From the NCBI GenBank assembly GCA_031292255.1, contig JARLHN010000033.1, positions 124,001 through 188,000 on the forward strand: a stretch of DNA of 64,000 nt. Direction: 5' to 3'. The notes under the pieces are model-generated. The model ran no database searches. It had not been told where the DNA came from and saw only the letters and a program-made list of their open reading frames with translations. Made by a program: the position numbers and the translations under genes. Below are positions 1-64,000 of the stretch, in pieces. This DNA comes from Oryzomonas sp. Its GTDB lineage: Bacteria; Desulfobacterota; Desulfuromonadia; Geobacterales; Pseudopelobacteraceae. Within the stretch, counting starts at the first letter, position 1; each line of letters starts with the position of its first letter.

Positions 1-110
1 CGAATGGCGATGCTGACGGCAGGCTGCGCCACATGCAGTTCTTCAGCCGCCTTGGTAAAGTTGTTGAATCGGGCGATCTCCATGAAAAACTTCAATTGAC
101 GCAGATCCAT
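1..110 (-). CDS. LysR-family transcriptional regulator, N-terminal fragment
   Basis: The minus strand encodes 36 residues beginning MDLRQLKFFMEIARFNNFTK and continuing with KAAEELHVAQPAVSIAI before the window edge. This is the classic winged helix-turn-helix start of LysR-type regulators. The effector-binding domain lies outside the window. The gene is divergent from the MFS transporter at 220, the usual arrangement in which a LysR protein controls its neighbour from the shared intergenic region. The family is clear; its effector cannot be inferred. Confidence 0.85.
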   Translation of the reverse strand, partial: MDLRQLKFFMEIARFNNFTKAAEELHVAQPAVSIAI

Positions 111-135
111 GACAGCACACTCCATATATAATATT

Positions 136-171
136 TATCGATACGATATATATTATATATTTTTGTTATCG
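136..171. promoter_or_regulatory. Putative LysR operator in divergent intergenic region
   Basis: A short perfect inverted repeat, TATCG-ATA-CGATA, spans 136-148, and a further TATCG half-site is at 167-171, within a very A+T-rich stretch between the divergent lysR-type gene and the MFS gene. LysR proteins typically bind interrupted palindromes here. The function as operator is inferred from position and symmetry. Confidence 0.4.
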
Positions 172-219
172 TAATACAAGTGGTACGCTAGTCAAAGATG
201 CGCAACAGGAAAGCGAACC

Positions 220-1443
220 ATGAACGAATTGACCATGCAGGAAGCAGAATTCATCCGCAACGGTAGCACCACCTTCCGCCAGACCAATCTGGCTTTTTTT
301 GCCGCCGGTTTTGTCACCTTCATCACCCTGTACGACGTCCAGCCGCTCCTGCCGGAATTTGGCAGGGAATTCGGCGTCCCGGCCGCCCTTGCCAGCCTCC
401 CCCTTTCGGTCACCACCGCCACCTTGGCCGTTGCCATGCTGATTGCCGGAACCGTGTCCGAGACCCTCGGCCGCAAGCCGGTCATGGTGATGTCGCTCTT
501 TATGACCTCGATTCTGGCATTCATGACCGCTTTCAGCCATACCCTTTCCTCGCTGATCGTCGTCAGGCTGCTGCAGGGGGTGGCGCTGGCGGGCCTGCCG
601 TCGGTGGCCATGGCCTATCTGAGCGAGGAGATCGACCCGCCGTCCATCGGCGCCGCCATGGGGTTGTACATCAGCGGTAACGCCATCGGCGGCATGTCGG
701 GGCGGATCTTCACGGCCACCGTCACCGACCTCTCTTCATGGCGTACCGCCCTGGCGCTCATCGGGGTCGCCTGCCTGGGGCTGAGCATCTATTTTGCCCG
801 CCATCTTCCTCCCTCCACCCATTTCCGGCAGCGCCCCTTCGAGTTGCGCTACCTTTTCACCTCCCTCTACCGGCAGCTGTGCGATCCGGTTCTCCTCTGT
901 CTCTATTGCCTCGCCTTCCTGGTCATGGGGAGCTTCGTCACCCTGTACAACTACCTTACCTTCCGGCTTTTGGGGCACCCCTACGGTCTGACCCAAACCC
1001 TGGTCAGCCTGATCTTTCTGGTCTATTTTCTCGGTTCGTTCAGCTCCAGTTCCATGGGGTGGATGGTGAACCGTTTCGGTCGCCGCCCCATGATCCGCGC
1101 CGGTCTCGGCGCCATGGCGCTCGGCACGGCCATCACCCTGGCCGCTCCGCTCCCCTTGATTATCGTCGGGGTGGCCGTCTTCACCTGTGGTTTTTTCGGC
1201 GCCCACTCCGTCGCTTCAAGCTGGGTGGGGCGCCATGCCAAAACAGGAAGGGCCCAGGCCTCATCACTGTACCTGTTCTTCTATTACCTGGGATCGAGCA
1301 TATCCGGGACCGCAGGAGGATTCTGCTGGACCCGTGCGGGGTGGGGCGGGGTGGCGGGGTTGATCGGCCTGTTGCTCACGGCGGCGTTCATCGTCACCGC
1401 CTTTTCGGCGCGCTTGGCGACAGACCGGGTGCGTGGAGTATAG
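220..1443 (+). CDS. MFS transporter, YnfM-like
   Basis: The 407-residue protein has the hydrophobic pattern of a 12-helix major facilitator. Its N-terminal segment (FAAGFVTFITLYDVQPLLPE) resembles the YnfM type of drug/sugar-efflux-like carriers. The loop motif GRKPVMV follows helix 2 (about residues 87-93), and its counterpart NRFGRRPM occurs in the second half, as expected for two six-helix bundles. The start ATG at 220 follows GGAAAGCG. The gene is divergent from a LysR regulator that probably controls it. The substrate is unknown; proton-driven efflux from the inner membrane is the family expectation. Confidence 0.85.
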   Translation: MNELTMQEAEFIRNGSTTFRQTNLAFFAAGFVTFITLYDVQPLLPEFGREFGVPAALASLPLSVTTATLAVAMLIAGTVSETLGRKPVMVMSLFMTSILAFMTAFSHTLSSLIVVRLLQGVALAGLPSVAMAYLSEEIDPPSIGAAMGLYISGNAIGGMSGRIFTATVTDLSSWRTALALIGVACLGLSIYFARHLPPSTHFRQRPFELRYLFTSLYRQLCDPVLLCLYCLAFLVMGSFVTLYNYLTFRLLGHPYGLTQTLVSLIFLVYFLGSFSSSSMGWMVNRFGRRPMIRAGLGAMALGTAITLAAPLPLIIVGVAVFTCGFFGAHSVASSWVGRHAKTGRAQASSLYLFFYYLGSSISGTAGGFCWTRAGWGGVAGLIGLLLTAAFIVTAFSARLATDRVRGV

Positions 1444-1629
1444 TTGAACCCGATTACGGCGTGCTGGTCGTCGGCCGTCCGGAGGGGGGATTCGTGGTGC
1501 TGGTGGAGAAGGCCAGCCCGGAACGGATGTACACCGATTGGCGTTGTCAGTGATGTCCGACGGTATGAGTGGTCTGGGCGCCTCCTGACCTGGATTTGTG
1601 GCCTTTGAACGGCGCAACGGATTCAGAGT

Positions 1630-2751
1630 CTACTTTACGCCCGCCTCGGCCGGTTGCACCAACTGCCCCTCGTTGATGCCGCTGCCCGGGTTGAGCACGA
1701 CCCGATCCCCCTCCCCGAGCCCCGTGCTGCTCCGCACCATCTTGCCGTCGCTATCGGCCACCGACACCTCGCGGAACCTCACACGGTTGTCGCTCCCCAC
1801 CACTCCCACGTAGGATTTTTCACCCTTCATCAGCAGCGCCTCCGCCGGCACCTGGACACGGGGCGGGGTCTTCAGGGTCAGGCTGACCCGCACGAACCCC
1901 CCGGCCAAAACCGTGCCCTCCCGGTTGTCAAGGTCCAGTTCCACCAGCAGCGTGCGGCTCTTGAGGTCGAGTTCGCCGCTGACACGGGTCACGCTGGCCG
2001 GAAGACGCACCTCCGGCCGCGCCGCGTCGGCGACCTCGGCCCGGTCACCTTTTTTCACGAAGGCCGCATTATTCTGGTCCAGGTAGATATAGACCCGCAG
2101 CAGGTCGGTCCGGGAGAGGGTCACGACCGGCTGTGCCGCGGTCTGGTTGGTGGTGGCGCTCTGCAAGAGCGCCCCGGGATCGACGAACCGAGCCGTCACC
2201 GTGCCGCTGAACGGGGCGCGTATGATCTCGTACCCCCTCTGGCTCTTCAGGCTCTCGGCGGTTGCTTCGGCGGTCTCGGCCGCGGCCTCGGCATTGTCGT
2301 AATCCTGTTGGGCTATCACCCCGTCCTTGAGCAGGGAGTGTTCCCGATCGGCGAACAGCCGCTTGGTACGGGCATCGGCCTTGGCTGCATCGTACTGGCG
2401 GTCCAGTTCGGGGGATTCGAGCACCGCCAGCAGTTGATCGCGGCTGACCCGGTCCCCCTTGTCCACGCGGATCTCCCGCAGATAGCCGCTTACCTTGGCG
2501 TACAAGGTTACCTCGGCAAAGGGGCGTGCCTCGCCCGACAGCACCACGTTCCGCTGCCCGGGGGAGCGGCCGGCAACGGCGACCGGCACCCGGGGGCCTG
2601 CCGCGAGGTCGGACTTGAGAGCCCGGAGGTCTCCCTGTACCCGGCTGCGGCGGATGCCGAGCAGTACCCCCAAAAGGACCACCACCAGCACCACCACCAG
2701 GCCACCGGCCAGAAACAGCCCTTTTCGTGATGTGAAACTGCTTTCATTCAT
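1630..2751 (-). CDS. RND efflux periplasmic adaptor (membrane fusion protein)
   Basis: The 373-residue protein has an N-terminal membrane anchor (about residues 12-30, rich in V/L/G), a barrel-sandwich (lipoyl-like) segment (VSGYLREIRVDKGDRVSRDQ region), a helical hairpin (about residues 115-165) and beta-barrel segments typical of the HlyD/AcrA adaptor family. It links an RND pump to an outer-membrane channel. Its start overlaps the end of the upstream pump gene by 8 bp, so the two are co-transcribed and probably translationally coupled. No outer-membrane factor gene lies next to the pair, so the channel must be encoded elsewhere. Confidence 0.9.
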   Translation of the reverse strand: MNESSFTSRKGLFLAGGLVVVLVVVLLGVLLGIRRSRVQGDLRALKSDLAAGPRVPVAVAGRSPGQRNVVLSGEARPFAEVTLYAKVSGYLREIRVDKGDRVSRDQLLAVLESPELDRQYDAAKADARTKRLFADREHSLLKDGVIAQQDYDNAEAAAETAEATAESLKSQRGYEIIRAPFSGTVTARFVDPGALLQSATTNQTAAQPVVTLSRTDLLRVYIYLDQNNAAFVKKGDRAEVADAARPEVRLPASVTRVSGELDLKSRTLLVELDLDNREGTVLAGGFVRVSLTLKTPPRVQVPAEALLMKGEKSYVGVVGSDNRVRFREVSVADSDGKMVRSSTGLGEGDRVVLNPGSGINEGQLVQPAEAGVK

Positions 2752-5700
2752 TGGGATTTCCCCTCTCGTCCGGCTCCTCGCCCCGCTCCGCAGCCCGGAA
2801 CTGTTCGTCGAGGAGATGCTTGACGGGCATCTTGGTACGCAGCAGCGAGTAAATTACCGGCACCACGAACAGGGTCAGGATCGTCGCCACCAGCAACCCG
2901 CCGATCACGGCCCGGCCCAGGGGGGCGTTCTGTTCGCCGGCCTCGCCCATGGCAAATGCCATGGGCAGCATGCCGATGATCATGGCCAGGGCGGTCATCA
3001 ATACCGGCCTGAGCCGCGTCCTGGCCGCCTCCAGGGCCGCCTCCGCCGGTGTGGCCACCTTTTCCACCCTGATGTCGTTGGCGAAACTCACCAGCAGGAT
3101 CGAGTTGGAGGTGGCGATGCCGATGGCCATGATCGACCCCATCAGCGATTCCACGTTGATGGTGGTGCCGGTCAGGGCCAGCATCCAGAGTATCCCCATC
3201 AGGGCGCCGGGCACGGCCATCATGATGATGAACGGGTCGATCCACGACTGGAACAGCACCACCATCAGGAAATAGACCAGAAGGGTGGCCAGGATCAGCC
3301 CAAGGCCCAGGCTGCGGAAGGACTCGTTCATGACCTCGTTCTGGCCGCGCACCGTGATGCGCATGCCCGGGGGGAGTTTTCCGAGCGATGCGACGCTCTT
3401 GTCGATCTCCCGGATCACGGAACCCAGGTCGCGCCCCTCCACGCTGGCATCAACGTTCAGCACCCGTTGCACCGTGTAGTGGGTGATGTTCTCGAGGCTT
3501 ACCCGGTGGGAGATAAGCGCCAGGTTGCCCAAGGTCTGGGCCGGGATCTGGGGCGTATCCGACGGCGCTGGCTGGTACGGCGGCTGGAGCAGCGTGCCGG
3601 CCTCCGGCGGGGTGACCGGCATGGCTATCAGGTCCGACAGGGTGGTCTGGTACTGGCGCGGAATCTGCACCGCCACGGTGTAGTTGACGTTGTTGGCCGG
3701 GTTGAGGAAGAACGAGGGTGCTATCAGTACGCTGGAAGAGAGGGAAATCAGGGCGCTGGTGGCCACGTCCCGTTCGCTCATGCCGAGCTGGGCCGCCCGG
3801 ACCCGGTCCACGTCCACCTGCAGGGTCGGGTAATCCAGCACTTGGTTGATGTGTACGTCGGCGGCGCCGGGGATGGTTCGCAGAGCATCCCTGATCTTGA
3901 AGGCGTACGGGTAGGAACGGTTGAAGTCCGGCCCCTCTATCTGGATATCGATGGGTGAAGTCAAGCCGAAGTTGAGTACCTGGGTGACGATATCGGCAGA
4001 TTGGAAATAGAAGGACGAACCGGGGAACTGCCGGGGAAGCGCCTCGCGGATCCGGCGGCGGTACAGGGCGGTCGGGCGGTGGCCCTGTTTGAGGGAGATC
4101 AGTATTTCGGCGTCTATGCCGCTGATGTTTTCGGTCTGCACAAAGGCCAGGTTATAGAATGTCGGCACACCCACCATGTCGTTGATCGTGTCGATCTCGC
4201 CGGCAGGAATGATCCCGCGGATCTGCTCCTCCACCCGGGCCACCAGCTTCTCGGTCTCTTCGATGCGGGTGCCGGACGGGGCACGCACATGCAGTTTCAT
4301 CAGACCCACGTCCACCGAGGGGAAGAAGTCGGTGCCGATGATGAAGAGCAGCCCCATGCTGACCAGTCCCACCAGGGCCACTACCACCAGCGTAAAGGTG
4401 CGATGGTGCAGAACCTCCCCCAACAGCCGGCCGTAGCGCTCACGAAAGCGCTCGAAGCCGTCCTCGCGGCGTTGGTTCAGGTTTCGGAAGAGGGTGGCCA
4501 CCATACCCATCTTTCCGGCGGAAGGGGGGCGCGCACCATGGGGTTCCGCACCCAGCAACATCCGCGACAACACCGGCACCAGGGTGCGGGAGAGCAGGTA
4601 TGAGGCCAGCATGGCGGCCACCACCGCGAACGCCAGGGGGGTGAAGAGGTACTTGGCCGGCCCGACCAGCAGCACCACCGGGAAAAAGACCACGCAGATG
4701 GCCAGGGTCGCCACGATGGCCGGCATCGCCACCTGGTGGGCGCTGTCCATTACCGCCATGGTGAGCGGCTTGCCCAGGGCGCGGTTGCGGTGGATATTCT
4801 CCACCTCCACCGTGGCGTCGTCCACCAGCATGCCGATGGCCAGGGCCAATCCGCCCAGGGTCATGATGTTGATGCTCTGGCCAGCCAGGTTCATGGCGAT
4901 CACCGCGCTGAAGATGGCCAGAGGGATGGAGGTGGAGACTACAAGCGTGCTGCGCAGGCTTCCGAGGAAGACCAGGATCATCAGCGAAACCAGGATCGTG
5001 CCGATGACCGCCTCGCGCACCACCCCCGTAACCGCTGCCCTCACGAAGAGCGACTGGTCGAAATCGATCTTCAGCTCCAGGCCCTGGGGCGCCACCTCCT
5101 TGATGGCGGGCAGGGCCTCGCGGGCGGCGTCCACCACCGCCAGGGTGGACGCGTCGGCGTGCTTGAGGATGGCCAGGTAGGTTGCCCGCCGGCCGTTGAC
5201 GTGCACGATGTTGGACTGTTCGGCATAGCTGTCCGAGACCCGCGCCACGTCACCCAGGTAGACCGGGGCGCTGCCCGTCACCTTGACCGGGATGGCGTTG
5301 AACTGGTCGATGACCCGTGGGCTGGAGTTGAGCAGCACGTTGTACTCCAGCCCGCCGATGCGGGCGGTGCCTGCCGGGATGATCACGTTGGACGATTGGA
5401 GGGCGTTCACCACGTCGGCCGGGGAGAGCCCCCGAGATGACAAGGCCGACGGGTCGATATCGATCATGATCTGGCGGGTCTTGCCGCCGAAGGGCGCCGG
5501 CGTGGAGAGCCCCGGGATGGTGAAAAGCTTGACGCGGATAAAGTTGAGGCCATAATCGAAGATCTTTTCTTCCGGAAGATTTTTGCTCGACAGGGTCAAC
5601 TGGGCAACCGGCACGTTGGAAGCGTTGAACTGGACGATGGCCGGCGGCTGGGTGCCGGGCGGCGCGATCCTGAGCAGGGTGCTGGAGACGGAGGATATCT

Positions 5701-6022
5701 GGGAGATGGCGGCCCCGATCTCGGTGCCGGGCTGGAAATAGACCTTGAGGACACCTGTGCCGGGGATCGACTGGGACTCGATGCGGGAGATGCCGTTGAC
5801 GGTGGTGGAGTAGGCCCGTTCGCTGATCAAGACGATGCGGCGTTCCATGTCCTCCGGGGAGAGGCCGGGGTAGTTCCAGACCACCACCACGACCGGGATG
5901 TCGATGATCGGGAAGATATCGACGATCATCCTGGTGAGGGAGAGCGTGCCCAGCACCAGGATCAACAGCGCCATCACCGCGACGCTGTAGGGTCGCCTCA
6001 AGGCTAATCTTACTATCCACAT
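2744..6022 (-). CDS. RND efflux pump, inner-membrane permease
   Basis: About 1092 residues from the chosen start MWIVRLALRRPYSV, the normal RND beginning just before TM1. An upstream in-frame ATG at 6067 adds 15 non-conserved residues and lacks a ribosome site. The TM4 signature GMLVDDATVEVENI carries the paired aspartates of the proton relay, and two large periplasmic loops with internal duplication are visible. It belongs to the HAE/AcrB-like superfamily and is closer to the broad 'efflux RND permease' group than to metal exporters. It is the first gene of a two-gene operon with the adaptor downstream, the reverse of the more common order. Substrate unknown. Confidence 0.92.
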   Translation of the reverse strand: MWIVRLALRRPYSVAVMALLILVLGTLSLTRMIVDIFPIIDIPVVVVVWNYPGLSPEDMERRIVLISERAYSTTVNGISRIESQSIPGTGVLKVYFQPGTEIGAAISQISSVSSTLLRIAPPGTQPPAIVQFNASNVPVAQLTLSSKNLPEEKIFDYGLNFIRVKLFTIPGLSTPAPFGGKTRQIMIDIDPSALSSRGLSPADVVNALQSSNVIIPAGTARIGGLEYNVLLNSSPRVIDQFNAIPVKVTGSAPVYLGDVARVSDSYAEQSNIVHVNGRRATYLAILKHADASTLAVVDAAREALPAIKEVAPQGLELKIDFDQSLFVRAAVTGVVREAVIGTILVSLMILVFLGSLRSTLVVSTSIPLAIFSAVIAMNLAGQSINIMTLGGLALAIGMLVDDATVEVENIHRNRALGKPLTMAVMDSAHQVAMPAIVATLAICVVFFPVVLLVGPAKYLFTPLAFAVVAAMLASYLLSRTLVPVLSRMLLGAEPHGARPPSAGKMGMVATLFRNLNQRREDGFERFRERYGRLLGEVLHHRTFTLVVVALVGLVSMGLLFIIGTDFFPSVDVGLMKLHVRAPSGTRIEETEKLVARVEEQIRGIIPAGEIDTINDMVGVPTFYNLAFVQTENISGIDAEILISLKQGHRPTALYRRRIREALPRQFPGSSFYFQSADIVTQVLNFGLTSPIDIQIEGPDFNRSYPYAFKIRDALRTIPGAADVHINQVLDYPTLQVDVDRVRAAQLGMSERDVATSALISLSSSVLIAPSFFLNPANNVNYTVAVQIPRQYQTTLSDLIAMPVTPPEAGTLLQPPYQPAPSDTPQIPAQTLGNLALISHRVSLENITHYTVQRVLNVDASVEGRDLGSVIREIDKSVASLGKLPPGMRITVRGQNEVMNESFRSLGLGLILATLLVYFLMVVLFQSWIDPFIIMMAVPGALMGILWMLALTGTTINVESLMGSIMAIGIATSNSILLVSFANDIRVEKVATPAEAALEAARTRLRPVLMTALAMIIGMLPMAFAMGEAGEQNAPLGRAVIGGLLVATILTLFVVPVIYSLLRTKMPVKHLLDEQFRAAERGEEPDERGNPNE

Positions 6023-6280
6023 GGCCGAATCTCGCGAGAGGTTGCAGGGGTTCCGTCCCTGCCGCATGGCCGGTTAGAGCGGGGCTGTTGGGCGGCATCG
6101 TAGAGAAACCGGCATGCATCTCCGTTATCTCATGGCAGCATTCCTTTGGATCGATCGTTACTAATAGGCTCGTTTATGTCCTTATAGGGTGTATTGTACC
6201 TCAAACATACTGATCTGCAAATTCGATTACGGCGCAGGTATGAAAGCGCATCCGGGACGCTCTGCGGCAGACATGAAAAA

Positions 6281-6310
6281 AGGGGGCAGGACCTCGCGGT
6301 CCTGCCCCCT
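6281..6310 (-). terminator. Rho-independent terminator, 13-bp stem
   Basis: A perfect 13-bp stem (AGGGGGCAGGACC / GGTCCTGCCCCCT) encloses a TCGC tetraloop. A-run on the left and short T-run on the right suit both directions. On the minus strand it sits just after the isochorismatase gene, so it most likely ends that transcript and insulates the RND operon downstream. Confidence 0.85.
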
Positions 6311-6336
6311 TTGCCACGCCGCTCCCATGAGGGCGG

Positions 6337-6903
6337 TTAACGCACCAGCTTCGACAGCTTCTTGAACTCCTCTGTCCCCGCGACCTTCAGAAGCTGGAAC
6401 AGAACGGATTCGGTGGAGGTGGGGACCGCGCCGGTCAGGGCCATGGCTTCGGCGGCGATCTGCCAGTTATCTTTGCTGCGGCTCATGACGGCGTCCCTGA
6501 CCACATGCACCTCAAAGCCGGCGTCGCGCAGCTCGATCACGGTCTGCAGCACGCAGACGTGAGTCTCCATGCCGGTGACGATGATCTGGGTGCGTCCGGT
6601 GCTCGTGAGCTTTTCCATAAATTCGGCGCTGCCGCAACTGCTGAAGGCCATCTTCTCAAAGAAGCCGGCGTTGCCGGCCTTCTCCTTCAACTCCGGCAGG
6701 GTGGCGCCCAAACCCTTGACGTACTGTTCGGTGATGAGTGCCGGAATCCCCAACTCCTGGGCGGTTTCCAGCAGAATGGCGATATTCCTGGTCAGTTTGT
6801 GGAGGATCTTGTCGTTCATGGCCAGGCAGAGCTTCTCCTGAACATCGATCACCACCAGTAGAGCCTTGTCACGCTCCAGAAAGAATCTGTCCTTTACCGA
6901 CAT
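6337..6903 (-). CDS. Isochorismatase-family cysteine hydrolase
   Basis: The 188-residue protein has the isochorismatase-like fold markers: the aspartate in LLVVIDVQEKL near the N-terminus, the central lysine-containing GAT/K region, and the nucleophilic cysteine in GMETHVCVLQTV. The start at 6903 is preceded by GGAAAGGAGATC with good spacing; an upstream in-frame start adds 18 unlikely residues. It is probably a YcaC/nicotinamidase-like amidohydrolase, but the substrate cannot be told from sequence. It is followed by a strong terminator and appears monocistronic. Confidence 0.85.
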   Translation of the reverse strand: MSVKDRFFLERDKALLVVIDVQEKLCLAMNDKILHKLTRNIAILLETAQELGIPALITEQYVKGLGATLPELKEKAGNAGFFEKMAFSSCGSAEFMEKLTSTGRTQIIVTGMETHVCVLQTVIELRDAGFEVHVVRDAVMSRSKDNWQIAAEAMALTGAVPTSTESVLFQLLKVAGTEEFKKLSKLVR

Positions 6904-6952
6904 GGTCCGATCTCCTTTCCTGCCTTCAATTTTCCGTAACATAAACAGGTTA

Positions 6953-7062
6953 GCCACAGAACCGCGGAGAAAAAAGTGAAACGTGAATGGTACAATCCCT
7001 GAAGATGCCAGCCCCTCACTATTCGCTTTTCACAGGTAACTTTTCATTATTCACCATTCACG
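6953..7062. repeat. Degenerate dispersed repeat / inverted repeat
   Basis: Between the isochorismatase and ntrC-like genes a fragment AGCCACAGAACCGCGGAG resembles one end of the 'CCACAGAG' dispersed repeats seen at 50193 and 59628. It is followed by a perfect 10-bp inverted repeat CGTGAATGGT (6982-6991) / ACCATTCACG (7053-7062). No gene is visible here. Confidence 0.5.
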
Positions 7063-7072
7063 AGTCCCTGCA

Positions 7073-8515
7073 TCAATCCCGTTTCAGCTCTATTCCCAGG
7101 TCGTTGATCTTCTTGCGCAGCGTGTTGCGGTTGATGCCGAGGATATCCGCCGCCTTGACCTGGTTCCAACGGGTTTTCTCAAGGATGATGCGGATCAGTG
7201 GACGTTCCACCTGCTCCAGCACCATGGTGTGAATATCCCCCTTTTCCAGTTTTTCGATGCCGTTCATGCAGGAACGCAGCTTCATGTCCACGATCGCCTC
7301 CAGAGAGGCTTCATGGGAACCGGTCGGCTGGCTCCCTGAGATCGGCTCCAGCCCTTCGAAATCGCGCGGGGTCAAAAACGGGTCGCTTGAGAGGATAATA
7401 GCGCGTTTGATGGTGTTTTCCAGCTCCCGCACGTTGCCGGGCCATGAATGGGCGGTCAATACGGCCATCGCCTCGTCGGTGCACTTTTTGTCGGGGATGT
7501 CGAGCTCGGTGCAGGTCCGGCCCAGGAAATACTGAACAAGCGGGGGGATGTCTTCCCTTCGTTCCCGCAGGGGGACCAGGTTGATGGGAACAACGTTCAG
7601 CCGGTAGAAAAGGTCTTCACGGAACTCCTTCTGGCGGACCTTTTCAATCAGTTCCTGATTCGTGGCGGCCACGATGCGCACATCCACCGGGATGCTCTGG
7701 TTGCCGCCGGTGCGGGTGATCTCGCGCTCCTGGAGGACACGAAGGATCTTGGCCTGCAGGTCGAGCGGCATGTCGCCGATCTCGTCCAGGAAGAGCGTAC
7801 CCTGGTGGGCCTGTTCGAACTTGCCCAGCTTGCGTTCCACCGCACCGGTGAAGGCACCCTTCTCAAAGCCGAACAATTCGCTTTCCAGAAGCTCTTTGGG
7901 GATGGCAGCGCAGTTGATGGCGACAAACGGCTTGCCCAGCCGGCGCGAATTGAAATGGATGGCCCGCGCCACCAGCTCCTTGCCCGTCCCCGACTCTCCC
8001 TGGACCAGGATGGTGACGTCACTGCCGGCCACCTTGCCGATGGTCTTGTAGACCTCGCGCATGGCCGGTGAATTGCCGATAATGTTCTTCTCGACCTGGT
8101 AGCGCTCCTTGAGTTCCTGCTTGAGCAGGGAAACCTGACCGGCGATCTCGCGGGCGCGTCCGACCTTTTCGATGATTGCGTCGATCACGTCCAGGTCGAA
8201 CGGCTTGGTGATGTAATCATAGGCCCCGCGTTTCATGGCCTCCACCGCGTTCTTCATGCTGGCCTCGGCCGTCATGATGACCACCAGCAGATCGCTCTTT
8301 TGTTCGCGGATCTTGTCCAGCAGGTCAAGACCGCTGATGCCTGGCATCTTGATGTCGAGAATCGCCAGGTCGTAGCTGTTGTCCTGAACCAACGAGAGCG
8401 CTTGCCGCCCGTCGTGGGCCAGATCGACCGTGAACCCTTTCCGCTTGAGGGCCTTGGAAAGGACCCAACGCATGCTCTCTTCATCATCGGCCACTAGGAT
8501 TCTGTTTAACGGCAT
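7073..8515 (-). CDS. ntrC: Sigma-54-dependent response regulator, NtrC-type
   Basis: 480 residues from the start MPLNRILVADDEE, preceded by AGGGG at 7-nt spacing. The receiver domain (about residues 1-120) has acidic residues DD at 10-11 and phospho-acceptor D54 in LAILDIKMPG. The AAA+ sigma-54 interaction domain follows, with Walker A GESGTGKE and the GAFTGA loop that contacts sigma-54 RNA polymerase. A Fis-type helix-turn-helix ends the protein (AADILGINRNTLRKKINDLG). The adjacent PAS histidine kinase is the likely partner. The order dusB-ntrB-ntrC matches the classic nitrogen-regulation operon, but the regulated genes are not shown here. Confidence 0.9.
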   Translation of the reverse strand: MPLNRILVADDEESMRWVLSKALKRKGFTVDLAHDGRQALSLVQDNSYDLAILDIKMPGISGLDLLDKIREQKSDLLVVIMTAEASMKNAVEAMKRGAYDYITKPFDLDVIDAIIEKVGRAREIAGQVSLLKQELKERYQVEKNIIGNSPAMREVYKTIGKVAGSDVTILVQGESGTGKELVARAIHFNSRRLGKPFVAINCAAIPKELLESELFGFEKGAFTGAVERKLGKFEQAHQGTLFLDEIGDMPLDLQAKILRVLQEREITRTGGNQSIPVDVRIVAATNQELIEKVRQKEFREDLFYRLNVVPINLVPLRERREDIPPLVQYFLGRTCTELDIPDKKCTDEAMAVLTAHSWPGNVRELENTIKRAIILSSDPFLTPRDFEGLEPISGSQPTGSHEASLEAIVDMKLRSCMNGIEKLEKGDIHTMVLEQVERPLIRIILEKTRWNQVKAADILGINRNTLRKKINDLGIELKRD

Positions 8516-8642
8516 TGTTATCCCCTGTTTATCCACATATAAAATTACATTATAGGGTGTTATGGGTACTCCTGGCCGGCAACTCCAGGGGGTACACATG
8601 ACGCTTTATGATTCAGTTCATGATCTCGGCACCGGCGGCCGG

Positions 8643-9752
8643 TCATTGCACCAGCGGCAGCAGTATCGTGAATTTGGTCCCATGCCCGGCATCGGACTCC
8701 ACCTTGATCATGCCGCGATGTTCCGCCACGATCTTGTGGCAGATGGTCAGCCCCAGGCCGGTGCCCGACGACTTGGTGCTGAAAAACGGCGTCCAGATAT
8801 TCTCCAGGTCCTCAGCCGGGATGCCGGGTCCGTCATCGGCGATCTCCACGACAACCATGCGGGAGCTGCGCTCGTTCTGGGCCATGCGGTAATCCGACAG
8901 CACCCGGCTTGTTACGGTCAATTGCCCGGTATCCTGTAAGGCTTCGATGGCATTGCAGATCAGGTTCAGGAACAGCCGGGTCAACATCTCCTCATCGGCC
9001 ATGATGGGCGGTATGCTGGGATCGAAGTGTTTGTTGAAGGTGATGTCCCGGCCGGAAACGGCCTGTTTTTGCAACAGGAGGATGTCGCCCAGCACCTTGT
9101 GCAGGTTGACCGGCCCCAGTTTGAGACCTCGCGGCGAGGCCAGTTCCAGCAGTTCGCGAATAATGTGGTCGATGCGTTCCGTTTCGCGGATCATTACCCG
9201 GGTGTACTCCCGCATGTCGCTCTCGACGCTCAACTCCTGCTCCAGCAGTTGGGCCGCCCCCTTGATGCCCCCCAGGGGATTCTTCACCTCGTGGGCCAGC
9301 CCGGCCGCCAGCGTGCCCATGGTGGAGAGCCGGTCGGCCTGGCGGACCGCCGCCTCCAACTCGCGGATGTAGGTGATGTCCTTGAGGGTCAGGATGGTGC
9401 CGATATTCTCGCCGGTTCCCAGCATGAGCGGGTAGCAGGTGACGGCAACCGGCTTGACCTTGCCGGTGGAGCGGACCACCACGTTCTCATGGTCCGAGAT
9501 GGTGATGCCGGTCTGCGTGGTTTTCAGCACCATCTCCACCAGCGTTTTTTCCAGGGCAAAGAGCTTTTCAAAGCCGGCGCCCAGGGCTTGGCGCCGGGAA
9601 AACCCGGTGATCTCCTCGGCTGCCGGATTGCACAGGGTGATCAGGCCATTCCGGTCAACGACAATCACGCCGTCGCCGACGCTGTCGATCACGGTGGCAT
9701 AGTAATCGCCCGAATAGTTGCCCTGTTCAGCGTTGTTGTGGGTTGTCTGCAT
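8643..9752 (-). CDS. ntrB: PAS-domain histidine kinase, NtrB-type
   Basis: The 369-residue protein lacks transmembrane segments. It has one PAS domain (about residues 18-130), a HisKA dimerisation domain with phospho-acceptor His in GLAHEVKNPLGGIKGAAQ, and a HATPase domain with N box NLICNAIEAL, G1 box DDGPGIP and G2 box GTGLGLTICHKI. This is the layout of soluble NtrB kinases. Its start overlaps the end of dusB by 26 bp, and the NtrC-type regulator follows about 130 bp downstream, so the three form an operon. A nitrogen role is inferred from architecture and synteny; other Geobacter-type NtrC pairs have different roles. Confidence 0.88.
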   Translation of the reverse strand: MQTTHNNAEQGNYSGDYYATVIDSVGDGVIVVDRNGLITLCNPAAEEITGFSRRQALGAGFEKLFALEKTLVEMVLKTTQTGITISDHENVVVRSTGKVKPVAVTCYPLMLGTGENIGTILTLKDITYIRELEAAVRQADRLSTMGTLAAGLAHEVKNPLGGIKGAAQLLEQELSVESDMREYTRVMIRETERIDHIIRELLELASPRGLKLGPVNLHKVLGDILLLQKQAVSGRDITFNKHFDPSIPPIMADEEMLTRLFLNLICNAIEALQDTGQLTVTSRVLSDYRMAQNERSSRMVVVEIADDGPGIPAEDLENIWTPFFSTKSSGTGLGLTICHKIVAEHRGMIKVESDAGHGTKFTILLPLVQ

Positions 9753-10728
9753 GGTGGTCGTCCGGTGTGCCGGTTATCCTTTCAATCAAGACAAATAAAT
9801 CGTCGACGGTGCGGATGGAATTGGCCTCGCGACGGATGTCGGCGGCGCCCGCAAAGCCGCGTGCATACCAGCCGATGTGTTTTTTCATCTCACGAGCGGC
9901 CACGGCCTCGCCGCTCTCCTGAATGAACAGCTCCAGGTGCTGCCGTATGGCGGCTGCCCGTTCGGCTGCGTTGGCCGGCGTCACGGCACCTTGTTCTTCC
10001 AACTCCAGGATCTGCCGGAATATCCATGGGTTACCGAGGGCGCCGCGGGCGATCATGACCCCGTCGCACCCGGTTTCGGCCATCATGGCCCGGCAATCGT
10101 CGGCGCTGAAGATGTCTCCGCTGCCGATGACCGGGATGGACAGGCATTCCTTGAGCCGGGCTATCTGGCTCCAGTCGGCTCGCCCCGAAAACATCTGAGA
10201 ACGGCTGCGCGGGTGGAGGGTAACGGCATCGCACCCCTCCGCCTCGGCGATTCTACCGACTTCCAGATACGTATCGTCTCCGCAATGCCAGCCGGAACGG
10301 ATCTTGACCGTCAACGGCAGGGGGGTGGCGGCCCGCACGGAGCGGACAATGGCGGCAATTCCGGCCGGATTGCGCAGCAGGGCGCTGCCTGCCCCGGTGC
10401 CGACAACCTTGCGAACCGGGCACCCCATGTTGATATCGAGCAATTCCCCGTATTCCGCAACCATGCGGGCGGCTTCCGCCAGGCTCTGGGGAGTGTCCCC
10501 GAACAGTTGGATGCCCAGCGGCCTGTCTTCCGGGCAACTCTTCAGCAGGGCCAGCGTTTTGGCCCCTTCACGGACCAAGCCGTTGACGCTCACCATCTCG
10601 GTGAAGGCCAGGGCGGCACCATTGCGACGGCAGAGGAGACGGAACGGCAGGTTGGTGATTCCGGCCAGAGGGGCGAGCACAACATTGTGCGCCAGGGAGA
10701 GTCTACCGATTTTCAATGGTTTCAGCAT
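9727..10728 (-). CDS. dusB: tRNA-dihydrouridine synthase, DusB-like
   Basis: 333 residues from MLKPLKIGRLSLAHNVVLAP. The N-terminal TIM barrel binds FMN, and the catalytic cysteine lies in LDINMGCPVRKVVGTGAGSA. The enzyme reduces specific uridines in tRNA using NADPH. A longer open frame extends upstream to 11001, but it would run into the divergent tatA gene and adds a non-homologous leader, so the internal ATG is chosen although its ribosome site is weak. dusB ahead of ntrB-ntrC resembles the dusB-led operons of other Proteobacteria. Confidence 0.9.
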   Translation of the reverse strand: MLKPLKIGRLSLAHNVVLAPLAGITNLPFRLLCRRNGAALAFTEMVSVNGLVREGAKTLALLKSCPEDRPLGIQLFGDTPQSLAEAARMVAEYGELLDINMGCPVRKVVGTGAGSALLRNPAGIAAIVRSVRAATPLPLTVKIRSGWHCGDDTYLEVGRIAEAEGCDAVTLHPRSRSQMFSGRADWSQIARLKECLSIPVIGSGDIFSADDCRAMMAETGCDGVMIARGALGNPWIFRQILELEEQGAVTPANAAERAAAIRQHLELFIQESGEAVAAREMKKHIGWYARGFAGAADIRREANSIRTVDDLFVLIERITGTPDDHHADNPQQR

Positions 10729-10932
10729 GATGCACACAGGTAATGGGTAATGGCAGGGAGAAAAAATAGTCAAGCGATGCCTAAATTTTGGGCATAGTAT
10801 CACAGCAATTGAAAATGGCAAGGGAAAATTCAGAAAAATAGTTGTTGCCAAGACGACGGTTTGCGGCTTTAATATTATACTATCCATTCCGTACGCATCG
10901 GGTGGCATGCCAGCGCAATCAAGGAGTTGAAT

Positions 10933-11241
10933 ATGTTTGGAATCGGAATGCCGGAACTTATCATCATTATGGTCATCGCCCTGATCGTCATCGGGCCGCA
11001 TAAACTGCCGGATCTGGCCAAGTCGCTAGGCAAGGGATTGGCAGAGTTCAAGAAGGCTTCCGAGGACTTCCAGCAAAACATCCGGGAAGAGGCTCGCAAT
11101 AACGAGGAAAAGGCGGAACCGCCGCAACAGGTCGCAGCGCCGGCTCCTGAGCCCGAGCATGTGGCCGCAGCTGCACCGGCAGAACACGATGCCGTGGAAA
11201 AGAAGGATGCAACGGAAAAAAAGGACACCACCAGCGCCTGA
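10933..11241 (+). CDS. tatA: Sec-independent translocase subunit TatA/TatB
   Basis: 102 residues starting [20 protein letters not shown], with a single N-terminal transmembrane helix, the FGxxxPELI motif and the [15 protein letters not shown] amphipathic helix, then an acidic, low-complexity A/E/P-rich tail. AAGGAG at 10921-10926 gives ideal spacing to the ATG at 10933. TatA forms the pore for folded proteins bearing twin-arginine signals; the aldo/keto reductase at 13118 in this window is a plausible client. No tatC is adjacent. The length of the tail leaves TatB as an alternative. Confidence 0.88.
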
Positions 11242-11272
11242 GTAGACGTTGGCCGGGATGTTTCACCTACGG

Positions 11273-11302
11273 AAAGAGCCGGGTAGCCCCGGCTCTTTTT
11301 TT
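11273..11302 (+). terminator. Rho-independent terminator of tatA
   Basis: An 11-bp stem AAAGAGCCGGG / CCCGGCTCTTT (11273-11283 and 11288-11298) is followed by a run of T residues, 31 nt after the tatA stop codon. Confidence 0.88.
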
Positions 11303-11379
11303 TCTGTTTTTTGGGCTGTTCAGAATACGTACTTTGGAATATTAAATGTTTCGAAGTTTCCCTCCCCCCGGCGGGAGAT

Positions 11380-11490
11380 CAACCACCCCCTGACCCCCTC
11401 CTTATCAAGGAGGGGGAAGAACTGGGTGTTTTTTCTCCCCTCCTCGTTTAGGAGGACCCTCTGGGGCCTAAAGGGCCGGGGGTGGTAGCC
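11380..11490. repeat. Dispersed C-rich/G-rich hairpin repeat (family A)
   Basis: The segment begins AACCACCCCCTGACCCCCTC, contains the hairpin CTCCTTATCAAGGAG, later CCTCCTCGTTTAGGAGG, and closes with GGGGGTGGT, making a nested palindrome of about 110 bp between convergent tatA and hsp20. A shorter member with the same ends lies at 30997-31041, and fragments occur near 35790 and 55925. It is non-coding; a mobile or structural role is inference. Confidence 0.65.
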
Positions 11491-11511
11491 ATCCCCGGTT
11501 CTGCCCTTCGG

Positions 11512-11958
11512 TCATTTGACCGCAATGTTGATCTGTTTCGGCTTGGTGTCCTCTTTTTTGGGGAGGATGATGTTCAGAACACCCTTATCGCAGGTGGCTT
11601 CGACCTTTTCCTGGTCAATGGTCGCCGGCAGACTGAAGCTGCGCTGAAATGATCCGAAATAGCGCTCGATGCGGTGATAATTTTCCTTCTTGACCTGGTT
11701 CTCGTGTTTGCGCTCACCCTTGAGTATCAGGGTGTTGTCCTCGATGCGCACGTCGATGTCCTTCTGGTCCACATCCGGCACTTCGGCCTTGATGACGATG
11801 GAATCTTCCGTCTCGTAGATGTCTACTGCCGGTTGCCAGATCCCCTCACGGGTATCCTCCCCCGAAATGTCGTGGTTCCAGGAGAGGTTCAGCAGCCGGT
11901 TCATCTGCTCCTGCATGGTGCGCAATTCCCTGAGCGGGTTGTACTTGACAAGTGCCAT
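11512..11958 (-). CDS. Hsp20/alpha-crystallin small heat-shock protein
   Basis: 148 residues. The N-terminal arm begins MALVKYNPLRELRTMQEQMN. The alpha-crystallin domain spans about residues 40-135, with the diagnostic segment GVLNIILPKKE near the C-terminus and a final I-x-(I/V) type tail (INIAVK). AAGGAGGATACGGAT precedes the ATG. It acts as an ATP-independent holdase in the cytoplasm. It appears monocistronic, with its own promoter candidate upstream. Confidence 0.93.
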   Translation of the reverse strand: MALVKYNPLRELRTMQEQMNRLLNLSWNHDISGEDTREGIWQPAVDIYETEDSIVIKAEVPDVDQKDIDVRIEDNTLILKGERKHENQVKKENYHRIERYFGSFQRSFSLPATIDQEKVEATCDKGVLNIILPKKEDTKPKQINIAVK

Positions 11959-12006
11959 ATCCGTATCCTCCTTATGTCTATTGTTGGTGAATCATTTCTA
12001 TCACAA

Positions 12007-12034
12007 AACATAATATCGAATTCCTCAAAGTCAA
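12007..12034 (-). promoter_or_regulatory. Possible hsp20 promoter
   Basis: On the minus strand TTGACT (12029-12034) is followed after 16 bp by TATGTT (12007-12012), about 50 bp upstream of the hsp20 start. A sigma-32-like promoter is an alternative, since CCTTGACT resembles a heat-shock -35. This is a pattern match only. Confidence 0.35.
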
Positions 12035-12144
12035 GGGGATACAAATTCTGCAAACTGGTTGTATAATTTTTTTGTAATGGTGTATAGTCTGCGAACTAAA
12101 GAAGCGGCAGCAAATATGGACCGCCAGGCCGCAGGAGAACAGCG

Positions 12145-12357
12145 ATGCCATTGATTATAGAAGCGATATTCATAGCACTGGCTATGCTTGTGGCCTTTTT
12201 ACTTGCATTTGTGATGATGTTTCTTCTGGCCATGTTTCTTTCTCCCATCGAACGCGGGCTTTCGAAGATCATCTGGGACCGCGCCGCTTCCCGCCGCCCT
12301 GCTGCGCCGGGACAGAAGGGTCCTGCATACAAGGATTTCAGTAAGAAACATATATGA
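12145..12357 (+). CDS. Small single-span membrane protein
   Basis: 70 residues: a long hydrophobic helix (about residues 3-32, LALAML...MMFLLAMFL) followed by a basic cytoplasmic-like tail (RAASRRPAAPGQKG). GGAGAACAGCG precedes the ATG, which supports translation. I recognise no family. It is divergent from hsp20 and has no obvious operon partner. Topology is inferred from the positive residues after the helix. Confidence 0.6.
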   Translation: MPLIIEAIFIALAMLVAFLLAFVMMFLLAMFLSPIERGLSKIIWDRAASRRPAAPGQKGPAYKDFSKKHI

Positions 12358-12688
12358 TACTTCTTGGAACACAACAAATTTCGGAAAAATCTTAAAACTT
12401 TGGGATCTCGCATCCCGTCTTCAGAGCATCTTTCCCCGTCACTCAATCGCAACATCCTCGCCGCAGACCCTGTTCGGCGCGCACTTTTTCACCGAGACCC
12501 GGCGGGCAGGCATGGGGCCTTTGCGGAGAAGAGCCGGCCGGGGGTCAAGGGGAAATAAAGCTATTGTTTCGGTGGTTGATATCTGAATCGTTTGGGAGGC
12601 GCTTGCTCCGCCCAAACGCCGGGATTTGCATATATAGGTGCCGAAGCAATAACTTGCGGCCGGGTGGAACCCGGAATACGGATGAGCA
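12358..12688. other. Intergenic region with one hairpin
   Basis: No convincing gene is seen on either strand. An 8-bp inverted repeat CGTTTGGG (12589-12596) / CCCAAACG (12611-12618) forms a hairpin about 70 bp before the next small gene; it lacks a T-run. Short open frames here have no ribosome site or recognisable motif. Confidence 0.5.
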
Positions 12689-12952
12689 ATGAACAAGGAC
12701 ATGAACCTCTATAGCCAGGGTAAAGACGCCGTTATTCAACTGGTGCGCTTGTATCAGCGCGGTTCCTACCGGGTGATACGGGACCCCGAAGGGGCAATCA
12801 GTCTGTGGGCCATTGAAGGCTTTGAGAGAAGCCCGTTTTCGGTATCGTTCGCGGACCGGGGGCGCATAAGCGGGAATATCGAGGAAATGTCTCCCGAGTT
12901 CGTGCGGGCGTTCATCGAGTTTGTGAGAAGAACCGGCGTGCGCGTTACGTGA
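12689..12952 (+). CDS. Small conserved-looking hypothetical protein
   Basis: 87 residues beginning MNKDMNLYSQGKDAVIQLVR. It is soluble, of balanced composition, with a predicted alpha-beta pattern (YRVIRDPEGAISLWAIEGFE...). An alternative start is the ATG at 12701; neither has a strong ribosome site. Codon use matches the neighbours. I do not recognise the family. It lies upstream of the exported aldo/keto reductase but 165 bp away, so co-transcription is uncertain. Confidence 0.55.
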   Translation: MNKDMNLYSQGKDAVIQLVRLYQRGSYRVIRDPEGAISLWAIEGFERSPFSVSFADRGRISGNIEEMSPEFVRAFIEFVRRTGVRVT

Positions 12953-13117
12953 TGGTTGGAAGGCCCGCGTCGATTGGCGCTCTTCAACATGTTGAAATTG
13001 CAATCGGACATTGTGATTTGTGAAACAAGACATACAATAAGGTATTACTTCCCCGGCGGGCACATTTGGTTGGACTTGATCATACAGGGTCGATGTTAAC
13101 CGAAAGGAGAACGCTCC

Positions 13118-14296
13118 ATGAAATCCGTTGAACAGAAGGGAATGAACCGCAGAACCTTCATCAAGGCCGGAATGGTGGGAACCGCAACCGCCCTGATCGC
13201 TCCGCCCGCATTTGCGGAGGCCTTGCAGAATATGGCCGAAGCGGAGCGTTCCGCCTTTCCCCAGCCGGTCTACCGAACCCTGGGCAGGACCGGCCTGAAG
13301 ATCTCCGTGGTCAGCTTCGGGGCCATGCTGACCCCCGAGCCGGAGGTGATCCGGGCCGCCATCGACCAAGGGGTGAACTACATCGATACGGCCCGCAAGT
13401 ACATGGGGGGCAAGAACGAGGAAATCGTCGGCAAGGCGGTGAAAGGGGTGCGGGACAAGCTCTTCATCGCCACCAAGACCCAGCCCGAGTCGAAGACAAA
13501 GGCCGAGATCATCCGGGACGTGGAGACCAGTCTGAAGGCCCTGGGGACCGACCACATAGACGTTATCCAACTCCACAACCTCACCGGCAAGGAGCGGATA
13601 TTCATCCCCGAAACACGGGAGGCCCTGGCGCAGCTGAAAAAAGAGGGGAAGGTGCGCTTCTGCGGCGTGACCACCCACAAGAACGAGGCCGAAGTGCTGA
13701 ATGCCCTGGTGGACGACCCCGACCGGTTCTTCGACACCTGCCTCGTCAAGTACAACTTCAAGGCGGACAAGGAGGTTGCGACCGCCATCGACCGGGCCGT
13801 ATCGGCCGGTATCGGCATCATCGCCATGAAGACCCAGGCGGGGGGGTACGACACCACCGGATTGGGCGGCATCACGGCCCATCAGGCGGCCCTCAAGTGG
13901 GTGCTCCGGAACCCGAAGGTCACCGCGGCCATACCGGGCATGAAGGATATGACGCAACTCCGGGAGGACATCGCCGTCATGGGCATGCCCTTTACCTATG
14001 CCGACGTGCGGCGCCTCGACCGCTACGCCGAGGCCGTCGCCCCATTCTACTGCAACTTCTGCGGCGCGTGCGAGGCGGGATGCCCCCAAGGGGTGGAGAT
14101 ATCCACCGTCAACCGGGCCCTCATGTACGCCGAGGGGGGCTACCGGGACATGGACCTGGCCCGCGCCACCTATGCCGAGCTGCCCCGGCAGGCAACGGCG
14201 GCGGCCTGTAGCGACTGCGGGGGATGCTCCGCCCGCTGCGTCAACGGGTTGGACATTGCCGCCAAGATGGACCGCGCCCGGTCGGTGCTGGCATGA
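13118..14296 (+). CDS. Tat-exported aldo/keto reductase with two C-terminal [4Fe-4S] motifs
   Basis: 392 residues. A twin-arginine signal (R11-R12 in NRRTFIK, then a hydrophobic stretch ending at APPAFAEA) is followed by an aldo/keto reductase barrel (about residues 45-300) with the D-Y-K-H tetrad recognisable in IDTARKYMGG, LFIATKTQ and VIQLHN. The C-terminus carries two CxxCxxCxxxC clusters (from C312 and C364), each suited to a [4Fe-4S] centre. AAAGGAGAACGCTCC precedes the ATG. Cofactor loading explains export through Tat. Electron transfer in the periplasm is inferred; the substrate is unknown. It overlaps the next exported protein by 4 bp. Confidence 0.9.
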   Translation: MKSVEQKGMNRRTFIKAGMVGTATALIAPPAFAEALQNMAEAERSAFPQPVYRTLGRTGLKISVVSFGAMLTPEPEVIRAAIDQGVNYIDTARKYMGGKNEEIVGKAVKGVRDKLFIATKTQPESKTKAEIIRDVETSLKALGTDHIDVIQLHNLTGKERIFIPETREALAQLKKEGKVRFCGVTTHKNEAEVLNALVDDPDRFFDTCLVKYNFKADKEVATAIDRAVSAGIGIIAMKTQAGGYDTTGLGGITAHQAALKWVLRNPKVTAAIPGMKDMTQLREDIAVMGMPFTYADVRRLDRYAEAVAPFYCNFCGACEAGCPQGVEISTVNRALMYAEGGYRDMDLARATYAELPRQATAAACSDCGGCSARCVNGLDIAAKMDRARSVLA

Positions 14297-15195
14297 GGTC
14301 CGATCTTTTCCGGGCTTCGGTGCGGCCGCTGTGTGCGGCCCTGTTCCTTCTCACCCTCCTGGTTCCGTTCAGCTCTCAGGCCGGCGGCGACATGGAGGAA
14401 CTCCTGCCGCCGGTCTCCTGCGGCGCCGGATGGAAGATGGAGGGGAAGCCGCTCTTCTACGACCGGGACACCCTGTCCGACCGGGTCGACGGCGAGGCCG
14501 AGCTGTACTTCCCCTACGGCTTCGAACGCATGGCCGCGGCCCGCTACGCCTCGGGGAAAAACCCCGAGGCCGGCATTGACGTGGAGATCTACCGCATGGG
14601 ATCGTTGCTGGACGCCTACGGCATGTATGCCAACTACCGCCAGAAGGAAGGGAGCACCCTCAGGGTGGGCGCCGAATCCAACCTCTCCCCCTCCCAGCTC
14701 TTCCTTTATCAGGGACGCCTTTTCGTCCACATCCAGGTGACCGGCGCCGATGATGCCGGCGCCGCCCTGGCCGAATGCGGGCGGGGGGTGGCATCACTGC
14801 TGCCGGGCGCCAAGAGCGGGCCGCCCGAACTTTCGGCCCTGGACCGGCCCGAGGTGGTCAAGGGGTCGGAACGCTACCTTCCCCAGAGCCTTCTGGGGTA
14901 TGATTTCCTGAACATGGGGTTCATGGCCGATGCCGTGGTTGGGGGGACAAACCTGCAGGTCTTCCTCCTCCTGGGGACAACGGCCGAATCCGCATCAGCC
15001 GCCTTCGACCGTTTCCGTTCCCAGGTGGCCCAGGGCAAGGTGGGGGCTGGGGGAAAGGACGTGGCATTGCTGGAGGGGGTCGATTCCCTCTACGGCCCGG
15101 TCATGATCCTCAGGAAGGGAAGCTGCCTCGCCGGCGCCCTCAAGTTCAGCGGAAAAGAGGGTGTCCGTACCCTGCTGGATAGTCTTTGCCGGTAA
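14293..15195 (+). CDS. Exported DUF6599-like protein
   Basis: 300 residues from the ATG that overlaps the reductase stop codon (ATGA), which implies translational coupling. A Sec signal peptide (about residues 1-30, LCAALFLLTLLVPFSSQAGG) precedes two similar halves. The segment DTLSDRVDGEAELYFPYGFE matches the 'GxAELYxxYGF' core I associate with DUF6599 proteins. It is probably periplasmic and works with the Tat-exported reductase; no catalytic motif is visible. Confidence 0.75.
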   Translation: MRSDLFRASVRPLCAALFLLTLLVPFSSQAGGDMEELLPPVSCGAGWKMEGKPLFYDRDTLSDRVDGEAELYFPYGFERMAAARYASGKNPEAGIDVEIYRMGSLLDAYGMYANYRQKEGSTLRVGAESNLSPSQLFLYQGRLFVHIQVTGADDAGAALAECGRGVASLLPGAKSGPPELSALDRPEVVKGSERYLPQSLLGYDFLNMGFMADAVVGGTNLQVFLLLGTTAESASAAFDRFRSQVAQGKVGAGGKDVALLEGVDSLYGPVMILRKGSCLAGALKFSGKEGVRTLLDSLCR

Positions 15196-15242
15196 TGGCG
15201 GCGATGTTGACAAAGATCCGGGGGTTGTTTTGAGCAAGTCGG

Positions 15243-15602
15243 TTGATGGGAATCATGGGAGTAATGGGAAAGTGCCTTCCCATAATTCCCACGTTTCCCG
15301 GACCTCCCATGACACACCATCACTGGTCCTGCCTCCGCGTGGCGGCTTACGCTCGCAAGCCAGGCAAGACCTCGCCGCTTTCCTTCGAGGTTTTTCGGGA
15401 GTTCACCGAAACCCGCCCCGCCCAGGTGGTGGCCAATATAGCAATTTGCCTGATTCACCAAGCCAACGACCTATTGGAACAGCAGTTGAAACGGCTTGAA
15501 CATGATTTTCTGAAGAATGGCGGCCTGCGCGAGCGGATGACCCGCGCACGCTTGCAGGCGCGGGAGCAGCAGCGGAACGGACGGGCGAAGGTACATCTAT
15601 AA
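15243..15602 (+). pseudogene. Remnant of a four-helix-bundle suffix-domain protein
   Basis: The last ~75 residues (FEVFREFTETRPAQVVANI, then CLIHQANDLLEQQLKRLEHD and FLKNGGLRERMTRARLQAR) resemble the C-terminal suffix of four-helix-bundle (S23/IVP-like) proteins. The preceding four-helix domain is missing; the upstream frame is low-complexity MGIMGVMG and a hairpin (15256-15291, TGGGAGTAATGGGAA against TTCCCATAATTCCCA, two mismatches). No ribosome site is seen. I read it as a 5'-truncated relic at the left border of the restriction-modification island. From 15603 to 15843 nothing coding is seen before hsdM. Confidence 0.55.
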
Positions 15603-15843
15603 CTTCATCTCCTGTCGGATGCCGTAATCAAAGCAATTCAATCTAACGCGAACTATTCAAGACGTATCGTGTGCACACCAGGAGGGCCATCCCTACCCCT
15701 AGACCCCCGCCCGAAAAACACCCCCGTTTTTTCTCGACCCTCCCGGGTAATGCCACGCAAATTTTGAACTCATCGAATTTGTTGTCCAATGAAGGTGGCT
15801 TGTGATATTTCAAGTGTTCAATCAAAAAAACGGATAGGAAACC

Positions 15844-17298
15844 ATGTTCGAACAAGCCTTCAGAAACATCGACGACGCCCTCAGAAAAGAAGCGGGTTGC
15901 ACAACAGAGTTGGACTACACGGAACAGACCTCCTGGCTGCTGTTTCTGAAATATTTGGATGGGCTGGAGCAGGACAAGGCAATGGAGGCCGAGCTGGAGG
16001 GGAAAACATACTCTTTCCTTCTCGACGAGCAATATCGCTGGGATAGTTGGGCGGCACCAAAAACAAGTGATGGTACGCTTGACCACAATAAGGCACTTAC
16101 CGGCGATGACCTGTGCGAGTTTGTGGACAGCAAGCTGTTTCCCTACCTGCATGCCTTCAAGCAGAAGGCCAGTGGGCCGAACACCATCGAATACAAGATC
16201 GGCGAGATCTTCGGCGAGATCAAGAACAAGATACACAGCGGTTACAACCTGCGCGAGATCATTGACCATATCGACGAGCTGCGCTTCCGCTCCCAGAACG
16301 AGAAGCATGAGCTGTCCCATCTCTACGAGGCCAAGATCAAGAACATGGGCAATGCAGGCAGGAACGGCGGCGAATACTACACTCCGCGCCCGCTTATTCG
16401 CGCCATGGTGCAGGTAGTCAAGCCCAAGGTTGGGGAACGTGTTTACGACGGTGCCTGCGGCTCTGCGGGTTTCTTATGTGAGGCCTTCGACTACATGAAG
16501 GGGTTTAGCGGCCTGACCACCAGCAATTTCAAGGTGCTGCAAACACGCACCTTTATCGGCAAGGAAAAGAAGTCCCTGGCCTATGTCATCGCCATCATGA
16601 ACATGATTTTGCATGGCATCGAAGCCCCAAACATCGTCCACACCAACACCCTGGCCGAGAACCTTGCCGACATCCAAGAGAAAGATCGCATGCACGTGAT
16701 CCTTGCCAATCCTCCCTTTGGCGGCAAGGAGCGCAAGGAGGTACAACAGAACTTTCCCATCCGCACCGGCGAAACCGCCTTCCTCTTCCTCCAGCACTTC
16801 ATCAAAATGCTCAAGGCAGGCGGCAGGGCGGGCGTGGTCATCAAGAACACCTTTCTCTCCAACACCGATAATGCCTCGGTACACTTGAGGAAGCTTCTGC
16901 TGGAGAGTTGTAACCTGCACACCGTCCTCGATTGCCCTGGCGGCACCTTCCAGGGCGCGGGAGTCAAGACTGTAGTGTTGTTCTTCGAGAAGGGCGCGCC
17001 AACGCGCAAGGTCTGGTACTACCAACTGGAACCCGGCCGCAACATGGGCAAGACCAACCCGCTGAATGACGCTGATTTGGCAGAGTTCGTCAAACTGCAA
17101 AAAGCTTTTGCTGACTCGCCCAAGAGCTGGAGCGTTGATACGGCCAACATCAACCAGAACACCTTTGATCTCTCGGTGAAAAACCCTGACGGCGGCGGGG
17201 AGATCATCCATCGTACTCCGCAGGTAATCATGGACGAGATTGCGGAGCTGGACGCTGAGAGTACGCAAGTGCTGGCAAACATCAGGGCATTGCTATGA
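15844..17298 (+). CDS. hsdM: Type I restriction-modification system, DNA methyltransferase subunit M
   Basis: 484 residues. An N-terminal helical HsdM_N domain (about 1-130) precedes the N6-adenine methyltransferase domain, with SAM motif I DGACGSAGF (about 202-210) and catalytic NPPF at 289-292. AGGAAACC precedes the ATG. With HsdS it methylates adenine in a bipartite target; with HsdR it forms the restriction complex. The stop codon overlaps the hsdS start (ATGA). The gene is full length with no sign of damage. Confidence 0.96.
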   Translation: MFEQAFRNIDDALRKEAGCTTELDYTEQTSWLLFLKYLDGLEQDKAMEAELEGKTYSFLLDEQYRWDSWAAPKTSDGTLDHNKALTGDDLCEFVDSKLFPYLHAFKQKASGPNTIEYKIGEIFGEIKNKIHSGYNLREIIDHIDELRFRSQNEKHELSHLYEAKIKNMGNAGRNGGEYYTPRPLIRAMVQVVKPKVGERVYDGACGSAGFLCEAFDYMKGFSGLTTSNFKVLQTRTFIGKEKKSLAYVIAIMNMILHGIEAPNIVHTNTLAENLADIQEKDRMHVILANPPFGGKERKEVQQNFPIRTGETAFLFLQHFIKMLKAGGRAGVVIKNTFLSNTDNASVHLRKLLLESCNLHTVLDCPGGTFQGAGVKTVVLFFEKGAPTRKVWYYQLEPGRNMGKTNPLNDADLAEFVKLQKAFADSPKSWSVDTANINQNTFDLSVKNPDGGGEIIHRTPQVIMDEIAELDAESTQVLANIRALL

Positions 17299-18530
17299 AG
17301 GCAGGATGGAAGGTAAAGAAGCTTGGGTGTCTTTGCGAAATTGAATTAGGTAAGACGCCATCACGAGCAAACAAAGCCTTTTGGGACGAGAAGTGTGAAA
17401 CCAGTAACGTTTGGCTGTCTATAGCCGACCTTCTGAATGGGGAGGGTAACTTTGTTACTGACAGCAAAGAATACCTTTCTGATAAAGGAGCCGCCGTTTC
17501 AAAGATAGTTCGCAAAGGGACATTATTAGTCAGTTTCAAACTCACGCTCGGACGACTGGCATTTGCAGGGCGAGACCTCTTCACTAATGAAGCTATAGCC
17601 GCACTCAACCTCTTTAAAGAACAGGTTTTATCGAAAGAATATCTGTTTTATTTTCTCCATCATTTTGACTGGGATAAAGCCTGTGAAGGAGATGTAAAAC
17701 TCAAAGGCAAAACGCTTAACAAAGCAAAGCTGAAGGAGATGGATGTCCATTTCCCTACACTCTCTGAACAGCAGCACATTGTTGGCATTCTCGACAAAGC
17801 GTTTGAAGGCATCGCCACTGCCAAGGCCAAGGCCGAAAAAAACCTCCAGAACGCTCGTGCTCTCTTTGAAGGCCATCTGCAATCTGTATTTACTAAGCGC
17901 GGTAATGGTTGGGTGGAAAAGCAATTAGGGGATAAAAACCTATTGGAGATAGTCGATGGCGACCGTGGAGCTAATTATCCGAAAACCACGGATTTCTATG
18001 ATGAGGGCCACTGTCTCTTCTTGAACACAAAGAACGTCCGCCCCAATGGGTTTGACTTTGAATCCACTATGTTCATTACTGCCGATAAAGACAGCAAACT
18101 TCGTAAGGGCAAGCTCAAGCGCGATGATGTTGTTATGACAACTCGTGGCACCATTGGCAATATTGGGCACTTTTCCAAGGATGTACCCTTTGACAACATT
18201 CGTATCAATTCTGGTATGCTCATTTTCCGTCCAAACAAATTATCGTTGTTGCCTTCATTTCTTTTTGAGATCCTGAGGTCTGAAATAGTGAAGGAACAGA
18301 TCAGAAACCAAACAACTGGTGCGGCACAACCACAGTTACCAATAAAGACACTGGTTAACTTCAAAATACCAGTCCCCCAAAAACTCGAAGAACAACATTC
18401 CATTGTTAACGAATTACGCGCGTTTGAACCGGAAACCCAACGCCTCGAATCCATCTACCAACAGAAACTCGCTAAGCTGGAGGAGTTGAAGAAATCCCTA
18501 CTGCACCAAGCCTTCACCGGCCAGCTTTAG
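17295..18530 (+). CDS. hsdS: Type I restriction-modification system, specificity subunit S
   Basis: 411 residues in the usual tandem plan: target-recognition domain 1 (about 1-150), central helical conserved region (LSEQQHIVGILDKAFEGIAT...), target-recognition domain 2 (about 200-355), and a C-terminal conserved helix ending KLEELKKSLLHQAFTGQL. It determines the DNA target and bridges two HsdM. Base composition in the recognition domains is more A+T-rich than hsdM and hsdR, as is common for swapped specificity domains. Its last 57 bp, from AAGCTGG at 18474 to the stop, recur as the tails of two downstream relics. Confidence 0.95.
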   Translation: MKAGWKVKKLGCLCEIELGKTPSRANKAFWDEKCETSNVWLSIADLLNGEGNFVTDSKEYLSDKGAAVSKIVRKGTLLVSFKLTLGRLAFAGRDLFTNEAIAALNLFKEQVLSKEYLFYFLHHFDWDKACEGDVKLKGKTLNKAKLKEMDVHFPTLSEQQHIVGILDKAFEGIATAKAKAEKNLQNARALFEGHLQSVFTKRGNGWVEKQLGDKNLLEIVDGDRGANYPKTTDFYDEGHCLFLNTKNVRPNGFDFESTMFITADKDSKLRKGKLKRDDVVMTTRGTIGNIGHFSKDVPFDNIRINSGMLIFRPNKLSLLPSFLFEILRSEIVKEQIRNQTTGAAQPQLPIKTLVNFKIPVPQKLEEQHSIVNELRAFEPETQRLESIYQQKLAKLEELKKSLLHQAFTGQL

Positions 18531-18539
18531 GAGCGTCGC

Positions 18540-18774
18540 ATGAACGAAACCGAAACCCGAGCCGAGCATGTTGATCCCGCCCTGAAAACGGCCGGTTGGG
18601 GTATGGTCGAGGGGAGCCGCATCCGGCGAGTATCCAAATACCCTCGACCGCATCGGGGGACATGGCAAGCTGGGCAAGGCGCTGACGGCCGACTATGTGA
18701 TGAAATACTGCAATACCAAGCTGGAAGAGTTAAAGAAGTCCCTGCTGCACCAAGCCTTTACGGAGGCATTGTAG
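18540..18774 (+). pseudogene. hsdR-head/hsdS-tail fusion relic, copy 1
   Basis: Nine bases after hsdS an ATG opens a sequence closely similar to the first 180 bp of intact hsdR (MNETETRAEHVDPALKTAGW against MNEAETRAEHIDPALKAVGW), but it is 178 bp long and frameshifted. At AAGCTGG (18718-18724) it switches to a 57-bp sequence matching the end of hsdS (KLEELKKSLLHQAFTEAL, stop at 18772). It keeps the position of the first nuclease aspartate but loses the ExK residues and all helicase motors, so no active HsdR can result. It is read as one unit of a duplicated hsdS-hsdR junction. Confidence 0.85.
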
Positions 18775-18808
18775 CAATATCCTTGCAGAAATACATGACA
18801 CCGATATA

Positions 18809-19963
18809 ATGACGATTATGGAGCGTATACAGTCTATAAATCATGAACGTATTGCATGGTGTTGTGCCGATTACGGCATTACTCCCGATGAACTTGCATA
18901 CGAACTTGGTATCGCAGCTTCCAGCATGGAGCACGTCATGGCCGGCGAAGACGGAATGACGTTCAATCAGTTGCGTAAGGTGGCTGAGTACTTTGGCCGG
19001 GGTGTACTTTTTTTCTTGGAGTCCGGGCCGGTTGATGTTGCTCAGGTTCATACCGCACAATTTCGCACACTTGCCAACCAGAAGCCAGAGTTGACTCCCA
19101 GTCTGAAAAAACTGATTGAACGGGTCGAAAAACAGCGTGCTGTGTACGTGAGCCTGCGTGAAGACCTGGATGATACTGAGCGGTTGCAGTTCACTCCACC
19201 TGAACTAGCCCGTAAAAACCCGCAGGAAGCTGCAAGCATTGTACGTAAATGGCTGGGGTTAGCTGAAGAGAATGATTTTAATTCGTACCGCGAAGCGGTT
19301 GAAGCGCAAGGCCTGCTGGTTTTTCGTAGTAATGGCTACAATGGAAAATGGCAGATTCCTAAACAAAATCCGATTCTCGGTTTCGCTCTGTATGATTCTA
19401 CCTGTCCAGTCATAGTCATCAAAAAGCAGTCCTCGGATACTCAGCAATCGTTTACGCTCATACACGAACTGGCGCATCTGTTGCTTCATAAAACCAGTTC
19501 GATTGATGACGACCAAGATTTTCAGTCTCACCAAGGCAATGAACGTGATGCAAATGCATTTGCCGGTCATCTGCTGGTGCCTAATGTTTTTTTGACGGTC
19601 ATTCGGGATGTGGGTCGCCCTCATGAGGTATCTCGATACGATGAGTGGCTTGCACCACAACGGAAAGCGTGGGGTATAAGTGCGGAGGTAATTTTACGCC
19701 GCTTACTGGATGCAGGTCGTCTGACTCACACTCAGTATAGCGCCTATCGGCAGTGGCGAGCGAAACTGCCTGTTCAGGAAGCTGATGGAACACGGCAGTA
19801 TCGATATCGTGAACCCAGACATTTGTTCGGTGACATGTTTGTTCGGACGGTGTTAGATGCGCTGAATGCGCATCATATAACACTTGCCAAAGCAAGTACG
19901 TATCTTGACAGTCTGAAGATTAAGGACCTGCATCAGTTGGAGAATCTCTATGCCGGTCTTTGA
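18809..19963 (+). CDS. HTH-ImmA/IrrE-family zinc peptidase (regulator or antitoxin)
   Basis: 384 residues. An N-terminal helix-turn-helix-like segment (about 10-65, GITPDELAYELGIAASSMEH) precedes an ImmA/IrrE metallopeptidase domain with H219-E-L-A-H223 (LIHELAHLLLH) and a downstream acidic/Asn helix (NERDANAFAGHLLVP). This is the COG2856 architecture used in toxin-antitoxin pairs and in control of mobile elements. It overlaps the next gene (DUF4411) by 14 bp. The DNA is clearly more A+T-rich than hsdM/hsdR, a sign of separate origin. A start at 18818 is also possible. It sits as cargo between the two hsdR/hsdS relics. Confidence 0.87.
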   Translation: MTIMERIQSINHERIAWCCADYGITPDELAYELGIAASSMEHVMAGEDGMTFNQLRKVAEYFGRGVLFFLESGPVDVAQVHTAQFRTLANQKPELTPSLKKLIERVEKQRAVYVSLREDLDDTERLQFTPPELARKNPQEAASIVRKWLGLAEENDFNSYREAVEAQGLLVFRSNGYNGKWQIPKQNPILGFALYDSTCPVIVIKKQSSDTQQSFTLIHELAHLLLHKTSSIDDDQDFQSHQGNERDANAFAGHLLVPNVFLTVIRDVGRPHEVSRYDEWLAPQRKAWGISAEVILRRLLDAGRLTHTQYSAYRQWRAKLPVQEADGTRQYRYREPRHLFGDMFVRTVLDALNAHHITLAKASTYLDSLKIKDLHQLENLYAGL

Positions 19964-20432
19964 TGCGTCATCTATGATCTATGCATGGGATAACTACCCA
20001 ATACTTCAGTTTCCGGGCTTGTGGGAGTGGATGTCAAAGCAGATTAAGGCGAATATAATTGCAATGCCAAGTGTGGCATTTGAAGAGGTTGAAAACAAAA
20101 CGCCTGAATGTGCTGATTGGCTCAAGGATAACGACATTGAACAAATTGAAATCAATAATACGGTTCTGAATGAGGCCATGCGGATTAAAAAACTTGTTGG
20201 AATTGTTGATGATAAATACCATCCCAAGGGTGTTGGAGAGAACGATTTACTTATCATTGCAACGGCAAGAGCATATAAAGCCGAATTGATATCAGATGAA
20301 GAACGGCAAGCCATTCACCCCAAAGAACCCACCAAGAGAAAAATTCCAGCCGTATGTTCCTTGAAAGATGTTGCTGTCCCCTGCACTAATTTTCTCGGAT
20401 TCATCAAACATTCTGGTGAGATATTCCGTTAA
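19950..20432 (+). CDS. DUF4411 PIN-like protein, probable toxin
   Basis: 160 residues. An early aspartate in MPVFDASSMIYAWDNYP, a later acidic cluster (GENDLLIIATARAYKAELIS) and the SDE motif give a PIN-like nuclease pattern. DUF4411 proteins typically pair with an HTH-ImmA protein encoded just upstream, as here (14-bp overlap). The pair is best read as a type II-like toxin-antitoxin module, with this protein as the likely RNase toxin. Activity is inferred from family and context. Confidence 0.8.
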   Translation: MPVFDASSMIYAWDNYPILQFPGLWEWMSKQIKANIIAMPSVAFEEVENKTPECADWLKDNDIEQIEINNTVLNEAMRIKKLVGIVDDKYHPKGVGENDLLIIATARAYKAELISDEERQAIHPKEPTKRKIPAVCSLKDVAVPCTNFLGFIKHSGEIFR

Positions 20433-20504
20433 TAGTCTTCGAATTGCTGAATATTGCGGAAGGCGACGATGTATTTTGAGTCTCACCCAGGACACATAAG
20501 AGGT

Positions 20505-20570
20505 TTTGTGTCTCATAAAACGTAAAAAATGAGACACAAACGACCTAACATCTAATAAATGAGACATAAA
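20505..20570. repeat. Cluster of TTTGTGTCTCAT motifs (inverted and direct)
   Basis: A perfect 12-bp inverted repeat TTTGTGTCTCAT (20505-20516) / ATGAGACACAAA (20529-20540) surrounds an A-rich 12-nt loop. A near-identical third copy, ATGAGACATAAA, lies at 20559-20570, ending 3 bp before the ATG of relic 2. It could be an operator, an attachment-like site or a terminator; it lies exactly at a module boundary. Confidence 0.55.
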
Positions 20571-20573
20571 ACC

Positions 20574-20809
20574 ATGAACGAAGCCGAAACCCGAGCCGAA
20601 CATATCGATCCTGCCTTGAAAGCGGCGGGTTGGGGTGTGGCCGAGGGAAGCCGTATCCGGCGCGAGTACCCGATCACCCTTGGCTGCATCGAGGGACATA
20701 CAAGCGGGGCAAGGCGCTGACGGCCGACTATGTGCTGGAATACCACAATACAAAGCTGGAAAAGTTGAAGAAGTCCCTGCTGCACCAAGCCTTCGGCGGG
20801 AGTTTATAG
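20574..20809 (+). pseudogene. hsdR-head/hsdS-tail fusion relic, copy 2
   Basis: From the ATG at 20574 the sequence follows the intact hsdR 5' end (MNEAETRAEHIDPALKAAGW...) for 179 bp with a one-base frameshift. At AAGCTGG (20753-20759) it switches to a 57-bp hsdS-like tail (KLEKLKKSLLHQAFGGSL, stop at 20807). The junction is at the same word as in copy 1. In several places its bases are closer to intact hsdR than copy 1 is. It separates the two cargo modules and cannot encode a working subunit. Confidence 0.85.
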
Positions 20810-20872
20810 CAGGCTTAAAAAGTATCGTGGGCAATTTACAAGATATTATCAAAAGAAAAGGGAGGTAAAGGC

Positions 20873-21661
20873 ATGAAAAAATTGTTTGCATCTGTAATAT
20901 TGGTACTTTTAACGGGAATATTTCTGTGTGCATGCAGTAAAAAAGATGCTGGTAAAAGCCTTTTGGATGAAGTATCTGGAGTTTGGCGTGCTAAAACTGA
21001 TGGAGCAATGGTCTCAATCATTTATGCTGATAAAAAAATGCGGCTTTTCATCGGTGAGAATCCCGTCTCCGTAACACTTGGTGAAATTGATGACGCAAAC
21101 AAGACAATTAACCTAAATGTAACAACAAATCTCGGAAAGCCAGGCGTCTGGACAATACGTCAAATTTGGGATAAGGAACACAAGAGTTTTTACTTACAGA
21201 TGACGCTGCATGACGGTATTCAGGATGAATTGACTTTTGTCAGGAAAATATCGTCTGATGATATGAACCGATTCGCAAATTCCGAGGCCAAACAAACTGG
21301 TGCAATTGGTGCAGCAGCAAAATCATCGAGCGAACAGCCGCAAACCACGGCATCAGAGCCCCCTCCCAATCCTGATGTCAGCAATCAAAACCAGCCCTCT
21401 CCTCAAGCTAATTGGTCCCCAAGCTTTGACTGCGCAAAAGTAAGTAATGGACCTGAACGTCTGATTTGCTCCAATAAAGAACTATCTGAAGCAGATGTTC
21501 AGTTGGCGCAAGCATACAAGGCTGCTTTGAAAAACTCTTCAAACAAAGGTACGCTTAAGCAGCAACAGGCAGCTTGGCTAAAAAATGAAAGAAATGCAAG
21601 CTCTGATGCAGAAAGCATGCTGCGGGTTTATAAAGAGCGCATAGCCGTATTGTCAAAGTGA
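20873..21661 (+). CDS. Lipoprotein with C-terminal LprI/DUF1311 domain
   Basis: 262 residues. The signal peptide MKKLFASVILVLLTGIFLCA runs into C-S-K-K, giving a lipobox (L-C-A-C) and a lipidated cysteine at residue 22. A beta-rich middle domain (about 35-140) follows, then a Q/P/S linker. The C-terminal segment (SFDCAKVSNGPERLICSNKE and QLAQAYKAAL) is an LprI-type domain with the paired cysteines, a family linked to lysozyme inhibition. It is separated by only a few bases from the amidase gene, so the two form a cell-wall-directed unit. A+T-rich cargo between relic 2 and hsdR. Confidence 0.78.
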   Translation: MKKLFASVILVLLTGIFLCACSKKDAGKSLLDEVSGVWRAKTDGAMVSIIYADKKMRLFIGENPVSVTLGEIDDANKTINLNVTTNLGKPGVWTIRQIWDKEHKSFYLQMTLHDGIQDELTFVRKISSDDMNRFANSEAKQTGAIGAAAKSSSEQPQTTASEPPPNPDVSNQNQPSPQANWSPSFDCAKVSNGPERLICSNKELSEADVQLAQAYKAALKNSSNKGTLKQQQAAWLKNERNASSDAESMLRVYKERIAVLSK

Positions 21662-21665
21662 TTTG

Positions 21666-22400
21666 ATGTTAAATGTGAGGATAGCATTAGTGCAGAGGCT
21701 TCACTTTCATGGCGTTAGGAGCGTATTTGCTGCTTTGGTGTTACTACAGGTTCCTCTTATTGTTGAAGCGTCCTCAATAACCATAGATTCAGGACACTCA
21801 CCAAAGCACCCAGGGACAACCTCATGTAGCGGTAAGCCCGAATATTACTTTAACGACACGTTGAGTGCTGATGTTATTAAACGTCTCAGAAGGTTTGACA
21901 TTACAGTGCGATTGAGCCGGGCGCGAGGTGCAGAAGTTGCCCTCGATGCCCGTGCTAAATCGTCCAATGGAACCGATGTCCTACTTTCCATACATCACGA
22001 CTCAGTGCAACCACAATTCATAACCAACAATAATCAACATAAAGGGCAGTGTTCAGAAAAAGCTTCAGGTTTTTCTATTTTCGTCTCCGCACTAAACCCT
22101 CAGTATGAACAATCTCTTGTATATGCGCGGCGTCTCGGTCAAGCTCTTATTCGTCGAGGGTTGAAACCTACGTTGCACCATTCGGAGGCTATACCCGGGG
22201 AAAACCGGAAATTGTTAGACAAAAATTTGGGAATTTACCAGTTTAATGAGTTAATAGTATTGAAGAAATCCCCTACGCCAGCTTTGTTGTTAGAGGCAGC
22301 GGTAATAGTTAATCCAGAGGATGAATCACTTGCATCTTCAAGCGATTTTAGGATTTCAATAGCAGATGCCATTCGTGACATGATGAGGCCGACACAGTGA
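21666..22400 (+). CDS. N-acetylmuramoyl-L-alanine amidase (Amidase_3)
   Basis: 244 residues from the ATG at 21666 (a TTG one codon earlier is possible). The N-terminus has a signal-peptide-like hydrophobic stretch (SVFAALVLLQVPLIVEASS). Zinc ligands are visible as the His in ITIDSGHSPKHPG, the Glu in KPEYYFND and the His in LLSIHHDS; the catalytic Glu is in LLLEAAVIVNPEDE. It should cleave the amide between muramic acid and stem peptide in the periplasm. It is encoded directly after an LprI-type lipoprotein, and its stop overlaps the hsdR GTG start (GTGA), so hsdR translation may be coupled to it. Confidence 0.85.
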   Translation: MLNVRIALVQRLHFHGVRSVFAALVLLQVPLIVEASSITIDSGHSPKHPGTTSCSGKPEYYFNDTLSADVIKRLRRFDITVRLSRARGAEVALDARAKSSNGTDVLLSIHHDSVQPQFITNNNQHKGQCSEKASGFSIFVSALNPQYEQSLVYARRLGQALIRRGLKPTLHHSEAIPGENRKLLDKNLGIYQFNELIVLKKSPTPALLLEAAVIVNPEDESLASSSDFRISIADAIRDMMRPTQ

Positions 22401-24718
22401 ACGAAGCCGAAACCAGAGCTGAACATATCGATCCCGCCTTGAAAGCGGTGGGTTGGGGTGTGGTCGAAGGAAGCCGTATCCGGCGCGAGTACCCGATCAC
22501 TCTGGGTCGCATCGAAGGACAAGGCAAGCGCGGCAAGGCGCTGACGGCCGACTATGTGCTGGAGTACCGCAACACCAAGCTGGCGGTGGTGGAGGCCAAG
22601 GCGTGGGACAAGCCGCTAACGGAAGGCGTGGGACAGGCCAAGGAGTATGCGGGCAAGCTGGCTATCCGCTTCACCTATGCCACCAATGGGCAGGGCATCT
22701 ACGGCATTGATATGGAAACCGGTGTCGAGGGTGGGCAGGCGCAGTATCCGGCACCGGATGAACTCTGGAATCTCACCTTTGCCATCCATAACGCCTGGCG
22801 TGACCGCTTCGCCGCCGTGCCGTTCGAGGATCGGGGCGGCTACTTCCAGGGGCGCTATTATCAAGACATAGCCATTGAGAGGGCTCTTGAGGCAATCGCA
22901 GACAACCGGCAGCGCATTCTTCTGACACTGGCCACCGGTACGGGCAAGACCTTCATCGCCTTCCAGGTCGCCTGGAAACTGTTTCACAGCCGGTGGAACC
23001 TGATCGACGGGAAGAAAGAGGGGGAACCGACCCGCCGGCCACGCATCCTGTTCCTCGCCGACCGCAACATTCTGGCCGACCAAGCCTACAACGCCTTTTC
23101 AGCCTTCCCCGAGGATGCCCTTGTCCGTATTGCACCCGACGAGATCAAGAAGAAGGGCAAGGTTCCCAAGAACGGCAGCATTTTCTTCACCATCTTCCAG
23201 ACCTTCATGTGCGGTCCGGAGGATACCCCTTACTTCGGCGAGTACCCGCCGGATTTCTTCGACTTCATCGTTATCGACGAGTGCCACCGGGGCGGTGCCA
23301 ACGACGAGAGCAACTGGCGCGGTATCATGGACTATTTCACGCCCGCCGTGCAACTCGGCCTTACCGCCACGCCCAAGCGCAAGGATAATGTAGATACCTA
23401 CGCCTATTTCGGCGATCCGGTATTCATCTACTCACTCAAGGACGGCATCAATGACGGCTACCTCACGCCGTTCAGGGTGAAGCAGATTTCCACGACCCTG
23501 GACGAATATATCTATACCCCCGACGACAAGGTGGTCGAAGGCGAGATCGAAGCGGGCAAGCGGTATGAGGAACCGGATTTCAACAGGATCATTGAGATCA
23601 AGGAGCGGGAGAAGAAGCGGGTCGAGATATTCATGTCGCATATCGACCAGCGGGAGAAGACGCTGGTCTTCTGTGCCACCCAGGATCACGCCCTGGCAGT
23701 GCGCGACCTCATCAACCAGATGAAGAACAACAATGACCCGAACTACTGCCAAAGGGTGACGGCCAACGATGCCGCCTTGGGCGAACAGCACCTGCGGGAC
23801 TTCCAGGACAACGAGAAGACCATCCCCACCATTTTGACCACCTCTCAGAAACTCTCCACCGGCGTTGACGCGCGCAATATCCGCAATATTGTGTTGATGC
23901 GGCCGATAAATTCCATGATCGAGTTCAAGCAGATCATCGGGCGCGGCACCCGCCTCTACGACGGCAAGGATTATTTCACCATTTACGATTTCGTCAAGGC
24001 GTACCACCACTTCAACGACCCGGAGTGGGACGGCGAACCGATGGAACCCGAGGCCCACCAGATCCCCGGAATTCCACCAACCCTCGAAGAGAGACAGAGA
24101 GACCGTGTCAAAGAGGCAACCACGGACTACCGCAAGAGGCAAAAGATCAAAATCAGGCTGGCCGACGGCAAGGAGCGCGCCATCCAGCACATGATGGCGA
24201 CGAGCTTCTGGCATCCGGACGGCACCCCAATGTCGGCGCAGCAGTTCATGGAGGCGCTTTTTGGCAAGTTGCCCGAGTTCTTCAAGGACGAAGCGGAACT
24301 TCGCGCCGTGTGGAGCAGGCCGGATACGCGCAGGAAACTGCTGGAGGGGCTGGCCGAGAAGGGTTTCGGCAAGGACCAGCTGGCCGAAATGCAGAAGATT
24401 ATCGACGCGGAGAAAAGCGACTTGTTCGACGTGCTGGCCAATGTCGCCTATGCCCTGCCGCCGCTCACGCGCGAAGAGCGGGCCGCCAAGGCCAGGGTGA
24501 TCATCACTCAGCATTTCACCACCAGGCAGCAGGTGTTCCTAGGTTTCGTACTCTCCCATTACGTGACTATCGGCGTGGAAGAGCTTGACCAGGCAAAGCT
24601 GACCCCTCTCTTGAAGCTCAAGTATCACGACTCCATCGCCGATGCCGTGGAAGACTTGGGCAGGCCGGAAGAGATCGGAAAGGTATTTGCGGGTTTTCAG
24701 AAATATCTCTATCCCTGA
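22397..24718 (+). CDS. hsdR: Type I restriction-modification system, endonuclease/translocase subunit R
   Basis: 773 residues. The N-terminal PD-(D/E)xK nuclease region has D52 and E66-A-K68 (VVEAKAWDK). The SF2 motor follows with Walker A ATGTGKT (about 179-185), DECH (294-297) and the helicase C-terminal domain with QIIGRGTRLYDGKD. A C-terminal helical region contacts the methylase. The length suits the short HsdR subgroup. It starts with GTG overlapping the amidase stop, whereas both relics begin with ATG. The motifs are intact, so restriction is probably functional, although the gene is now about 3.9 kb from hsdS. Confidence 0.95.
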   Translation: MNEAETRAEHIDPALKAVGWGVVEGSRIRREYPITLGRIEGQGKRGKALTADYVLEYRNTKLAVVEAKAWDKPLTEGVGQAKEYAGKLAIRFTYATNGQGIYGIDMETGVEGGQAQYPAPDELWNLTFAIHNAWRDRFAAVPFEDRGGYFQGRYYQDIAIERALEAIADNRQRILLTLATGTGKTFIAFQVAWKLFHSRWNLIDGKKEGEPTRRPRILFLADRNILADQAYNAFSAFPEDALVRIAPDEIKKKGKVPKNGSIFFTIFQTFMCGPEDTPYFGEYPPDFFDFIVIDECHRGGANDESNWRGIMDYFTPAVQLGLTATPKRKDNVDTYAYFGDPVFIYSLKDGINDGYLTPFRVKQISTTLDEYIYTPDDKVVEGEIEAGKRYEEPDFNRIIEIKEREKKRVEIFMSHIDQREKTLVFCATQDHALAVRDLINQMKNNNDPNYCQRVTANDAALGEQHLRDFQDNEKTIPTILTTSQKLSTGVDARNIRNIVLMRPINSMIEFKQIIGRGTRLYDGKDYFTIYDFVKAYHHFNDPEWDGEPMEPEAHQIPGIPPTLEERQRDRVKEATTDYRKRQKIKIRLADGKERAIQHMMATSFWHPDGTPMSAQQFMEALFGKLPEFFKDEAELRAVWSRPDTRRKLLEGLAEKGFGKDQLAEMQKIIDAEKSDLFDVLANVAYALPPLTREERAAKARVIITQHFTTRQQVFLGFVLSHYVTIGVEELDQAKLTPLLKLKYHDSIADAVEDLGRPEEIGKVFAGFQKYLYP

Positions 24719-24753
24719 CAGGGTAAGCGTTATTTTTTAGTATCAAAAAACAT

Positions 24754-25470
24754 CTATAATTTCATCACCTGTTTTTGGAGCCGCTTGTAGTAGAAATTCT
24801 GCCCGTACAGCACGACAATGGGATTGTGGCCGGTAACCCGGTCCTTGACGACCAGGGTGGTGACCGGGGCCTTGGAGCGCCTGTTGAAGAGCATGTCATG
24901 GCCGACGCACAGGCCGAGGATGATGTTCATGTCGGTCTTGAGGCGGTTGCAGATCTCGGCCTGGGCAATGGGGTTGCAGGCCGGCTCGAAGGTGCCGGGC
25001 CTGACCTTGTCATCTTCCTTCAGCCCCAGTTCCAACTTGTCGATGCTCCCCGCCTTGCAGCAGACGCTCAGCGGTTCAAGCCCCTGGGCCTTCAGGATGG
25101 ACACCAGGCGGTCAGCCTCGTCCAGCAGGCCGATGCAGGTCGCGATGCCGATTTTCGTGTATCCCATCAACTTGGCAAAGGCGATTGTATCCTCCACCCG
25201 GGTCCAGCGCGGCATGACCGTATCGCTGCCTGCCGCCCTCTGGTAGCAGAGTCCTTCCACCCGCGCCGCCACCAGGGCGATGCGGGCCTCCTCTCCCTCT
25301 CCCCGGTATTCCTCGAACGCTTCCCTGACCACGTCGTCATAGGTGTTGGACGGGCAGTCGCCCGGTTTGGGCGGCGCCGTGTCCGGATCGCCGCTCCAGC
25401 AGTTGGTGGTGCCGCAATTTTGCCATACGCTACTGCACTTGGAACATGAAACCGGTGTCTCGTCCGACAT
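24754..25470 (-). CDS. DUF1847 cysteine-rich protein
   Basis: 238 residues, soluble. An N-terminal cysteine cluster (CSKCSSVWQNCGTTNCW) resembles a metal-binding site; a second set lies at CCKAG, ACNPIAQAEICN and GLCVGHD. These features match DUF1847, a family of putative metal-binding proteins common in anaerobes. GGGAGGTTTATC precedes the ATG. Its function is unknown; a redox or metal-sensor role is speculation. It begins the non-island DNA after hsdR, transcribed towards it. Confidence 0.82.
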   Translation of the reverse strand: MSDETPVSCSKCSSVWQNCGTTNCWSGDPDTAPPKPGDCPSNTYDDVVREAFEEYRGEGEEARIALVAARVEGLCYQRAAGSDTVMPRWTRVEDTIAFAKLMGYTKIGIATCIGLLDEADRLVSILKAQGLEPLSVCCKAGSIDKLELGLKEDDKVRPGTFEPACNPIAQAEICNRLKTDMNIILGLCVGHDMLFNRRSKAPVTTLVVKDRVTGHNPIVVLYGQNFYYKRLQKQVMKL

Positions 25471-25515
25471 GATAAACCTCCCTAATCAATAATGTGTAGT
25501 TGAATTACAACCGTA

Positions 25516-26052
25516 TCACCCCATGATCGTAACCAGCATGACCGGCGGCAGCGCCACCACGCCCACGGCGAACAGGGCATGGAACCAGACGGCGGCGCCG
25601 GCCTGGCTAAGACGGATCAGTCCCACTACCGGCGCGAGCAGCAGTTTTGCGAAGAAACTCACGTCGGGGCTGGTAACGTCCTGCCAGAGCGCATCGCCAT
25701 CGCCGCTGCTGGGAAATGCGTGCAGAGCCATGGAGAAACTGAGCCAGGCGCCGACGAGCACGGCAAGGTCCCTGAATTCGGCAGCCGTGGGGCTCGCCGC
25801 AACGAGAGACGTCAGCAGGCTGACGGCCAGGGCGGTTGCGGTGGAGACAAAGAACGGTGCGACCGCCACCATGATATGTTGGACAGCATATTGTGGCTGT
25901 TCGTGGAGCACATACCCCAAAGGGTTGCCCAGACGGAGGTAGCAGATCTTCAGGACGCGGATTCCGAGCCGCCGGCAGGCCCAGGCGTGGGCGTATTCGT
26001 GCAGCACGACGCCCGGAAAGGTCAGCAGGGAGACGATCAGCCTGGCGGTCAT
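25516..26052 (-). CDS. Membrane zinc metalloprotease (M50/DUF3267-like)
   Basis: 178 residues with about four hydrophobic segments. HEYAH in GVVLHEYAHAWACRRLGI is an HExxH zinc site within the first membrane helix, the hallmark of site-2-protease-like families. A conserved DG segment (SSGDGDALW) may give the third ligand. It lies 9 bp after ligA on the same strand and is probably co-transcribed. Its substrate is unknown. Confidence 0.72.
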   Translation of the reverse strand: MTARLIVSLLTFPGVVLHEYAHAWACRRLGIRVLKICYLRLGNPLGYVLHEQPQYAVQHIMVAVAPFFVSTATALAVSLLTSLVAASPTAAEFRDLAVLVGAWLSFSMALHAFPSSGDGDALWQDVTSPDVSFFAKLLLAPVVGLIRLSQAGAAVWFHALFAVGVVALPPVMLVTIMG

Positions 26053-26061
26053 GGGGATATA

Positions 26062-28158
<2,097 letters not shown>

Positions 28159-28197
28159 TCAGTAATTTCAACGACTCAGGCAAGAATCGGAAGATTC

Positions 28198-28995
28198 ATG
28201 GAACAACAGCATGTTGCGGGTATCCGTCAATGGTTCGGCGACTATACCCGCACGTTTCTCGATACCGACCCGGAAGGGCTTGGAAATATTCTGCTCAAGA
28301 TCGAACACACCCGCAAGGTATGCGAGGTCAGCGATATCCTGGCAGCGGGCGAAGGGCTTTCGGTCAACGAGGCCCGCATTGCGGCAACAGTCGCCCTGCT
28401 GCACGATGTGGGCCGTTTTCCCCAGTACCGGTGCTGGCGAACCTTTCGCGACAGGGACTCCGACAATCATGCCCGGCTCTCGGTGGAGGTGCTGGCCGAA
28501 CACAACCTGCTGGACCGCCTTAATCCCGCCGAACGCCTGTTGATCGAGGAGGCGGTACGTTTCCACAACCTGCTGGAACTGCCCGAGCGGGTCAGCTCGC
28601 CGACCAGGCTGTTCATGCAACTGATCCGGGACGCGGACAAGTTGGATATCTGGCGGATATTTCTCGAACTCTTCGCCCTGCCCGTAGAGCAGCGGGCGTC
28701 CGCCGCCACCCTGGATTTGCCCGATCTGCCCGGATGCACGCCGGCCTGCCGGGACGCCTTGCTGGCACAACACGTCGTCAGGCTGGAGCAGTGCCGGGTC
28801 CTCAACGACTTCAAACTGCTGCAGATCTCCTGGGCTCTCGACCTGGGCTTTGCCTCGTCCTATCGCCTGCTGCTGGAGCGCGACTATATTCCCGGCCTTG
28901 CAGGCACCCTCAATGGCGAGCTGGATATCGGGTCAACCATTGAGGGGGTCCAACGAGAGGCCGCCCGGCGGGCAGCCTCTTTTCAAACTCAGTGA
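28198..28995 (+). CDS. HD-domain phosphohydrolase
   Basis: 265 residues from MEQQHVAGIRQWF. The metal site is seen as His-Asp in ALLHDVGRFPQYR and Asp in DADKLDIWR. The HD family covers nucleotide phosphohydrolases and related metal-dependent enzymes. A longer frame to 28126 adds a weak leader and is not preferred. It ends 17 bp before the dehydrogenase operon and may be co-transcribed. Substrate not predictable. Confidence 0.8.
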   Translation: MEQQHVAGIRQWFGDYTRTFLDTDPEGLGNILLKIEHTRKVCEVSDILAAGEGLSVNEARIAATVALLHDVGRFPQYRCWRTFRDRDSDNHARLSVEVLAEHNLLDRLNPAERLLIEEAVRFHNLLELPERVSSPTRLFMQLIRDADKLDIWRIFLELFALPVEQRASAATLDLPDLPGCTPACRDALLAQHVVRLEQCRVLNDFKLLQISWALDLGFASSYRLLLERDYIPGLAGTLNGELDIGSTIEGVQREAARRAASFQTQ

Positions 28996-29012
28996 CCAAA
29001 GTGGAGGATATG

Positions 29013-29990
29013 ATGGAAACAAGGCTACGCATGGTTTTGCCGGATCATGAGCTGGTGCGGCTCTACGAGCAGATGTTTCTTTCGCGGGAATTCGAGGAGC
29101 ATTGCGCCGAACAGTACGCCAAGGGCAATATCACCGGGTTCCTGCACCTGTACAGCGGCCAGGAGGCCGTGGCGGTCGGGGCGACGGCCGGCCTGCACAA
29201 GGACGATTATATCCTTTCCGCCTACCGGGAACACGCCCAGGCCATCGTGCGGGGTGCCGACCCGAAGCGGGTCATGGCGGAGCTGTTCGGCAAGGCCACC
29301 GGCCTCTGCAAGGGGAAGGGTGGCTCCATGCACCTCTTCGATCCCGCCCTGAACTTCATGGGGGGCTACGCCATCGTCGGCGGCCAGTTCCCCATCTCCG
29401 TCGGGCTGGCCTTCAGCTCCAAGTACCGGAACGAGGACCGCATCACCGCCTGTTTCTTCGGCGATGGCGCGGTCAACCAGGGGACCTTCCACGAATCCCT
29501 CAACTGGGCACAACTGTGGGAGTTGCCGGTGCTCTTCATCTGCGAGAACAACTTCTACGGCATCGGCACCGAGGTGCACCGCTCCTCGGCCCTGGCATCC
29601 ATCCATCGCCGCACCTGCGGCTATGACATACCTTCGGAAAAAGTGGACGGCATGGATGTGATCGCCGTCTACAAGGCGGTGAAGTACGCCGCCGAGAAGG
29701 TGCGGGAAATCGGCCGGCCCCTTTTCATCGAGGCCACCACCTACCGTTTCCGGGGTCATTCCATGTCCGATCCGGGCAAATACCGTTCGGCAGCCGAGCA
29801 TGAGTTGTGGAAGTCCCGCGATCCGCTGCCCAACTATGCCAAGCGACTGCTGGATGAGGGGATTGCCACCCGCGAGGCTTTGGACGCCGTCGAGGCTCGA
29901 TGCAGGGCCAGCGTGGAGGAGGCGGTCGCCTTTGCCGAAGAGTCGCCCTGGCCGGAGGATAGCGAGGTATGGGAGGATATCTATGTCTGA
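29013..29990 (+). CDS. pdhA: Pyruvate (2-oxoacid) dehydrogenase E1 alpha subunit
   Basis: 325 residues from METRLRMVLPDHELVRLYEQ, chosen because GGAGG lies 5 nt before this ATG; an ATG 3 nt earlier is too close. The thiamine diphosphate motif begins GDGAVNQGTFHES and ends CENN. GYDIPSEKVDGMDV and YRFRGHSMSDPGKYR match the phosphorylation-loop region of E1 alpha. With E1 beta it decarboxylates a 2-oxoacid and transfers the acyl group to lipoyl-E2. Sequence is closest in feel to pyruvate-type enzymes; acetoin dehydrogenase is the alternative. Confidence 0.9.
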   Translation: METRLRMVLPDHELVRLYEQMFLSREFEEHCAEQYAKGNITGFLHLYSGQEAVAVGATAGLHKDDYILSAYREHAQAIVRGADPKRVMAELFGKATGLCKGKGGSMHLFDPALNFMGGYAIVGGQFPISVGLAFSSKYRNEDRITACFFGDGAVNQGTFHESLNWAQLWELPVLFICENNFYGIGTEVHRSSALASIHRRTCGYDIPSEKVDGMDVIAVYKAVKYAAEKVREIGRPLFIEATTYRFRGHSMSDPGKYRSAAEHELWKSRDPLPNYAKRLLDEGIATREALDAVEARCRASVEEAVAFAEESPWPEDSEVWEDIYV

Positions 29991-30969
29991 AATGACCTAT
30001 CGGGATGCGATCAACCTGGCTCTCAAGGAAGAGATGCGCCACGACCCGTCGGTTGTGGTCTGGGGTGAGGATGTGGCGTTGTACGAAGGTTCCTTCAAGG
30101 TGACCCGCGGGCTGTTGGCCGAATTCGGCGAGGAGCGGGTCAAGGATACGCCGATCTCGGAGAACACCATCATCGGCGTGGCCGTGGGGGCCGCCATGGG
30201 GGGGGTGCGGCCGGTGGCCGAACTGATGACGGTCAACTTCGCGCTCTTGGCCATGGACCAGATCGTCAATCACATGACCAAGATCCATTACATGTTCGGC
30301 GGCCAGGCTGTCGTACCCATGACGATCCGTATGCCGGGAGGGGGGGGCAGCCAACTGGGCGCCCAGCACTCCCAGAGCCTGGAGACCTTTTTCATGCACT
30401 GCCCCGGCATGCGGGTGCTCTACCCCTCGACGCCGGCCGATGCCAAGGGGCTTCTGAAGAGCGCCATCCGGGACAACAATCCGGTCATCTTCCTGGAGCA
30501 CGAACTGCTCTACAACAGCAAGGGGGAGGTGCCGGCAGACCCGGAGTACCTGGTTCCCATCGGCAAGGCCGAGGTCAAGCGGCCGGGTGAGCAGGTCACC
30601 ATCGTGGCCTATGCGCGTATGACTGTTCTGGCCCTGCAGGCGGCCGAGGAGTTGGCCGGGGAAGGCATCTCCTGCGAGGTGGTGGACCTGCGCAGCCTGG
30701 CGCCGCTGGACGACGATACCATCCTGGCCTCGGTCAGAAAGACCGGCCGGGCTGTGGTGGTGGAGGAATGCTGGCGCACCTGCGGCCTGGGGGCCGAGAT
30801 CGCCAGCCGCATCTTCGAGAACTGCTTCGATGTCCTCCTGGCACCGGTCAGGCGTGTTTCGGGGCTGGACGTGCCCATGCCCTACTCACGCAAGATCGAA
30901 AAGATCTGCATCCCGCAGAAGGAAACCATCGTCCAGGCCGTGAGGGAAGTCACGAGCGGAGGCTTTTGA
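29983..30969 (+). CDS. pdhB: Pyruvate (2-oxoacid) dehydrogenase E1 beta subunit
   Basis: 328 residues starting MSEMTYRDAINLALKEEMRH; GGAGG six nt upstream fits, and the start overlaps the pdhA stop by 8 bp. The pyrimidine-binding domain (VWGEDVALYEGSFKVTRGL, DTPISENTIIGVAVGAAMGG) and the C-terminal transketolase domain (GRAVVVEECWRTCGLGAEI) are complete. It forms the alpha2-beta2 E1 with the preceding protein. Confidence 0.92.
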   Translation: MSEMTYRDAINLALKEEMRHDPSVVVWGEDVALYEGSFKVTRGLLAEFGEERVKDTPISENTIIGVAVGAAMGGVRPVAELMTVNFALLAMDQIVNHMTKIHYMFGGQAVVPMTIRMPGGGGSQLGAQHSQSLETFFMHCPGMRVLYPSTPADAKGLLKSAIRDNNPVIFLEHELLYNSKGEVPADPEYLVPIGKAEVKRPGEQVTIVAYARMTVLALQAAEELAGEGISCEVVDLRSLAPLDDDTILASVRKTGRAVVVEECWRTCGLGAEIASRIFENCFDVLLAPVRRVSGLDVPMPYSRKIEKICIPQKETIVQAVREVTSGGF

Positions 30970-30996
30970 TTCTGAAATGCATTCAAGCAGATGCCC

Positions 30997-31041
30997 GACC
31001 ACCCCTAACCCCTCCTTGATAAGGAAGGGCTGGGGGTGGTC
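30997..31041. repeat. Dispersed hairpin repeat (family A), short copy
   Basis: GACCACCCC (30997-31005) and GGGGTGGTC (31033-31041) form the ends of a palindrome with an inner CTCCTTGATAAGGAAGGG hairpin. The same ends and inner word occur at 11380-11490. It sits between pdhB and pdhC and could act as an attenuating or stabilising hairpin in the operon. Confidence 0.65.
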
Positions 31042-31131
31042 GATAGTAGTGCCATCTTGATTGCAACTTGGAATGAAAGCGTCCGGCCGGCACGTCCTTC
31101 ACGCCAGCGGGGAAAGAAAGGGATAATCACT

Positions 31132-32421
31132 ATGGCAACGGAAATCACCATGCCCAAGCTGTCTGATACCATGACCGAGGGGAGCTTCATCGGCTGGCGC
31201 AAGAATGTCGGAGACCGTGTGGAGCGCGGCGAGGTGATTGCCGAGGTGGAAACCGACAAGGCGGTCATGGAGCTGGAGGCGTTTGCCCCGGGTGTCCTGC
31301 TCAAGACCATGGCAAAGGAGGGCGAAATAGTCCCGGTCGGCACGGTGCTCGGACTTATCGGCGAGCCGGACGAACTGGCGGCCGAGGGCGGAGTGCCGCC
31401 CCGGACGGCAGCGGCTGCCGCAACACCCTCTCCCCCGGAGGCGCCTGCACCGCAGGCCACGGATGTACCCCCGCCACGACCCGCCGCTTCGCTCCCCACG
31501 CCGCCGGCGGGGCACGACGGTGCAGATCACGAGAAGGCGTCACCCTTGGTGCGCCGCATGGCGCGGGAGATGGGCATCGATCTCTCCCAGGTGCGCGGCA
31601 GCGGGTCCGGGGGGAGAATTCTCCAGGAGGATCTGGCGGTCCAGGCCGCGCCGGCGACGGCGGCCCCCAAGCCGCAGACAGAGCCTATTTCGGCCGTGGA
31701 GTCGGCTACTGTCCCGGTTGGTCCGCAGGATGCCACTCCGTCCGCCGGCCAGCCGGTGCCGAGCGCCATGCGTCAGGCCATTGCCGCCACGGTCACCCGA
31801 TCCTGGCAGGAGATACCCTATTTCACCGCAACGGTGGAGGTGGGGATGGAGGCCTGCCGCGAGGTGGTCAGCGAACTGAAAGGGAACGACGGGCAGGTGG
31901 GATATCACGCCCTGTTGATCAAGGCCTGCGGCGTTGCCCTCAAAGAGTTTCCGCTGCTCATGGCGGGCCAGCCCGGCGGTGCGGCCGGGCCGGTCAACAT
32001 CAGTTTCGCCGTGGCGCTGCCTGACGGCCTTTTGATGCCGGTGGTCAGGGATTGCTCGCGCCTGGCGGCCGTGGAGGTCGAACGTGAGGCAGCCCGCCTG
32101 GCGGACAAGGCCAGAAGCGGCCGGCTGGCCTCCGAAGAGATGTCGGGCGGCGGCTTCTCCATCTCCAATCTGGGCATGTACGGGGTGGATGAATTCGACG
32201 CCCTGATCCTGCCGGGACAGGTGGCCATCCTGGCGGTTGGCGCGGTGGCGGAGCGGCCCGTGGTCAGAAACGGGCAGCTTGTTGTGGCCCCCACCATGCG
32301 GGTGACCCTGTCGAGCGACCACCGAGTGGTGGACGGTGCCTATGCAGCCAGGTTTCTGGCCGAGTTGCGCCGCACCCTGGAACAGCCGATTCCGCTGCTG
32401 GCATCCCATGTCTCACCGTGA
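31132..32421 (+). CDS. pdhC: Dihydrolipoamide acyltransferase E2 component
   Basis: 429 residues from MATEITMPKLSDTMTEGSFI. One lipoyl domain (about 1-80, lipoyl-lysine in VETDKAVMELEAFAPG), an A/P-rich linker, a peripheral-subunit-binding domain (SPLVRRMAREMGIDLSQVRG and GSGSGGRI) and a catalytic domain ending with LSSDHRVVDGAYAARFLAEL, the active-site His-Asp motif. It carries the acyl group to CoA. No E3 (lipoamide dehydrogenase) gene follows, so E3 must be supplied from elsewhere. Confidence 0.92.
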   Translation: MATEITMPKLSDTMTEGSFIGWRKNVGDRVERGEVIAEVETDKAVMELEAFAPGVLLKTMAKEGEIVPVGTVLGLIGEPDELAAEGGVPPRTAAAAATPSPPEAPAPQATDVPPPRPAASLPTPPAGHDGADHEKASPLVRRMAREMGIDLSQVRGSGSGGRILQEDLAVQAAPATAAPKPQTEPISAVESATVPVGPQDATPSAGQPVPSAMRQAIAATVTRSWQEIPYFTATVEVGMEACREVVSELKGNDGQVGYHALLIKACGVALKEFPLLMAGQPGGAAGPVNISFAVALPDGLLMPVVRDCSRLAAVEVEREAARLADKARSGRLASEEMSGGGFSISNLGMYGVDEFDALILPGQVAILAVGAVAERPVVRNGQLVVAPTMRVTLSSDHRVVDGAYAARFLAELRRTLEQPIPLLASHVSP

Positions 32422-32465
32422 TATGATCCATTGTCATTCCTATTTCCCTTGCGCAGGAGCGCCCG

Positions 32466-34883
32466 ATGCCTTTCACGAAACTGCTCATCCCCGCTGAAAG
32501 ACTCCGTTGGAAGTGCGATCCCGGGACCTTCGATTTCGAAACCACCGAAGAACTCCCCGACCTGGAAGACGCCATCGGCCAGGAACGGGCCCTGCGTTCG
32601 ATCGAGTTCGGTCTCGATATGCAGGGTACCGGCTTCAACCTCTATATATCGGGCGAAACCGGCACCGGCCGGGCCTCGACCATCCGCGGCATCCTCAGGA
32701 AACGGACCGTGGACGAACCGCAGCCCAACGACTGGCTGTATGTCCATAACTTCAAGGATCACGATGCAGCGGTATCCCTGTCGTTACCGGCCGGCAAGGG
32801 GGGATGGCTGGCCGCGGACATGAAGGAGTTGATCGAGGCATTCAAGGAGGATATCCCCAAGGCCCTGGAAAGCCGGGAGTACGAGAACCGCCGCACCGAG
32901 ATACTGGAAACCTATCAGGCCACCAACAGCGAACTGTTCCAGGCGCTTGAGAAGGAGTGCGGGAAGCGCGGGTTTACACTGCAGAGAACGGTCTCCGGAC
33001 TGGTTGCCGTACCCCAGAAGGAGGGGCGCAACTACACCCAGGAGGAGTATGAGGCGCTGCCCCAGAAAAAGCGCGAAAAATTGGAGAAGGACGGCAAGGC
33101 ACTGACAGAGAGGTTGAACGAGGTCCTGCGCCAGGTGCGCGAGAGCGAGAAAGCGACCAAGGATGCGCTCTCCCAGGCCGACCGGGAACTGGGCCTGTCG
33201 TGCCTGGGGCATCGCCTCGACCCGCTGCGCCAGAAGTATGGCGAGTTCCCCAAGGTGCTGGCCTACCTGGAGACGGTGCAGGAGGATATCCTCAATAACC
33301 TGGAGGATTTCAAGCCCCAGGCGCCCCAGTCCCAGATCCCCGGACTGAAGATGCCGCGCCAGGAACCGACCTTTGAACGTTACGAGGTCAACGTGCTGGT
33401 GGATAACCGGGAGGCCAAGGGGGCGCCGGTCATCTTCGAATCCAATCCCACCTACAACAATCTCTTTGGCCGCATCGAGCATGTCATGCAGTACGGCGGC
33501 GTGGCGGTGACCGATTTTACCATGATCAGGTCCGGAGCACTGCACCGCGCCAATGGCGGCTACCTGGTGATCGATGCCCGTGAGGTGCTGATCAATCCTT
33601 TTGTGTGGGACTCACTCAAACGCTGCATCCGGACCGGCGAGATCAGGATCGAGGATGTGCTGGAACAGTACCGCTTCATGACCATGGTGTCGCTCAAGCC
33701 GGAACCGGTGCCGCTCCAGGCCAAGATCATCCTGGTCGGTTCCCCCTGGATCTACTATCTGCTGTTCCACCTGGACCCGGACTACCGCAAATTCTTCAAG
33801 GTCAAGGCCGAGTTCGACAACAGCGTCGCCCGCACGCCGGAGATCATGCGGGACTATGCCCTGTTTGTGGCTACCCACTGCCGGTGCGAAAAACTGCTGC
33901 ATTTCGACCGCAGCGGCGTTGCCCGTCTGCTGGAGTACACCTCCCGCATGGTGGAGGATCAAGGAAAGCTCTCCTCCCAGTTCATGGAGATCGCCGATTT
34001 TATCCGTGAGGCTGCGTTCTGGGCCCGAAAGGACGGCCATGCCATTGTCAACGGCGACGATGTGCAGCGGGCCGCCGAAGAAAAACTCTATCGGGTCAAC
34101 CGCATCGAAGAACGCCTCCAGGAGCTGTACGACGACGGCACCATCATGGTGGATACTGACGGCGAGGTAGCCGGCCAGATCAACGGCCTGTCGGTGATCT
34201 CCCTCGGCGACCACACCTTCGGCCGCCCCTCGCGCATTACGGCCAGGGTCTACACCGGCCAGGCCGGCATGGTCAATATTGAGCGCGAGGTCAAGCTCTC
34301 AGGTCCGATCCACGACAAGGGGGTCATGATCCTGACCGGATACCTGGGAGGGATCTTTGCCGTCAATCACCCCTTGTCACTCTCCGCTTCCATCTGCTTC
34401 GAACAGTCCTACGACGGCGTGGAGGGAGACAGCGCTTCCTCCACAGAACTGTACGCCTTGCTGTCGGCCTTGTCCGGCGTTCCCATCAGGCAGGGCATCG
34501 CGGTGACCGGAAGCGTTAATCAGCGCGGCATCATCCAACCGATCGGCGGGGTCAATTACAAGATTGAAGGCTTTTTTGCCGTCTGCAAGTCCAAGGGGCT
34601 GAGCGGGCGACAGGGGGTCATGATTCCCAAGGCCAATGAACGGCACCTGATGTTGCAGGACGACGTGGTGGCGGCGGTCGCAGCCGGCCAATTTCACATC
34701 TGGAGCGTGGAAACCATCGAACAGGGGATCGAGATACTGACCGGCATGGCCGCCGGGGCGCGCGCAAGGAACGGGACGTTTCCCAAGGGGACGCTGTACC
34801 ATCTGGTGGACGCCCATCTGCGGCGGATGGTACAGCTGTTGCAAAAGCAGGAGGAAAAGGGTAAAAAGAAATCCAAAAAATAA
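32466..34883 (+). CDS. Lon-like ATP-dependent protease (COG1067 group)
   Basis: 805 residues. A P-loop-like segment GETGTGRAS (G63-R69) has Arg in place of the Walker Lys, followed by a long coiled-coil insertion (about 110-290, E/K/R-rich), an AAA-like region and a C-terminal Lon protease domain. The catalytic dyad is S656 (GDSASS) and K699 (GGVNYKIEGFF), 43 residues apart, the same spacing as in Lon. A basic KKKSKK tail ends the protein. It belongs to the Lon-related family lacking the usual N-terminal substrate domain. Cytoplasmic protein quality control is the family expectation; whether it hydrolyses ATP normally is uncertain. Confidence 0.87.
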   Translation: MPFTKLLIPAERLRWKCDPGTFDFETTEELPDLEDAIGQERALRSIEFGLDMQGTGFNLYISGETGTGRASTIRGILRKRTVDEPQPNDWLYVHNFKDHDAAVSLSLPAGKGGWLAADMKELIEAFKEDIPKALESREYENRRTEILETYQATNSELFQALEKECGKRGFTLQRTVSGLVAVPQKEGRNYTQEEYEALPQKKREKLEKDGKALTERLNEVLRQVRESEKATKDALSQADRELGLSCLGHRLDPLRQKYGEFPKVLAYLETVQEDILNNLEDFKPQAPQSQIPGLKMPRQEPTFERYEVNVLVDNREAKGAPVIFESNPTYNNLFGRIEHVMQYGGVAVTDFTMIRSGALHRANGGYLVIDAREVLINPFVWDSLKRCIRTGEIRIEDVLEQYRFMTMVSLKPEPVPLQAKIILVGSPWIYYLLFHLDPDYRKFFKVKAEFDNSVARTPEIMRDYALFVATHCRCEKLLHFDRSGVARLLEYTSRMVEDQGKLSSQFMEIADFIREAAFWARKDGHAIVNGDDVQRAAEEKLYRVNRIEERLQELYDDGTIMVDTDGEVAGQINGLSVISLGDHTFGRPSRITARVYTGQAGMVNIEREVKLSGPIHDKGVMILTGYLGGIFAVNHPLSLSASICFEQSYDGVEGDSASSTELYALLSALSGVPIRQGIAVTGSVNQRGIIQPIGGVNYKIEGFFAVCKSKGLSGRQGVMIPKANERHLMLQDDVVAAVAAGQFHIWSVETIEQGIEILTGMAAGARARNGTFPKGTLYHLVDAHLRRMVQLLQKQEEKGKKKSKK

Positions 34884-34931
34884 GCCGGGTTAACCAGCTT
34901 GCAATTTAAGACGCAAAGAGGGGGATGTGAC

Positions 34932-35342
34932 ATGGGGATCGCGTGGAGAGAGTCACTGTCAATCGGCATTCCGGAGATTGACAGTCAGCACAAGGAATTG
35001 TTGTCCCGCTTCGACCGCCTGCTCAAGGCCTGCGAGGGGGGCAAGGGAATTGAAGAGTTGCAGAAGCTTTTGGGGTTTCTCGATGACTACGTGGTCAGAC
35101 ATTTCAGCGACGAGGAAGGCATCCAGAGAAACAGCCAATATCCCGGATATGCCGCCCATAAAAGCGAACATGACGGGTTCATTGCCAGGCTCAAAACGCA
35201 AAAGGAAGAGATCAAGGCCGATGGGGTGGCAGTCCATCATGTGACCGAAACCAACAATATGCTGCTCAAATGGCTGATCAACCACATCACCAAGGTCGAT
35301 GGCGAACTGGGCGCCTACCTGCGGACAAAAAAGGCGCCATAG
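34932..35342 (+). CDS. Bacteriohemerythrin
   Basis: 136 residues, starting MGIAWRESLSIGIPEIDSQH. The di-iron ligands occur in DSQHKELL, RHFSDEEGIQ, AAHKSEHDGF and LLKWLINHITKVD, in the order of the four-helix hemerythrin fold. GGGGG seven nt upstream fits the start. These proteins bind oxygen reversibly and are common in microaerophilic and anaerobic bacteria as oxygen sensors or stores. No partner domain is fused. Confidence 0.92.
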   Translation: MGIAWRESLSIGIPEIDSQHKELLSRFDRLLKACEGGKGIEELQKLLGFLDDYVVRHFSDEEGIQRNSQYPGYAAHKSEHDGFIARLKTQKEEIKADGVAVHHVTETNNMLLKWLINHITKVDGELGAYLRTKKAP

Positions 35343-35409
35343 CATAAGCGGGGCAATCCCTTTGAAAGGGCAGTCCTTTATTGATGTATCGTTGCCGGAT
35401 CAGCGATGC

Positions 35410-35589
35410 TCAGTCGCAATCCTCACGCCAGAGGCACTTTTCCTGACCGCACGCGGCGGCTTTGCCGGCATCGAAGCATTGTTCGTTTCCTTCGGCCTGC
35501 TGGATGGCGCGTACCAGCTCGGCCTTTTTCAACTTCGCTGTCTTGATATTGTGTTGTTTCGCTATTTCCCTGATCTCATCCAGTTTCAT
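35410..35589 (-). CDS. Small SAP/Rho-N-like protein, 59 residues
   Basis: The minus strand encodes MKLDEIREIAKQHNIKTAKL followed by KKAELVRAIQQAEGN and a cysteine-bearing tail ending CGQEKCLWREDCD. The first 33 residues match the helix-extended-helix nucleic-acid-binding motif of SAP and Rho N-terminal domains (KxxELIxxI). Four cysteines in the tail (C38, C47, C52, C58) could bind metal. GGAGAACGCGAT precedes the ATG. Its size and tail resemble small SAP-domain proteins of delta-proteobacteria. DNA or RNA binding is inferred. Confidence 0.75.
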   Translation of the reverse strand: MKLDEIREIAKQHNIKTAKLKKAELVRAIQQAEGNEQCFDAGKAAACGQEKCLWREDCD

Positions 35590-35689
35590 ATCGCGTTCTC
35601 CATGTTCAATGCGTAATCACTTCCCGTAGGCAACTAGCATAGCGCAACTTGGTAAAATTTCCACAACAATTACGTTAAAATTTGAAAAC

Positions 35690-35727
35690 AAAATAGAGGG
35701 CGGGCCGATTGGCCCGCCCTCTATTTT
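35690..35727 (-). terminator. Strong terminator, perfect 17-bp stem
   Basis: AAAATAGAGGGCGGGCC (35690-35706) pairs perfectly with GGCCCGCCCTCTATTTT (35711-35727) across a GATT loop; A and T runs make it bidirectional. On the minus strand it ends the purC transcript and precedes the small SAP-like gene. A family A-like fragment (CCCCCCGCCCGTCAAGGGAG) lies next to it at about 35795-35820. Confidence 0.88.
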
Positions 35728-35866
35728 GGCATGGTTTGAATATTAGTCAGCAATGTCCGGTTAGGAAATTGCACTCGACTTAAAGATGATCTCAAGTCCC
35801 CCCGCCCGTCAAGGGAGGGGGAGCTAACTGCAAATTCCAAACCGGACAACACTGACTATTAGCGAG

Positions 35867-36757
35867 TTATACGCGGATGCCGGTGATGCGGAAGAGCGCC
35901 TCGTGATATTTCTCGGCGGTCTTTTCGACGATCTCCGCCGGCAGGGGTGGTGCTGGTGCTGTTTTGCCCCAATCGAGGGTTTCCAGGTAATCCCTCAGGA
36001 ACTGTTTGTCAAAGCTGGGTTGCGCGCCGCCCGGCTTGTAAAGGTCCTTGGGCCAGAAACGGCTGGAGTCGGGAGTCAGGCATTCGTCGATGATGATCAG
36101 TTCTCCCTCGCAGACACCGAATTCGAACTTGGTATCGGCAATGATGATCCCCTTCCGGGCGGCCAGATCACGGGCCCGGGTGTAGATCCTTATCGTATAG
36201 TCGCGGGCTTGTTCGGCCAATTCGCGCCCACAGATGGCAGCCATCTGTTCAAAGGAGATGTTTTCGTCATGGGTGCCCAGTTCGGCCTTGGTGGAAGGGG
36301 TAAAGATCGGTTCCGGCAACTGGTCCGACTCCAGGAGCCCGGCCGGGAGCTTGAGGCCGCAGATTGAGCCGTTGGCCTTATAGTCTTTCCAGCCGGAACC
36401 GGAGACATAGCCGCGCACGATGCACTCCACCGGCAGCGGTTTGGCTTTTTTCACCAGCATGGAGCGTCCCGCCAGCACATCGGCGTAGGGGCGGCACGCC
36501 GCCGGGTAATCGGCCGCATCGGTGGAGATGATGTGATTTTTGACGATGTCCTCCATCTGGCGGAACCAAAAGGCGGATATCTGCGTCAGCACGAACCCCT
36601 TATCCGGGATCGGCTCGTTCATGATCACGTCAAAGGCCGAGATACGGTCCGACGTGACCAAAAGCAGGGCGTCCCCCAGATCGTAGATGTCCCGCACCTT
36701 GCCGCGGGCTATGAGTTTCAGGCCGGGGAAATCTGTCTGCAGAACGGGTTGTGACAT
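35867..36757 (-). CDS. purC: SAICAR synthase
   Basis: 296 residues. The ATP-grasp-like fold shows [20 protein letters not shown] near the N-terminus (nucleotide binding), [17 protein letters not shown] and [15 protein letters not shown] (substrate binding), and [16 protein letters not shown]. It joins aspartate to CAIR in purine synthesis. The length is that of the long, fungal-like PurC type. It lies 10 bp downstream of the chaperone gene and shares its transcript; the 17-bp terminator follows. Confidence 0.95.
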
Positions 36758-36767
36758 GGTCTCTCTC

Positions 36768-38354
36768 CTATTTTTCAGTGATGATCACTTGATTGATCTC
36801 GATCTTGGCCTTCCCCCTGAGGTCCTTTGTCCAGGCGGCCAGGGCCTCTTCCTGTTTCTTGGGCAAAAGCTTCAGTTTGATCTGCTGCTTGGCTTTGTCG
36901 AACTCCGCTTTTGGGGCCTCGATGCGCTGTTTGAGGCGTATCGCATACCACCGGTTGCCCACCTTGAACGGTTCGTTGCCCACCGGTGCCGCCGCTGTCA
37001 GCTTGAAAGCCGCCTCCATCAGGTCGGGGGCGTTGCCGATTTCCGGGATAGTACCCTTGTCCGAGAAGCCGAAGAGGCCGGTGGTCCGGGGCTTGAGCGC
37101 ACCTTTGGCGGCAAGTTGCCGGGCTGCGTCGGAAGCCTTTTTCCTGGCAAGTTCCACCGCCTTGGCGGCCTTGACCTTCTGTTCCACAGCCTGCCGTATC
37201 CCGGCGAGCGGCGGGACGACCGAGGCCTTGCGTTCCTTGGCCTTGATGATGTAAATGCCCTTGGCGGTCTCGACCGGTCCGCCCAGTTCGCCCTCCTTTA
37301 GTTCAAAGGCCTTATTGACAACAGCCGTCTCACCCGACAGGGCGGCGGCCGGGGCATTGGCGTCGAACAGCGGCGTCTGCTGCACCTTGAGGCCAAGTTG
37401 CCTGGCGATCAGATTCAGGTCGCCGGACTTGGCATTCTTGTAAAGGGTGTCCGCGGCCAGCTCAAAAGACTGCTTGGCGGCTTTCTGCCTGAGGGCGTCG
37501 GCCTTGACCTTGTCCCGTACGTCCTTGAGGGGCAGGATGCCGTCTTTGCCCTGCCAGCGGTCGATGTTCTTCTGGTAGAAGGTCAGAATCTCTTCCTCGG
37601 AAACCGTCAGTTTTGCCGCCTGGGATGCGGGATCGAGCATGATGTAGGAAAGGGCCACTCTTTCAGGCGTCTTGAACTCGATCGGGTTTTTCTGCAGATA
37701 GTCGTTGAGTTCGGCATCGGTCGGTTTCACCTCGGCGATCACCTCGCTCGGCGCATAGGACACATATTCCAGTTCGATCTTGTCGTTTTCCTTTTTGTAC
37801 TGGGCCAGGGCCTCGTCGTCGCTGACCATGGCCTTGTCCTTGATGGCCTGGCGGGCCTTGGAAAGGATCAGGTCGCGTTTCTGCCCCGCTTCGAAGTCCT
37901 TGGGGGTCAGGCGGCTGCTTCTTAAGATCTGTTGGTACAGGTCGAAATCAAACTTTCCGTCTTTTTGAAAGGTGGTCATGGCTTCAATGGAATTGGCCAC
38001 CTCATCCTTGGATACCTTGATCCCCATGGACTTGGCTTCCCTGGCAATCAGGAAGTTGTCGATCAGGCTGTTCAGGGCCACCTTTTTCAACCCCAGCATT
38101 TTTTCCATCTCGGGAGTGATCGATTGGCCGTATATCTGCTGGTAGATGTTGCGGACGCGCTGATAGGCGCTCTGGTATTCCTCCAGTGAGATCTTGCTGC
38201 CGTCCACCTTGGCGGCGTAACCGCCGCGCCCGCCGATGCCCTCGCTCCCTTTGCCCCATACCAGGAACATGGTGCCGATAAAAGAAAGCACAATGACGAC
38301 GAACACAATTTTGATGATGATGGATTCCTTCTTCTTTCGCATGAAGTCCAGCAT
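36768..38354 (-). CDS. PpiD/SurA-like periplasmic chaperone with PPIase domain
   Basis: 528 residues from [20 protein letters not shown], with AAGGAG upstream. A single N-terminal membrane helix (about 13-32) anchors a SurA_N-type chaperone region (about 35-190), then a parvulin-like rotamase region ([20 protein letters not shown] onward) and a C-terminal helical segment. This is the PpiD plan: an inner-membrane-anchored folding helper for exported proteins. The parvulin active-site residues are weakly conserved, so isomerase activity is uncertain. Upstream partner of purC in the same transcript. Confidence 0.87.
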
Positions 38355-38549
38355 GGCGGAAATACTCCTTGGGTAAATTTGTGGCGGCAGAAAAAGAAAA
38401 TGAATACTACTATACGTCTTATCTGAATGCAAGATGCTTGTTTAGAGCCGCTCGTCGAGCGGATGTACCCTTTTGCGGCGTTTGATTTGCGCCCGAACCT
38501 GTGTTAGGGTGCGTTTATTAAATCCCGAATCCATAACAAGGACGTGGTG

Positions 38550-39578
38550 ATGGAACTCAGTTTTTCCCGACCCAACAAGGAAATCGACCAGATGATCAGC
38601 TGTCTGATCGAGGCGGCTGGCGATATCCATGATGCCGGGATCATCCGCGAGATGATCCTGTCAACCCTCAAGATCGGGCAGGAGGTGGATTATCAGGCCG
38701 ACCTCAAGCTGATCAACCGCACATTGCGCGAGATGCGGTTCACTGCCCGGGTCTTCGGCCCGTATCGCGACCGGAAAAAAGTCACCATTTTCGGTTCGGC
38801 CCGTACCGGGCGGGATGATGAGATGTATGGCAAGTGCGTCCGCTTCAGCCGCATGCTGGCGGATAACGGTTATATGATCATCACCGGAGGCGGACCCGGC
38901 ATCATGCAGGCCGGCAACGAGGGGGCCGGCAGCGAAAACTCCTTTGCCGTCAATATTCGACTCCCTTTCGAACAACAGCCGAATCCGGTCATGTACCGCA
39001 ATCCGCGGCTGATAACCTATAAATACTTCTTCAACCGCAAGGTGGCTTTTGTCAAGGAGGCCGCCGCCATTGTCGTCTTTCCCGGCGGTTTCGGCACACT
39101 TGACGAGGCCATGGAGGTCTTTACCCTGATCCAGACCGGCAAGACCTCGCCCAAGCCGTTGATCCTGGTGGACGACGATGACGGTTACTGGGAGCAGTTC
39201 TTCGCCTTTGTCAAGCAGAGCCTGTTGGTGAAAGGCTTCATTTCCGGCGAGGATTTTTCCCTGTTCACCATAACCAAAAACGAGCGGGAAGCGGTCGAGG
39301 TCATCGAAACCTTTTACCGTGTCTATCATTCCATGCGCTTCATTGACCACCGTCTCGTCATCCGGCTGAACAAGGCCCTTTCCCCGGAACAAATCAATAC
39401 CCTGGAGGAAGAGTTTCCCGAATTGATCCAGGAGGGGGAGCATATCGACAGCTGCGGGGCGATGCCCGAAGAGGCCGATCAGCCGGACCTGCTGGACCTG
39501 CCGCGCATAACCATGAAGTTCGACCATCATCACTATGGGCTGCTGTTGGCATTCATCCACCGGATAAACACATTCTGA
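38550..39578 (+). CDS. LOG-family Rossmann protein (TIGR00730-like)
   Basis: 342 residues from MELSFSRPNKEIDQM, with AAGGA at good spacing before the ATG. After about 70 N-terminal residues the Rossmann fold shows FGSARTGRDDEMY, GGGPGIMQAGNEGAG and PGGFGTLDEAMEVFT, the signature of LOG/lysine-decarboxylase-like proteins that cleave nucleotide 5'-monophosphates. The N- and C-terminal extensions make it longer than the usual ~190-residue LOG. Substrate not known. Confidence 0.87.
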   Translation: MELSFSRPNKEIDQMISCLIEAAGDIHDAGIIREMILSTLKIGQEVDYQADLKLINRTLREMRFTARVFGPYRDRKKVTIFGSARTGRDDEMYGKCVRFSRMLADNGYMIITGGGPGIMQAGNEGAGSENSFAVNIRLPFEQQPNPVMYRNPRLITYKYFFNRKVAFVKEAAAIVVFPGGFGTLDEAMEVFTLIQTGKTSPKPLILVDDDDGYWEQFFAFVKQSLLVKGFISGEDFSLFTITKNEREAVEVIETFYRVYHSMRFIDHRLVIRLNKALSPEQINTLEEEFPELIQEGEHIDSCGAMPEEADQPDLLDLPRITMKFDHHHYGLLLAFIHRINTF

Positions 39579-39770
39579 TCGCCGGGCGTTTTCCGGCCCG
39601 CATTCGTTGACAAAGGCCGCCTCTTGGCGGTATAGTCAAATCAGTTTCCGTCCTGAAAGGGTCTTTTCCGCCCATGCGGCGTCAATCTTCGGGCTTGCTT
39701 GTGCGGCGTACCGATGTACGCCTCCGCGCAATCCCTCGATTTCCTTGCCTGGACGAAAAATCCCTCCTTT

Positions 39771-39817
39771 CCGGATTGGAAACTGTAGTTTCTATCCGGA
39801 GTTTCCGGAAAGAAACT
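39771..39817. repeat. Paired inverted repeats in the pbp leader
   Basis: CCGGATTGGAAAC / GTTTCTATCCGG (39771-39799, one unpaired base) is followed directly by AGTTTCCGGAAAGAAACT (39800-39817), itself an inverted repeat of AGTTTC/GAAACT. The two share the word GTTTC and lie 36 bp before the penicillin-binding protein gene. It may be an operator or a dispersed element; the 39579-39852 interval contains no gene. Confidence 0.55.
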
Positions 39818-39852
39818 AATCATCTCACTCAGGATCAGAGTCCCGGAACGCC

Positions 39853-41241
39853 ATGCAGGACCTTAAACATCTAACCCAAAAAAAGCAGATTCCCGGCATT
39901 CGTTTTTTCGGCCTCAATCGCAGTAACAGGAAAATAAAGGACACTGACGAGCGCAACGGTTTGCGGCTGCCCATACCTGTGGGCAAGCGCTACGAACAGC
40001 TCAAGCATCTCCTCCTGTTTCTTGCCATCGTGCTTGCGCTGACGCCGGTCTGCGCCATCGTATACCAGAAATCACCCTCTGCGGTGCGGGCGGTGGCCAT
40101 TTGGCTTCATTCCCACTCCACTCCCGATATCAAGGTGGCCGAGGCGGCGAAACCTCCCGATAACGGCAGTTTTGAGGCTGCCATGCGCCTGTTCGATACG
40201 GCGGTCGTGGCCGATGGGCGGCTCACGGCCCGCAATGGGGGTGGGGATACCCTTCTCTACTCCATTCGGGACGACTTGCAGAAGCGGGTCCATGATTTCA
40301 TGGCTCTAAAACAGGTGCCCTTCGGGGTGTTTGTGGCCATTGAACCGTCAACCGGCCGGATTCTGGCCATGACGTCCTATTCTTACGTCGATCCGCAGTG
40401 GACGCAGTCAGCCTTCTTTGATCTTTATCCGATGGCGTCGCTGTTCAAGATCATCACCGCTTCCGCTGCCCTGGAAAATAAAAAGATCACCCCAGAAACG
40501 GTAGTCGAGTTTCGGGGAGGGCCCTATTCAGAAAATCCCCGTTACTGGGATATCAACCCCAGGGGCAACAATAACCGCATGGATGTGGGCTATGCTTTGG
40601 GTAAATCCATCAATCCGGTGTACGGCCGGGTAGCCGGCGATATTGTCGGCAAATCGTCAGTCATGGAGTACGTTCGCAGGTTCGGCTTCAATCAGCGGCT
40701 TCTCCCTGGCGTGCCGGTCAAGGAGAGCAAGGCCGGCGAACCCCAGTCGGGCCATGCCTTGATGCTGATGGGGGCGGGCCTTGACCATGAGGTCAAGATA
40801 TCGCCCCTGCACGCTGCGGTTATCATGGGGGCTATCGCCAATCAAGGGCGGATGATGGCTCCGAGCTTGACCGACGGGGTTGTCACTGCCGCGGGCCGGC
40901 AAAAAGAGGGGCATACGCCCCGTGAACTGCGCCGGCTCGTATCGCCCGAAACGGCGGCGTCTCTCACCCGGATGCTCTCCAATACCGTTACCAGGGGCAC
41001 GTCCCGGCATGCTTTTCATGACCGCCGGGGCCGTCCGATGCTGGGCGCGATCGATATTGCCGCCAAGACCGGATCAATCGATGGGACCGATCCCAAGGGA
41101 CATTATTCCTGGTTTGCCGCATACGCGCCGGCCCATGAGCCGCGTATAGCACTGGTGGCGCTGATCATCAACCAGGACCGGTGGAAGATCAAGTCGTCAC
41201 AGGTGGGGGAACAGGCGCTGGAGGAGTTTTTCAGGCACTGA
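39853..41241 (+). CDS. Penicillin-binding protein transpeptidase-like protein
   Basis: 462 residues. One N-terminal membrane helix (about 53-72, LLLFLAIVLALTPVCAIVY) is followed by a short linker and a transpeptidase domain with S196-L-F-K199, S252-I-N254 and K405-T-G407. All three active-site motifs are intact. It lacks a transglycosylase domain, and the dimerisation domain of class B enzymes is much reduced, so it resembles short FtsI/PbpA-like enzymes. It should cross-link peptidoglycan in the periplasm. Confidence 0.87.
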   Translation: MQDLKHLTQKKQIPGIRFFGLNRSNRKIKDTDERNGLRLPIPVGKRYEQLKHLLLFLAIVLALTPVCAIVYQKSPSAVRAVAIWLHSHSTPDIKVAEAAKPPDNGSFEAAMRLFDTAVVADGRLTARNGGGDTLLYSIRDDLQKRVHDFMALKQVPFGVFVAIEPSTGRILAMTSYSYVDPQWTQSAFFDLYPMASLFKIITASAALENKKITPETVVEFRGGPYSENPRYWDINPRGNNNRMDVGYALGKSINPVYGRVAGDIVGKSSVMEYVRRFGFNQRLLPGVPVKESKAGEPQSGHALMLMGAGLDHEVKISPLHAAVIMGAIANQGRMMAPSLTDGVVTAAGRQKEGHTPRELRRLVSPETAASLTRMLSNTVTRGTSRHAFHDRRGRPMLGAIDIAAKTGSIDGTDPKGHYSWFAAYAPAHEPRIALVALIINQDRWKIKSSQVGEQALEEFFRH

Positions 41242-41323
41242 TGTCCGTACCTTGGAAAAGTAACGATTGCGGAAAAAGTCCCTCTCGGTCCCGGAGGGGC
41301 CTTAGGGGACAATATGCGTAACT

Positions 41324-42091
41324 TCAAGTGTTGTCAGGCCCTTGTGGCCCATGGGCGGACGAAGGGAGCTTTGGCCGGTAGATACGCAGCTGCAACTCCC
41401 CATTCCGCATCTCGCCGTAGGCGAGCTGCTCCATCCAGTCACCCAGGGAAAGAACCGTAAAGGGTTGGGGAGGCAGTTCTTCGCGGAACGCCAGGTGGAA
41501 ATGGCCGGTAACGAGGCCGTCGTACCCCTGCTGTTGCGCCGAACGGGCAAAGGCGCGGATGATCTCCCGGTAGTTCCATCGGTTTTGTTTTGCCTGGTAG
41601 CCGGCCCGACTTGTGTGCTGCAGGCGGTCCTTTACCTTCAGCGCCAGGGATGGCGGGAAATGCCGGACGGCAGACGCAACCAGACGGTTGTGCAACAGAA
41701 ACCGCAGCAGGCGGTAGCCGTGGTCGGCACGGTTGATCTGGTCGCCGTGGCACAGCAGGAGCCGCTTCCCCTGCACCGTCACCACGGCAGGCCCACGGTG
41801 GATTTCAGCCGCCAGGTGCTTGCTGAAGATCGTCCCGAGATGGAAGTCGTGGTTGCCTTCGAAGTAGACGATGCGGCAACCGTTGCGGGTCAGATCCAGG
41901 AGCGCTTCCAGCACCGGATCGTACTGGCGGAAGGGGTGGGAGGGAAAGCCCAGCCAGAAATCAAACAGGTCCCCCATGATGAAGAGGGTTTCCGTATTCC
42001 CCTTCAGAGAGTCGAGGAAGTGAAGCAGCAGACGGTAATTACGGTCCGTCGGGGCTTTCAGGTGGGCATCGGCCAGGAAAATGGTACGCAT
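41324..42091 (-). CDS. LpxH-like UDP-2,3-diacylglucosamine pyrophosphatase
   Basis: 255 residues from MRTIFLADAHLKAPTDRNYR. Metallophosphoesterase motifs are in order: DAH near the start, GDLFDFWLGFP, GNHDFHLG, CHGD and GHFHLAF. GDLFDFW is typical of LpxH, which makes lipid X in lipid A synthesis. A start at 42151 would overlap the divergent UPF0158 gene, so the internal ATG is preferred, although no clear ribosome site is seen. A generic metallophosphoesterase is the alternative. Confidence 0.8.
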   Translation of the reverse strand: MRTIFLADAHLKAPTDRNYRLLLHFLDSLKGNTETLFIMGDLFDFWLGFPSHPFRQYDPVLEALLDLTRNGCRIVYFEGNHDFHLGTIFSKHLAAEIHRGPAVVTVQGKRLLLCHGDQINRADHGYRLLRFLLHNRLVASAVRHFPPSLALKVKDRLQHTSRAGYQAKQNRWNYREIIRAFARSAQQQGYDGLVTGHFHLAFREELPPQPFTVLSLGDWMEQLAYGEMRNGELQLRIYRPKLPSSAHGPQGPDNT

Positions 42092-42149
42092 GGTTGGGAT
42101 TGTGCTGTCACTTGCGTGATATGTCAACAGGATAAGAGGTACAGGCGTC

Positions 42150-42605
42150 ATGGCTATTATACATAATGTGGAAATTGTCTGGGATGAGCTGATGGACGCC
42201 TTTACCAGCGGATTGAGCGACCGGGTTTACTTTCTCGACCGCTATACCGGCGAGATATTTTTCGTTCCGGCCACGGCGGACGACGATGAAGTCTGGCGGC
42301 AGATGGAAACCGGCCGGGATCGTTTTTTGGAGATTCCCCGCTTCGACTACGGTGTCGAACGGCAGTTCATGTCCGCTTTCATCGGGGCCATCCAGGATAA
42401 AGGCCTGAGCAGCATGTTGAACAACTCGTTGGGCGGCAGAAAACCCTACGGCAACATCAACGATATCCTCTCCTTTTTCCCGGAAGAGGAGGAACGTCTC
42501 ATGGCGATGAAGGACGATTTCTTTGCCAGCAGGGTAAAAAATTGGCTTGAGGAGAACAACCTGTTCACGGTCGATTCGGAAGCGCGGCTTTCATCGCGCA
42601 TGTAA
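42150..42605 (+). CDS. UPF0158 family protein
   Basis: 151 residues, soluble and acidic. The pattern VYFLDRYTGEIFFVPATADD with RFLEIPRFDYGVERQFMSAF fits the UPF0158 family of unknown function. AGGCGTC precedes the ATG. It is 13 bp upstream of the AI-2E permease gene and very likely co-transcribed with it. No catalytic motif is seen. Confidence 0.82.
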   Translation: MAIIHNVEIVWDELMDAFTSGLSDRVYFLDRYTGEIFFVPATADDDEVWRQMETGRDRFLEIPRFDYGVERQFMSAFIGAIQDKGLSSMLNNSLGGRKPYGNINDILSFFPEEEERLMAMKDDFFASRVKNWLEENNLFTVDSEARLSSRM

Positions 42606-42618
42606 GGAAGGCCTCACA

Positions 42619-43680
42619 TTGGCGCACCACCATGAACTCCAGAGCGCTCCCCGGAACGATTATGGCCGGCTGATAGCCGCCATTTTGCTGCTCTGCCTGC
42701 TGTCTGCCGCCGGATACGCCCTGCAGCACACCATCTCATGCTTCCTGCTCTCCTGGGTGATCGCCTATCTTCTCGATCCTTTGCTCATGCAAGCCGAACG
42801 GCGCGGCATGAAGAGGCTTTTTGCACTGGGGCTTCTCTACGTTGTCCTCAGCGTCCTGATCATTTTCTTTTTTGCCTTCATGCTCCCCAAGCTCACCATC
42901 AGTTGGAACGGCATCCTCGGCGAACTGCCCGCCTATATCCTGAAGATCAAGCAGGCTGCCCTGGAGTGGAAATCGCGGCTTCCCGACAGTTACGGATCCG
43001 AAGAGATCGAGTGGCTTCTGGACAAGGCCTCGGCCAATGTGGATACGGCCGCGGAGAGCGCCGGCGCCTGGGTCTATGTCTTTGCCACCCGGATATTCTT
43101 CAACATCTTCAATATCGTTCTTTCCCCGTTCCTGGTCTTTTTCATGCTCTATTACAAACAGACTATCATTGAGACCGCTTCCTCCTGGATCCCGGAGCAG
43201 CGGCGTGACACGATGCTCCATATCGGTCGCGAGGTCAACACCAGCATCGGTGGGTATCTGCGGGGCCAGGTCGTCATTTCCGTTATCGTGGCGATCCTGT
43301 CGCTGACGTCGCTCTTCATCCTGGATGTCCCGCACCCCATTATCTGCGGCATCTTTGCCGGCTGCGCCTCGGTGCTCCCCTTTGTCGGGGTGTTTATCGC
43401 CGCATTGCCGGCGCTGTTCCTGGCCTGGTTCAAATACCAGACCATGGCTGGCCTGGCCCAGGTCGCCACCGCCTTCGGGGTGATCTACTTCCTGGAAGGA
43501 TACGTCATCAAGCCGCTGGTCTTCAAGAGTTCCATGAACCTTAACCCTCTGGTGACCATCATCATGGTCATGGCCCTGGGTGAACTGCTCGGCTTCTGGG
43601 GTATCCTGCTGGCCCTGCCCATCGCCGCCGCCATAAAGATAACGTGGGTGCAACTGCATGCCGGCGACGAAAGGAATTAA
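42619..43680 (+). CDS. AI-2E family (PurR/TqsA-like) transporter
   Basis: 353 residues using TTG at 42619, preceded by GGAAGG at 7 nt; the frame has no better start, and an earlier ATG lies inside the previous gene. About eight hydrophobic helices with a central soluble loop (about 130-190) and GVIYFLEGYVIKPLVFKSSMNLNPLV give the AI-2E exporter family signature. Transported compound unknown; family members export quorum signals or exchange ions. Confidence 0.85.
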   Translation: MAHHHELQSAPRNDYGRLIAAILLLCLLSAAGYALQHTISCFLLSWVIAYLLDPLLMQAERRGMKRLFALGLLYVVLSVLIIFFFAFMLPKLTISWNGILGELPAYILKIKQAALEWKSRLPDSYGSEEIEWLLDKASANVDTAAESAGAWVYVFATRIFFNIFNIVLSPFLVFFMLYYKQTIIETASSWIPEQRRDTMLHIGREVNTSIGGYLRGQVVISVIVAILSLTSLFILDVPHPIICGIFAGCASVLPFVGVFIAALPALFLAWFKYQTMAGLAQVATAFGVIYFLEGYVIKPLVFKSSMNLNPLVTIIMVMALGELLGFWGILLALPIAAAIKITWVQLHAGDERN

Positions 43681-43703
43681 CCCTGAAAACGGCAGTCAAT
43701 AAC

Positions 43704-43827
43704 CGCAAAGACGCAAAGGGCACCAAGAAATTCAGATGCTTATGAAAATAAAGACTCGAACCTATCCGGTGAAAGACGTTGGTAAGACAACGGACTGATT
43801 TTCCTTCGTGCACTTTGCGTCTTTGCG
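43704..43827. repeat. MITE-like dispersed repeat (family B)
   Basis: A perfect 15-bp terminal inverted repeat, CGCAAAGACGCAAAG (43704-43718) / CTTTGCGTCTTTGCG (43813-43827), encloses about 95 bp. Interior words AAGAAATTCA, CTTATGAAAA, CGAACC, TTGGTAAG and ACTGATTTT recur in the copy at 59628-59856. No gene is present. It looks like a small non-autonomous mobile element. Confidence 0.75.
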
Positions 43828-43944
43828 TTTCAAATGTTTTTTTTAGAACTCGTCAAAAGCGTTTCAACCGATACCCGTTTTCGCTGATCCCGCCGTACAA
43901 TGAAGGAGGAAGGGGAATCGTCGCAACCTCCGGAAAGTCCGCCT

Positions 43945-46332
43945 ATGACCACGATCAGTATGAAGATCACCGGCATGTCATGTGCCAATTGTGCCGCCCG
44001 GATCGAGAAGGAGATCGGGAAACAGCCCGGTGTCTCCACGGCAGCCGTCAACCTCGCCATGGAAGAGTTGGTTGTCAGCTTCGATGAAACGGCGGTTTCA
44101 TTGGAGGAGATCGCCGGCAGCGTCGAAAAACTGGGCTACGGCGTGATTCGCCCCGAGCCGGCCGGTGAGCTGACCTTTGGCGTCCGCGGCCTGCATTGCG
44201 CATCCTGCGTCAACAGGCTGGAAAAGAAACTGCTGGAGGAGCCGGCCATCAGCGCCGCCATCGTCAATCTGGCGGCCGAGACCGGTTTTGTGCGTTTCGA
44301 CCCGCAACGGCTCGTCATGGCGGATATCTTTGCCATGGTTCACGAGGCCGGCTACACTCCGGTCGAACTGTGCAGCGCCGAGGCCTCTGCGGACGATGCG
44401 CTCCGCCTGCAACTCAAATGGTTTCTTTTCTGCCTGGCGGCCTCGCTGCCGATCATGTTCACCATGGGCATCCACTCCAACCGGGCCGTAACGCAGTTCA
44501 ACCTGCTGCTGGCCACGGGGGTCCAGTTCTCGGCAGGACTGACGTTTTATCGCGGCGCCTGGAGCGCCTTGAAAAACCGTAGCGCCAATATGGATGTGTT
44601 GGTGGCCCTGGGGACCTCGGCAGCCTATTTCTATTCGCTCCTGGCCTATGCCGGCCTGTTGGGACCCCATCGGGAGATGTTCTTCGAGACTTCGGCAATG
44701 CTGATCACCTTCATCCGCCTGGGCCAGTACCTGGAGGCCCAGGCCCGGGGCAAGGCCGGTGAAGCGCTGAAAAAGCTGCTCCACCTCCAGGCCGACAAGG
44801 CCCGCCTGGTGACCGGGGAGGGGGAGCGGGAGGTGCCTGCCTCCCGGGTTCGTGTCGGCGACGTGGTGCTGGTGCGGCCCGGCCAGGCTATCCCTGTGGA
44901 CGGCGAGGTAATTGACGGGAGCGGCGCGGTGGACGAGTCCATGGTGACCGGCGAGTCCCTGCCGGTGGAGAAGAAGGTCGGCGACGCGGTGACCGGCGCG
45001 ACCATCAACAAGAACGGCGTCCTGCGGGTGCGGGCGACCCGCGTCGGTGAGGCCACGCTCCTTTTTCAGATTGTCCGCATGGTCCGGGAGGCCCAGGGGG
45101 ACAAGGCACCTATCCAGCGTTTCGCCGATGCGGTTTCCGGCTGGTTCGTGCCGGCAGTGCTGCTTCTTTCGCTTGCAACGTTTTCGGTCTGGTTCTATAC
45201 GCTTCATGCCGGTTTTTTGCCGGCATTCCGCTTTGCCATTGCCGTGGTGGTGATTGCCTGCCCCTGCGCCATGGGACTGGCAACGCCGACCGCCATCATG
45301 GTGGGGAGCGGTGTGGCCCTCGCCCGTGGCATCCTGGTCAAGAAGGGCTCGGCCCTGGAGTCCATCTCCCGCATGCAGGTGCTGCTGTTGGACAAAACCG
45401 GCACGCTGACCACCGGGCAACCGACGATGACCGATCTGGCAGCCGTGGCGGGGGTTGACCCGGCGCGCCTGCTGGAGTGCCTGATAACCGCCGAGAGCCA
45501 CTCGACCCACCCTCTGGCCCAGGCCGCGGTGCGGGCGGCCGAGGAGGCCGGCATCAAGCCGGGCGCGGCAACGGACTTCGAGGAGCGGGGCGGTCTCGGC
45601 GTCACCTGCACCTATGAAGGTTTTCGCCTGGCGGTGGGCAACGAGCGGCTAATGGACGACGAGGGGATAAGCCTCAAGGCGCTGGCCGACAAGGCCAGGG
45701 AGCTGGCCTCGGCCGGCAAGCCGCTGATCTACGTGGCGGCCGGCACGACCCTGGTGGGGGTGGCTGCCTTCGCCGACACGCTTAAGCCCGGTTCCGCCAA
45801 GGCTGTGGCCGAACTCCGGCGCATGGGCATCCATACCTGCATGATTACCGGCGACCTGGCCTCTGTGGCCGGGATTGTAGCCGGACAGGCCGGAGTGGAC
45901 AGCTTTGAGGCCTGTGTGCTGCCGGAGCGCAAGCAGGAGGTGGTCAGGGGATACCAGGAGTGCGGGATGATCACCGGCATGGTGGGCGACGGGATCAACG
46001 ACGCCCCGGCCCTGGCCCGGGCTGATATCGGCATTGCCATCGGCTGCGGCACGGACGTGGCCAAGGAAACCGGCGATATCGTCCTGATCCGCAACGACCT
46101 GTTGGACGTGGTGCGGGCCATCGCCATCGGCCGGGCCACGCTGGCCAAGGTCAAGCAGAACCTGTTCTGGGCGCTGTTCTACAACATCCTCGGCATCCCG
46201 GTGGCGGCCGGCTTGCTTTCCCGTTACGGCGTAACCCTCAAGCCCGAGTACGCCGGCCTGGCCATGGCCTTTTCCTCGGTCTCGGTGGTGCTTAATTCCA
46301 TTCTGCTGAAACGGGTGGAGAGGCGGTTGTAG
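43945..46332 (+). CDS. copA: Copper-translocating P-type ATPase with two metal-binding domains
   Basis: 795 residues from [13 protein letters not shown], with CGGAAAG at good spacing; an ATG at 43900 lacks a ribosome site. Two heavy-metal-associated domains carry C13-x-x-C16 and C85-x-x-C88 (the second in the variant LHCASC). The core shows TGES, the membrane metal site C439-P-C441, phosphorylation loop D483-KTGT, and [14 protein letters not shown] with these motifs is the Cu(I) exporter type (P1B-1). It pumps copper from the cytoplasm. No CopZ or regulator is adjacent. Confidence 0.93.
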
Positions 46333-46375
46333 ATAACATGCTCTCTGCCCTCTGTGCTGCCAAAGGAGGTCATTC

Positions 46376-46506
46376 ATGAAGGTCGTCGTCTCCGCGAAGA
46401 GGGCATTAGCTTGCTGCTCACCGGGCATGTCTTCACGGAATTGAACAGGGAGGGGATCGAGACGATGCGGGACCTGGGGGCGAATATGGCCTGGCTGTTG
46501 AAGTGA
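46376..46506 (+). pseudogene. Internally deleted flavodoxin-family reductase relic
   Basis: AAAGGAGGTCATTC precedes an ATG encoding MKVVV, a typical start of NADPH-dependent FMN reductases. Almost at once a different frame gives EEGISLLLTGHVFTELNREG and IETMRDLGANMAWLLK before a stop at 46504, typical of the C-terminus of such proteins. The middle of the gene is missing and the ends are out of frame, so it is a deletion relic. Confidence 0.5.
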
Positions 46507-46509
46507 TGC

Positions 46510-46531
46510 GGGGCGATTCGTAAATCGCCCC
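46510..46531. repeat. Hairpin GGGGCGATT...AATCGCCCC
   Basis: Nine paired bases (46510-46518 with 46523-46531) around a CGTA loop lie between the reductase relic and the end of tpx. There is no T-run, so it could be a weak tpx terminator or a REP-like element. Confidence 0.5.
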
Positions 46532-46544
46532 GACCGGGAGGAAA

Positions 46545-47060
46545 CTACAGGAGCGCCTTGGCGGCCGCGATCACGGCGGCGTAGTCCGGTTCGCTGGTCA
46601 CTTCGGGCACGATCTGGACGTAGCGGACAATATCGTCCGCATCCACGACGAAGATCGCCCTGGCCAGCAGCACCAGCTCTTCGATCAGGATGCCGTAGTT
46701 CTTGCCGAAGGAACGGCTGCGGTAGTCGGAGAGGGTGACCACGCGGTCGATACCGGCTGCGCCGCACCAGCGCTTCTGGGCAAAGGGGAGATCCAGGCTG
46801 ATGGTCAGCACCACCACGTTGCCCGGCAGGTTGGCTGCCTCCTGGTTGAAACGTCGGGTTTCGGTGTCGCATACCGGCGTATCCAGAGACGGTACGGTGC
46901 TGAAGATTTTTACCTTGCCGCTATAGGTCGCCAGGGATGTTGTTGCCAGGCCGTTATCCACCACGGTGAAGTCGGGCGCCTTGTCGCCGACCTTGACCTC
47001 CTGGCCGACCAGGGTCATGGGGTTCCCCTTGAAGGTGATGATGCCGGTGCGTTCGCTCAT
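46545..47060 (-). CDS. tpx: Thiol peroxidase
   Basis: 171 residues with a thioredoxin-like fold. The peroxidatic cysteine is C64 in [14 protein letters not shown] and the resolving cysteine is C99 in QKRWCGAAG, the atypical two-cysteine arrangement of Tpx. AGGAGGAAACTTC lies before the ATG. It reduces hydroperoxides in the cytoplasm using thioredoxin, useful for an anaerobe meeting oxygen. Monocistronic as far as can be seen. Confidence 0.95.
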
Positions 47061-47204
47061 TGAAGTTTCCTCCTCGGAATTGTCAAAGTAGTATTTTGGA
47101 TAATTTTAATCCATTATTGAAAAAATGCAACCCCTGACCGATAAACCCAGGTATTCCATTAGGAGGAACAAAGCTCCTGCACGAGCCCTCATGGAAAATC
47201 CGGG

Positions 47205-47783
47205 TTAAATCAAACCGTGAATCTCAAGGAACTGCATCACCAGCCGGTAGGTAATGCCCCACAACACCGGCTTGCCCGGGTGCGGAAGGCAAATAGCGGG
47301 GGTGACCGTTGAACTGCCGCGGAAGTGAACCTCGGTGGTTATATGCCGCCGTTGGTCCGTAAGGTCGGTCAGGTTGACCCAGAATGCGTCCCGCGACTCG
47401 TGGTTGATGGTCACTGCCAGGGGGACGTCGCCGAAGCCGTAAGCGAAACAGGCAACCCGCACCGGCTGGTGCGCACCGACGCAATCGGCCAGCCTGCCCA
47501 GGAGGCGGGCCGCGGCCAGGTCGATGGCGGCCTCTTCGCGGGTTTCCCGCTCGGCGGCCTGGCGCTGTGTCTCTCCCGGCTCGACCCGTCCTCCGGGAAA
47601 CGCCAGGTTGCCTGACCATGGGTCGCGCTCATCGGCTGCCCGTTCCAAGAACAGCAGTTGCAAGCCGGCAGTCCGTTCAGCCAGGATCATGGCTACCGCG
47701 GCCCGGCTGCGTCCATCTGCGGGCGTTTCGTCGTGCCGCAATCGGGAAAGCGTTGTGGATATGGCGTCAAAGGTAAGGGACAT
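47205..47783 (-). CDS. Nudix hydrolase, CoA-pyrophosphatase-like
   Basis: 192 residues. The Nudix box reads GGRVEPGETQRQAAERETRE followed by EAAI, fitting Gx5Ex7REUxEEx. The N-terminal segment (AAVAMILAERTAGLQLLFLERA) and length suit the NudL/CoA pyrophosphatase group, but other substrates are possible. Divergent from lysA. Confidence 0.87.
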   Translation of the reverse strand: MSLTFDAISTTLSRLRHDETPADGRSRAAVAMILAERTAGLQLLFLERAADERDPWSGNLAFPGGRVEPGETQRQAAERETREEAAIDLAAARLLGRLADCVGAHQPVRVACFAYGFGDVPLAVTINHESRDAFWVNLTDLTDQRRHITTEVHFRGSSTVTPAICLPHPGKPVLWGITYRLVMQFLEIHGLI

Positions 47784-47815
47784 GCCGGACCTGCCCTGTT
47801 TTTCTTTTTACTTCC

Positions 47816-47841
47816 GAATCCGTGACAACCTTCACGGATTC
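47816..47841. promoter_or_regulatory. Perfect 10-bp palindrome between nudix gene and lysA
   Basis: GAATCCGTGA (47816-47825) and TCACGGATTC (47832-47841) surround a 6-nt loop, 33 bp upstream of the Nudix gene start. With no T-run it is more likely an operator than a terminator. The regulator is unknown. Confidence 0.4.
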
Positions 47842-47925
47842 ATGTTGACATTAAACGGCATGGGGCGGGGAAGTCAAAACATTTGCCGTGCGTCGGAGAA
47901 AGGGACCAAAGCTATCCCATACGCT

Positions 47926-47954
47926 TTGACTTTCCGCGTCCCCTATGTTATAAA
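47926..47954 (+). promoter_or_regulatory. Sigma-70-type promoter for lysA
   Basis: TTGACT (47926-47931), a 17-bp spacer and TATAAA (47949-47954) form a near-consensus promoter about 60 bp before the lysA start. No lysine riboswitch fold is recognisable in the short leader. Confidence 0.7.
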
Positions 47955-48014
47955 TATCCACTTTTTTCTCAAATTAGTAACTTTCGGGCATATTGCCCAT
48001 AGAGGGAGCGTGCG

Positions 48015-49268
48015 ATGAACCACTTTCAGTACAAAGGTAACGAACTCTTTGCCGAGGAGGTGCCGCTTGCGGATATCGTTGCCAAGGTAGGCTCGCCGGT
48101 ATATGTCTATTCCCATGCCACGCTGGAGCGCCACTTCAAGGCCTTTGACGATGCCTTTGCCCCGGTGCCACACACCGTCTGCTATTCGGTCAAGGCCAAC
48201 TCCACCCAGTCGGTGCTCAAGACCTTCGTCAATCTCGGCGGGGGGGTGGACATCGTCTCCGGCGGCGAACTGTACCGGGCCCTCAAGGCCGGGGTTGACC
48301 CCAAAAAGGTTGTCTACTCGGGGGTGGGCAAGAGGGACGACGAAATCGAATACGCCCTGAATACCGGGATACTGATGTTCAATGTGGAGTCGGAGCAGGA
48401 ACTGACCAGGATCAGCGAGATCGCCTCCCGCGCGGGGAAAAAGGCCGGCATTGCCATCCGGGTCAATCCGGACGTGGACCCCGGTACCCATCCCTACATC
48501 ACCACCGGCCTGAAAAACGCCAAGTTCGGCATCACCATCGACCGCGCCATGGAGGAGTACAAGCGCGCCGCCGGCCTGCCGGGCATCGATGTGATCGGTA
48601 TCGACATGCACATCGGCTCCCAGTTGACAAAGGTCAACCCCTTCGTCGATTCCATCGAAAAGCTGAAGATCATGATCGCCAAGCTGAAGGATATGGGCAT
48701 CAATCTGCAGTACTTTGACTGCGGCGGCGGCCTTGGCATCCAGTACAACAACGAGGAGCCGCCACTGCCGGCCGACTACGGCAAGGAGATCATCGCCGCC
48801 ACCAAGGATCTTGGCTTGCACCTGGTGTTCGAGCCGGGCCGCAACATCGTCGGCAATGCCGGCATCCTGGTAGCCAGCTGCCTCTACACCAAGGAGCGCG
48901 ACGAAAAGAACTTCATCATGATCGACGCAGGCATGAACGATCTGGCCCGCCCGGCACTGTACGGTTCCTTCCACGGCGTGCAGGCGGTGAAAAAGGATCA
49001 GGACGGCATGATTACCGCCGACATCGTCGGGCCGATCTGCGAATCGGGAGACTTTCTGGTCAAGGACCGGGAGGTGCCGATGTTCAAGCAGGGGGACCTG
49101 ATGGCCTTCATGTCGGCAGGCGCCTACGGCTTTGCCATGAGCAGCACCTACAACAGCCGCCCCAGGGTGGCGGAGGTGATGGTCAAGGGAGGCGCATTCG
49201 AGGTAGTGCGCGAGCGCGAGACGATCGAAGACCTGGTCAAGGGCGAGAAGATCGCCACATTCCTGTAG
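48015..49268 (+). CDS. lysA: Diaminopimelate decarboxylase
   Basis: 417 residues. The PLP lysine is K60 in YSVKANSTQSV. GGGVDIVSGGELYRALKAGV, GIDMHIGSQLTK, FDCGGGLGIQY and FEPGRNIVGNAG complete the alanine-racemase-like barrel signature. It converts meso-DAP to lysine, the last step of the pathway. GAGGGAGCGTGCG precedes the ATG. It is the first gene of lysA-dapA-dapB-dapL and has a strong promoter. Confidence 0.97.
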   Translation: MNHFQYKGNELFAEEVPLADIVAKVGSPVYVYSHATLERHFKAFDDAFAPVPHTVCYSVKANSTQSVLKTFVNLGGGVDIVSGGELYRALKAGVDPKKVVYSGVGKRDDEIEYALNTGILMFNVESEQELTRISEIASRAGKKAGIAIRVNPDVDPGTHPYITTGLKNAKFGITIDRAMEEYKRAAGLPGIDVIGIDMHIGSQLTKVNPFVDSIEKLKIMIAKLKDMGINLQYFDCGGGLGIQYNNEEPPLPADYGKEIIAATKDLGLHLVFEPGRNIVGNAGILVASCLYTKERDEKNFIMIDAGMNDLARPALYGSFHGVQAVKKDQDGMITADIVGPICESGDFLVKDREVPMFKQGDLMAFMSAGAYGFAMSSTYNSRPRVAEVMVKGGAFEVVRERETIEDLVKGEKIATFL

Positions 49269-49307
49269 CCGGAATCACAATATTCCACCCGCAAGGAGGG
49301 AGAGAGT

Positions 49308-50180
49308 ATGTTTAGGGGAAGCATTGTCGCCATTGTGACACCATTCAAAAACGGCGCTGTTGACGAAGAAAAGTTACGCGAATTGGTGGAATTCCAGATC
49401 GCGGGCGGCACCGATGCCATTGTGCCCTGCGGCACCACCGGCGAGTCATCCACCCTGGACTACGCAGAGCACGACCGGGTGATCGAGGTTGTCGTGCAAC
49501 AGGTCAACAAGCGGGTTCCGGTCATCGCCGGCACCGGCTCCAACTCGACCCGCGAGGCGATCGAGATGACGGCCCATGCCAAGAAAATCGGCGCCGACGG
49601 CGCCCTTCTGGTCACCCCCTACTACAACAAACCGACCCAGGAGGGGCTCTATCGCCACTACATGGCCATTGCCGATGCCGTCGAGCTTCCGCTGGTCCTT
49701 TACAACGTGCCTGGCCGCACCGGCGTGAATCTGCTGCCCGAGACCGTAGCCCGTCTGGCCCCTCACAAAAATATCGTGGCCATCAAGGAGGCCACCGGCT
49801 CCCTGCAACAGGCATCCGAGGTCCTGGCCCTGTGCGGCGACCAGATCGACGTGCTCTCCGGCGACGATTTCATCACCTTCCCGCTGATGGCTTGCGGCGG
49901 CAAGGGGGTCATTTCGGTCACCGCCAACATCATGCCCGCGGAGGTGGCGGCCATGGTGGATGCCTTCGTGGCCGGCAACATGGCAGAGGCCCGCCGTATG
50001 CACCTGAAGCTGCTCAAGATCAGCAACGCCATGTTCCTCGAAAGCAACCCGATTCCGGTCAAGACCGCCTTGGGGCTGATGGGCAAATGCAACGACGAGT
50101 TGCGCCTGCCGCTCTGCCCGATGAGCGAGGCCAACAAGGCCAGGCTGGCCGCTGTCATGAAAGAGTACAACTTGATATAA
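49308..50180 (+). CDS. dapA: 4-hydroxy-tetrahydrodipicolinate synthase
   Basis: 290 residues. The Schiff-base lysine is K160 in IVAIKEATGSL; the YNVPGRTG and GTTGESSTL motifs are intact. It condenses pyruvate with aspartate semialdehyde at the start of lysine/DAP synthesis. GGAGGGAGAGAGT precedes the ATG. It is 39 bp after lysA, clearly in the same operon. Confidence 0.97.
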   Translation: MFRGSIVAIVTPFKNGAVDEEKLRELVEFQIAGGTDAIVPCGTTGESSTLDYAEHDRVIEVVVQQVNKRVPVIAGTGSNSTREAIEMTAHAKKIGADGALLVTPYYNKPTQEGLYRHYMAIADAVELPLVLYNVPGRTGVNLLPETVARLAPHKNIVAIKEATGSLQQASEVLALCGDQIDVLSGDDFITFPLMACGGKGVISVTANIMPAEVAAMVDAFVAGNMAEARRMHLKLLKISNAMFLESNPIPVKTALGLMGKCNDELRLPLCPMSEANKARLAAVMKEYNLI

Positions 50181-50192
50181 ACCAATAATCTG

Positions 50193-50318
50193 CCACAGAG
50201 ACACAGAAGGGCACGAGAAAAGAACAGGCTTCAGCTTTGAGGCAAAACGCTGCTCATTTTCAGGGGCGGCCCGATCAGTTTTTTTGACGTTCTCGGTGAA
50301 CCTCCGTGTCTCCGTGGC
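50193..50318. repeat. Dispersed repeat (family B-like) inside the dap operon
   Basis: The ends GCCACAGAGACACAG (from 50193) and CTCCGTGTCTCCGTGGC (ending 50318) are imperfect inverted repeats. The interior (about 95 bp) has no gene. It fills the dapA-dapB gap, so the operon message must carry it as a large hairpin. Confidence 0.7.
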
Positions 50319-50336
50319 TGAAGTTAGGATGTTACC

Positions 50337-51140
50337 ATGATCAAGATCGCTGTTTGCGGTGCTGTCGGCCGTATGGGCCAGCGGATTATCAATTCCGTCA
50401 TCGAGGCCGAAGGGGTCCGGCTTTCCGGAGCGCTGGAGCATCCGGGGCACCCGTTGGTGGGGCAGGATGTGGGCCTGATCGCCGGTTGCGGCGAATTGGG
50501 GACCGCGGTTTCCGATGACCTGAACGGCGTGATCGCCGCCTCTGACGTGATGATTGACTTTACCGCGCCCAAGGTATCCCTCAAGAATCTGGAAGCGTGC
50601 GGCCTGCAGAAGAAGGCCATCGTGATCGGCTCCACCGGCTTCACCCCCGAAGAACGCGCCCTGGCTGCGGAACTGGCCAGGACCGTCCCGGTTGTGCTGG
50701 CGCCCAACATGTCGGTTGGGGTCAATGTCTGCTTCAAGATCCTCAAGGATATCGCCGCGACCCTGGGAGACGATTTCGATGTGGAGATCGTCGAGGCGCA
50801 CCACCGCCTGAAAAAGGATGCCCCTTCCGGCACGGCCGTGCGCATGGGCGAGGTGGTGGCCGAGGCTTTGGGGCGCGACTACGACAAGGTGGCCAACTTT
50901 CATCGCGAAGGGATTATCGGCGAGCGCACCAGGGAAGAGATCGGCATGCAGACCATCCGCGGCGGCGATATCATCGGCGAGCACACGGTCTACTTCATCG
51001 GCATGGGCGAGCGCATCGAACTGTCTCACCGCGCCATGACCCGCGACATGTTTTCCCGCGGATCGGTCCGCGCCGCCAAGTGGGTCGTATCGCAGAAACC
51101 GGGTTTGTACGATATGCAGGATGTCCTGGGCCTGCGTTAG
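50337..51140 (+). CDS. dapB: 4-hydroxy-tetrahydrodipicolinate reductase
   Basis: 267 residues. The N-terminal Rossmann motif is VCGAVGRMGQRI. The central EAHHRLKKDAPSGTA is the DapB substrate-binding signature (E-x-HHxxKxDxPSGTA). It reduces the dapA product with NAD(P)H. It follows the family B repeat, and the next gene is a diguanylate cyclase, not another dap gene. Confidence 0.97.
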   Translation: MIKIAVCGAVGRMGQRIINSVIEAEGVRLSGALEHPGHPLVGQDVGLIAGCGELGTAVSDDLNGVIAASDVMIDFTAPKVSLKNLEACGLQKKAIVIGSTGFTPEERALAAELARTVPVVLAPNMSVGVNVCFKILKDIAATLGDDFDVEIVEAHHRLKKDAPSGTAVRMGEVVAEALGRDYDKVANFHREGIIGERTREEIGMQTIRGGDIIGEHTVYFIGMGERIELSHRAMTRDMFSRGSVRAAKWVVSQKPGLYDMQDVLGLR

Positions 51141-51175
51141 AAGGTTGTTGAAAATTCGGGGAGTTTATCAGATCA

Positions 51176-54033
<2,858 letters not shown>

Positions 54034-54041
54034 CACCGAAT

Positions 54042-54067
54042 GGGCGCTGATTGCAGCGCCCTTTTTT
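54042..54067 (+). terminator. Rho-independent terminator of the dap operon
   Basis: GGGCGCTG / CAGCGCCC (54042-54049, 54054-54061) with an ATTG loop and a run of six T residues, 9 bp after the dapL stop. Confidence 0.9.
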
Positions 54068-54126
54068 ATGGTATTACACAACTATGGGCAAACAGCTTTA
54101 ACGCACATTGGGATTAAAGGAATAGT

Positions 54127-54474
54127 ATGAGCAAGGTGTCTGAGCTCAAACGCGTGAAATCAACCTGCAAGGTTACCGGGGCGCAGTCGGCCGAATTGAA
54201 GGCGCTGGCTGAAATGCCGGATGAGCAGATCGACCTGTCCGATATCCCTGAAATCACCGATTGGAGCGGGGCGGTTGCGGGCAAGTATAATCGTGATGAT
54301 AGAATAGAAATCATTGAGAACACGGCCGAGGCCCGCTCCCAGTTCGGCGAAAACTACGGTGCGTTTGAGTTTAAGTTGACACATGAACAGGTTGAAGGCC
54401 TGTTGGCTGGCAAAGTTGTTGCCGTTGATATCAGCGGCCGGGAATATACGGGCTTTCTGTCTTTAAAAAAATAA
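54127..54474 (+). CDS. BrnA-like antitoxin-related hypothetical protein
   Basis: 115 residues. The middle segment MPDEQIDLSDIPEITDWSGA followed by VAGKY resembles the 'D-x-SDIPE-x-x-DWSGA' linker of BrnA-type antitoxins. The C-terminal part (FEFKLTHEQVEGLLAGKVVA) is unlike the usual ribbon-helix-helix ending. No BrnT-like toxin gene is adjacent. AAAGGAATAGT precedes the ATG. It may be an orphan antitoxin or an unrelated regulator; function not assigned. Confidence 0.6.
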   Translation: MSKVSELKRVKSTCKVTGAQSAELKALAEMPDEQIDLSDIPEITDWSGAVAGKYNRDDRIEIIENTAEARSQFGENYGAFEFKLTHEQVEGLLAGKVVAVDISGREYTGFLSLKK

Positions 54475-54559
54475 GCAAACGTCCCTGGGACTCATTATTC
54501 ACCAAGCGATTGACAAAAACACCACAGCCGTGCCATAAAATAACTCATGAAAGTGAAAG

Positions 54560-54590
54560 CCGCTTCTGCCTGATGAAGCGGTTTTTGTTT
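54560..54590 (+). terminator. Rho-independent terminator
   Basis: CCGCTTC (54560-54566) / GAAGCGG (54575-54581) with an 8-nt loop, then TTTTTGTTTT. It ends the small hypothetical gene transcript before DUF445. Confidence 0.75.
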
Positions 54591-54632
54591 TCCCCGGCAT
54601 GGCGACGAAATAACAAAATACGGAGATAGTGC

Positions 54633-55898
54633 GTGAACGACAACAGAAAACGACTACTGATCAGGAACAAGACAATAGCAACGGGGTTGATGATCGGCGC
54701 GGCCATATTGTTTGTGGTGGCCCGCTCCCACAAGGGGCATGGCGCCTGGGAGTGGGTTGCCGCCTTTGCGGAGGCGGCCATGGTCGGCGCCCTGGCGGAC
54801 TGGTTTGCGGTTGTGGCGCTGTTCCGCCACCCCTTGGGTGTGCCCATACCCCATACGGCCATCATCAAGAACAAGAAGGACGTCATTGCCGGAAACCTGG
54901 CCGGCTTTATCCGCGACAAGTTCCTGGCCAGCGATACCCTGATCGCCAGGATGCGGGAGTACGATCCGGCCGAACAGCTTGCCGCGTACCTGATGTCGAG
55001 GGAGCGAGCCTGCGGCGTGGCCAAGGGTGTGACCCGTGTGCTTGCCGACTCCCTGGATTTTATCGATGACGAGCGCGTGCAGCAGTTGTTGCGGGCCGCC
55101 CTGAGCAACCGGGTGGAAAACCTCGATATCTCCAGCTCCGCCGGGACGGTTATCGATACGCTCCGAAAAGACAACCGCCACCAAGTCGTTCTCGACGACC
55201 TGTTGCATCGTTGCGCTGCATACCTGGCAACCGAGGAAGCGCAAACCAGGTTGGCCGGCGCCATCGACAACATGTGTGCGAAAGAATATCCGCTCCTGAG
55301 CGCCTTCATCCCCAAGCGCGACCAGTTTGCCAAGGGGGTGGGCGAAAAGATCACAAGCAGGTTGAATGCCCTCATTCAGGAGGTTGACGCCGATCCTGCC
55401 CACGAGCTCAGGTCCAAGTTCGACACGGCGGTGACGGAGTTCAGCGCCAGGCTGAAGTCCGACCCCGCGCTACGCGACAGGATCGAGACGATCAAGCGTG
55501 AGGTCGTTCACAACCAGTCTATTGCCGATTATGTGATGCACATCGGCAACGATCTGAAGAGCTGGCTGAACGACGACCTGGCCCAGCCCCAATCAAAAGT
55601 GCAGGAGAGGATTTCAGCGGCGGTTGCCGGCCTTGGCACGACCCTGTCCCGCAACCAGGGGTTGCAGGAGTCGTTGAACGAACACCTGGAAACGCTGATA
55701 ATACACTACGGGGATGCGCTGCGAACGGCCATTGCCGGGCATATTACCGACACCATGCAACAGTGGGAAAGCGATGACTACACCAACGAGATCGAACTGA
55801 GCATCGGTTCCGACCTGCAGTTTATCAGAATGAACGGCACCCTGGTCGGCGGCGTGATCGGCCTTTTGCTGCATGCCGTGGCGCTGCTGCTTGCGTAA
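54633..55898 (+). CDS. DUF445 family membrane protein
   Basis: 421 residues with a GTG start; GGAG lies 7 nt upstream. An N-terminal membrane helix and the conserved segment GALADWFAVVALFRHPLGVP followed by IPHTAIIKNKKD define DUF445. The long central part is helical and charged, and a hydrophobic helix (GVIGLLLHAVALLLA) closes the protein, so both ends are likely in the membrane. Function unknown. Monocistronic by the flanking terminator and repeat. Confidence 0.87.
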   Translation: MNDNRKRLLIRNKTIATGLMIGAAILFVVARSHKGHGAWEWVAAFAEAAMVGALADWFAVVALFRHPLGVPIPHTAIIKNKKDVIAGNLAGFIRDKFLASDTLIARMREYDPAEQLAAYLMSRERACGVAKGVTRVLADSLDFIDDERVQQLLRAALSNRVENLDISSSAGTVIDTLRKDNRHQVVLDDLLHRCAAYLATEEAQTRLAGAIDNMCAKEYPLLSAFIPKRDQFAKGVGEKITSRLNALIQEVDADPAHELRSKFDTAVTEFSARLKSDPALRDRIETIKREVVHNQSIADYVMHIGNDLKSWLNDDLAQPQSKVQERISAAVAGLGTTLSRNQGLQESLNEHLETLIIHYGDALRTAIAGHITDTMQQWESDDYTNEIELSIGSDLQFIRMNGTLVGGVIGLLLHAVALLLA

Positions 55899-55920
55899 CG
55901 GCTCTCGATATTTTTCGGAT

Positions 55921-55980
55921 CAACAATCCCCCAAAAGGGCTGAGGCCAATTCCTCCCCTTGCCAAAGGGGGAAGACAAAC
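55921..55980. repeat. Fragment of family A repeat
   Basis: AATCCCCCAAAAGGGCTGAG and CCTCCCCTTGCCAAAGGGGG resemble the C-rich/G-rich palindromes at 11380 and 30997, but the outer ends are degraded. Non-coding. Confidence 0.4.
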
Positions 55981-56035
55981 AGCACCTTTGTTTTGTTATG
56001 GTTCCAATATTTTTTAAACGACCACCGGGGGCACG

Positions 56036-56557
56036 ATGAAGATACAGAAATTGACGGAAGAGAACCGCGCCAAGGTCTATGCCCTGTTTCAGCGCACCTT
56101 TCCCGGCAGCGGCCACGAAGCCGGGCTGGTGCAGAAGCTCCACGAGAACGGCAGGGACCTGCATGAATGGGTCTGCATCCAGACCAACAAGGTCATCGCC
56201 TACATCGCCTTTACCAATGCCTACCATGGCAAGGAGATCTGCGGCTTGCACCTGGGGCCCATGGCCGTGGCCCCGGATTTTCAAAAGCAGGGGGTGGGCA
56301 CGGAACTGCTCAGGTTTGCCCTGCGCCAGGAGGCAATCAAAAGCCAGCCCCTGTTTGTCCTGGGCGCGCCCGGCTATTACCAAAGGTTCGGTTTTGAGCC
56401 ATGCCGTATGCCCATCTGTCCGTTCGATACCGACAACGCTCATTTTCTGAGCATGCGAAATAACACCACCACCAGTTTTGTGGTGGGTTACGAACCCGAG
56501 GTTAAAGCTGCCGCCATCCCGCCCCGCCCACAGGGTAAGAAGCGCCGGACACTTTGA
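56036..56557 (+). CDS. GNAT-family N-acetyltransferase
   Basis: 173 residues. The acetyl-CoA-binding loop is seen in LGPMAVAPDFQKQGVGTELL (V-x-P-x-x-Q-x-x-GxG), followed by FVLGAPGYYQRFGFEPCRMP, typical of YhbS-like acetyltransferases. A small basic tail ends the protein. Acceptor substrate unknown. Confidence 0.87.
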   Translation: MKIQKLTEENRAKVYALFQRTFPGSGHEAGLVQKLHENGRDLHEWVCIQTNKVIAYIAFTNAYHGKEICGLHLGPMAVAPDFQKQGVGTELLRFALRQEAIKSQPLFVLGAPGYYQRFGFEPCRMPICPFDTDNAHFLSMRNNTTTSFVVGYEPEVKAAAIPPRPQGKKRRTL

Positions 56558-56590
56558 AGGGGAGCGTCCGTATGTGATTCGCAAGGCGGG

Positions 56591-56683
56591 ATGTATATGA
56601 AAGAAATCATGTGGCTGTTGACGCTGCTTCTCACACGGGACACTGCCATGGCAGACAATGCTGCTGCCGTCGAGCATGGCTGA
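56591..56683 (+). other. Signal-peptide-like mini open frame
   Basis: A 30-codon frame reads MYMKEIMWLLTLLLTRDTAM then ADNAAAVEHG and a stop, ending 4 bp before the rsgA promoter. It looks like an isolated secretion signal, perhaps the relic of a deleted exported protein. No clear ribosome site. Confidence 0.25.
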
Positions 56684-56687
56684 AAAA

Positions 56688-56784
56688 TTGCTCTGCAAGC
56701 CGTAATGTGCTATATTACTTAAGCGTCTGAACCACTGGGACACACCCCAGTGGTTTTTTTGCGAGGAATGAGAGAGTGTCAGCC
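56688..56784 (+). promoter_or_regulatory. Promoter and attenuator-like leader of rsgA
   Basis: TTGCTC (56688-56693), 17 bp, TATATT (56711-56716) form a promoter. The leader then folds a perfect 9-bp hairpin ACCACTGGG / CCCAGTGGT (56731-56739, 56746-56754) followed by a T-run to 56760, just 25 nt before the ATG. A homologous leader with the same spacing lies before dbpA at 59880. Bases inside the stem differ in a compensatory way, which supports an RNA structure. A terminator inside the leader implies control by antitermination. Confidence 0.75.
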
Positions 56785-57741
56785 ATGAACCATGCCGCAT
56801 CTTCACCACGCCGCCCGAAACCCGCCACGCCGGATTCCGCCCGCACTGACCAGGCATGTGGCGGGTTGATAACGGCCCATCATGGCGTTGAGGTCAAGGT
56901 AGTCTTCACTACCGGGAACCACCGCATGGTACGGGTGAAGCGGAGTTCCGGCCATGTGGTCGGCGATGACGTGGAGGTCGTGGGCGAGGCCCTTCGGCGG
57001 TTACCCCGCCGGACAGAACTGCGACGGCGTGATGGCCGGGGCGGGATCCATCTGGTAGCGGCAAACCTGGATGTACTCGGGATCGTGGCGGCCCTTAACT
57101 CGCCGTTGGGCTTCATTGACCGGGCCATTGTTGCGGCCCGGGTGGCGCAGCTACAGCCCTTCGTGGTCGTCAACAAGTGTGATCTGGACGACACCACCGC
57201 ATTACTCGCCAACCTGCATCGGATCTATACCGGTTCGGTTCCGGTGTTCGCCATCAGTGCAACGGGCCGGACCGGTCTGGTGCCTTTGCAGGCGTTTCTG
57301 AATCAGGGGCACCGGGGGGTGTTTGTCGGATCAAGCGGTGTCGGCAAGAGTTCGTTGTTGAATGCCCTCTGCCCGGCGATAAATCTCAAGGTGGGGAAGG
57401 TCAGCGACCACAATGGTCTGGGGCGGCACACCACCACCGTCTCCACGCTGCATACCCTGTCCGGCGGTGGCGAGCTGGTCGATACCCCCGGTTTCAGGGA
57501 TTTCGGCTTGGTGGATATCTTGGCGGAGGAACTGGCCATCCACTTCCCCGGCTTCGAAGAACACGGCGAGGTGAGCTGTCGCTTCCGTAATTGCCGACAC
57601 AGGACCGAACCAGGCTGTGCTGTCATCAGGCTGGTGGAGCAGGGGCAGATCCCGGCTGACCGTTACGCCATCTATTTGGAACTGTTGAGCGAGGTCGAAG
57701 CTGATCAGAGCGAGGCCCGCAGCAAAGGTTGGAAAAACTGA
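56785..57741 (+). CDS. rsgA: Ribosome small-subunit-dependent GTPase A
   Basis: 318 residues. The start at 56785 (ATGAACC) is chosen by aligning the leader with that of dbpA; a GTG nine bases earlier is possible. An OB fold (about 30-90) is followed by a circularly permuted GTPase with NKCD (G4) before GSSGVGKSSLLN (G1) and DTPGFRDFG (G3), then a zinc site in CRFRNCRHRTEPGC. RsgA checks and matures the 30S subunit. Confidence 0.95.
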   Translation: MNHAASSPRRPKPATPDSARTDQACGGLITAHHGVEVKVVFTTGNHRMVRVKRSSGHVVGDDVEVVGEALRRLPRRTELRRRDGRGGIHLVAANLDVLGIVAALNSPLGFIDRAIVAARVAQLQPFVVVNKCDLDDTTALLANLHRIYTGSVPVFAISATGRTGLVPLQAFLNQGHRGVFVGSSGVGKSSLLNALCPAINLKVGKVSDHNGLGRHTTTVSTLHTLSGGGELVDTPGFRDFGLVDILAEELAIHFPGFEEHGEVSCRFRNCRHRTEPGCAVIRLVEQGQIPADRYAIYLELLSEVEADQSEARSKGWKN

Positions 57742-57773
57742 CGGGGAATTCCGTGAACCCCATGCTAAATGCA

Positions 57774-57798
57774 AAAGGCGGCCAATTAGGCCGCCTTT
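57774..57798 (+). terminator. Terminator of rsgA
   Basis: AAAGGCGGCC (57774-57783) / GGCCGCCTTT (57789-57798) with a 5-nt loop, 33 bp after the stop; the T-run is short. Confidence 0.75.
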
Positions 57799-58073
57799 AC
57801 TGTTCGCCTGTTAGTGTTCCGTGCGAAGGTTAACCTTGCATTCACCATACCCCGTCATGGGGCAGGTGCTTGTTTGGGGTTTCCGAAGAAACATCAGGGT
57901 GAACGCTCCCGCCCAAAACGGCAGTTGTCCACGAAAGGTTATTGCCATATCCGCTGTTGGCCGATTGATGGTGGATGTTCTGTCCGCAATAGTGCATAAT
58001 GATACCCTAAGTATCCGTACTGAACGCAACCCCCAGGCGGGAAGCGCACAATAACCTTGTTGGAGTTCAATCG
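57799..58073. other. Intergenic region without a convincing gene
   Basis: A minus-strand frame running through here ends with CPMTGYGECKVNLRTEH at 57811. The frame has no ribosome site or full-length homologue that I recognise, and it overlaps the real plus-strand gene at 58074. The last 45 residues might be a relic. A promoter for the next small gene is likely near 58000-58030. Confidence 0.3.
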
Positions 58074-58289
58074 ATGGAATTAGACCAGACGTTGCTGAAA
58101 AACCTGCTGAGCAAACGAGGCGATGAGATAGAAAAGAGCGTTGCAGGGACCGGTTATCTGGCAAAAACAGTCGTCGGCGTCGGCACCTTTTTGCTCGACA
58201 ACGAGGGGGACCTTGATCTCCTGACCTCGAAACAAAAGGCCATCTTTGACAAATTTCTCCAACCGCTTTTGGATGCTCCCCGCCGTTAG
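58074..58289 (+). CDS. Small hypothetical protein, 71 residues
   Basis: MELDQTLLKNLLSKRGDEIE opens a soluble, helical protein with a short hydrophobic patch (LAKTVVGVGTFLL). GGAG lies 8 nt before the ATG, and a hairpin terminator follows the gene, so it is a real transcription unit. I do not recognise the family. Confidence 0.65.
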   Translation: MELDQTLLKNLLSKRGDEIEKSVAGTGYLAKTVVGVGTFLLDNEGDLDLLTSKQKAIFDKFLQPLLDAPRR

Positions 58290-58325
58290 CCGGCAGCGCG
58301 ATCCATACGCGGCAAACCTGATGAC

Positions 58326-58348
58326 AAAGGCGGCCAATCGGCCGCCTT
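58326..58348 (+). terminator. Terminator of the 71-residue gene
   Basis: AAGGCGGCC (58327-58335) / GGCCGCCTT (58340-58348) around AATC. It nearly duplicates the rsgA terminator sequence at 57774. Confidence 0.7.
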
Positions 58349-58449
58349 CCGTTTCTATCGGGAGCATCGGTTGCACAAGCGGGGCACGAAGAGAAGGGTA
58401 CAAAGAAGATCAAACAAGCTGAAGGAAAATACCGACTGAAGGTGGGGCT

Positions 58450-58629
58450 ATGAGTATCTTCAATATGTGGAATCCTGTGAGAGTCTGTCGTACCCGCATG
58501 ATCAGCAAGGATTTTTTCGAGTGCAAGGTGAAAAAACCCGATCCGGAATTTTGCGAATATTCCCTCAGTATGGGGAAAAGTTACGTCTGCAACCATCCCG
58601 AGCGCCTCGGATTTTCGAACAAGAAATAG
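58450..58629 (+). CDS. Small four-cysteine protein, 59 residues
   Basis: The frame reads MSIFNMWNPVRVCRTRMISK, DFFECKVKKPDPEFCEYSLS and MGKSYVCNHPERLGFSNKK. Cysteines at 13, 25, 35 and 47 are spaced about 10-12 apart, suggesting a metal site or disulfides. GGTGGGG six nt upstream supports translation. No signal peptide. It lies between a terminator and the pseudouridine synthase gene. Function unknown. Confidence 0.6.
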   Translation: MSIFNMWNPVRVCRTRMISKDFFECKVKKPDPEFCEYSLSMGKSYVCNHPERLGFSNKK

Positions 58630-58712
58630 CTGGTGTCCCGTGCGATTGGTTCGTGCCCGTAATTCCGGCTGTTTTGGACCATACGACACGGTTTTGATCG
58701 AGGAAACGTGAC

Positions 58713-59594
58713 ATGGGGATTTCTAAACATCCTTCCGTCGTTACCATGCCGAAAGCCGAGAGACCGTACCCTTCCATCCTGGCTTTCCTGAGTAGAAGAT
58801 TTCCTGCCATTTCACGGGAAACCTGGGAAAAGAGGATCTTCGAGGGAAAGGTCCTTGACGAAAAGGCGCAGCAAATCTCCCTGGATACGGAATACGCCCC
58901 CCTGGAACGCATCTATTATTTCCGCGAAGTCGCCACTGAGCCGTACATTCCTTTTACCGAAGAGATCCTGCATCTTGACGACGAGATCCTGGTTGCCTGC
59001 AAGCCTCATTTTCTTCCCGTGACCCCTGGCGGACGATATGTTGACGAATGCCTGTTGAACCGCCTGCGAAACCGCACCGGGATCTGGGACTTGGCGCCGC
59101 TGCACCGAATAGATCGCGAAACGGCCGGATTAGTGCTCTTTTCCGTCAATAAAAAGAGCAGAGGGCTCTATGGCAAACTCTTCATGGATGGTGACGTTGA
59201 AAAAACCTATCAGGCCCTCTCGGCGTGTCAACCGTTCCAGGAAACAGCATCATGGGATGTGGTGAACAGGATAGAGCGGGGTGAGCCGTGGTTCCGGATG
59301 AAGGCGGTACCCGGCCGTGTCAATGCCCGGTCCGCCATCCACCTGGTTGAGGTCAAGGGCGCGATGGCCCGTTTTGTCCTCCAGCCGCGAACCGGCAAGA
59401 CCCATCAGTTGCGGCTCCACATGAGCAGCCTCGGATTCGGGATACTGAACGACAGATATTATCCCGAGTTGCAGGCCGAATGCGAGGACGACTTCCACGC
59501 CCCGCTCCAGCTTGTCGCCCAGAGGCTGCGCTTCAGGGACCCTGTCAACGGCCGGATGAGGGAATTTGCATCCGAGCGCCCGCTGTTATGGTAG
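58713..59594 (+). CDS. RluA-family pseudouridine synthase
   Basis: 293 residues. The N-terminal part (FPAISRETWEKRIFEGKVLD) resembles a degenerate S4-like domain. The catalytic aspartate is D134 in LHRIDRETAGLVLFS, the RluA variant of HRLDxxTSG, and TGKTHQLRLHMSSLGFGILN follows. GAGGAAACGTGAC precedes the ATG. It isomerises uridine in rRNA or tRNA. It lies between rsgA and dbpA, all concerned with RNA or ribosomes. Confidence 0.9.
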   Translation: MGISKHPSVVTMPKAERPYPSILAFLSRRFPAISRETWEKRIFEGKVLDEKAQQISLDTEYAPLERIYYFREVATEPYIPFTEEILHLDDEILVACKPHFLPVTPGGRYVDECLLNRLRNRTGIWDLAPLHRIDRETAGLVLFSVNKKSRGLYGKLFMDGDVEKTYQALSACQPFQETASWDVVNRIERGEPWFRMKAVPGRVNARSAIHLVEVKGAMARFVLQPRTGKTHQLRLHMSSLGFGILNDRYYPELQAECEDDFHAPLQLVAQRLRFRDPVNGRMREFASERPLLW

Positions 59595-59627
59595 CCTGTT
59601 ACAGCTGATATACTCGGAAAATCATTT

Positions 59628-59856
59628 GCCACAGAGCCACGCAGATAAACATTTCAACCTAAAGCGGCAGTTAATCACCACAAGGACACAAAAGGCACAA
59701 AGAAATTCAAATACTTATGAAAACAAAGCGAAGAGACTCGAACCAAATTGGTGAATGATTTGGTAAGGCAACCAACTGATTTTTCTTCTCCATTCCTGAT
59801 TTGAGAATATTTGATAAAACTCTGTGATTTCCTCTGTGTCCCTGCGTCTTTGTGGC
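59628..59856. repeat. MITE-like dispersed repeat (family B), long copy
   Basis: The ends GCCACAGAGCCACGCAGA and CCTGCGTCTTTGTGGC are imperfect inverted repeats. Inside are the same words as the 43704 element (AAGAAATTCA, CTTATGAAAA, CGAACC, TTGGTAAG, ACTGATTTTTCTTC). It fills the gap upstream of the dbpA promoter; no gene is seen in 59595-59879. Confidence 0.75.
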
Positions 59857-59879
59857 TAAACTTCCGATTTTATGATAAT

Positions 59880-59979
59880 TTGCTCTGCAAGCTGTACTGT
59901 GGTATATGTATCAAGCGCATGAACCACATGGACAACTTCCTGTGGTTTTTTTGTGGGCGCAGAATGAGAGCGTATTTCC
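59880..59979 (+). promoter_or_regulatory. Promoter and attenuator-like leader of dbpA
   Basis: TTGCTC (59880-59885), 17 bp, TATATG (59903-59908). AACCACA (59922-59928) pairs with TGTGGTT (59941-59947), extended by GG/CC across one bulge, followed by seven T residues. AGAATGAGAGCG precedes the start. The order and much of the sequence match the rsgA leader at 56688. Confidence 0.75.
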
Positions 59980-61362
<1,383 letters not shown>

Positions 61363-61518
61363 CGGTCATGGTATGTGCTGGGAGGGCATGGGGAATTTCG
61401 GATCGGATGCATGAACAATAATAAAATCCGTGCCTCGATCCAGGGAGTGGTATATTATTGATACTTGTGGAGATGTCGGCGCGCACCGATAACCAGACAT
61501 TAAAAAGGAGGAACACTC

Positions 61519-61629
61519 ATGAGCAAGGGCGTGGACAGCAAAAAAGAAACCAAAAAAGAACCGGCCAAGACCCCGAAGGAAAAGAAAGCGGAGAAGAAGA
61601 TCAAAAAGGCGGAAAAGAAGAGTAAATAA
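61519..61629 (+). CDS. Lysine-rich mini-protein, 36 residues
   Basis: The frame reads MSKGVDSKKETKKEPAKTPK followed by EKKAEKKIKKAEKKSK. It is almost only K, E, A and P, so disordered or helical and strongly basic. AAAAAGGAGGAACACTC is an excellent ribosome site, which argues for real translation. It could bind nucleic acid or a ribosome; this is speculation. Confidence 0.6.
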   Translation: MSKGVDSKKETKKEPAKTPKEKKAEKKIKKAEKKSK

Positions 61630-61676
61630 ACAGTATTCCGGACAATTCCTCGCGAGAGATGATGTGGGAGGAGTAT

Positions 61677-62069
61677 ATGTCGGATCTATCCAAACAAGGT
61701 GTTTTCAGTTGGGCAGAGCTTATCACCACGGACGTGGAAGGGGCCAAGCGATTCTATACCGGACTTCTCGGCTGGACCACCGAACTGGCCCCGATCGAAG
61801 GGATGTCATATACCCTTGCGAAAGTCGGCGAAGAACGGGTTGCCGGGATCATGTCAACGCGGCAGTGCGAGGGTGGCGAGATGCCTCCTCATTGGGGGGT
61901 CTACATCACCGTTGACGACGTTGATGCCACTGCACGCAAGGCCGGAGAGCTGGGGGGCAAAGTACTCATGCCCCCGACCGACATCCCGAATGTGGGGCGG
62001 TTTTCCGTGCTTATGGACCCGCAGGGAGTGGTGTTCTCGGTGATCACCTATCTGCCCGTGCCGAAGTAA
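61677..62069 (+). CDS. VOC (glyoxalase-like) family protein
   Basis: 130 residues from MSDLSKQGVFSWAELITTDV, chosen because GGGAGGAG lies just upstream; an ATG at 61659 has no ribosome site. Paired beta-alpha-beta-beta-beta units (VEGAKRFYTGLLGWTTEL; VDATARKAGELGGKVLMP) and VGRFSVLMDPQGVVFSVI fit the VOC fold. Metal ligands are not all clear, so enzymatic role is open. Confidence 0.85.
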   Translation: MSDLSKQGVFSWAELITTDVEGAKRFYTGLLGWTTELAPIEGMSYTLAKVGEERVAGIMSTRQCEGGEMPPHWGVYITVDDVDATARKAGELGGKVLMPPTDIPNVGRFSVLMDPQGVVFSVITYLPVPK

Positions 62070-62127
62070 CGCGTAGTCTGGTGTCCCTGCGGCAGGTATT
62101 CAATAACCGGATCTATCTGCACGTATT

Positions 62128-62955
62128 TCAATTGTTGAGTTCATGCCAGCGCCGCTCCAACTCGATATCCCGCATGACGCCGCGCACGTCGGCAGGGATG
62201 GCGCTCTGCTCAAAACGGCCGGTCAGTATGCTCTCCGGGGTAAGCTCGCCCCTGGCGTACAGCTTCCAGATTTCCCTGCCGTAGTCGGTGGCCAGAAGTT
62301 CCGGTGCAAACCGGCCGAAGTAGGCGGTCATGTTGGCGACATCCCGCTTGAGCATGTCGGCGGCGTTGTTGTTTCCCGCGGCATCGATGGCCTGGGGCAG
62401 GTCGATGATGACCAGTCCGTCGCTGCCGACCAGCACGTTGTATTCGGACAGGTCGCCGTGGACGAGCCCTGCGCAGAGCATGAGAACGATCTGTGTGATC
62501 ATGGTGCGGTGACAGTCGCGTGCCTGCTCCGCTGTCAGCCTTACATCATTGAGCCTTGGCGCGCTGTTGCCGTTATCGTCTGCCACCAGTTCCATCAGCA
62601 GTATCCCACCGGAATAGCTGAAGATCTGCGGCACGCGAACCCCTGCGGCAGCCAGGCGCTGCAAGGCGTTCACTTCGGCGTTCTGCCAGGCGCCCTCCTG
62701 TTCTTTGCGGCCGAATTTCGAGTTCTTCCCCATGGCGCGCGTCTGGCGGCTGTTCTTTACCTTGCGCCCTTCCTGATAGCGGGCTTGGGAACTGAAGCTT
62801 CGATGGTCGGCGTCCTTGTACACCTTGGCACAGCGCAACTCTCCCATGGACCGGACCACATAGACCTCGGCCTCCTTGCCGCTCATAAGCTGGGAGACGA
62901 CCTCGTCTACGAGGCCGTTTTCGACATGCATTTCAAATTTTTTCGGTGTTTTCAT
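62128..62955 (-). CDS. RIO1-like serine protein kinase
   Basis: 275 residues. The kinase core has LMSGKEAEVYVVRSMGELRC with K as ATP lysine, catalytic HGDLSEYNVLV and metal-binding IIDLPQAID, the RIO pattern. It belongs to the bacterial RIO group like PA4780. Targets unknown; in other organisms RIO kinases act in ribosome maturation, which would suit the ribosome-related genes nearby, but that is inference. Confidence 0.87.
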   Translation of the reverse strand: MKTPKKFEMHVENGLVDEVVSQLMSGKEAEVYVVRSMGELRCAKVYKDADHRSFSSQARYQEGRKVKNSRQTRAMGKNSKFGRKEQEGAWQNAEVNALQRLAAAGVRVPQIFSYSGGILLMELVADDNGNSAPRLNDVRLTAEQARDCHRTMITQIVLMLCAGLVHGDLSEYNVLVGSDGLVIIDLPQAIDAAGNNNAADMLKRDVANMTAYFGRFAPELLATDYGREIWKLYARGELTPESILTGRFEQSAIPADVRGVMRDIELERRWHELNN

Positions 62956-63279
62956 ATGTTCTCATATCCTGTTCTGGACGCAAGGGGAGCGTTTCCAGGC
63001 ATTTCCCTGTTTGCTTGGTCGCTCGTCACGATGTTCCCGAAGGCGTAAGGAGAGGTGGGGTTCGGTTCGAAGGGTACGCGAGAAGATATTTTCTGATAAT
63101 AAGTCTATAGGTAACTATACCCTAAACCGCGGGTAAAGGATAGCGTATTTGCCGTGCGGCGAAGCCCTTATTTTTCGTGTATTATGACACGATCAGGCGT
63201 AATAATCCTGAAAGCGACCGTTCAGATACGGAGACACAGAGGAAATCACAGGTAGGAACGCTCTCAAAAGGAAAAATCC
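62956..63279. other. Intergenic region with palindrome and repeat fragment
   Basis: No gene is seen. CGTGT-ATTATG-ACACG (63176-63191) is an inverted repeat in a likely promoter area of the next gene, and ACGGAGACACAGAGGAAATC near 63224-63243 resembles one end of the family B repeats. Confidence 0.45.
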
Positions 63280-63750
63280 ATGACAAACAACGATCTGCTC
63301 CGCAGCCTCCGTTACGCCCTGAAGCTAGATGGCGAAGCCATATCCGAATTATGTGCGTTGGGCGGGCATGACATCAGGCCGATAGACGTGCTGAAACTGT
63401 TGAAAAAAGAGGAAGAGACCGGCTTTCTGGCCTGCGACGACAGGGTTGCGGCAGCGTTCCTGGACGGTCTGATCGTTTCCCGGCGAGGCGCGCAGGAACC
63501 GAAGCCCGGTTCGGCTGCGGTGACGGAAGTGGCCTTGAACAATAACCTCATCATGAGGAAACTCAGAATAGCCCTGGAACTTACCGATGAGGCAATGCTG
63601 GGGATCCTCGCCAAGGCCGGCGTCCAGATCTCGAAATCCGAATTGTCCGCCATGTTCCGGGCAAAAGGACACAGAAATTACAAACCCTGTGGCGACCAGT
63701 TCCTGCGCAACTTCATACGGGGGTTGACTCTCGGCAGCGGGTGGCAATGA
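63280..63750 (+). CDS. DUF1456 (YehS-like) protein
   Basis: 156 residues made of two similar halves (NNDLLRSLRYALKLDGEAIS and NNNLIMRKLRIALELTDEAM), each ending in a D-x-F-L-x-x-F/L-G-L type helix. This duplication is the mark of DUF1456. AAAAGGAAAAATCC precedes the ATG. Function unknown. Confidence 0.87.
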   Translation: MTNNDLLRSLRYALKLDGEAISELCALGGHDIRPIDVLKLLKKEEETGFLACDDRVAAAFLDGLIVSRRGAQEPKPGSAAVTEVALNNNLIMRKLRIALELTDEAMLGILAKAGVQISKSELSAMFRAKGHRNYKPCGDQFLRNFIRGLTLGSGWQ

Positions 63751-63796
63751 TTCAGGGGGGGGCGAGGCAGGCCCGGCCTCACGGTCCGTGGGATGG

Positions 63797-63838
63797 TTTC
63801 CCGGCAAAGACGGCCACGAAACCGCCTTTGCCGGGAAA
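63797..63838. terminator. Convergent hairpin, 13-bp outer stem
   Basis: TTTCCCGGCAAAG (63797-63809) pairs perfectly with CTTTGCCGGGAAA (63826-63838), with a possible inner CGG/CCG step. It lies between the convergent DUF1456 and parvulin genes. The T-run is weak. Confidence 0.6.
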
Positions 63839-63869
63839 CGGGCAATAAGGTCATGCCATAAGCGCCTGC

Positions 63870-64000
63870 CTACTCGGTGCGACTGGTGACCTCCAGCAGG
63901 TGGTATCCGAACTGGGTCTGGACCGGGCCGAGGACCTTGCCTACTTCGCCGCTGAAAACGACCTGATCGAACTCCTTCACCATCTGTCCAGGGCCGAATT
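63870..64000 (-). CDS. Parvulin-type peptidyl-prolyl isomerase, C-terminal fragment
   Basis: The minus strand encodes 42 residues up to a stop: FGPGQMVKEFDQVVFSGEVG and KVLGPVQTQFGYHLLEVTSR. This is the end of a PpiC-like rotamase domain (GxGxMVxxF...VxTxFGYHLIxV). The rest is beyond the window edge. Confidence 0.85.
   Translation of the reverse strand, partial: FGPGQMVKEFDQVVFSGEVGKVLGPVQTQFGYHLLEVTSRTE

Follow-up and report, generated by a model that had tools for sequence, protein, structure and literature searches.

The hsd locus and its passenger genes

The window, a 64,000-nucleotide stretch of Oryzomonas DNA from an assembly of 44 contigs that is 88% complete, contains an hsdM–hsdS–hsdR locus of the EcoAI/FtnUII type (Table 1). 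HsdR scores 825 bits against the equivalog model NF046051 (cutoff 550 bits), and the adjoining hsdM and hsdS are recognized by Pfam and PADLOC. Between hsdS and hsdR stand two short relics and two pairs of passenger genes. The first pair encodes an ImmA/IrrE protein and a PIN/DUF4411 protein. The ImmA/IrrE protein resembles the antitoxins of RosmerTA, a toxin–antitoxin family described as varying in its toxins (PMC10440598), in that it matches the RmrA models; the PIN/DUF4411 partner, a candidate toxin, differs in having no PADLOC match. The second pair encodes a protein with an LprI domain, putatively a lipoprotein as judged from its N-terminus, and an amidase whose stop codon overlaps the start of hsdR. 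The A+T-rich, two-gene character ascribed to the cargo in a sequence-only reading holds as far as the G+C content is concerned (0.41–0.48, compared with 0.58 for both hsdR and the window), but it does not set the cargo apart, since hsdS itself is at 0.446.

Table 1. Features of the hsd locus in the window (positions count from the first nucleotide of the window).
Feature	Position	Strand	Evidence or remark
hsdM, type I methyltransferase	15844..17298	+	Pfam N6_Mtase 5.3e-62; PADLOC MTase_I 2.9e-161
hsdS, specificity subunit	17295..18530	+	Pfam Methylase_S 1.9e-28
hsdS tail	18474..18530	+	Final 57 bp, from AAGCTGG
Spacer GAGCGTCGC before relic 1	18531..18539	+	9 bp; compared with the cargo-free hsdS/hsdR boundary of G001 (L045)
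Relic 1 head	18540..18724	+	hsdR 5′ end; 82% to present hsdR head; 2-base loss
Relic 1 tail	18718..18774	+	hsdS 3′ end
Cargo 1a, ImmA/IrrE (Peptidase_M78) protein, RmrA-like antitoxin	18809..19963	+	Pfam 3.7e-16; PADLOC RmrA 1.8e-21
Cargo 1b, PIN/DUF4411 protein, probable toxin partner	19950..20432	+	Pfam DUF4411 1.5e-17
Fic gene end, last 13 codons (ELLNIAEGDDVF + stop)	20441..20479	+	Aligned with gene ends in L093 and L116
Leader with TGAGACACAAA-type repeats	20480..20573	+	Also in the L093 and L116 hsdR leaders
Relic 2 head	20574..20759	+	hsdR 5′ end; 90% to present hsdR head; 1-base loss
Relic 2 tail	20753..20809	+	hsdS 3′ end
Cargo 2a, lipoprotein-like protein with LprI (lysozyme-inhibitor-like) domain	20873..21661	+	Pfam LprI 1.9e-6
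Cargo 2b, N-acetylmuramoyl-L-alanine amidase (Amidase_3)	21663..22400	+	Pfam 3.4e-23 (scanned from 21669)
hsdR, EcoAI/FtnUII family, 773 codons (head 22397..22583)	22397..24718	+	NCBIfam NF046051

Each relic consists of 185–186 bp of an hsdR 5′ end fused at the word AAGCTGG to a 57 bp hsdS 3′ end. This word is found at 18474 in hsdS, 18718 in relic 1, 20753 in relic 2 and 22577 in hsdR, in agreement with the sequence-only reading, which missed two further copies within 15000–25000, at 18667 inside the head of relic 1 and at 22655 in hsdR. Counted from the start codon, the word is reached after 178 bp in relic 1 (start at 18540), 179 bp in relic 2 (20574) and 180 bp in hsdR (22397); hsdS and the two relics each have 57 bp from the word to the stop codon. 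In a blastn search of its own genome relic 2 matches relic 1 with 249 bits, the hsdR head with 247 bits and the hsdS tail with 59 bits (E = 1.5e-9), a similarity to hsdR and hsdS that is far beyond chance. These data support the identification of the relics as fusions of an hsdR head with an hsdS tail at a microhomology, standing between cargo modules. Neither is an intact gene today, the heads being short of two bases (relic 1) and one base (relic 2) relative to hsdR.

Remains of three modules

The spacer between hsdS and relic 1 has the same length as that at the cargo-free hsdS/hsdR boundary of a genome of the same genus (G001, locus L045), and eight of its nine bases are identical. The boundary ahead of relic 1 thus matches a cargo-free one. 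Further downstream, the stretch between the PIN gene and the head of relic 2 includes the final 13 codons, counting the stop, of a Fic gene. Gene ends that align with it are located in the hsdS–hsdR intervals of L093 and L116, and the L116 protein carries both Fic and Fic_N domains. The fragment is what is left of a third, lost module, so the window holds the remains of three modules and not of two as previously thought. The reduction of the Fic gene to 13 codons may reflect loss of resident DNA beside an insertion, or a later deletion.

Several modules occur on their own elsewhere. ImmA–PIN is the sole module between hsdS and hsdR in L055 and L107, and the last codons of the relic 1 tail, together with the bases beyond, resemble the hsdS end that precedes this cargo in L055. 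In L194 and others, the hsdS–hsdR interval holds the first cargo gene of L112 alone. Each of the two L184 modules also occurs singly, one in L138 and the other in L145, L135 and L191; L163 has the first module and the relic in common with L184, with different downstream parts. LprI–amidase was found between hsdS and hsdR in no other locus. A relative of the amidase is present in six other genomes among 141 of the order, where the stretches retrieved (one of the six at a contig end) gave no hsd match.

A scan of 59 cargo proteins assigns 12 to Fic, eight to RhuM, three each to AAA_21, AAA_15 and reverse transcriptase, two to Peptidase_M78 and one each to DarT and DUF4411, and 8–10 match PDC-S05 and PDC-S23, which are candidate models of PADLOC. 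The hsdS–hsdR interval is rich in toxin–antitoxin and candidate defence families.

The arrangement in the window had been described as exactly the product of tandem duplication of the hsdS–hsdR boundary, that is, duplication within one genome by microhomology followed by entry of unrelated cargo into each copy. Such a duplication would yield the same kind of head–tail junction as capture. The two window relics share one junction, and their heads are sisters in the tree, with weak support (87/82). The outgroup-polarised changes on the two relic branches are spread over the codon positions (8, 4, 7 and 2, 3, 4), resembling neutral decay, and a copy made within the lineage that then decayed fits them as well as import does. 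After this polarisation, an excess of third-position changes does not prove that divergence took place under selection prior to relic formation. Given the sister heads and the identical junction, a single junction may have arisen once and been copied, and part of the duplication idea survives to this extent.

Two local copies flanking the same original interval are nevertheless not what is observed. The ends of the two relic tails differ, the Fic 3′ end stands ahead of the head of relic 2, and modules with an hsdS end before them and an hsdR start behind them are found alone in L055, L107, L194, L138 and L145. For these reasons the two window units do not seem to be duplicates of a single boundary into which cargo entered afterwards. 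In L112 the head of relic 1 is closer to the hsdR of another genome than to its own (96% to the L194 head and 93% to its own over 210 bp), and scars without any hsdS tail exist. We regard tandem duplication as distinctly unlikely, and favour the other possibility raised by the sequence-only reading, import by recombination.

Recurrence of the scars

Fused relics at other type I loci, the expectation on which the sequence-only reading had staked itself, do exist. Copies of the hsdR 5′ end lie within 4.5 kb upstream of hsdR on the forward strand in 10 of 114 loci, a limit chosen only after the first hits had been viewed, whereas an internal hsdR control gave 0 of 114 on either strand. In nine of the ten, the best match begins at hsdR base 1–5. 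Many of the compared loci come from metagenome assemblies. Beyond the window, Azoarcus has two clear head–tail fusions, and others are present in Nitrospira and a planctomycete; listed by locus, clear fusions comprise two in the window, two in L112 and one each in L156, L157 and L163. Scars with an hsdR head and no hsdS tail were seen in L090, L091 (scar 2) and L156 (scar 1). In L091 and L156 a cargo gene is reduced to its C-terminal part, for which later deletion is an alternative cause. HsdR is open over 777–811 codons in five of the six scar genomes tested, the sixth (L157) ending with its contig; the L090 locus is decayed, its hsdR being interrupted after 97 codons.

Other searches were less productive. 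A strict junction pattern, with two matches in the window and none in 100 shuffles, had no match in genome_contigs or viral_contigs; we judge it too strict, since the same collection holds fusions with other junctions. Relic 2 used as a blastn query on 57 genomes, its own included, gave matches in 13 others and no second full fusion, the best match ending with the hsdR part (query base 186–189) in 12 and after base 93 in one. A head search of 76 genomes of the family found no further short relic; short frames at the hsdR head in G027 and G035, a contig end in G093 and a distant hit in G078 were read as broken or cut hsdR genes. In E. coli, 949 of 5,426 genomes contain hsdR DNA, all of it distant and with at least 80% coverage in one, and a plasmid search gave 55 records.

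The relic length is divisible by three in six of ten cases (both in L112 and those in L156, L157, L163 and L182) and not in both window relics, L184 and L115. Counting the window and Nitrospira once each and taking their indels as secondary, six of seven are in phase (P = 0.007 for one third each), a figure to which we give little weight, since it depends on our own grouping and on chosen ends that fall short of the stop codon in L182 and L112 relic 2, and since in-phase joins are in part made likelier by the KLA/LAA codons that hsdR and hsdS share. The fusions might be maintained small genes whose products, chimeric HsdR-N/HsdS-C peptides, have their own function, and the frames of L112 relic 1 (118 codons) and L156 (98 codons) are indeed intact. 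However, frameshifts interrupt both window relics, a stop codon lies within L163, the present L184 and L115 fusions are not in phase, and the shared KLA/LAA codons partly account for in-phase joins. We consider a maintained function very improbable.

Microhomology at the junctions

Exact words that the opening 300 bp of hsdR have in common with the final 250 bp of hsdS were compared. In L045, a near relative used as a stand-in for the ancestor of the window, the longest is CCAAGCTGG (9 bp), and it marks the junction of the window. The longest in L163, AAGCTCGCCG (10 bp), marks the L163 junction, and the second longest in L112, GCTGGCCGCG (10 bp), marks that of L112 relic 2. Three junctions are thus located on in-phase words of 9–10 bp, each the longest or second longest available. 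The present hsdR and hsdS of the window share 7 bp at the junction, and also a longer word of 8 bp that is out of phase. For L112 relic 1, L156, L182 and L115 no microhomology was resolved. The Nitrospira relic heads lack bases ahead of the junction, which is read across this deletion.

The junctions of the window and of Nitrospira coincide at the NTKLA/NHKLA codons, as would be expected of a dedicated, site-specific cassette system whose attachment site is hsdR codons 60–63. Integron gene-cassette arrays are built in this manner, with modules added stepwise and in order at one site, and the window shares with them an ordered stepwise array at a single site. It differs in that its repeats are gene ends and its junctions vary: relic heads measure from 20 to about 255 bp and the tails are variable as well. 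No recombinase family was matched among the seven intact proteins of the locus. With neither a fixed junction nor a linked recombinase in evidence, we hold such a system to be extremely improbable.

The junctions are better compared with homology-facilitated illegitimate recombination, described as joining one end by homology and the other illegitimately, mostly at 3–10 bp of microhomology, with insertion and deletion (PMC3240628). The words at the junctions of the window (via L045), of Nitrospira L163 and of L112 relic 2 are within this range. According to the same source the process is known from transformation and conjugation experiments; here it would be inferred from natural scars.

A model for module capture

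The most probable explanation is that the hsdS–hsdR boundary captures short cargo modules by homologous recombination at one end and microhomology joining at the other. A module would arrive on DNA of another hsdMS–cargo–hsdR locus and for that reason be flanked by a donor hsdS tail and hsdR head. Homologous recombination at both flanks would swap one module for another, whereas homology at one flank and microhomology at the other would add a module and leave a scar. A homologous exchange in hsdR would leave a scar of resident hsdR head and incoming hsdS tail, whereas an exchange located in hsdS or ahead of it would link the incoming hsdR head to resident cargo, and no tail would remain. As both hsdS and hsdR remain whole, events of this kind can be retained. 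It seems that passenger genes accumulated layer upon layer between the specificity and cutting genes of this antiviral enzyme, and that scars of joined heads and tails were left behind. What the sequences themselves show is the anatomy of the locus, the collinearity of some modules with loci that carry one module, the recurrence of the scars and the microhomology at three junctions. For the window we infer a one-ended route, the resident side of each junction and the following order: an hsdMSR locus free of cargo would have captured ImmA–PIN within its hsdR head, creating relic 1, then gained a Fic module of which nearly all was later lost, and finally captured LprI–amidase, creating relic 2. 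Sliding identity gave no clear crossover point in hsdR for L112 compared with L194 (88–97% in each 75 bp step across 1,050 bp) or for the window compared with L045 (no clean identity step).

A variant of capture, whose probability overlaps with that of the main model, leads to an identical product. A fragment consisting of hsdS tail, cargo and hsdR head, incoming or excised, would close on itself at the microhomology and enter the hsdR head by a single crossover, with the resident DNA kept. A study of one-ended recombination in E. coli describes linear DNA as being degraded, or circularised and integrated by a single crossover. Circles alone do not produce the scars without an hsdS tail, and we think this variant possible but rather unlikely.

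More tentatively, and with a likelihood short of even, the boundary of EcoAI-type loci may act as a self-feeding, integrase-free capture array in which the shared KLA/LAA codons serve as a built-in microhomology attachment site. Each one-ended capture would add a head/tail repeat whose homology could then be used to gain the next module, to exchange single modules or to lose them cleanly with hsdR left whole, and the scars would preserve the order of assembly of a defence island.

Relation to known loci and implications

The rlo genes of Campylobacter are defence genes embedded in hsd operons. The same holds for prrC in the type I operon of EcoprrI (PMC3874165), and DarTG2 of the E. coli RRDM island is located in the same hsdS–hsdR interval, at a site termed a potential recombination hot spot (PMC12255303). 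The idea of a hot spot has therefore already been suggested in print. The passages of these two accounts that treat the sites describe no scars, stacking order or joining mechanism, and we found no report of scars of this kind in the open-licence literature.

How defence genes come to be clustered is an open question. If the capture model is correct, the scars are a physical trace of cargo being added, and not merely swapped, at a common type of defence locus. They could be found by sequence and would give the direction and order of acquisition as well as candidate donor loci, and one-ended recombination at microhomology would become testable in laboratory strains. Since the same kind of scar is present in unrelated bacteria, it may represent a readable record of how defence clusters grow.

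Architecture of the locus

Relics 1 and 2 of the window each consist of an hsdR 5' end (head) fused at AAGCTGG to the final 57 bp (tail) of an hsdS. The AAGCTGG positions reported in the sequence-only reading are correct, and two additional copies lie in the same region. The LprI-domain protein and cell-wall amidase of the second cargo module differ from most cargo at other loci. A related pair is adjacent in the genomes G093 (locus L073) and, in reversed order, G089 (L072); no match to hsdM, hsdS or hsdR was found in either stretch.

Features of the hsd locus (window positions)
Feature	Position	Remark
hsdM	15844-17298	
hsdS	17295-18530	
Relic 1	18540-18774	Between hsdS and hsdR
ImmA/IrrE gene, then PIN/DUF4411 gene		Between relic 1 and relic 2
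Putative Fic gene remnant	20441-20479	Final 13 codons including stop; alignment with L093 and L116
Leader	20480-20573	
Relic 2	20574-20809	Between hsdS and hsdR
LprI-domain gene, then amidase gene (cargo 2)	20873-22400	Between relic 2 and hsdR
hsdR	22397-24718	EcoAI-type, full open frame

Empty site and single modules in relatives

In a genome of the same genus (G001, L045) hsdR begins 9 bp after hsdS, forming a cargo-free boundary. The window retains this spacer between hsdS and relic 1 with one base different, and the relic 1 head thus sits at the start site of a cargo-free hsdR. In G028 (L055), ImmA and PIN genes lie between hsdS and hsdR and encode proteins 87% and 87.5% identical to those of the window; the hsdR-head search found no relic there. 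DNA homology between the two loci begins 15 bp within the relic 1 tail and stops near the PIN stop codon. L107 likewise has ImmA-PIN between hsdS and hsdR. At L070 (G084) the hsdS end and ImmA match the window and a long reverse-strand frame occupies the PIN position; its resemblance to a transposase is a guess. Additional frames are present between hsdM and hsdS in L046, L047, L048, L049, L053 and L056, where this interval is possibly a second site of capture.

The 141 bp from PIN to relic 2 align largely with the stretch preceding hsdR in L093 and L116, which comprises the 3' end of a gene plus a leader. The L116 protein of that gene matches Pfam Fic and Fic_N. From this alignment, we read the gene end in the window as the remains of a lost third module. 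Because the Fic gene end and leader precede relic 2, its head probably arrived with the Fic module, now almost gone. The leader carries repeated TGAGACACAAA/TTTGTGTCTCA-type words that are common to three hsdR leaders (window, L093 and L116) and may be an operator or regulatory element.

Recurrence of hsdR head copies

hsdR loci were drawn from the relatives of the window, its class and its phylum, together with 80 from genome_contigs (the best 80 of at least 570 confirmed relatives). Deduplication gave 114 loci, 108 of them with at least 500 bp available upstream, and every hsdR head served as a query against each of the upstream stretches. Matches were counted at blastn E <= 1e-3, on the plus strand and within 4.5 kb upstream of hsdR, a distance chosen after the initial head-search matches had been seen. 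Under this rule 10 of the 114 loci contain an hsdR 5'-end copy (the window, which was chosen rather than sampled, L056, L090, L091, L112, L115, L156, L157, L163 and L182), while a control query of hsdR bases 400-610 gave 0/114 on either strand. Other head matches were found on the minus strand within 4.5 kb (2/114) and on the plus strand farther away (2/114); the control gave 2 + 2 matches farther away. The L115 copy (20 bp, 37 bits) does not exceed background matches in strength, its sole support being its start at base 1 and the eroded tail behind it. The L056 copy is eroded. An enlarged set gave 13/132 (control: none on the plus strand, one on the minus strand), a figure biased by the added loci having been fetched partly for resembling a relic. 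L121, L175, L126 and L122 resemble one another in having a minus-strand match to head bases 28-67 (about 35-40 bp, 82-83%) 2.4-4.2 kb upstream of hsdR.

A clear hsdS tail follows the head in the window (two), Azoarcus sp. Aa7 L112 (two), scar 2 of the planctomycete L156, and Nitrospira L163 (a record titled complete genome) and L157. The Nitrospira heads have lost bases ahead of the junction, and another Nitrospira, L184, carries the L163 fusion at 93%. Judged by eye, L182 and L115 have eroded tails. The head has no hsdS tail behind it in L090, L091 (two scars) and L156 scar 1. Two of these heads (L091 scar 2 and L156 scar 1) continue into the apparent C-terminal part of a cargo gene, and L091 scar 1 is placed right at the hsdS stop, as is relic 1. 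Two fusions are still intact frames (L112:2292-2648, 118 codons; L156:3107-3403, 98 codons), with N-terminal portions that are recognised by the EcoAI hsdR model.

The hsdR frame is open over 777-811 codons in five of six scar genomes, the sixth (L157) reaching the contig end; L090, where it stops after 97 codons, is a counter-example. The hsdS end was resolved in 82 of the 114 loci (32 unresolved): 21 have no cargo (gap <=40 bp) and 61 a longer gap. The 59 cargo proteins scanned, drawn from 43 genome_contigs loci, include 12 that match Fic and 8 that match RhuM; they are 59 of 63 listed, two scar-holding L112 frames and two short frames (L156, L157) having been dropped.

Junction words

Exact words were compared between 300 bp of hsdR head and 250 bp of hsdS tail. 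The longest in L045, a near relative of the window, is CCAAGCTGG, which marks the window relic junctions; the longest in L163, AAGCTCGCCG, marks the Nitrospira junction; and the second-longest in L112, GCTGGCCGCG, marks the L112 relic 2 junction. No shared word was assigned to the L112 relic 1 junction. All three words are in phase and fall in KLA, KL or LAA codons. Between the present hsdR and hsdS of the window the junction word measures 7 bp, and a longer shared word exists. When the tail window is set slightly differently, 12 of 82 loci have the KLA site as joint longest word, L163 not being among those listed or resolved.

Import versus duplication

L194 and L121 are examples of loci that match L112 from the hsdS tail across its first cargo gene to the relic head; in these loci the stretch leads into hsdR proper. 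The L184 locus is a composite, with a first module and relic matching L163 and also L138, in which the shared module adjoins hsdR, and a second module matching L145, L135, L191 and L185, adjoining hsdS in the first three. L163 and L184 have the relic in common and differ downstream. L156 and L209, a second hsd locus of the same genome, share modules in different arrangements.

Published work places DarTG2 between hsdS and hsdR, a site termed a potential recombination hot spot (PMC12255303), and prrC within a type I operon (PMC3874165); RosmerTA is described in PMC10440598. The features of one-ended recombination include 3-10 bp microhomology in most cases (PMC3240628). Among the titles and abstracts found in the open-licence PMC literature on intervening genes, hsdR fragments and microhomology at hsd loci, none described such head/tail fusions.

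The sequence-only reading had weighed tandem duplication of the hsdS-hsdR boundary against import from other hsd alleles, with the relic tails taken to favour import. Several observations count against import or are neutral: the codon-position changes of the window relics look like decay, their two heads group, weakly, as sisters, no crossover point is visible in hsdR, and no hsd locus with LprI-amidase alone was found. Pure tandem duplication ranks third, with the single-module loci, the Fic remnant, the disagreement between the ends of the tails and the L112 relic 1 head (96% identical to L194 versus 93% to its own hsdR) standing against it. The same four observations favour import. Its variant through a circle and a single crossover ranks second, with an estimate overlapping that of the first, and we place first a one-ended import, in which homologous recombination at one flank would be combined with microhomology joining at the other.
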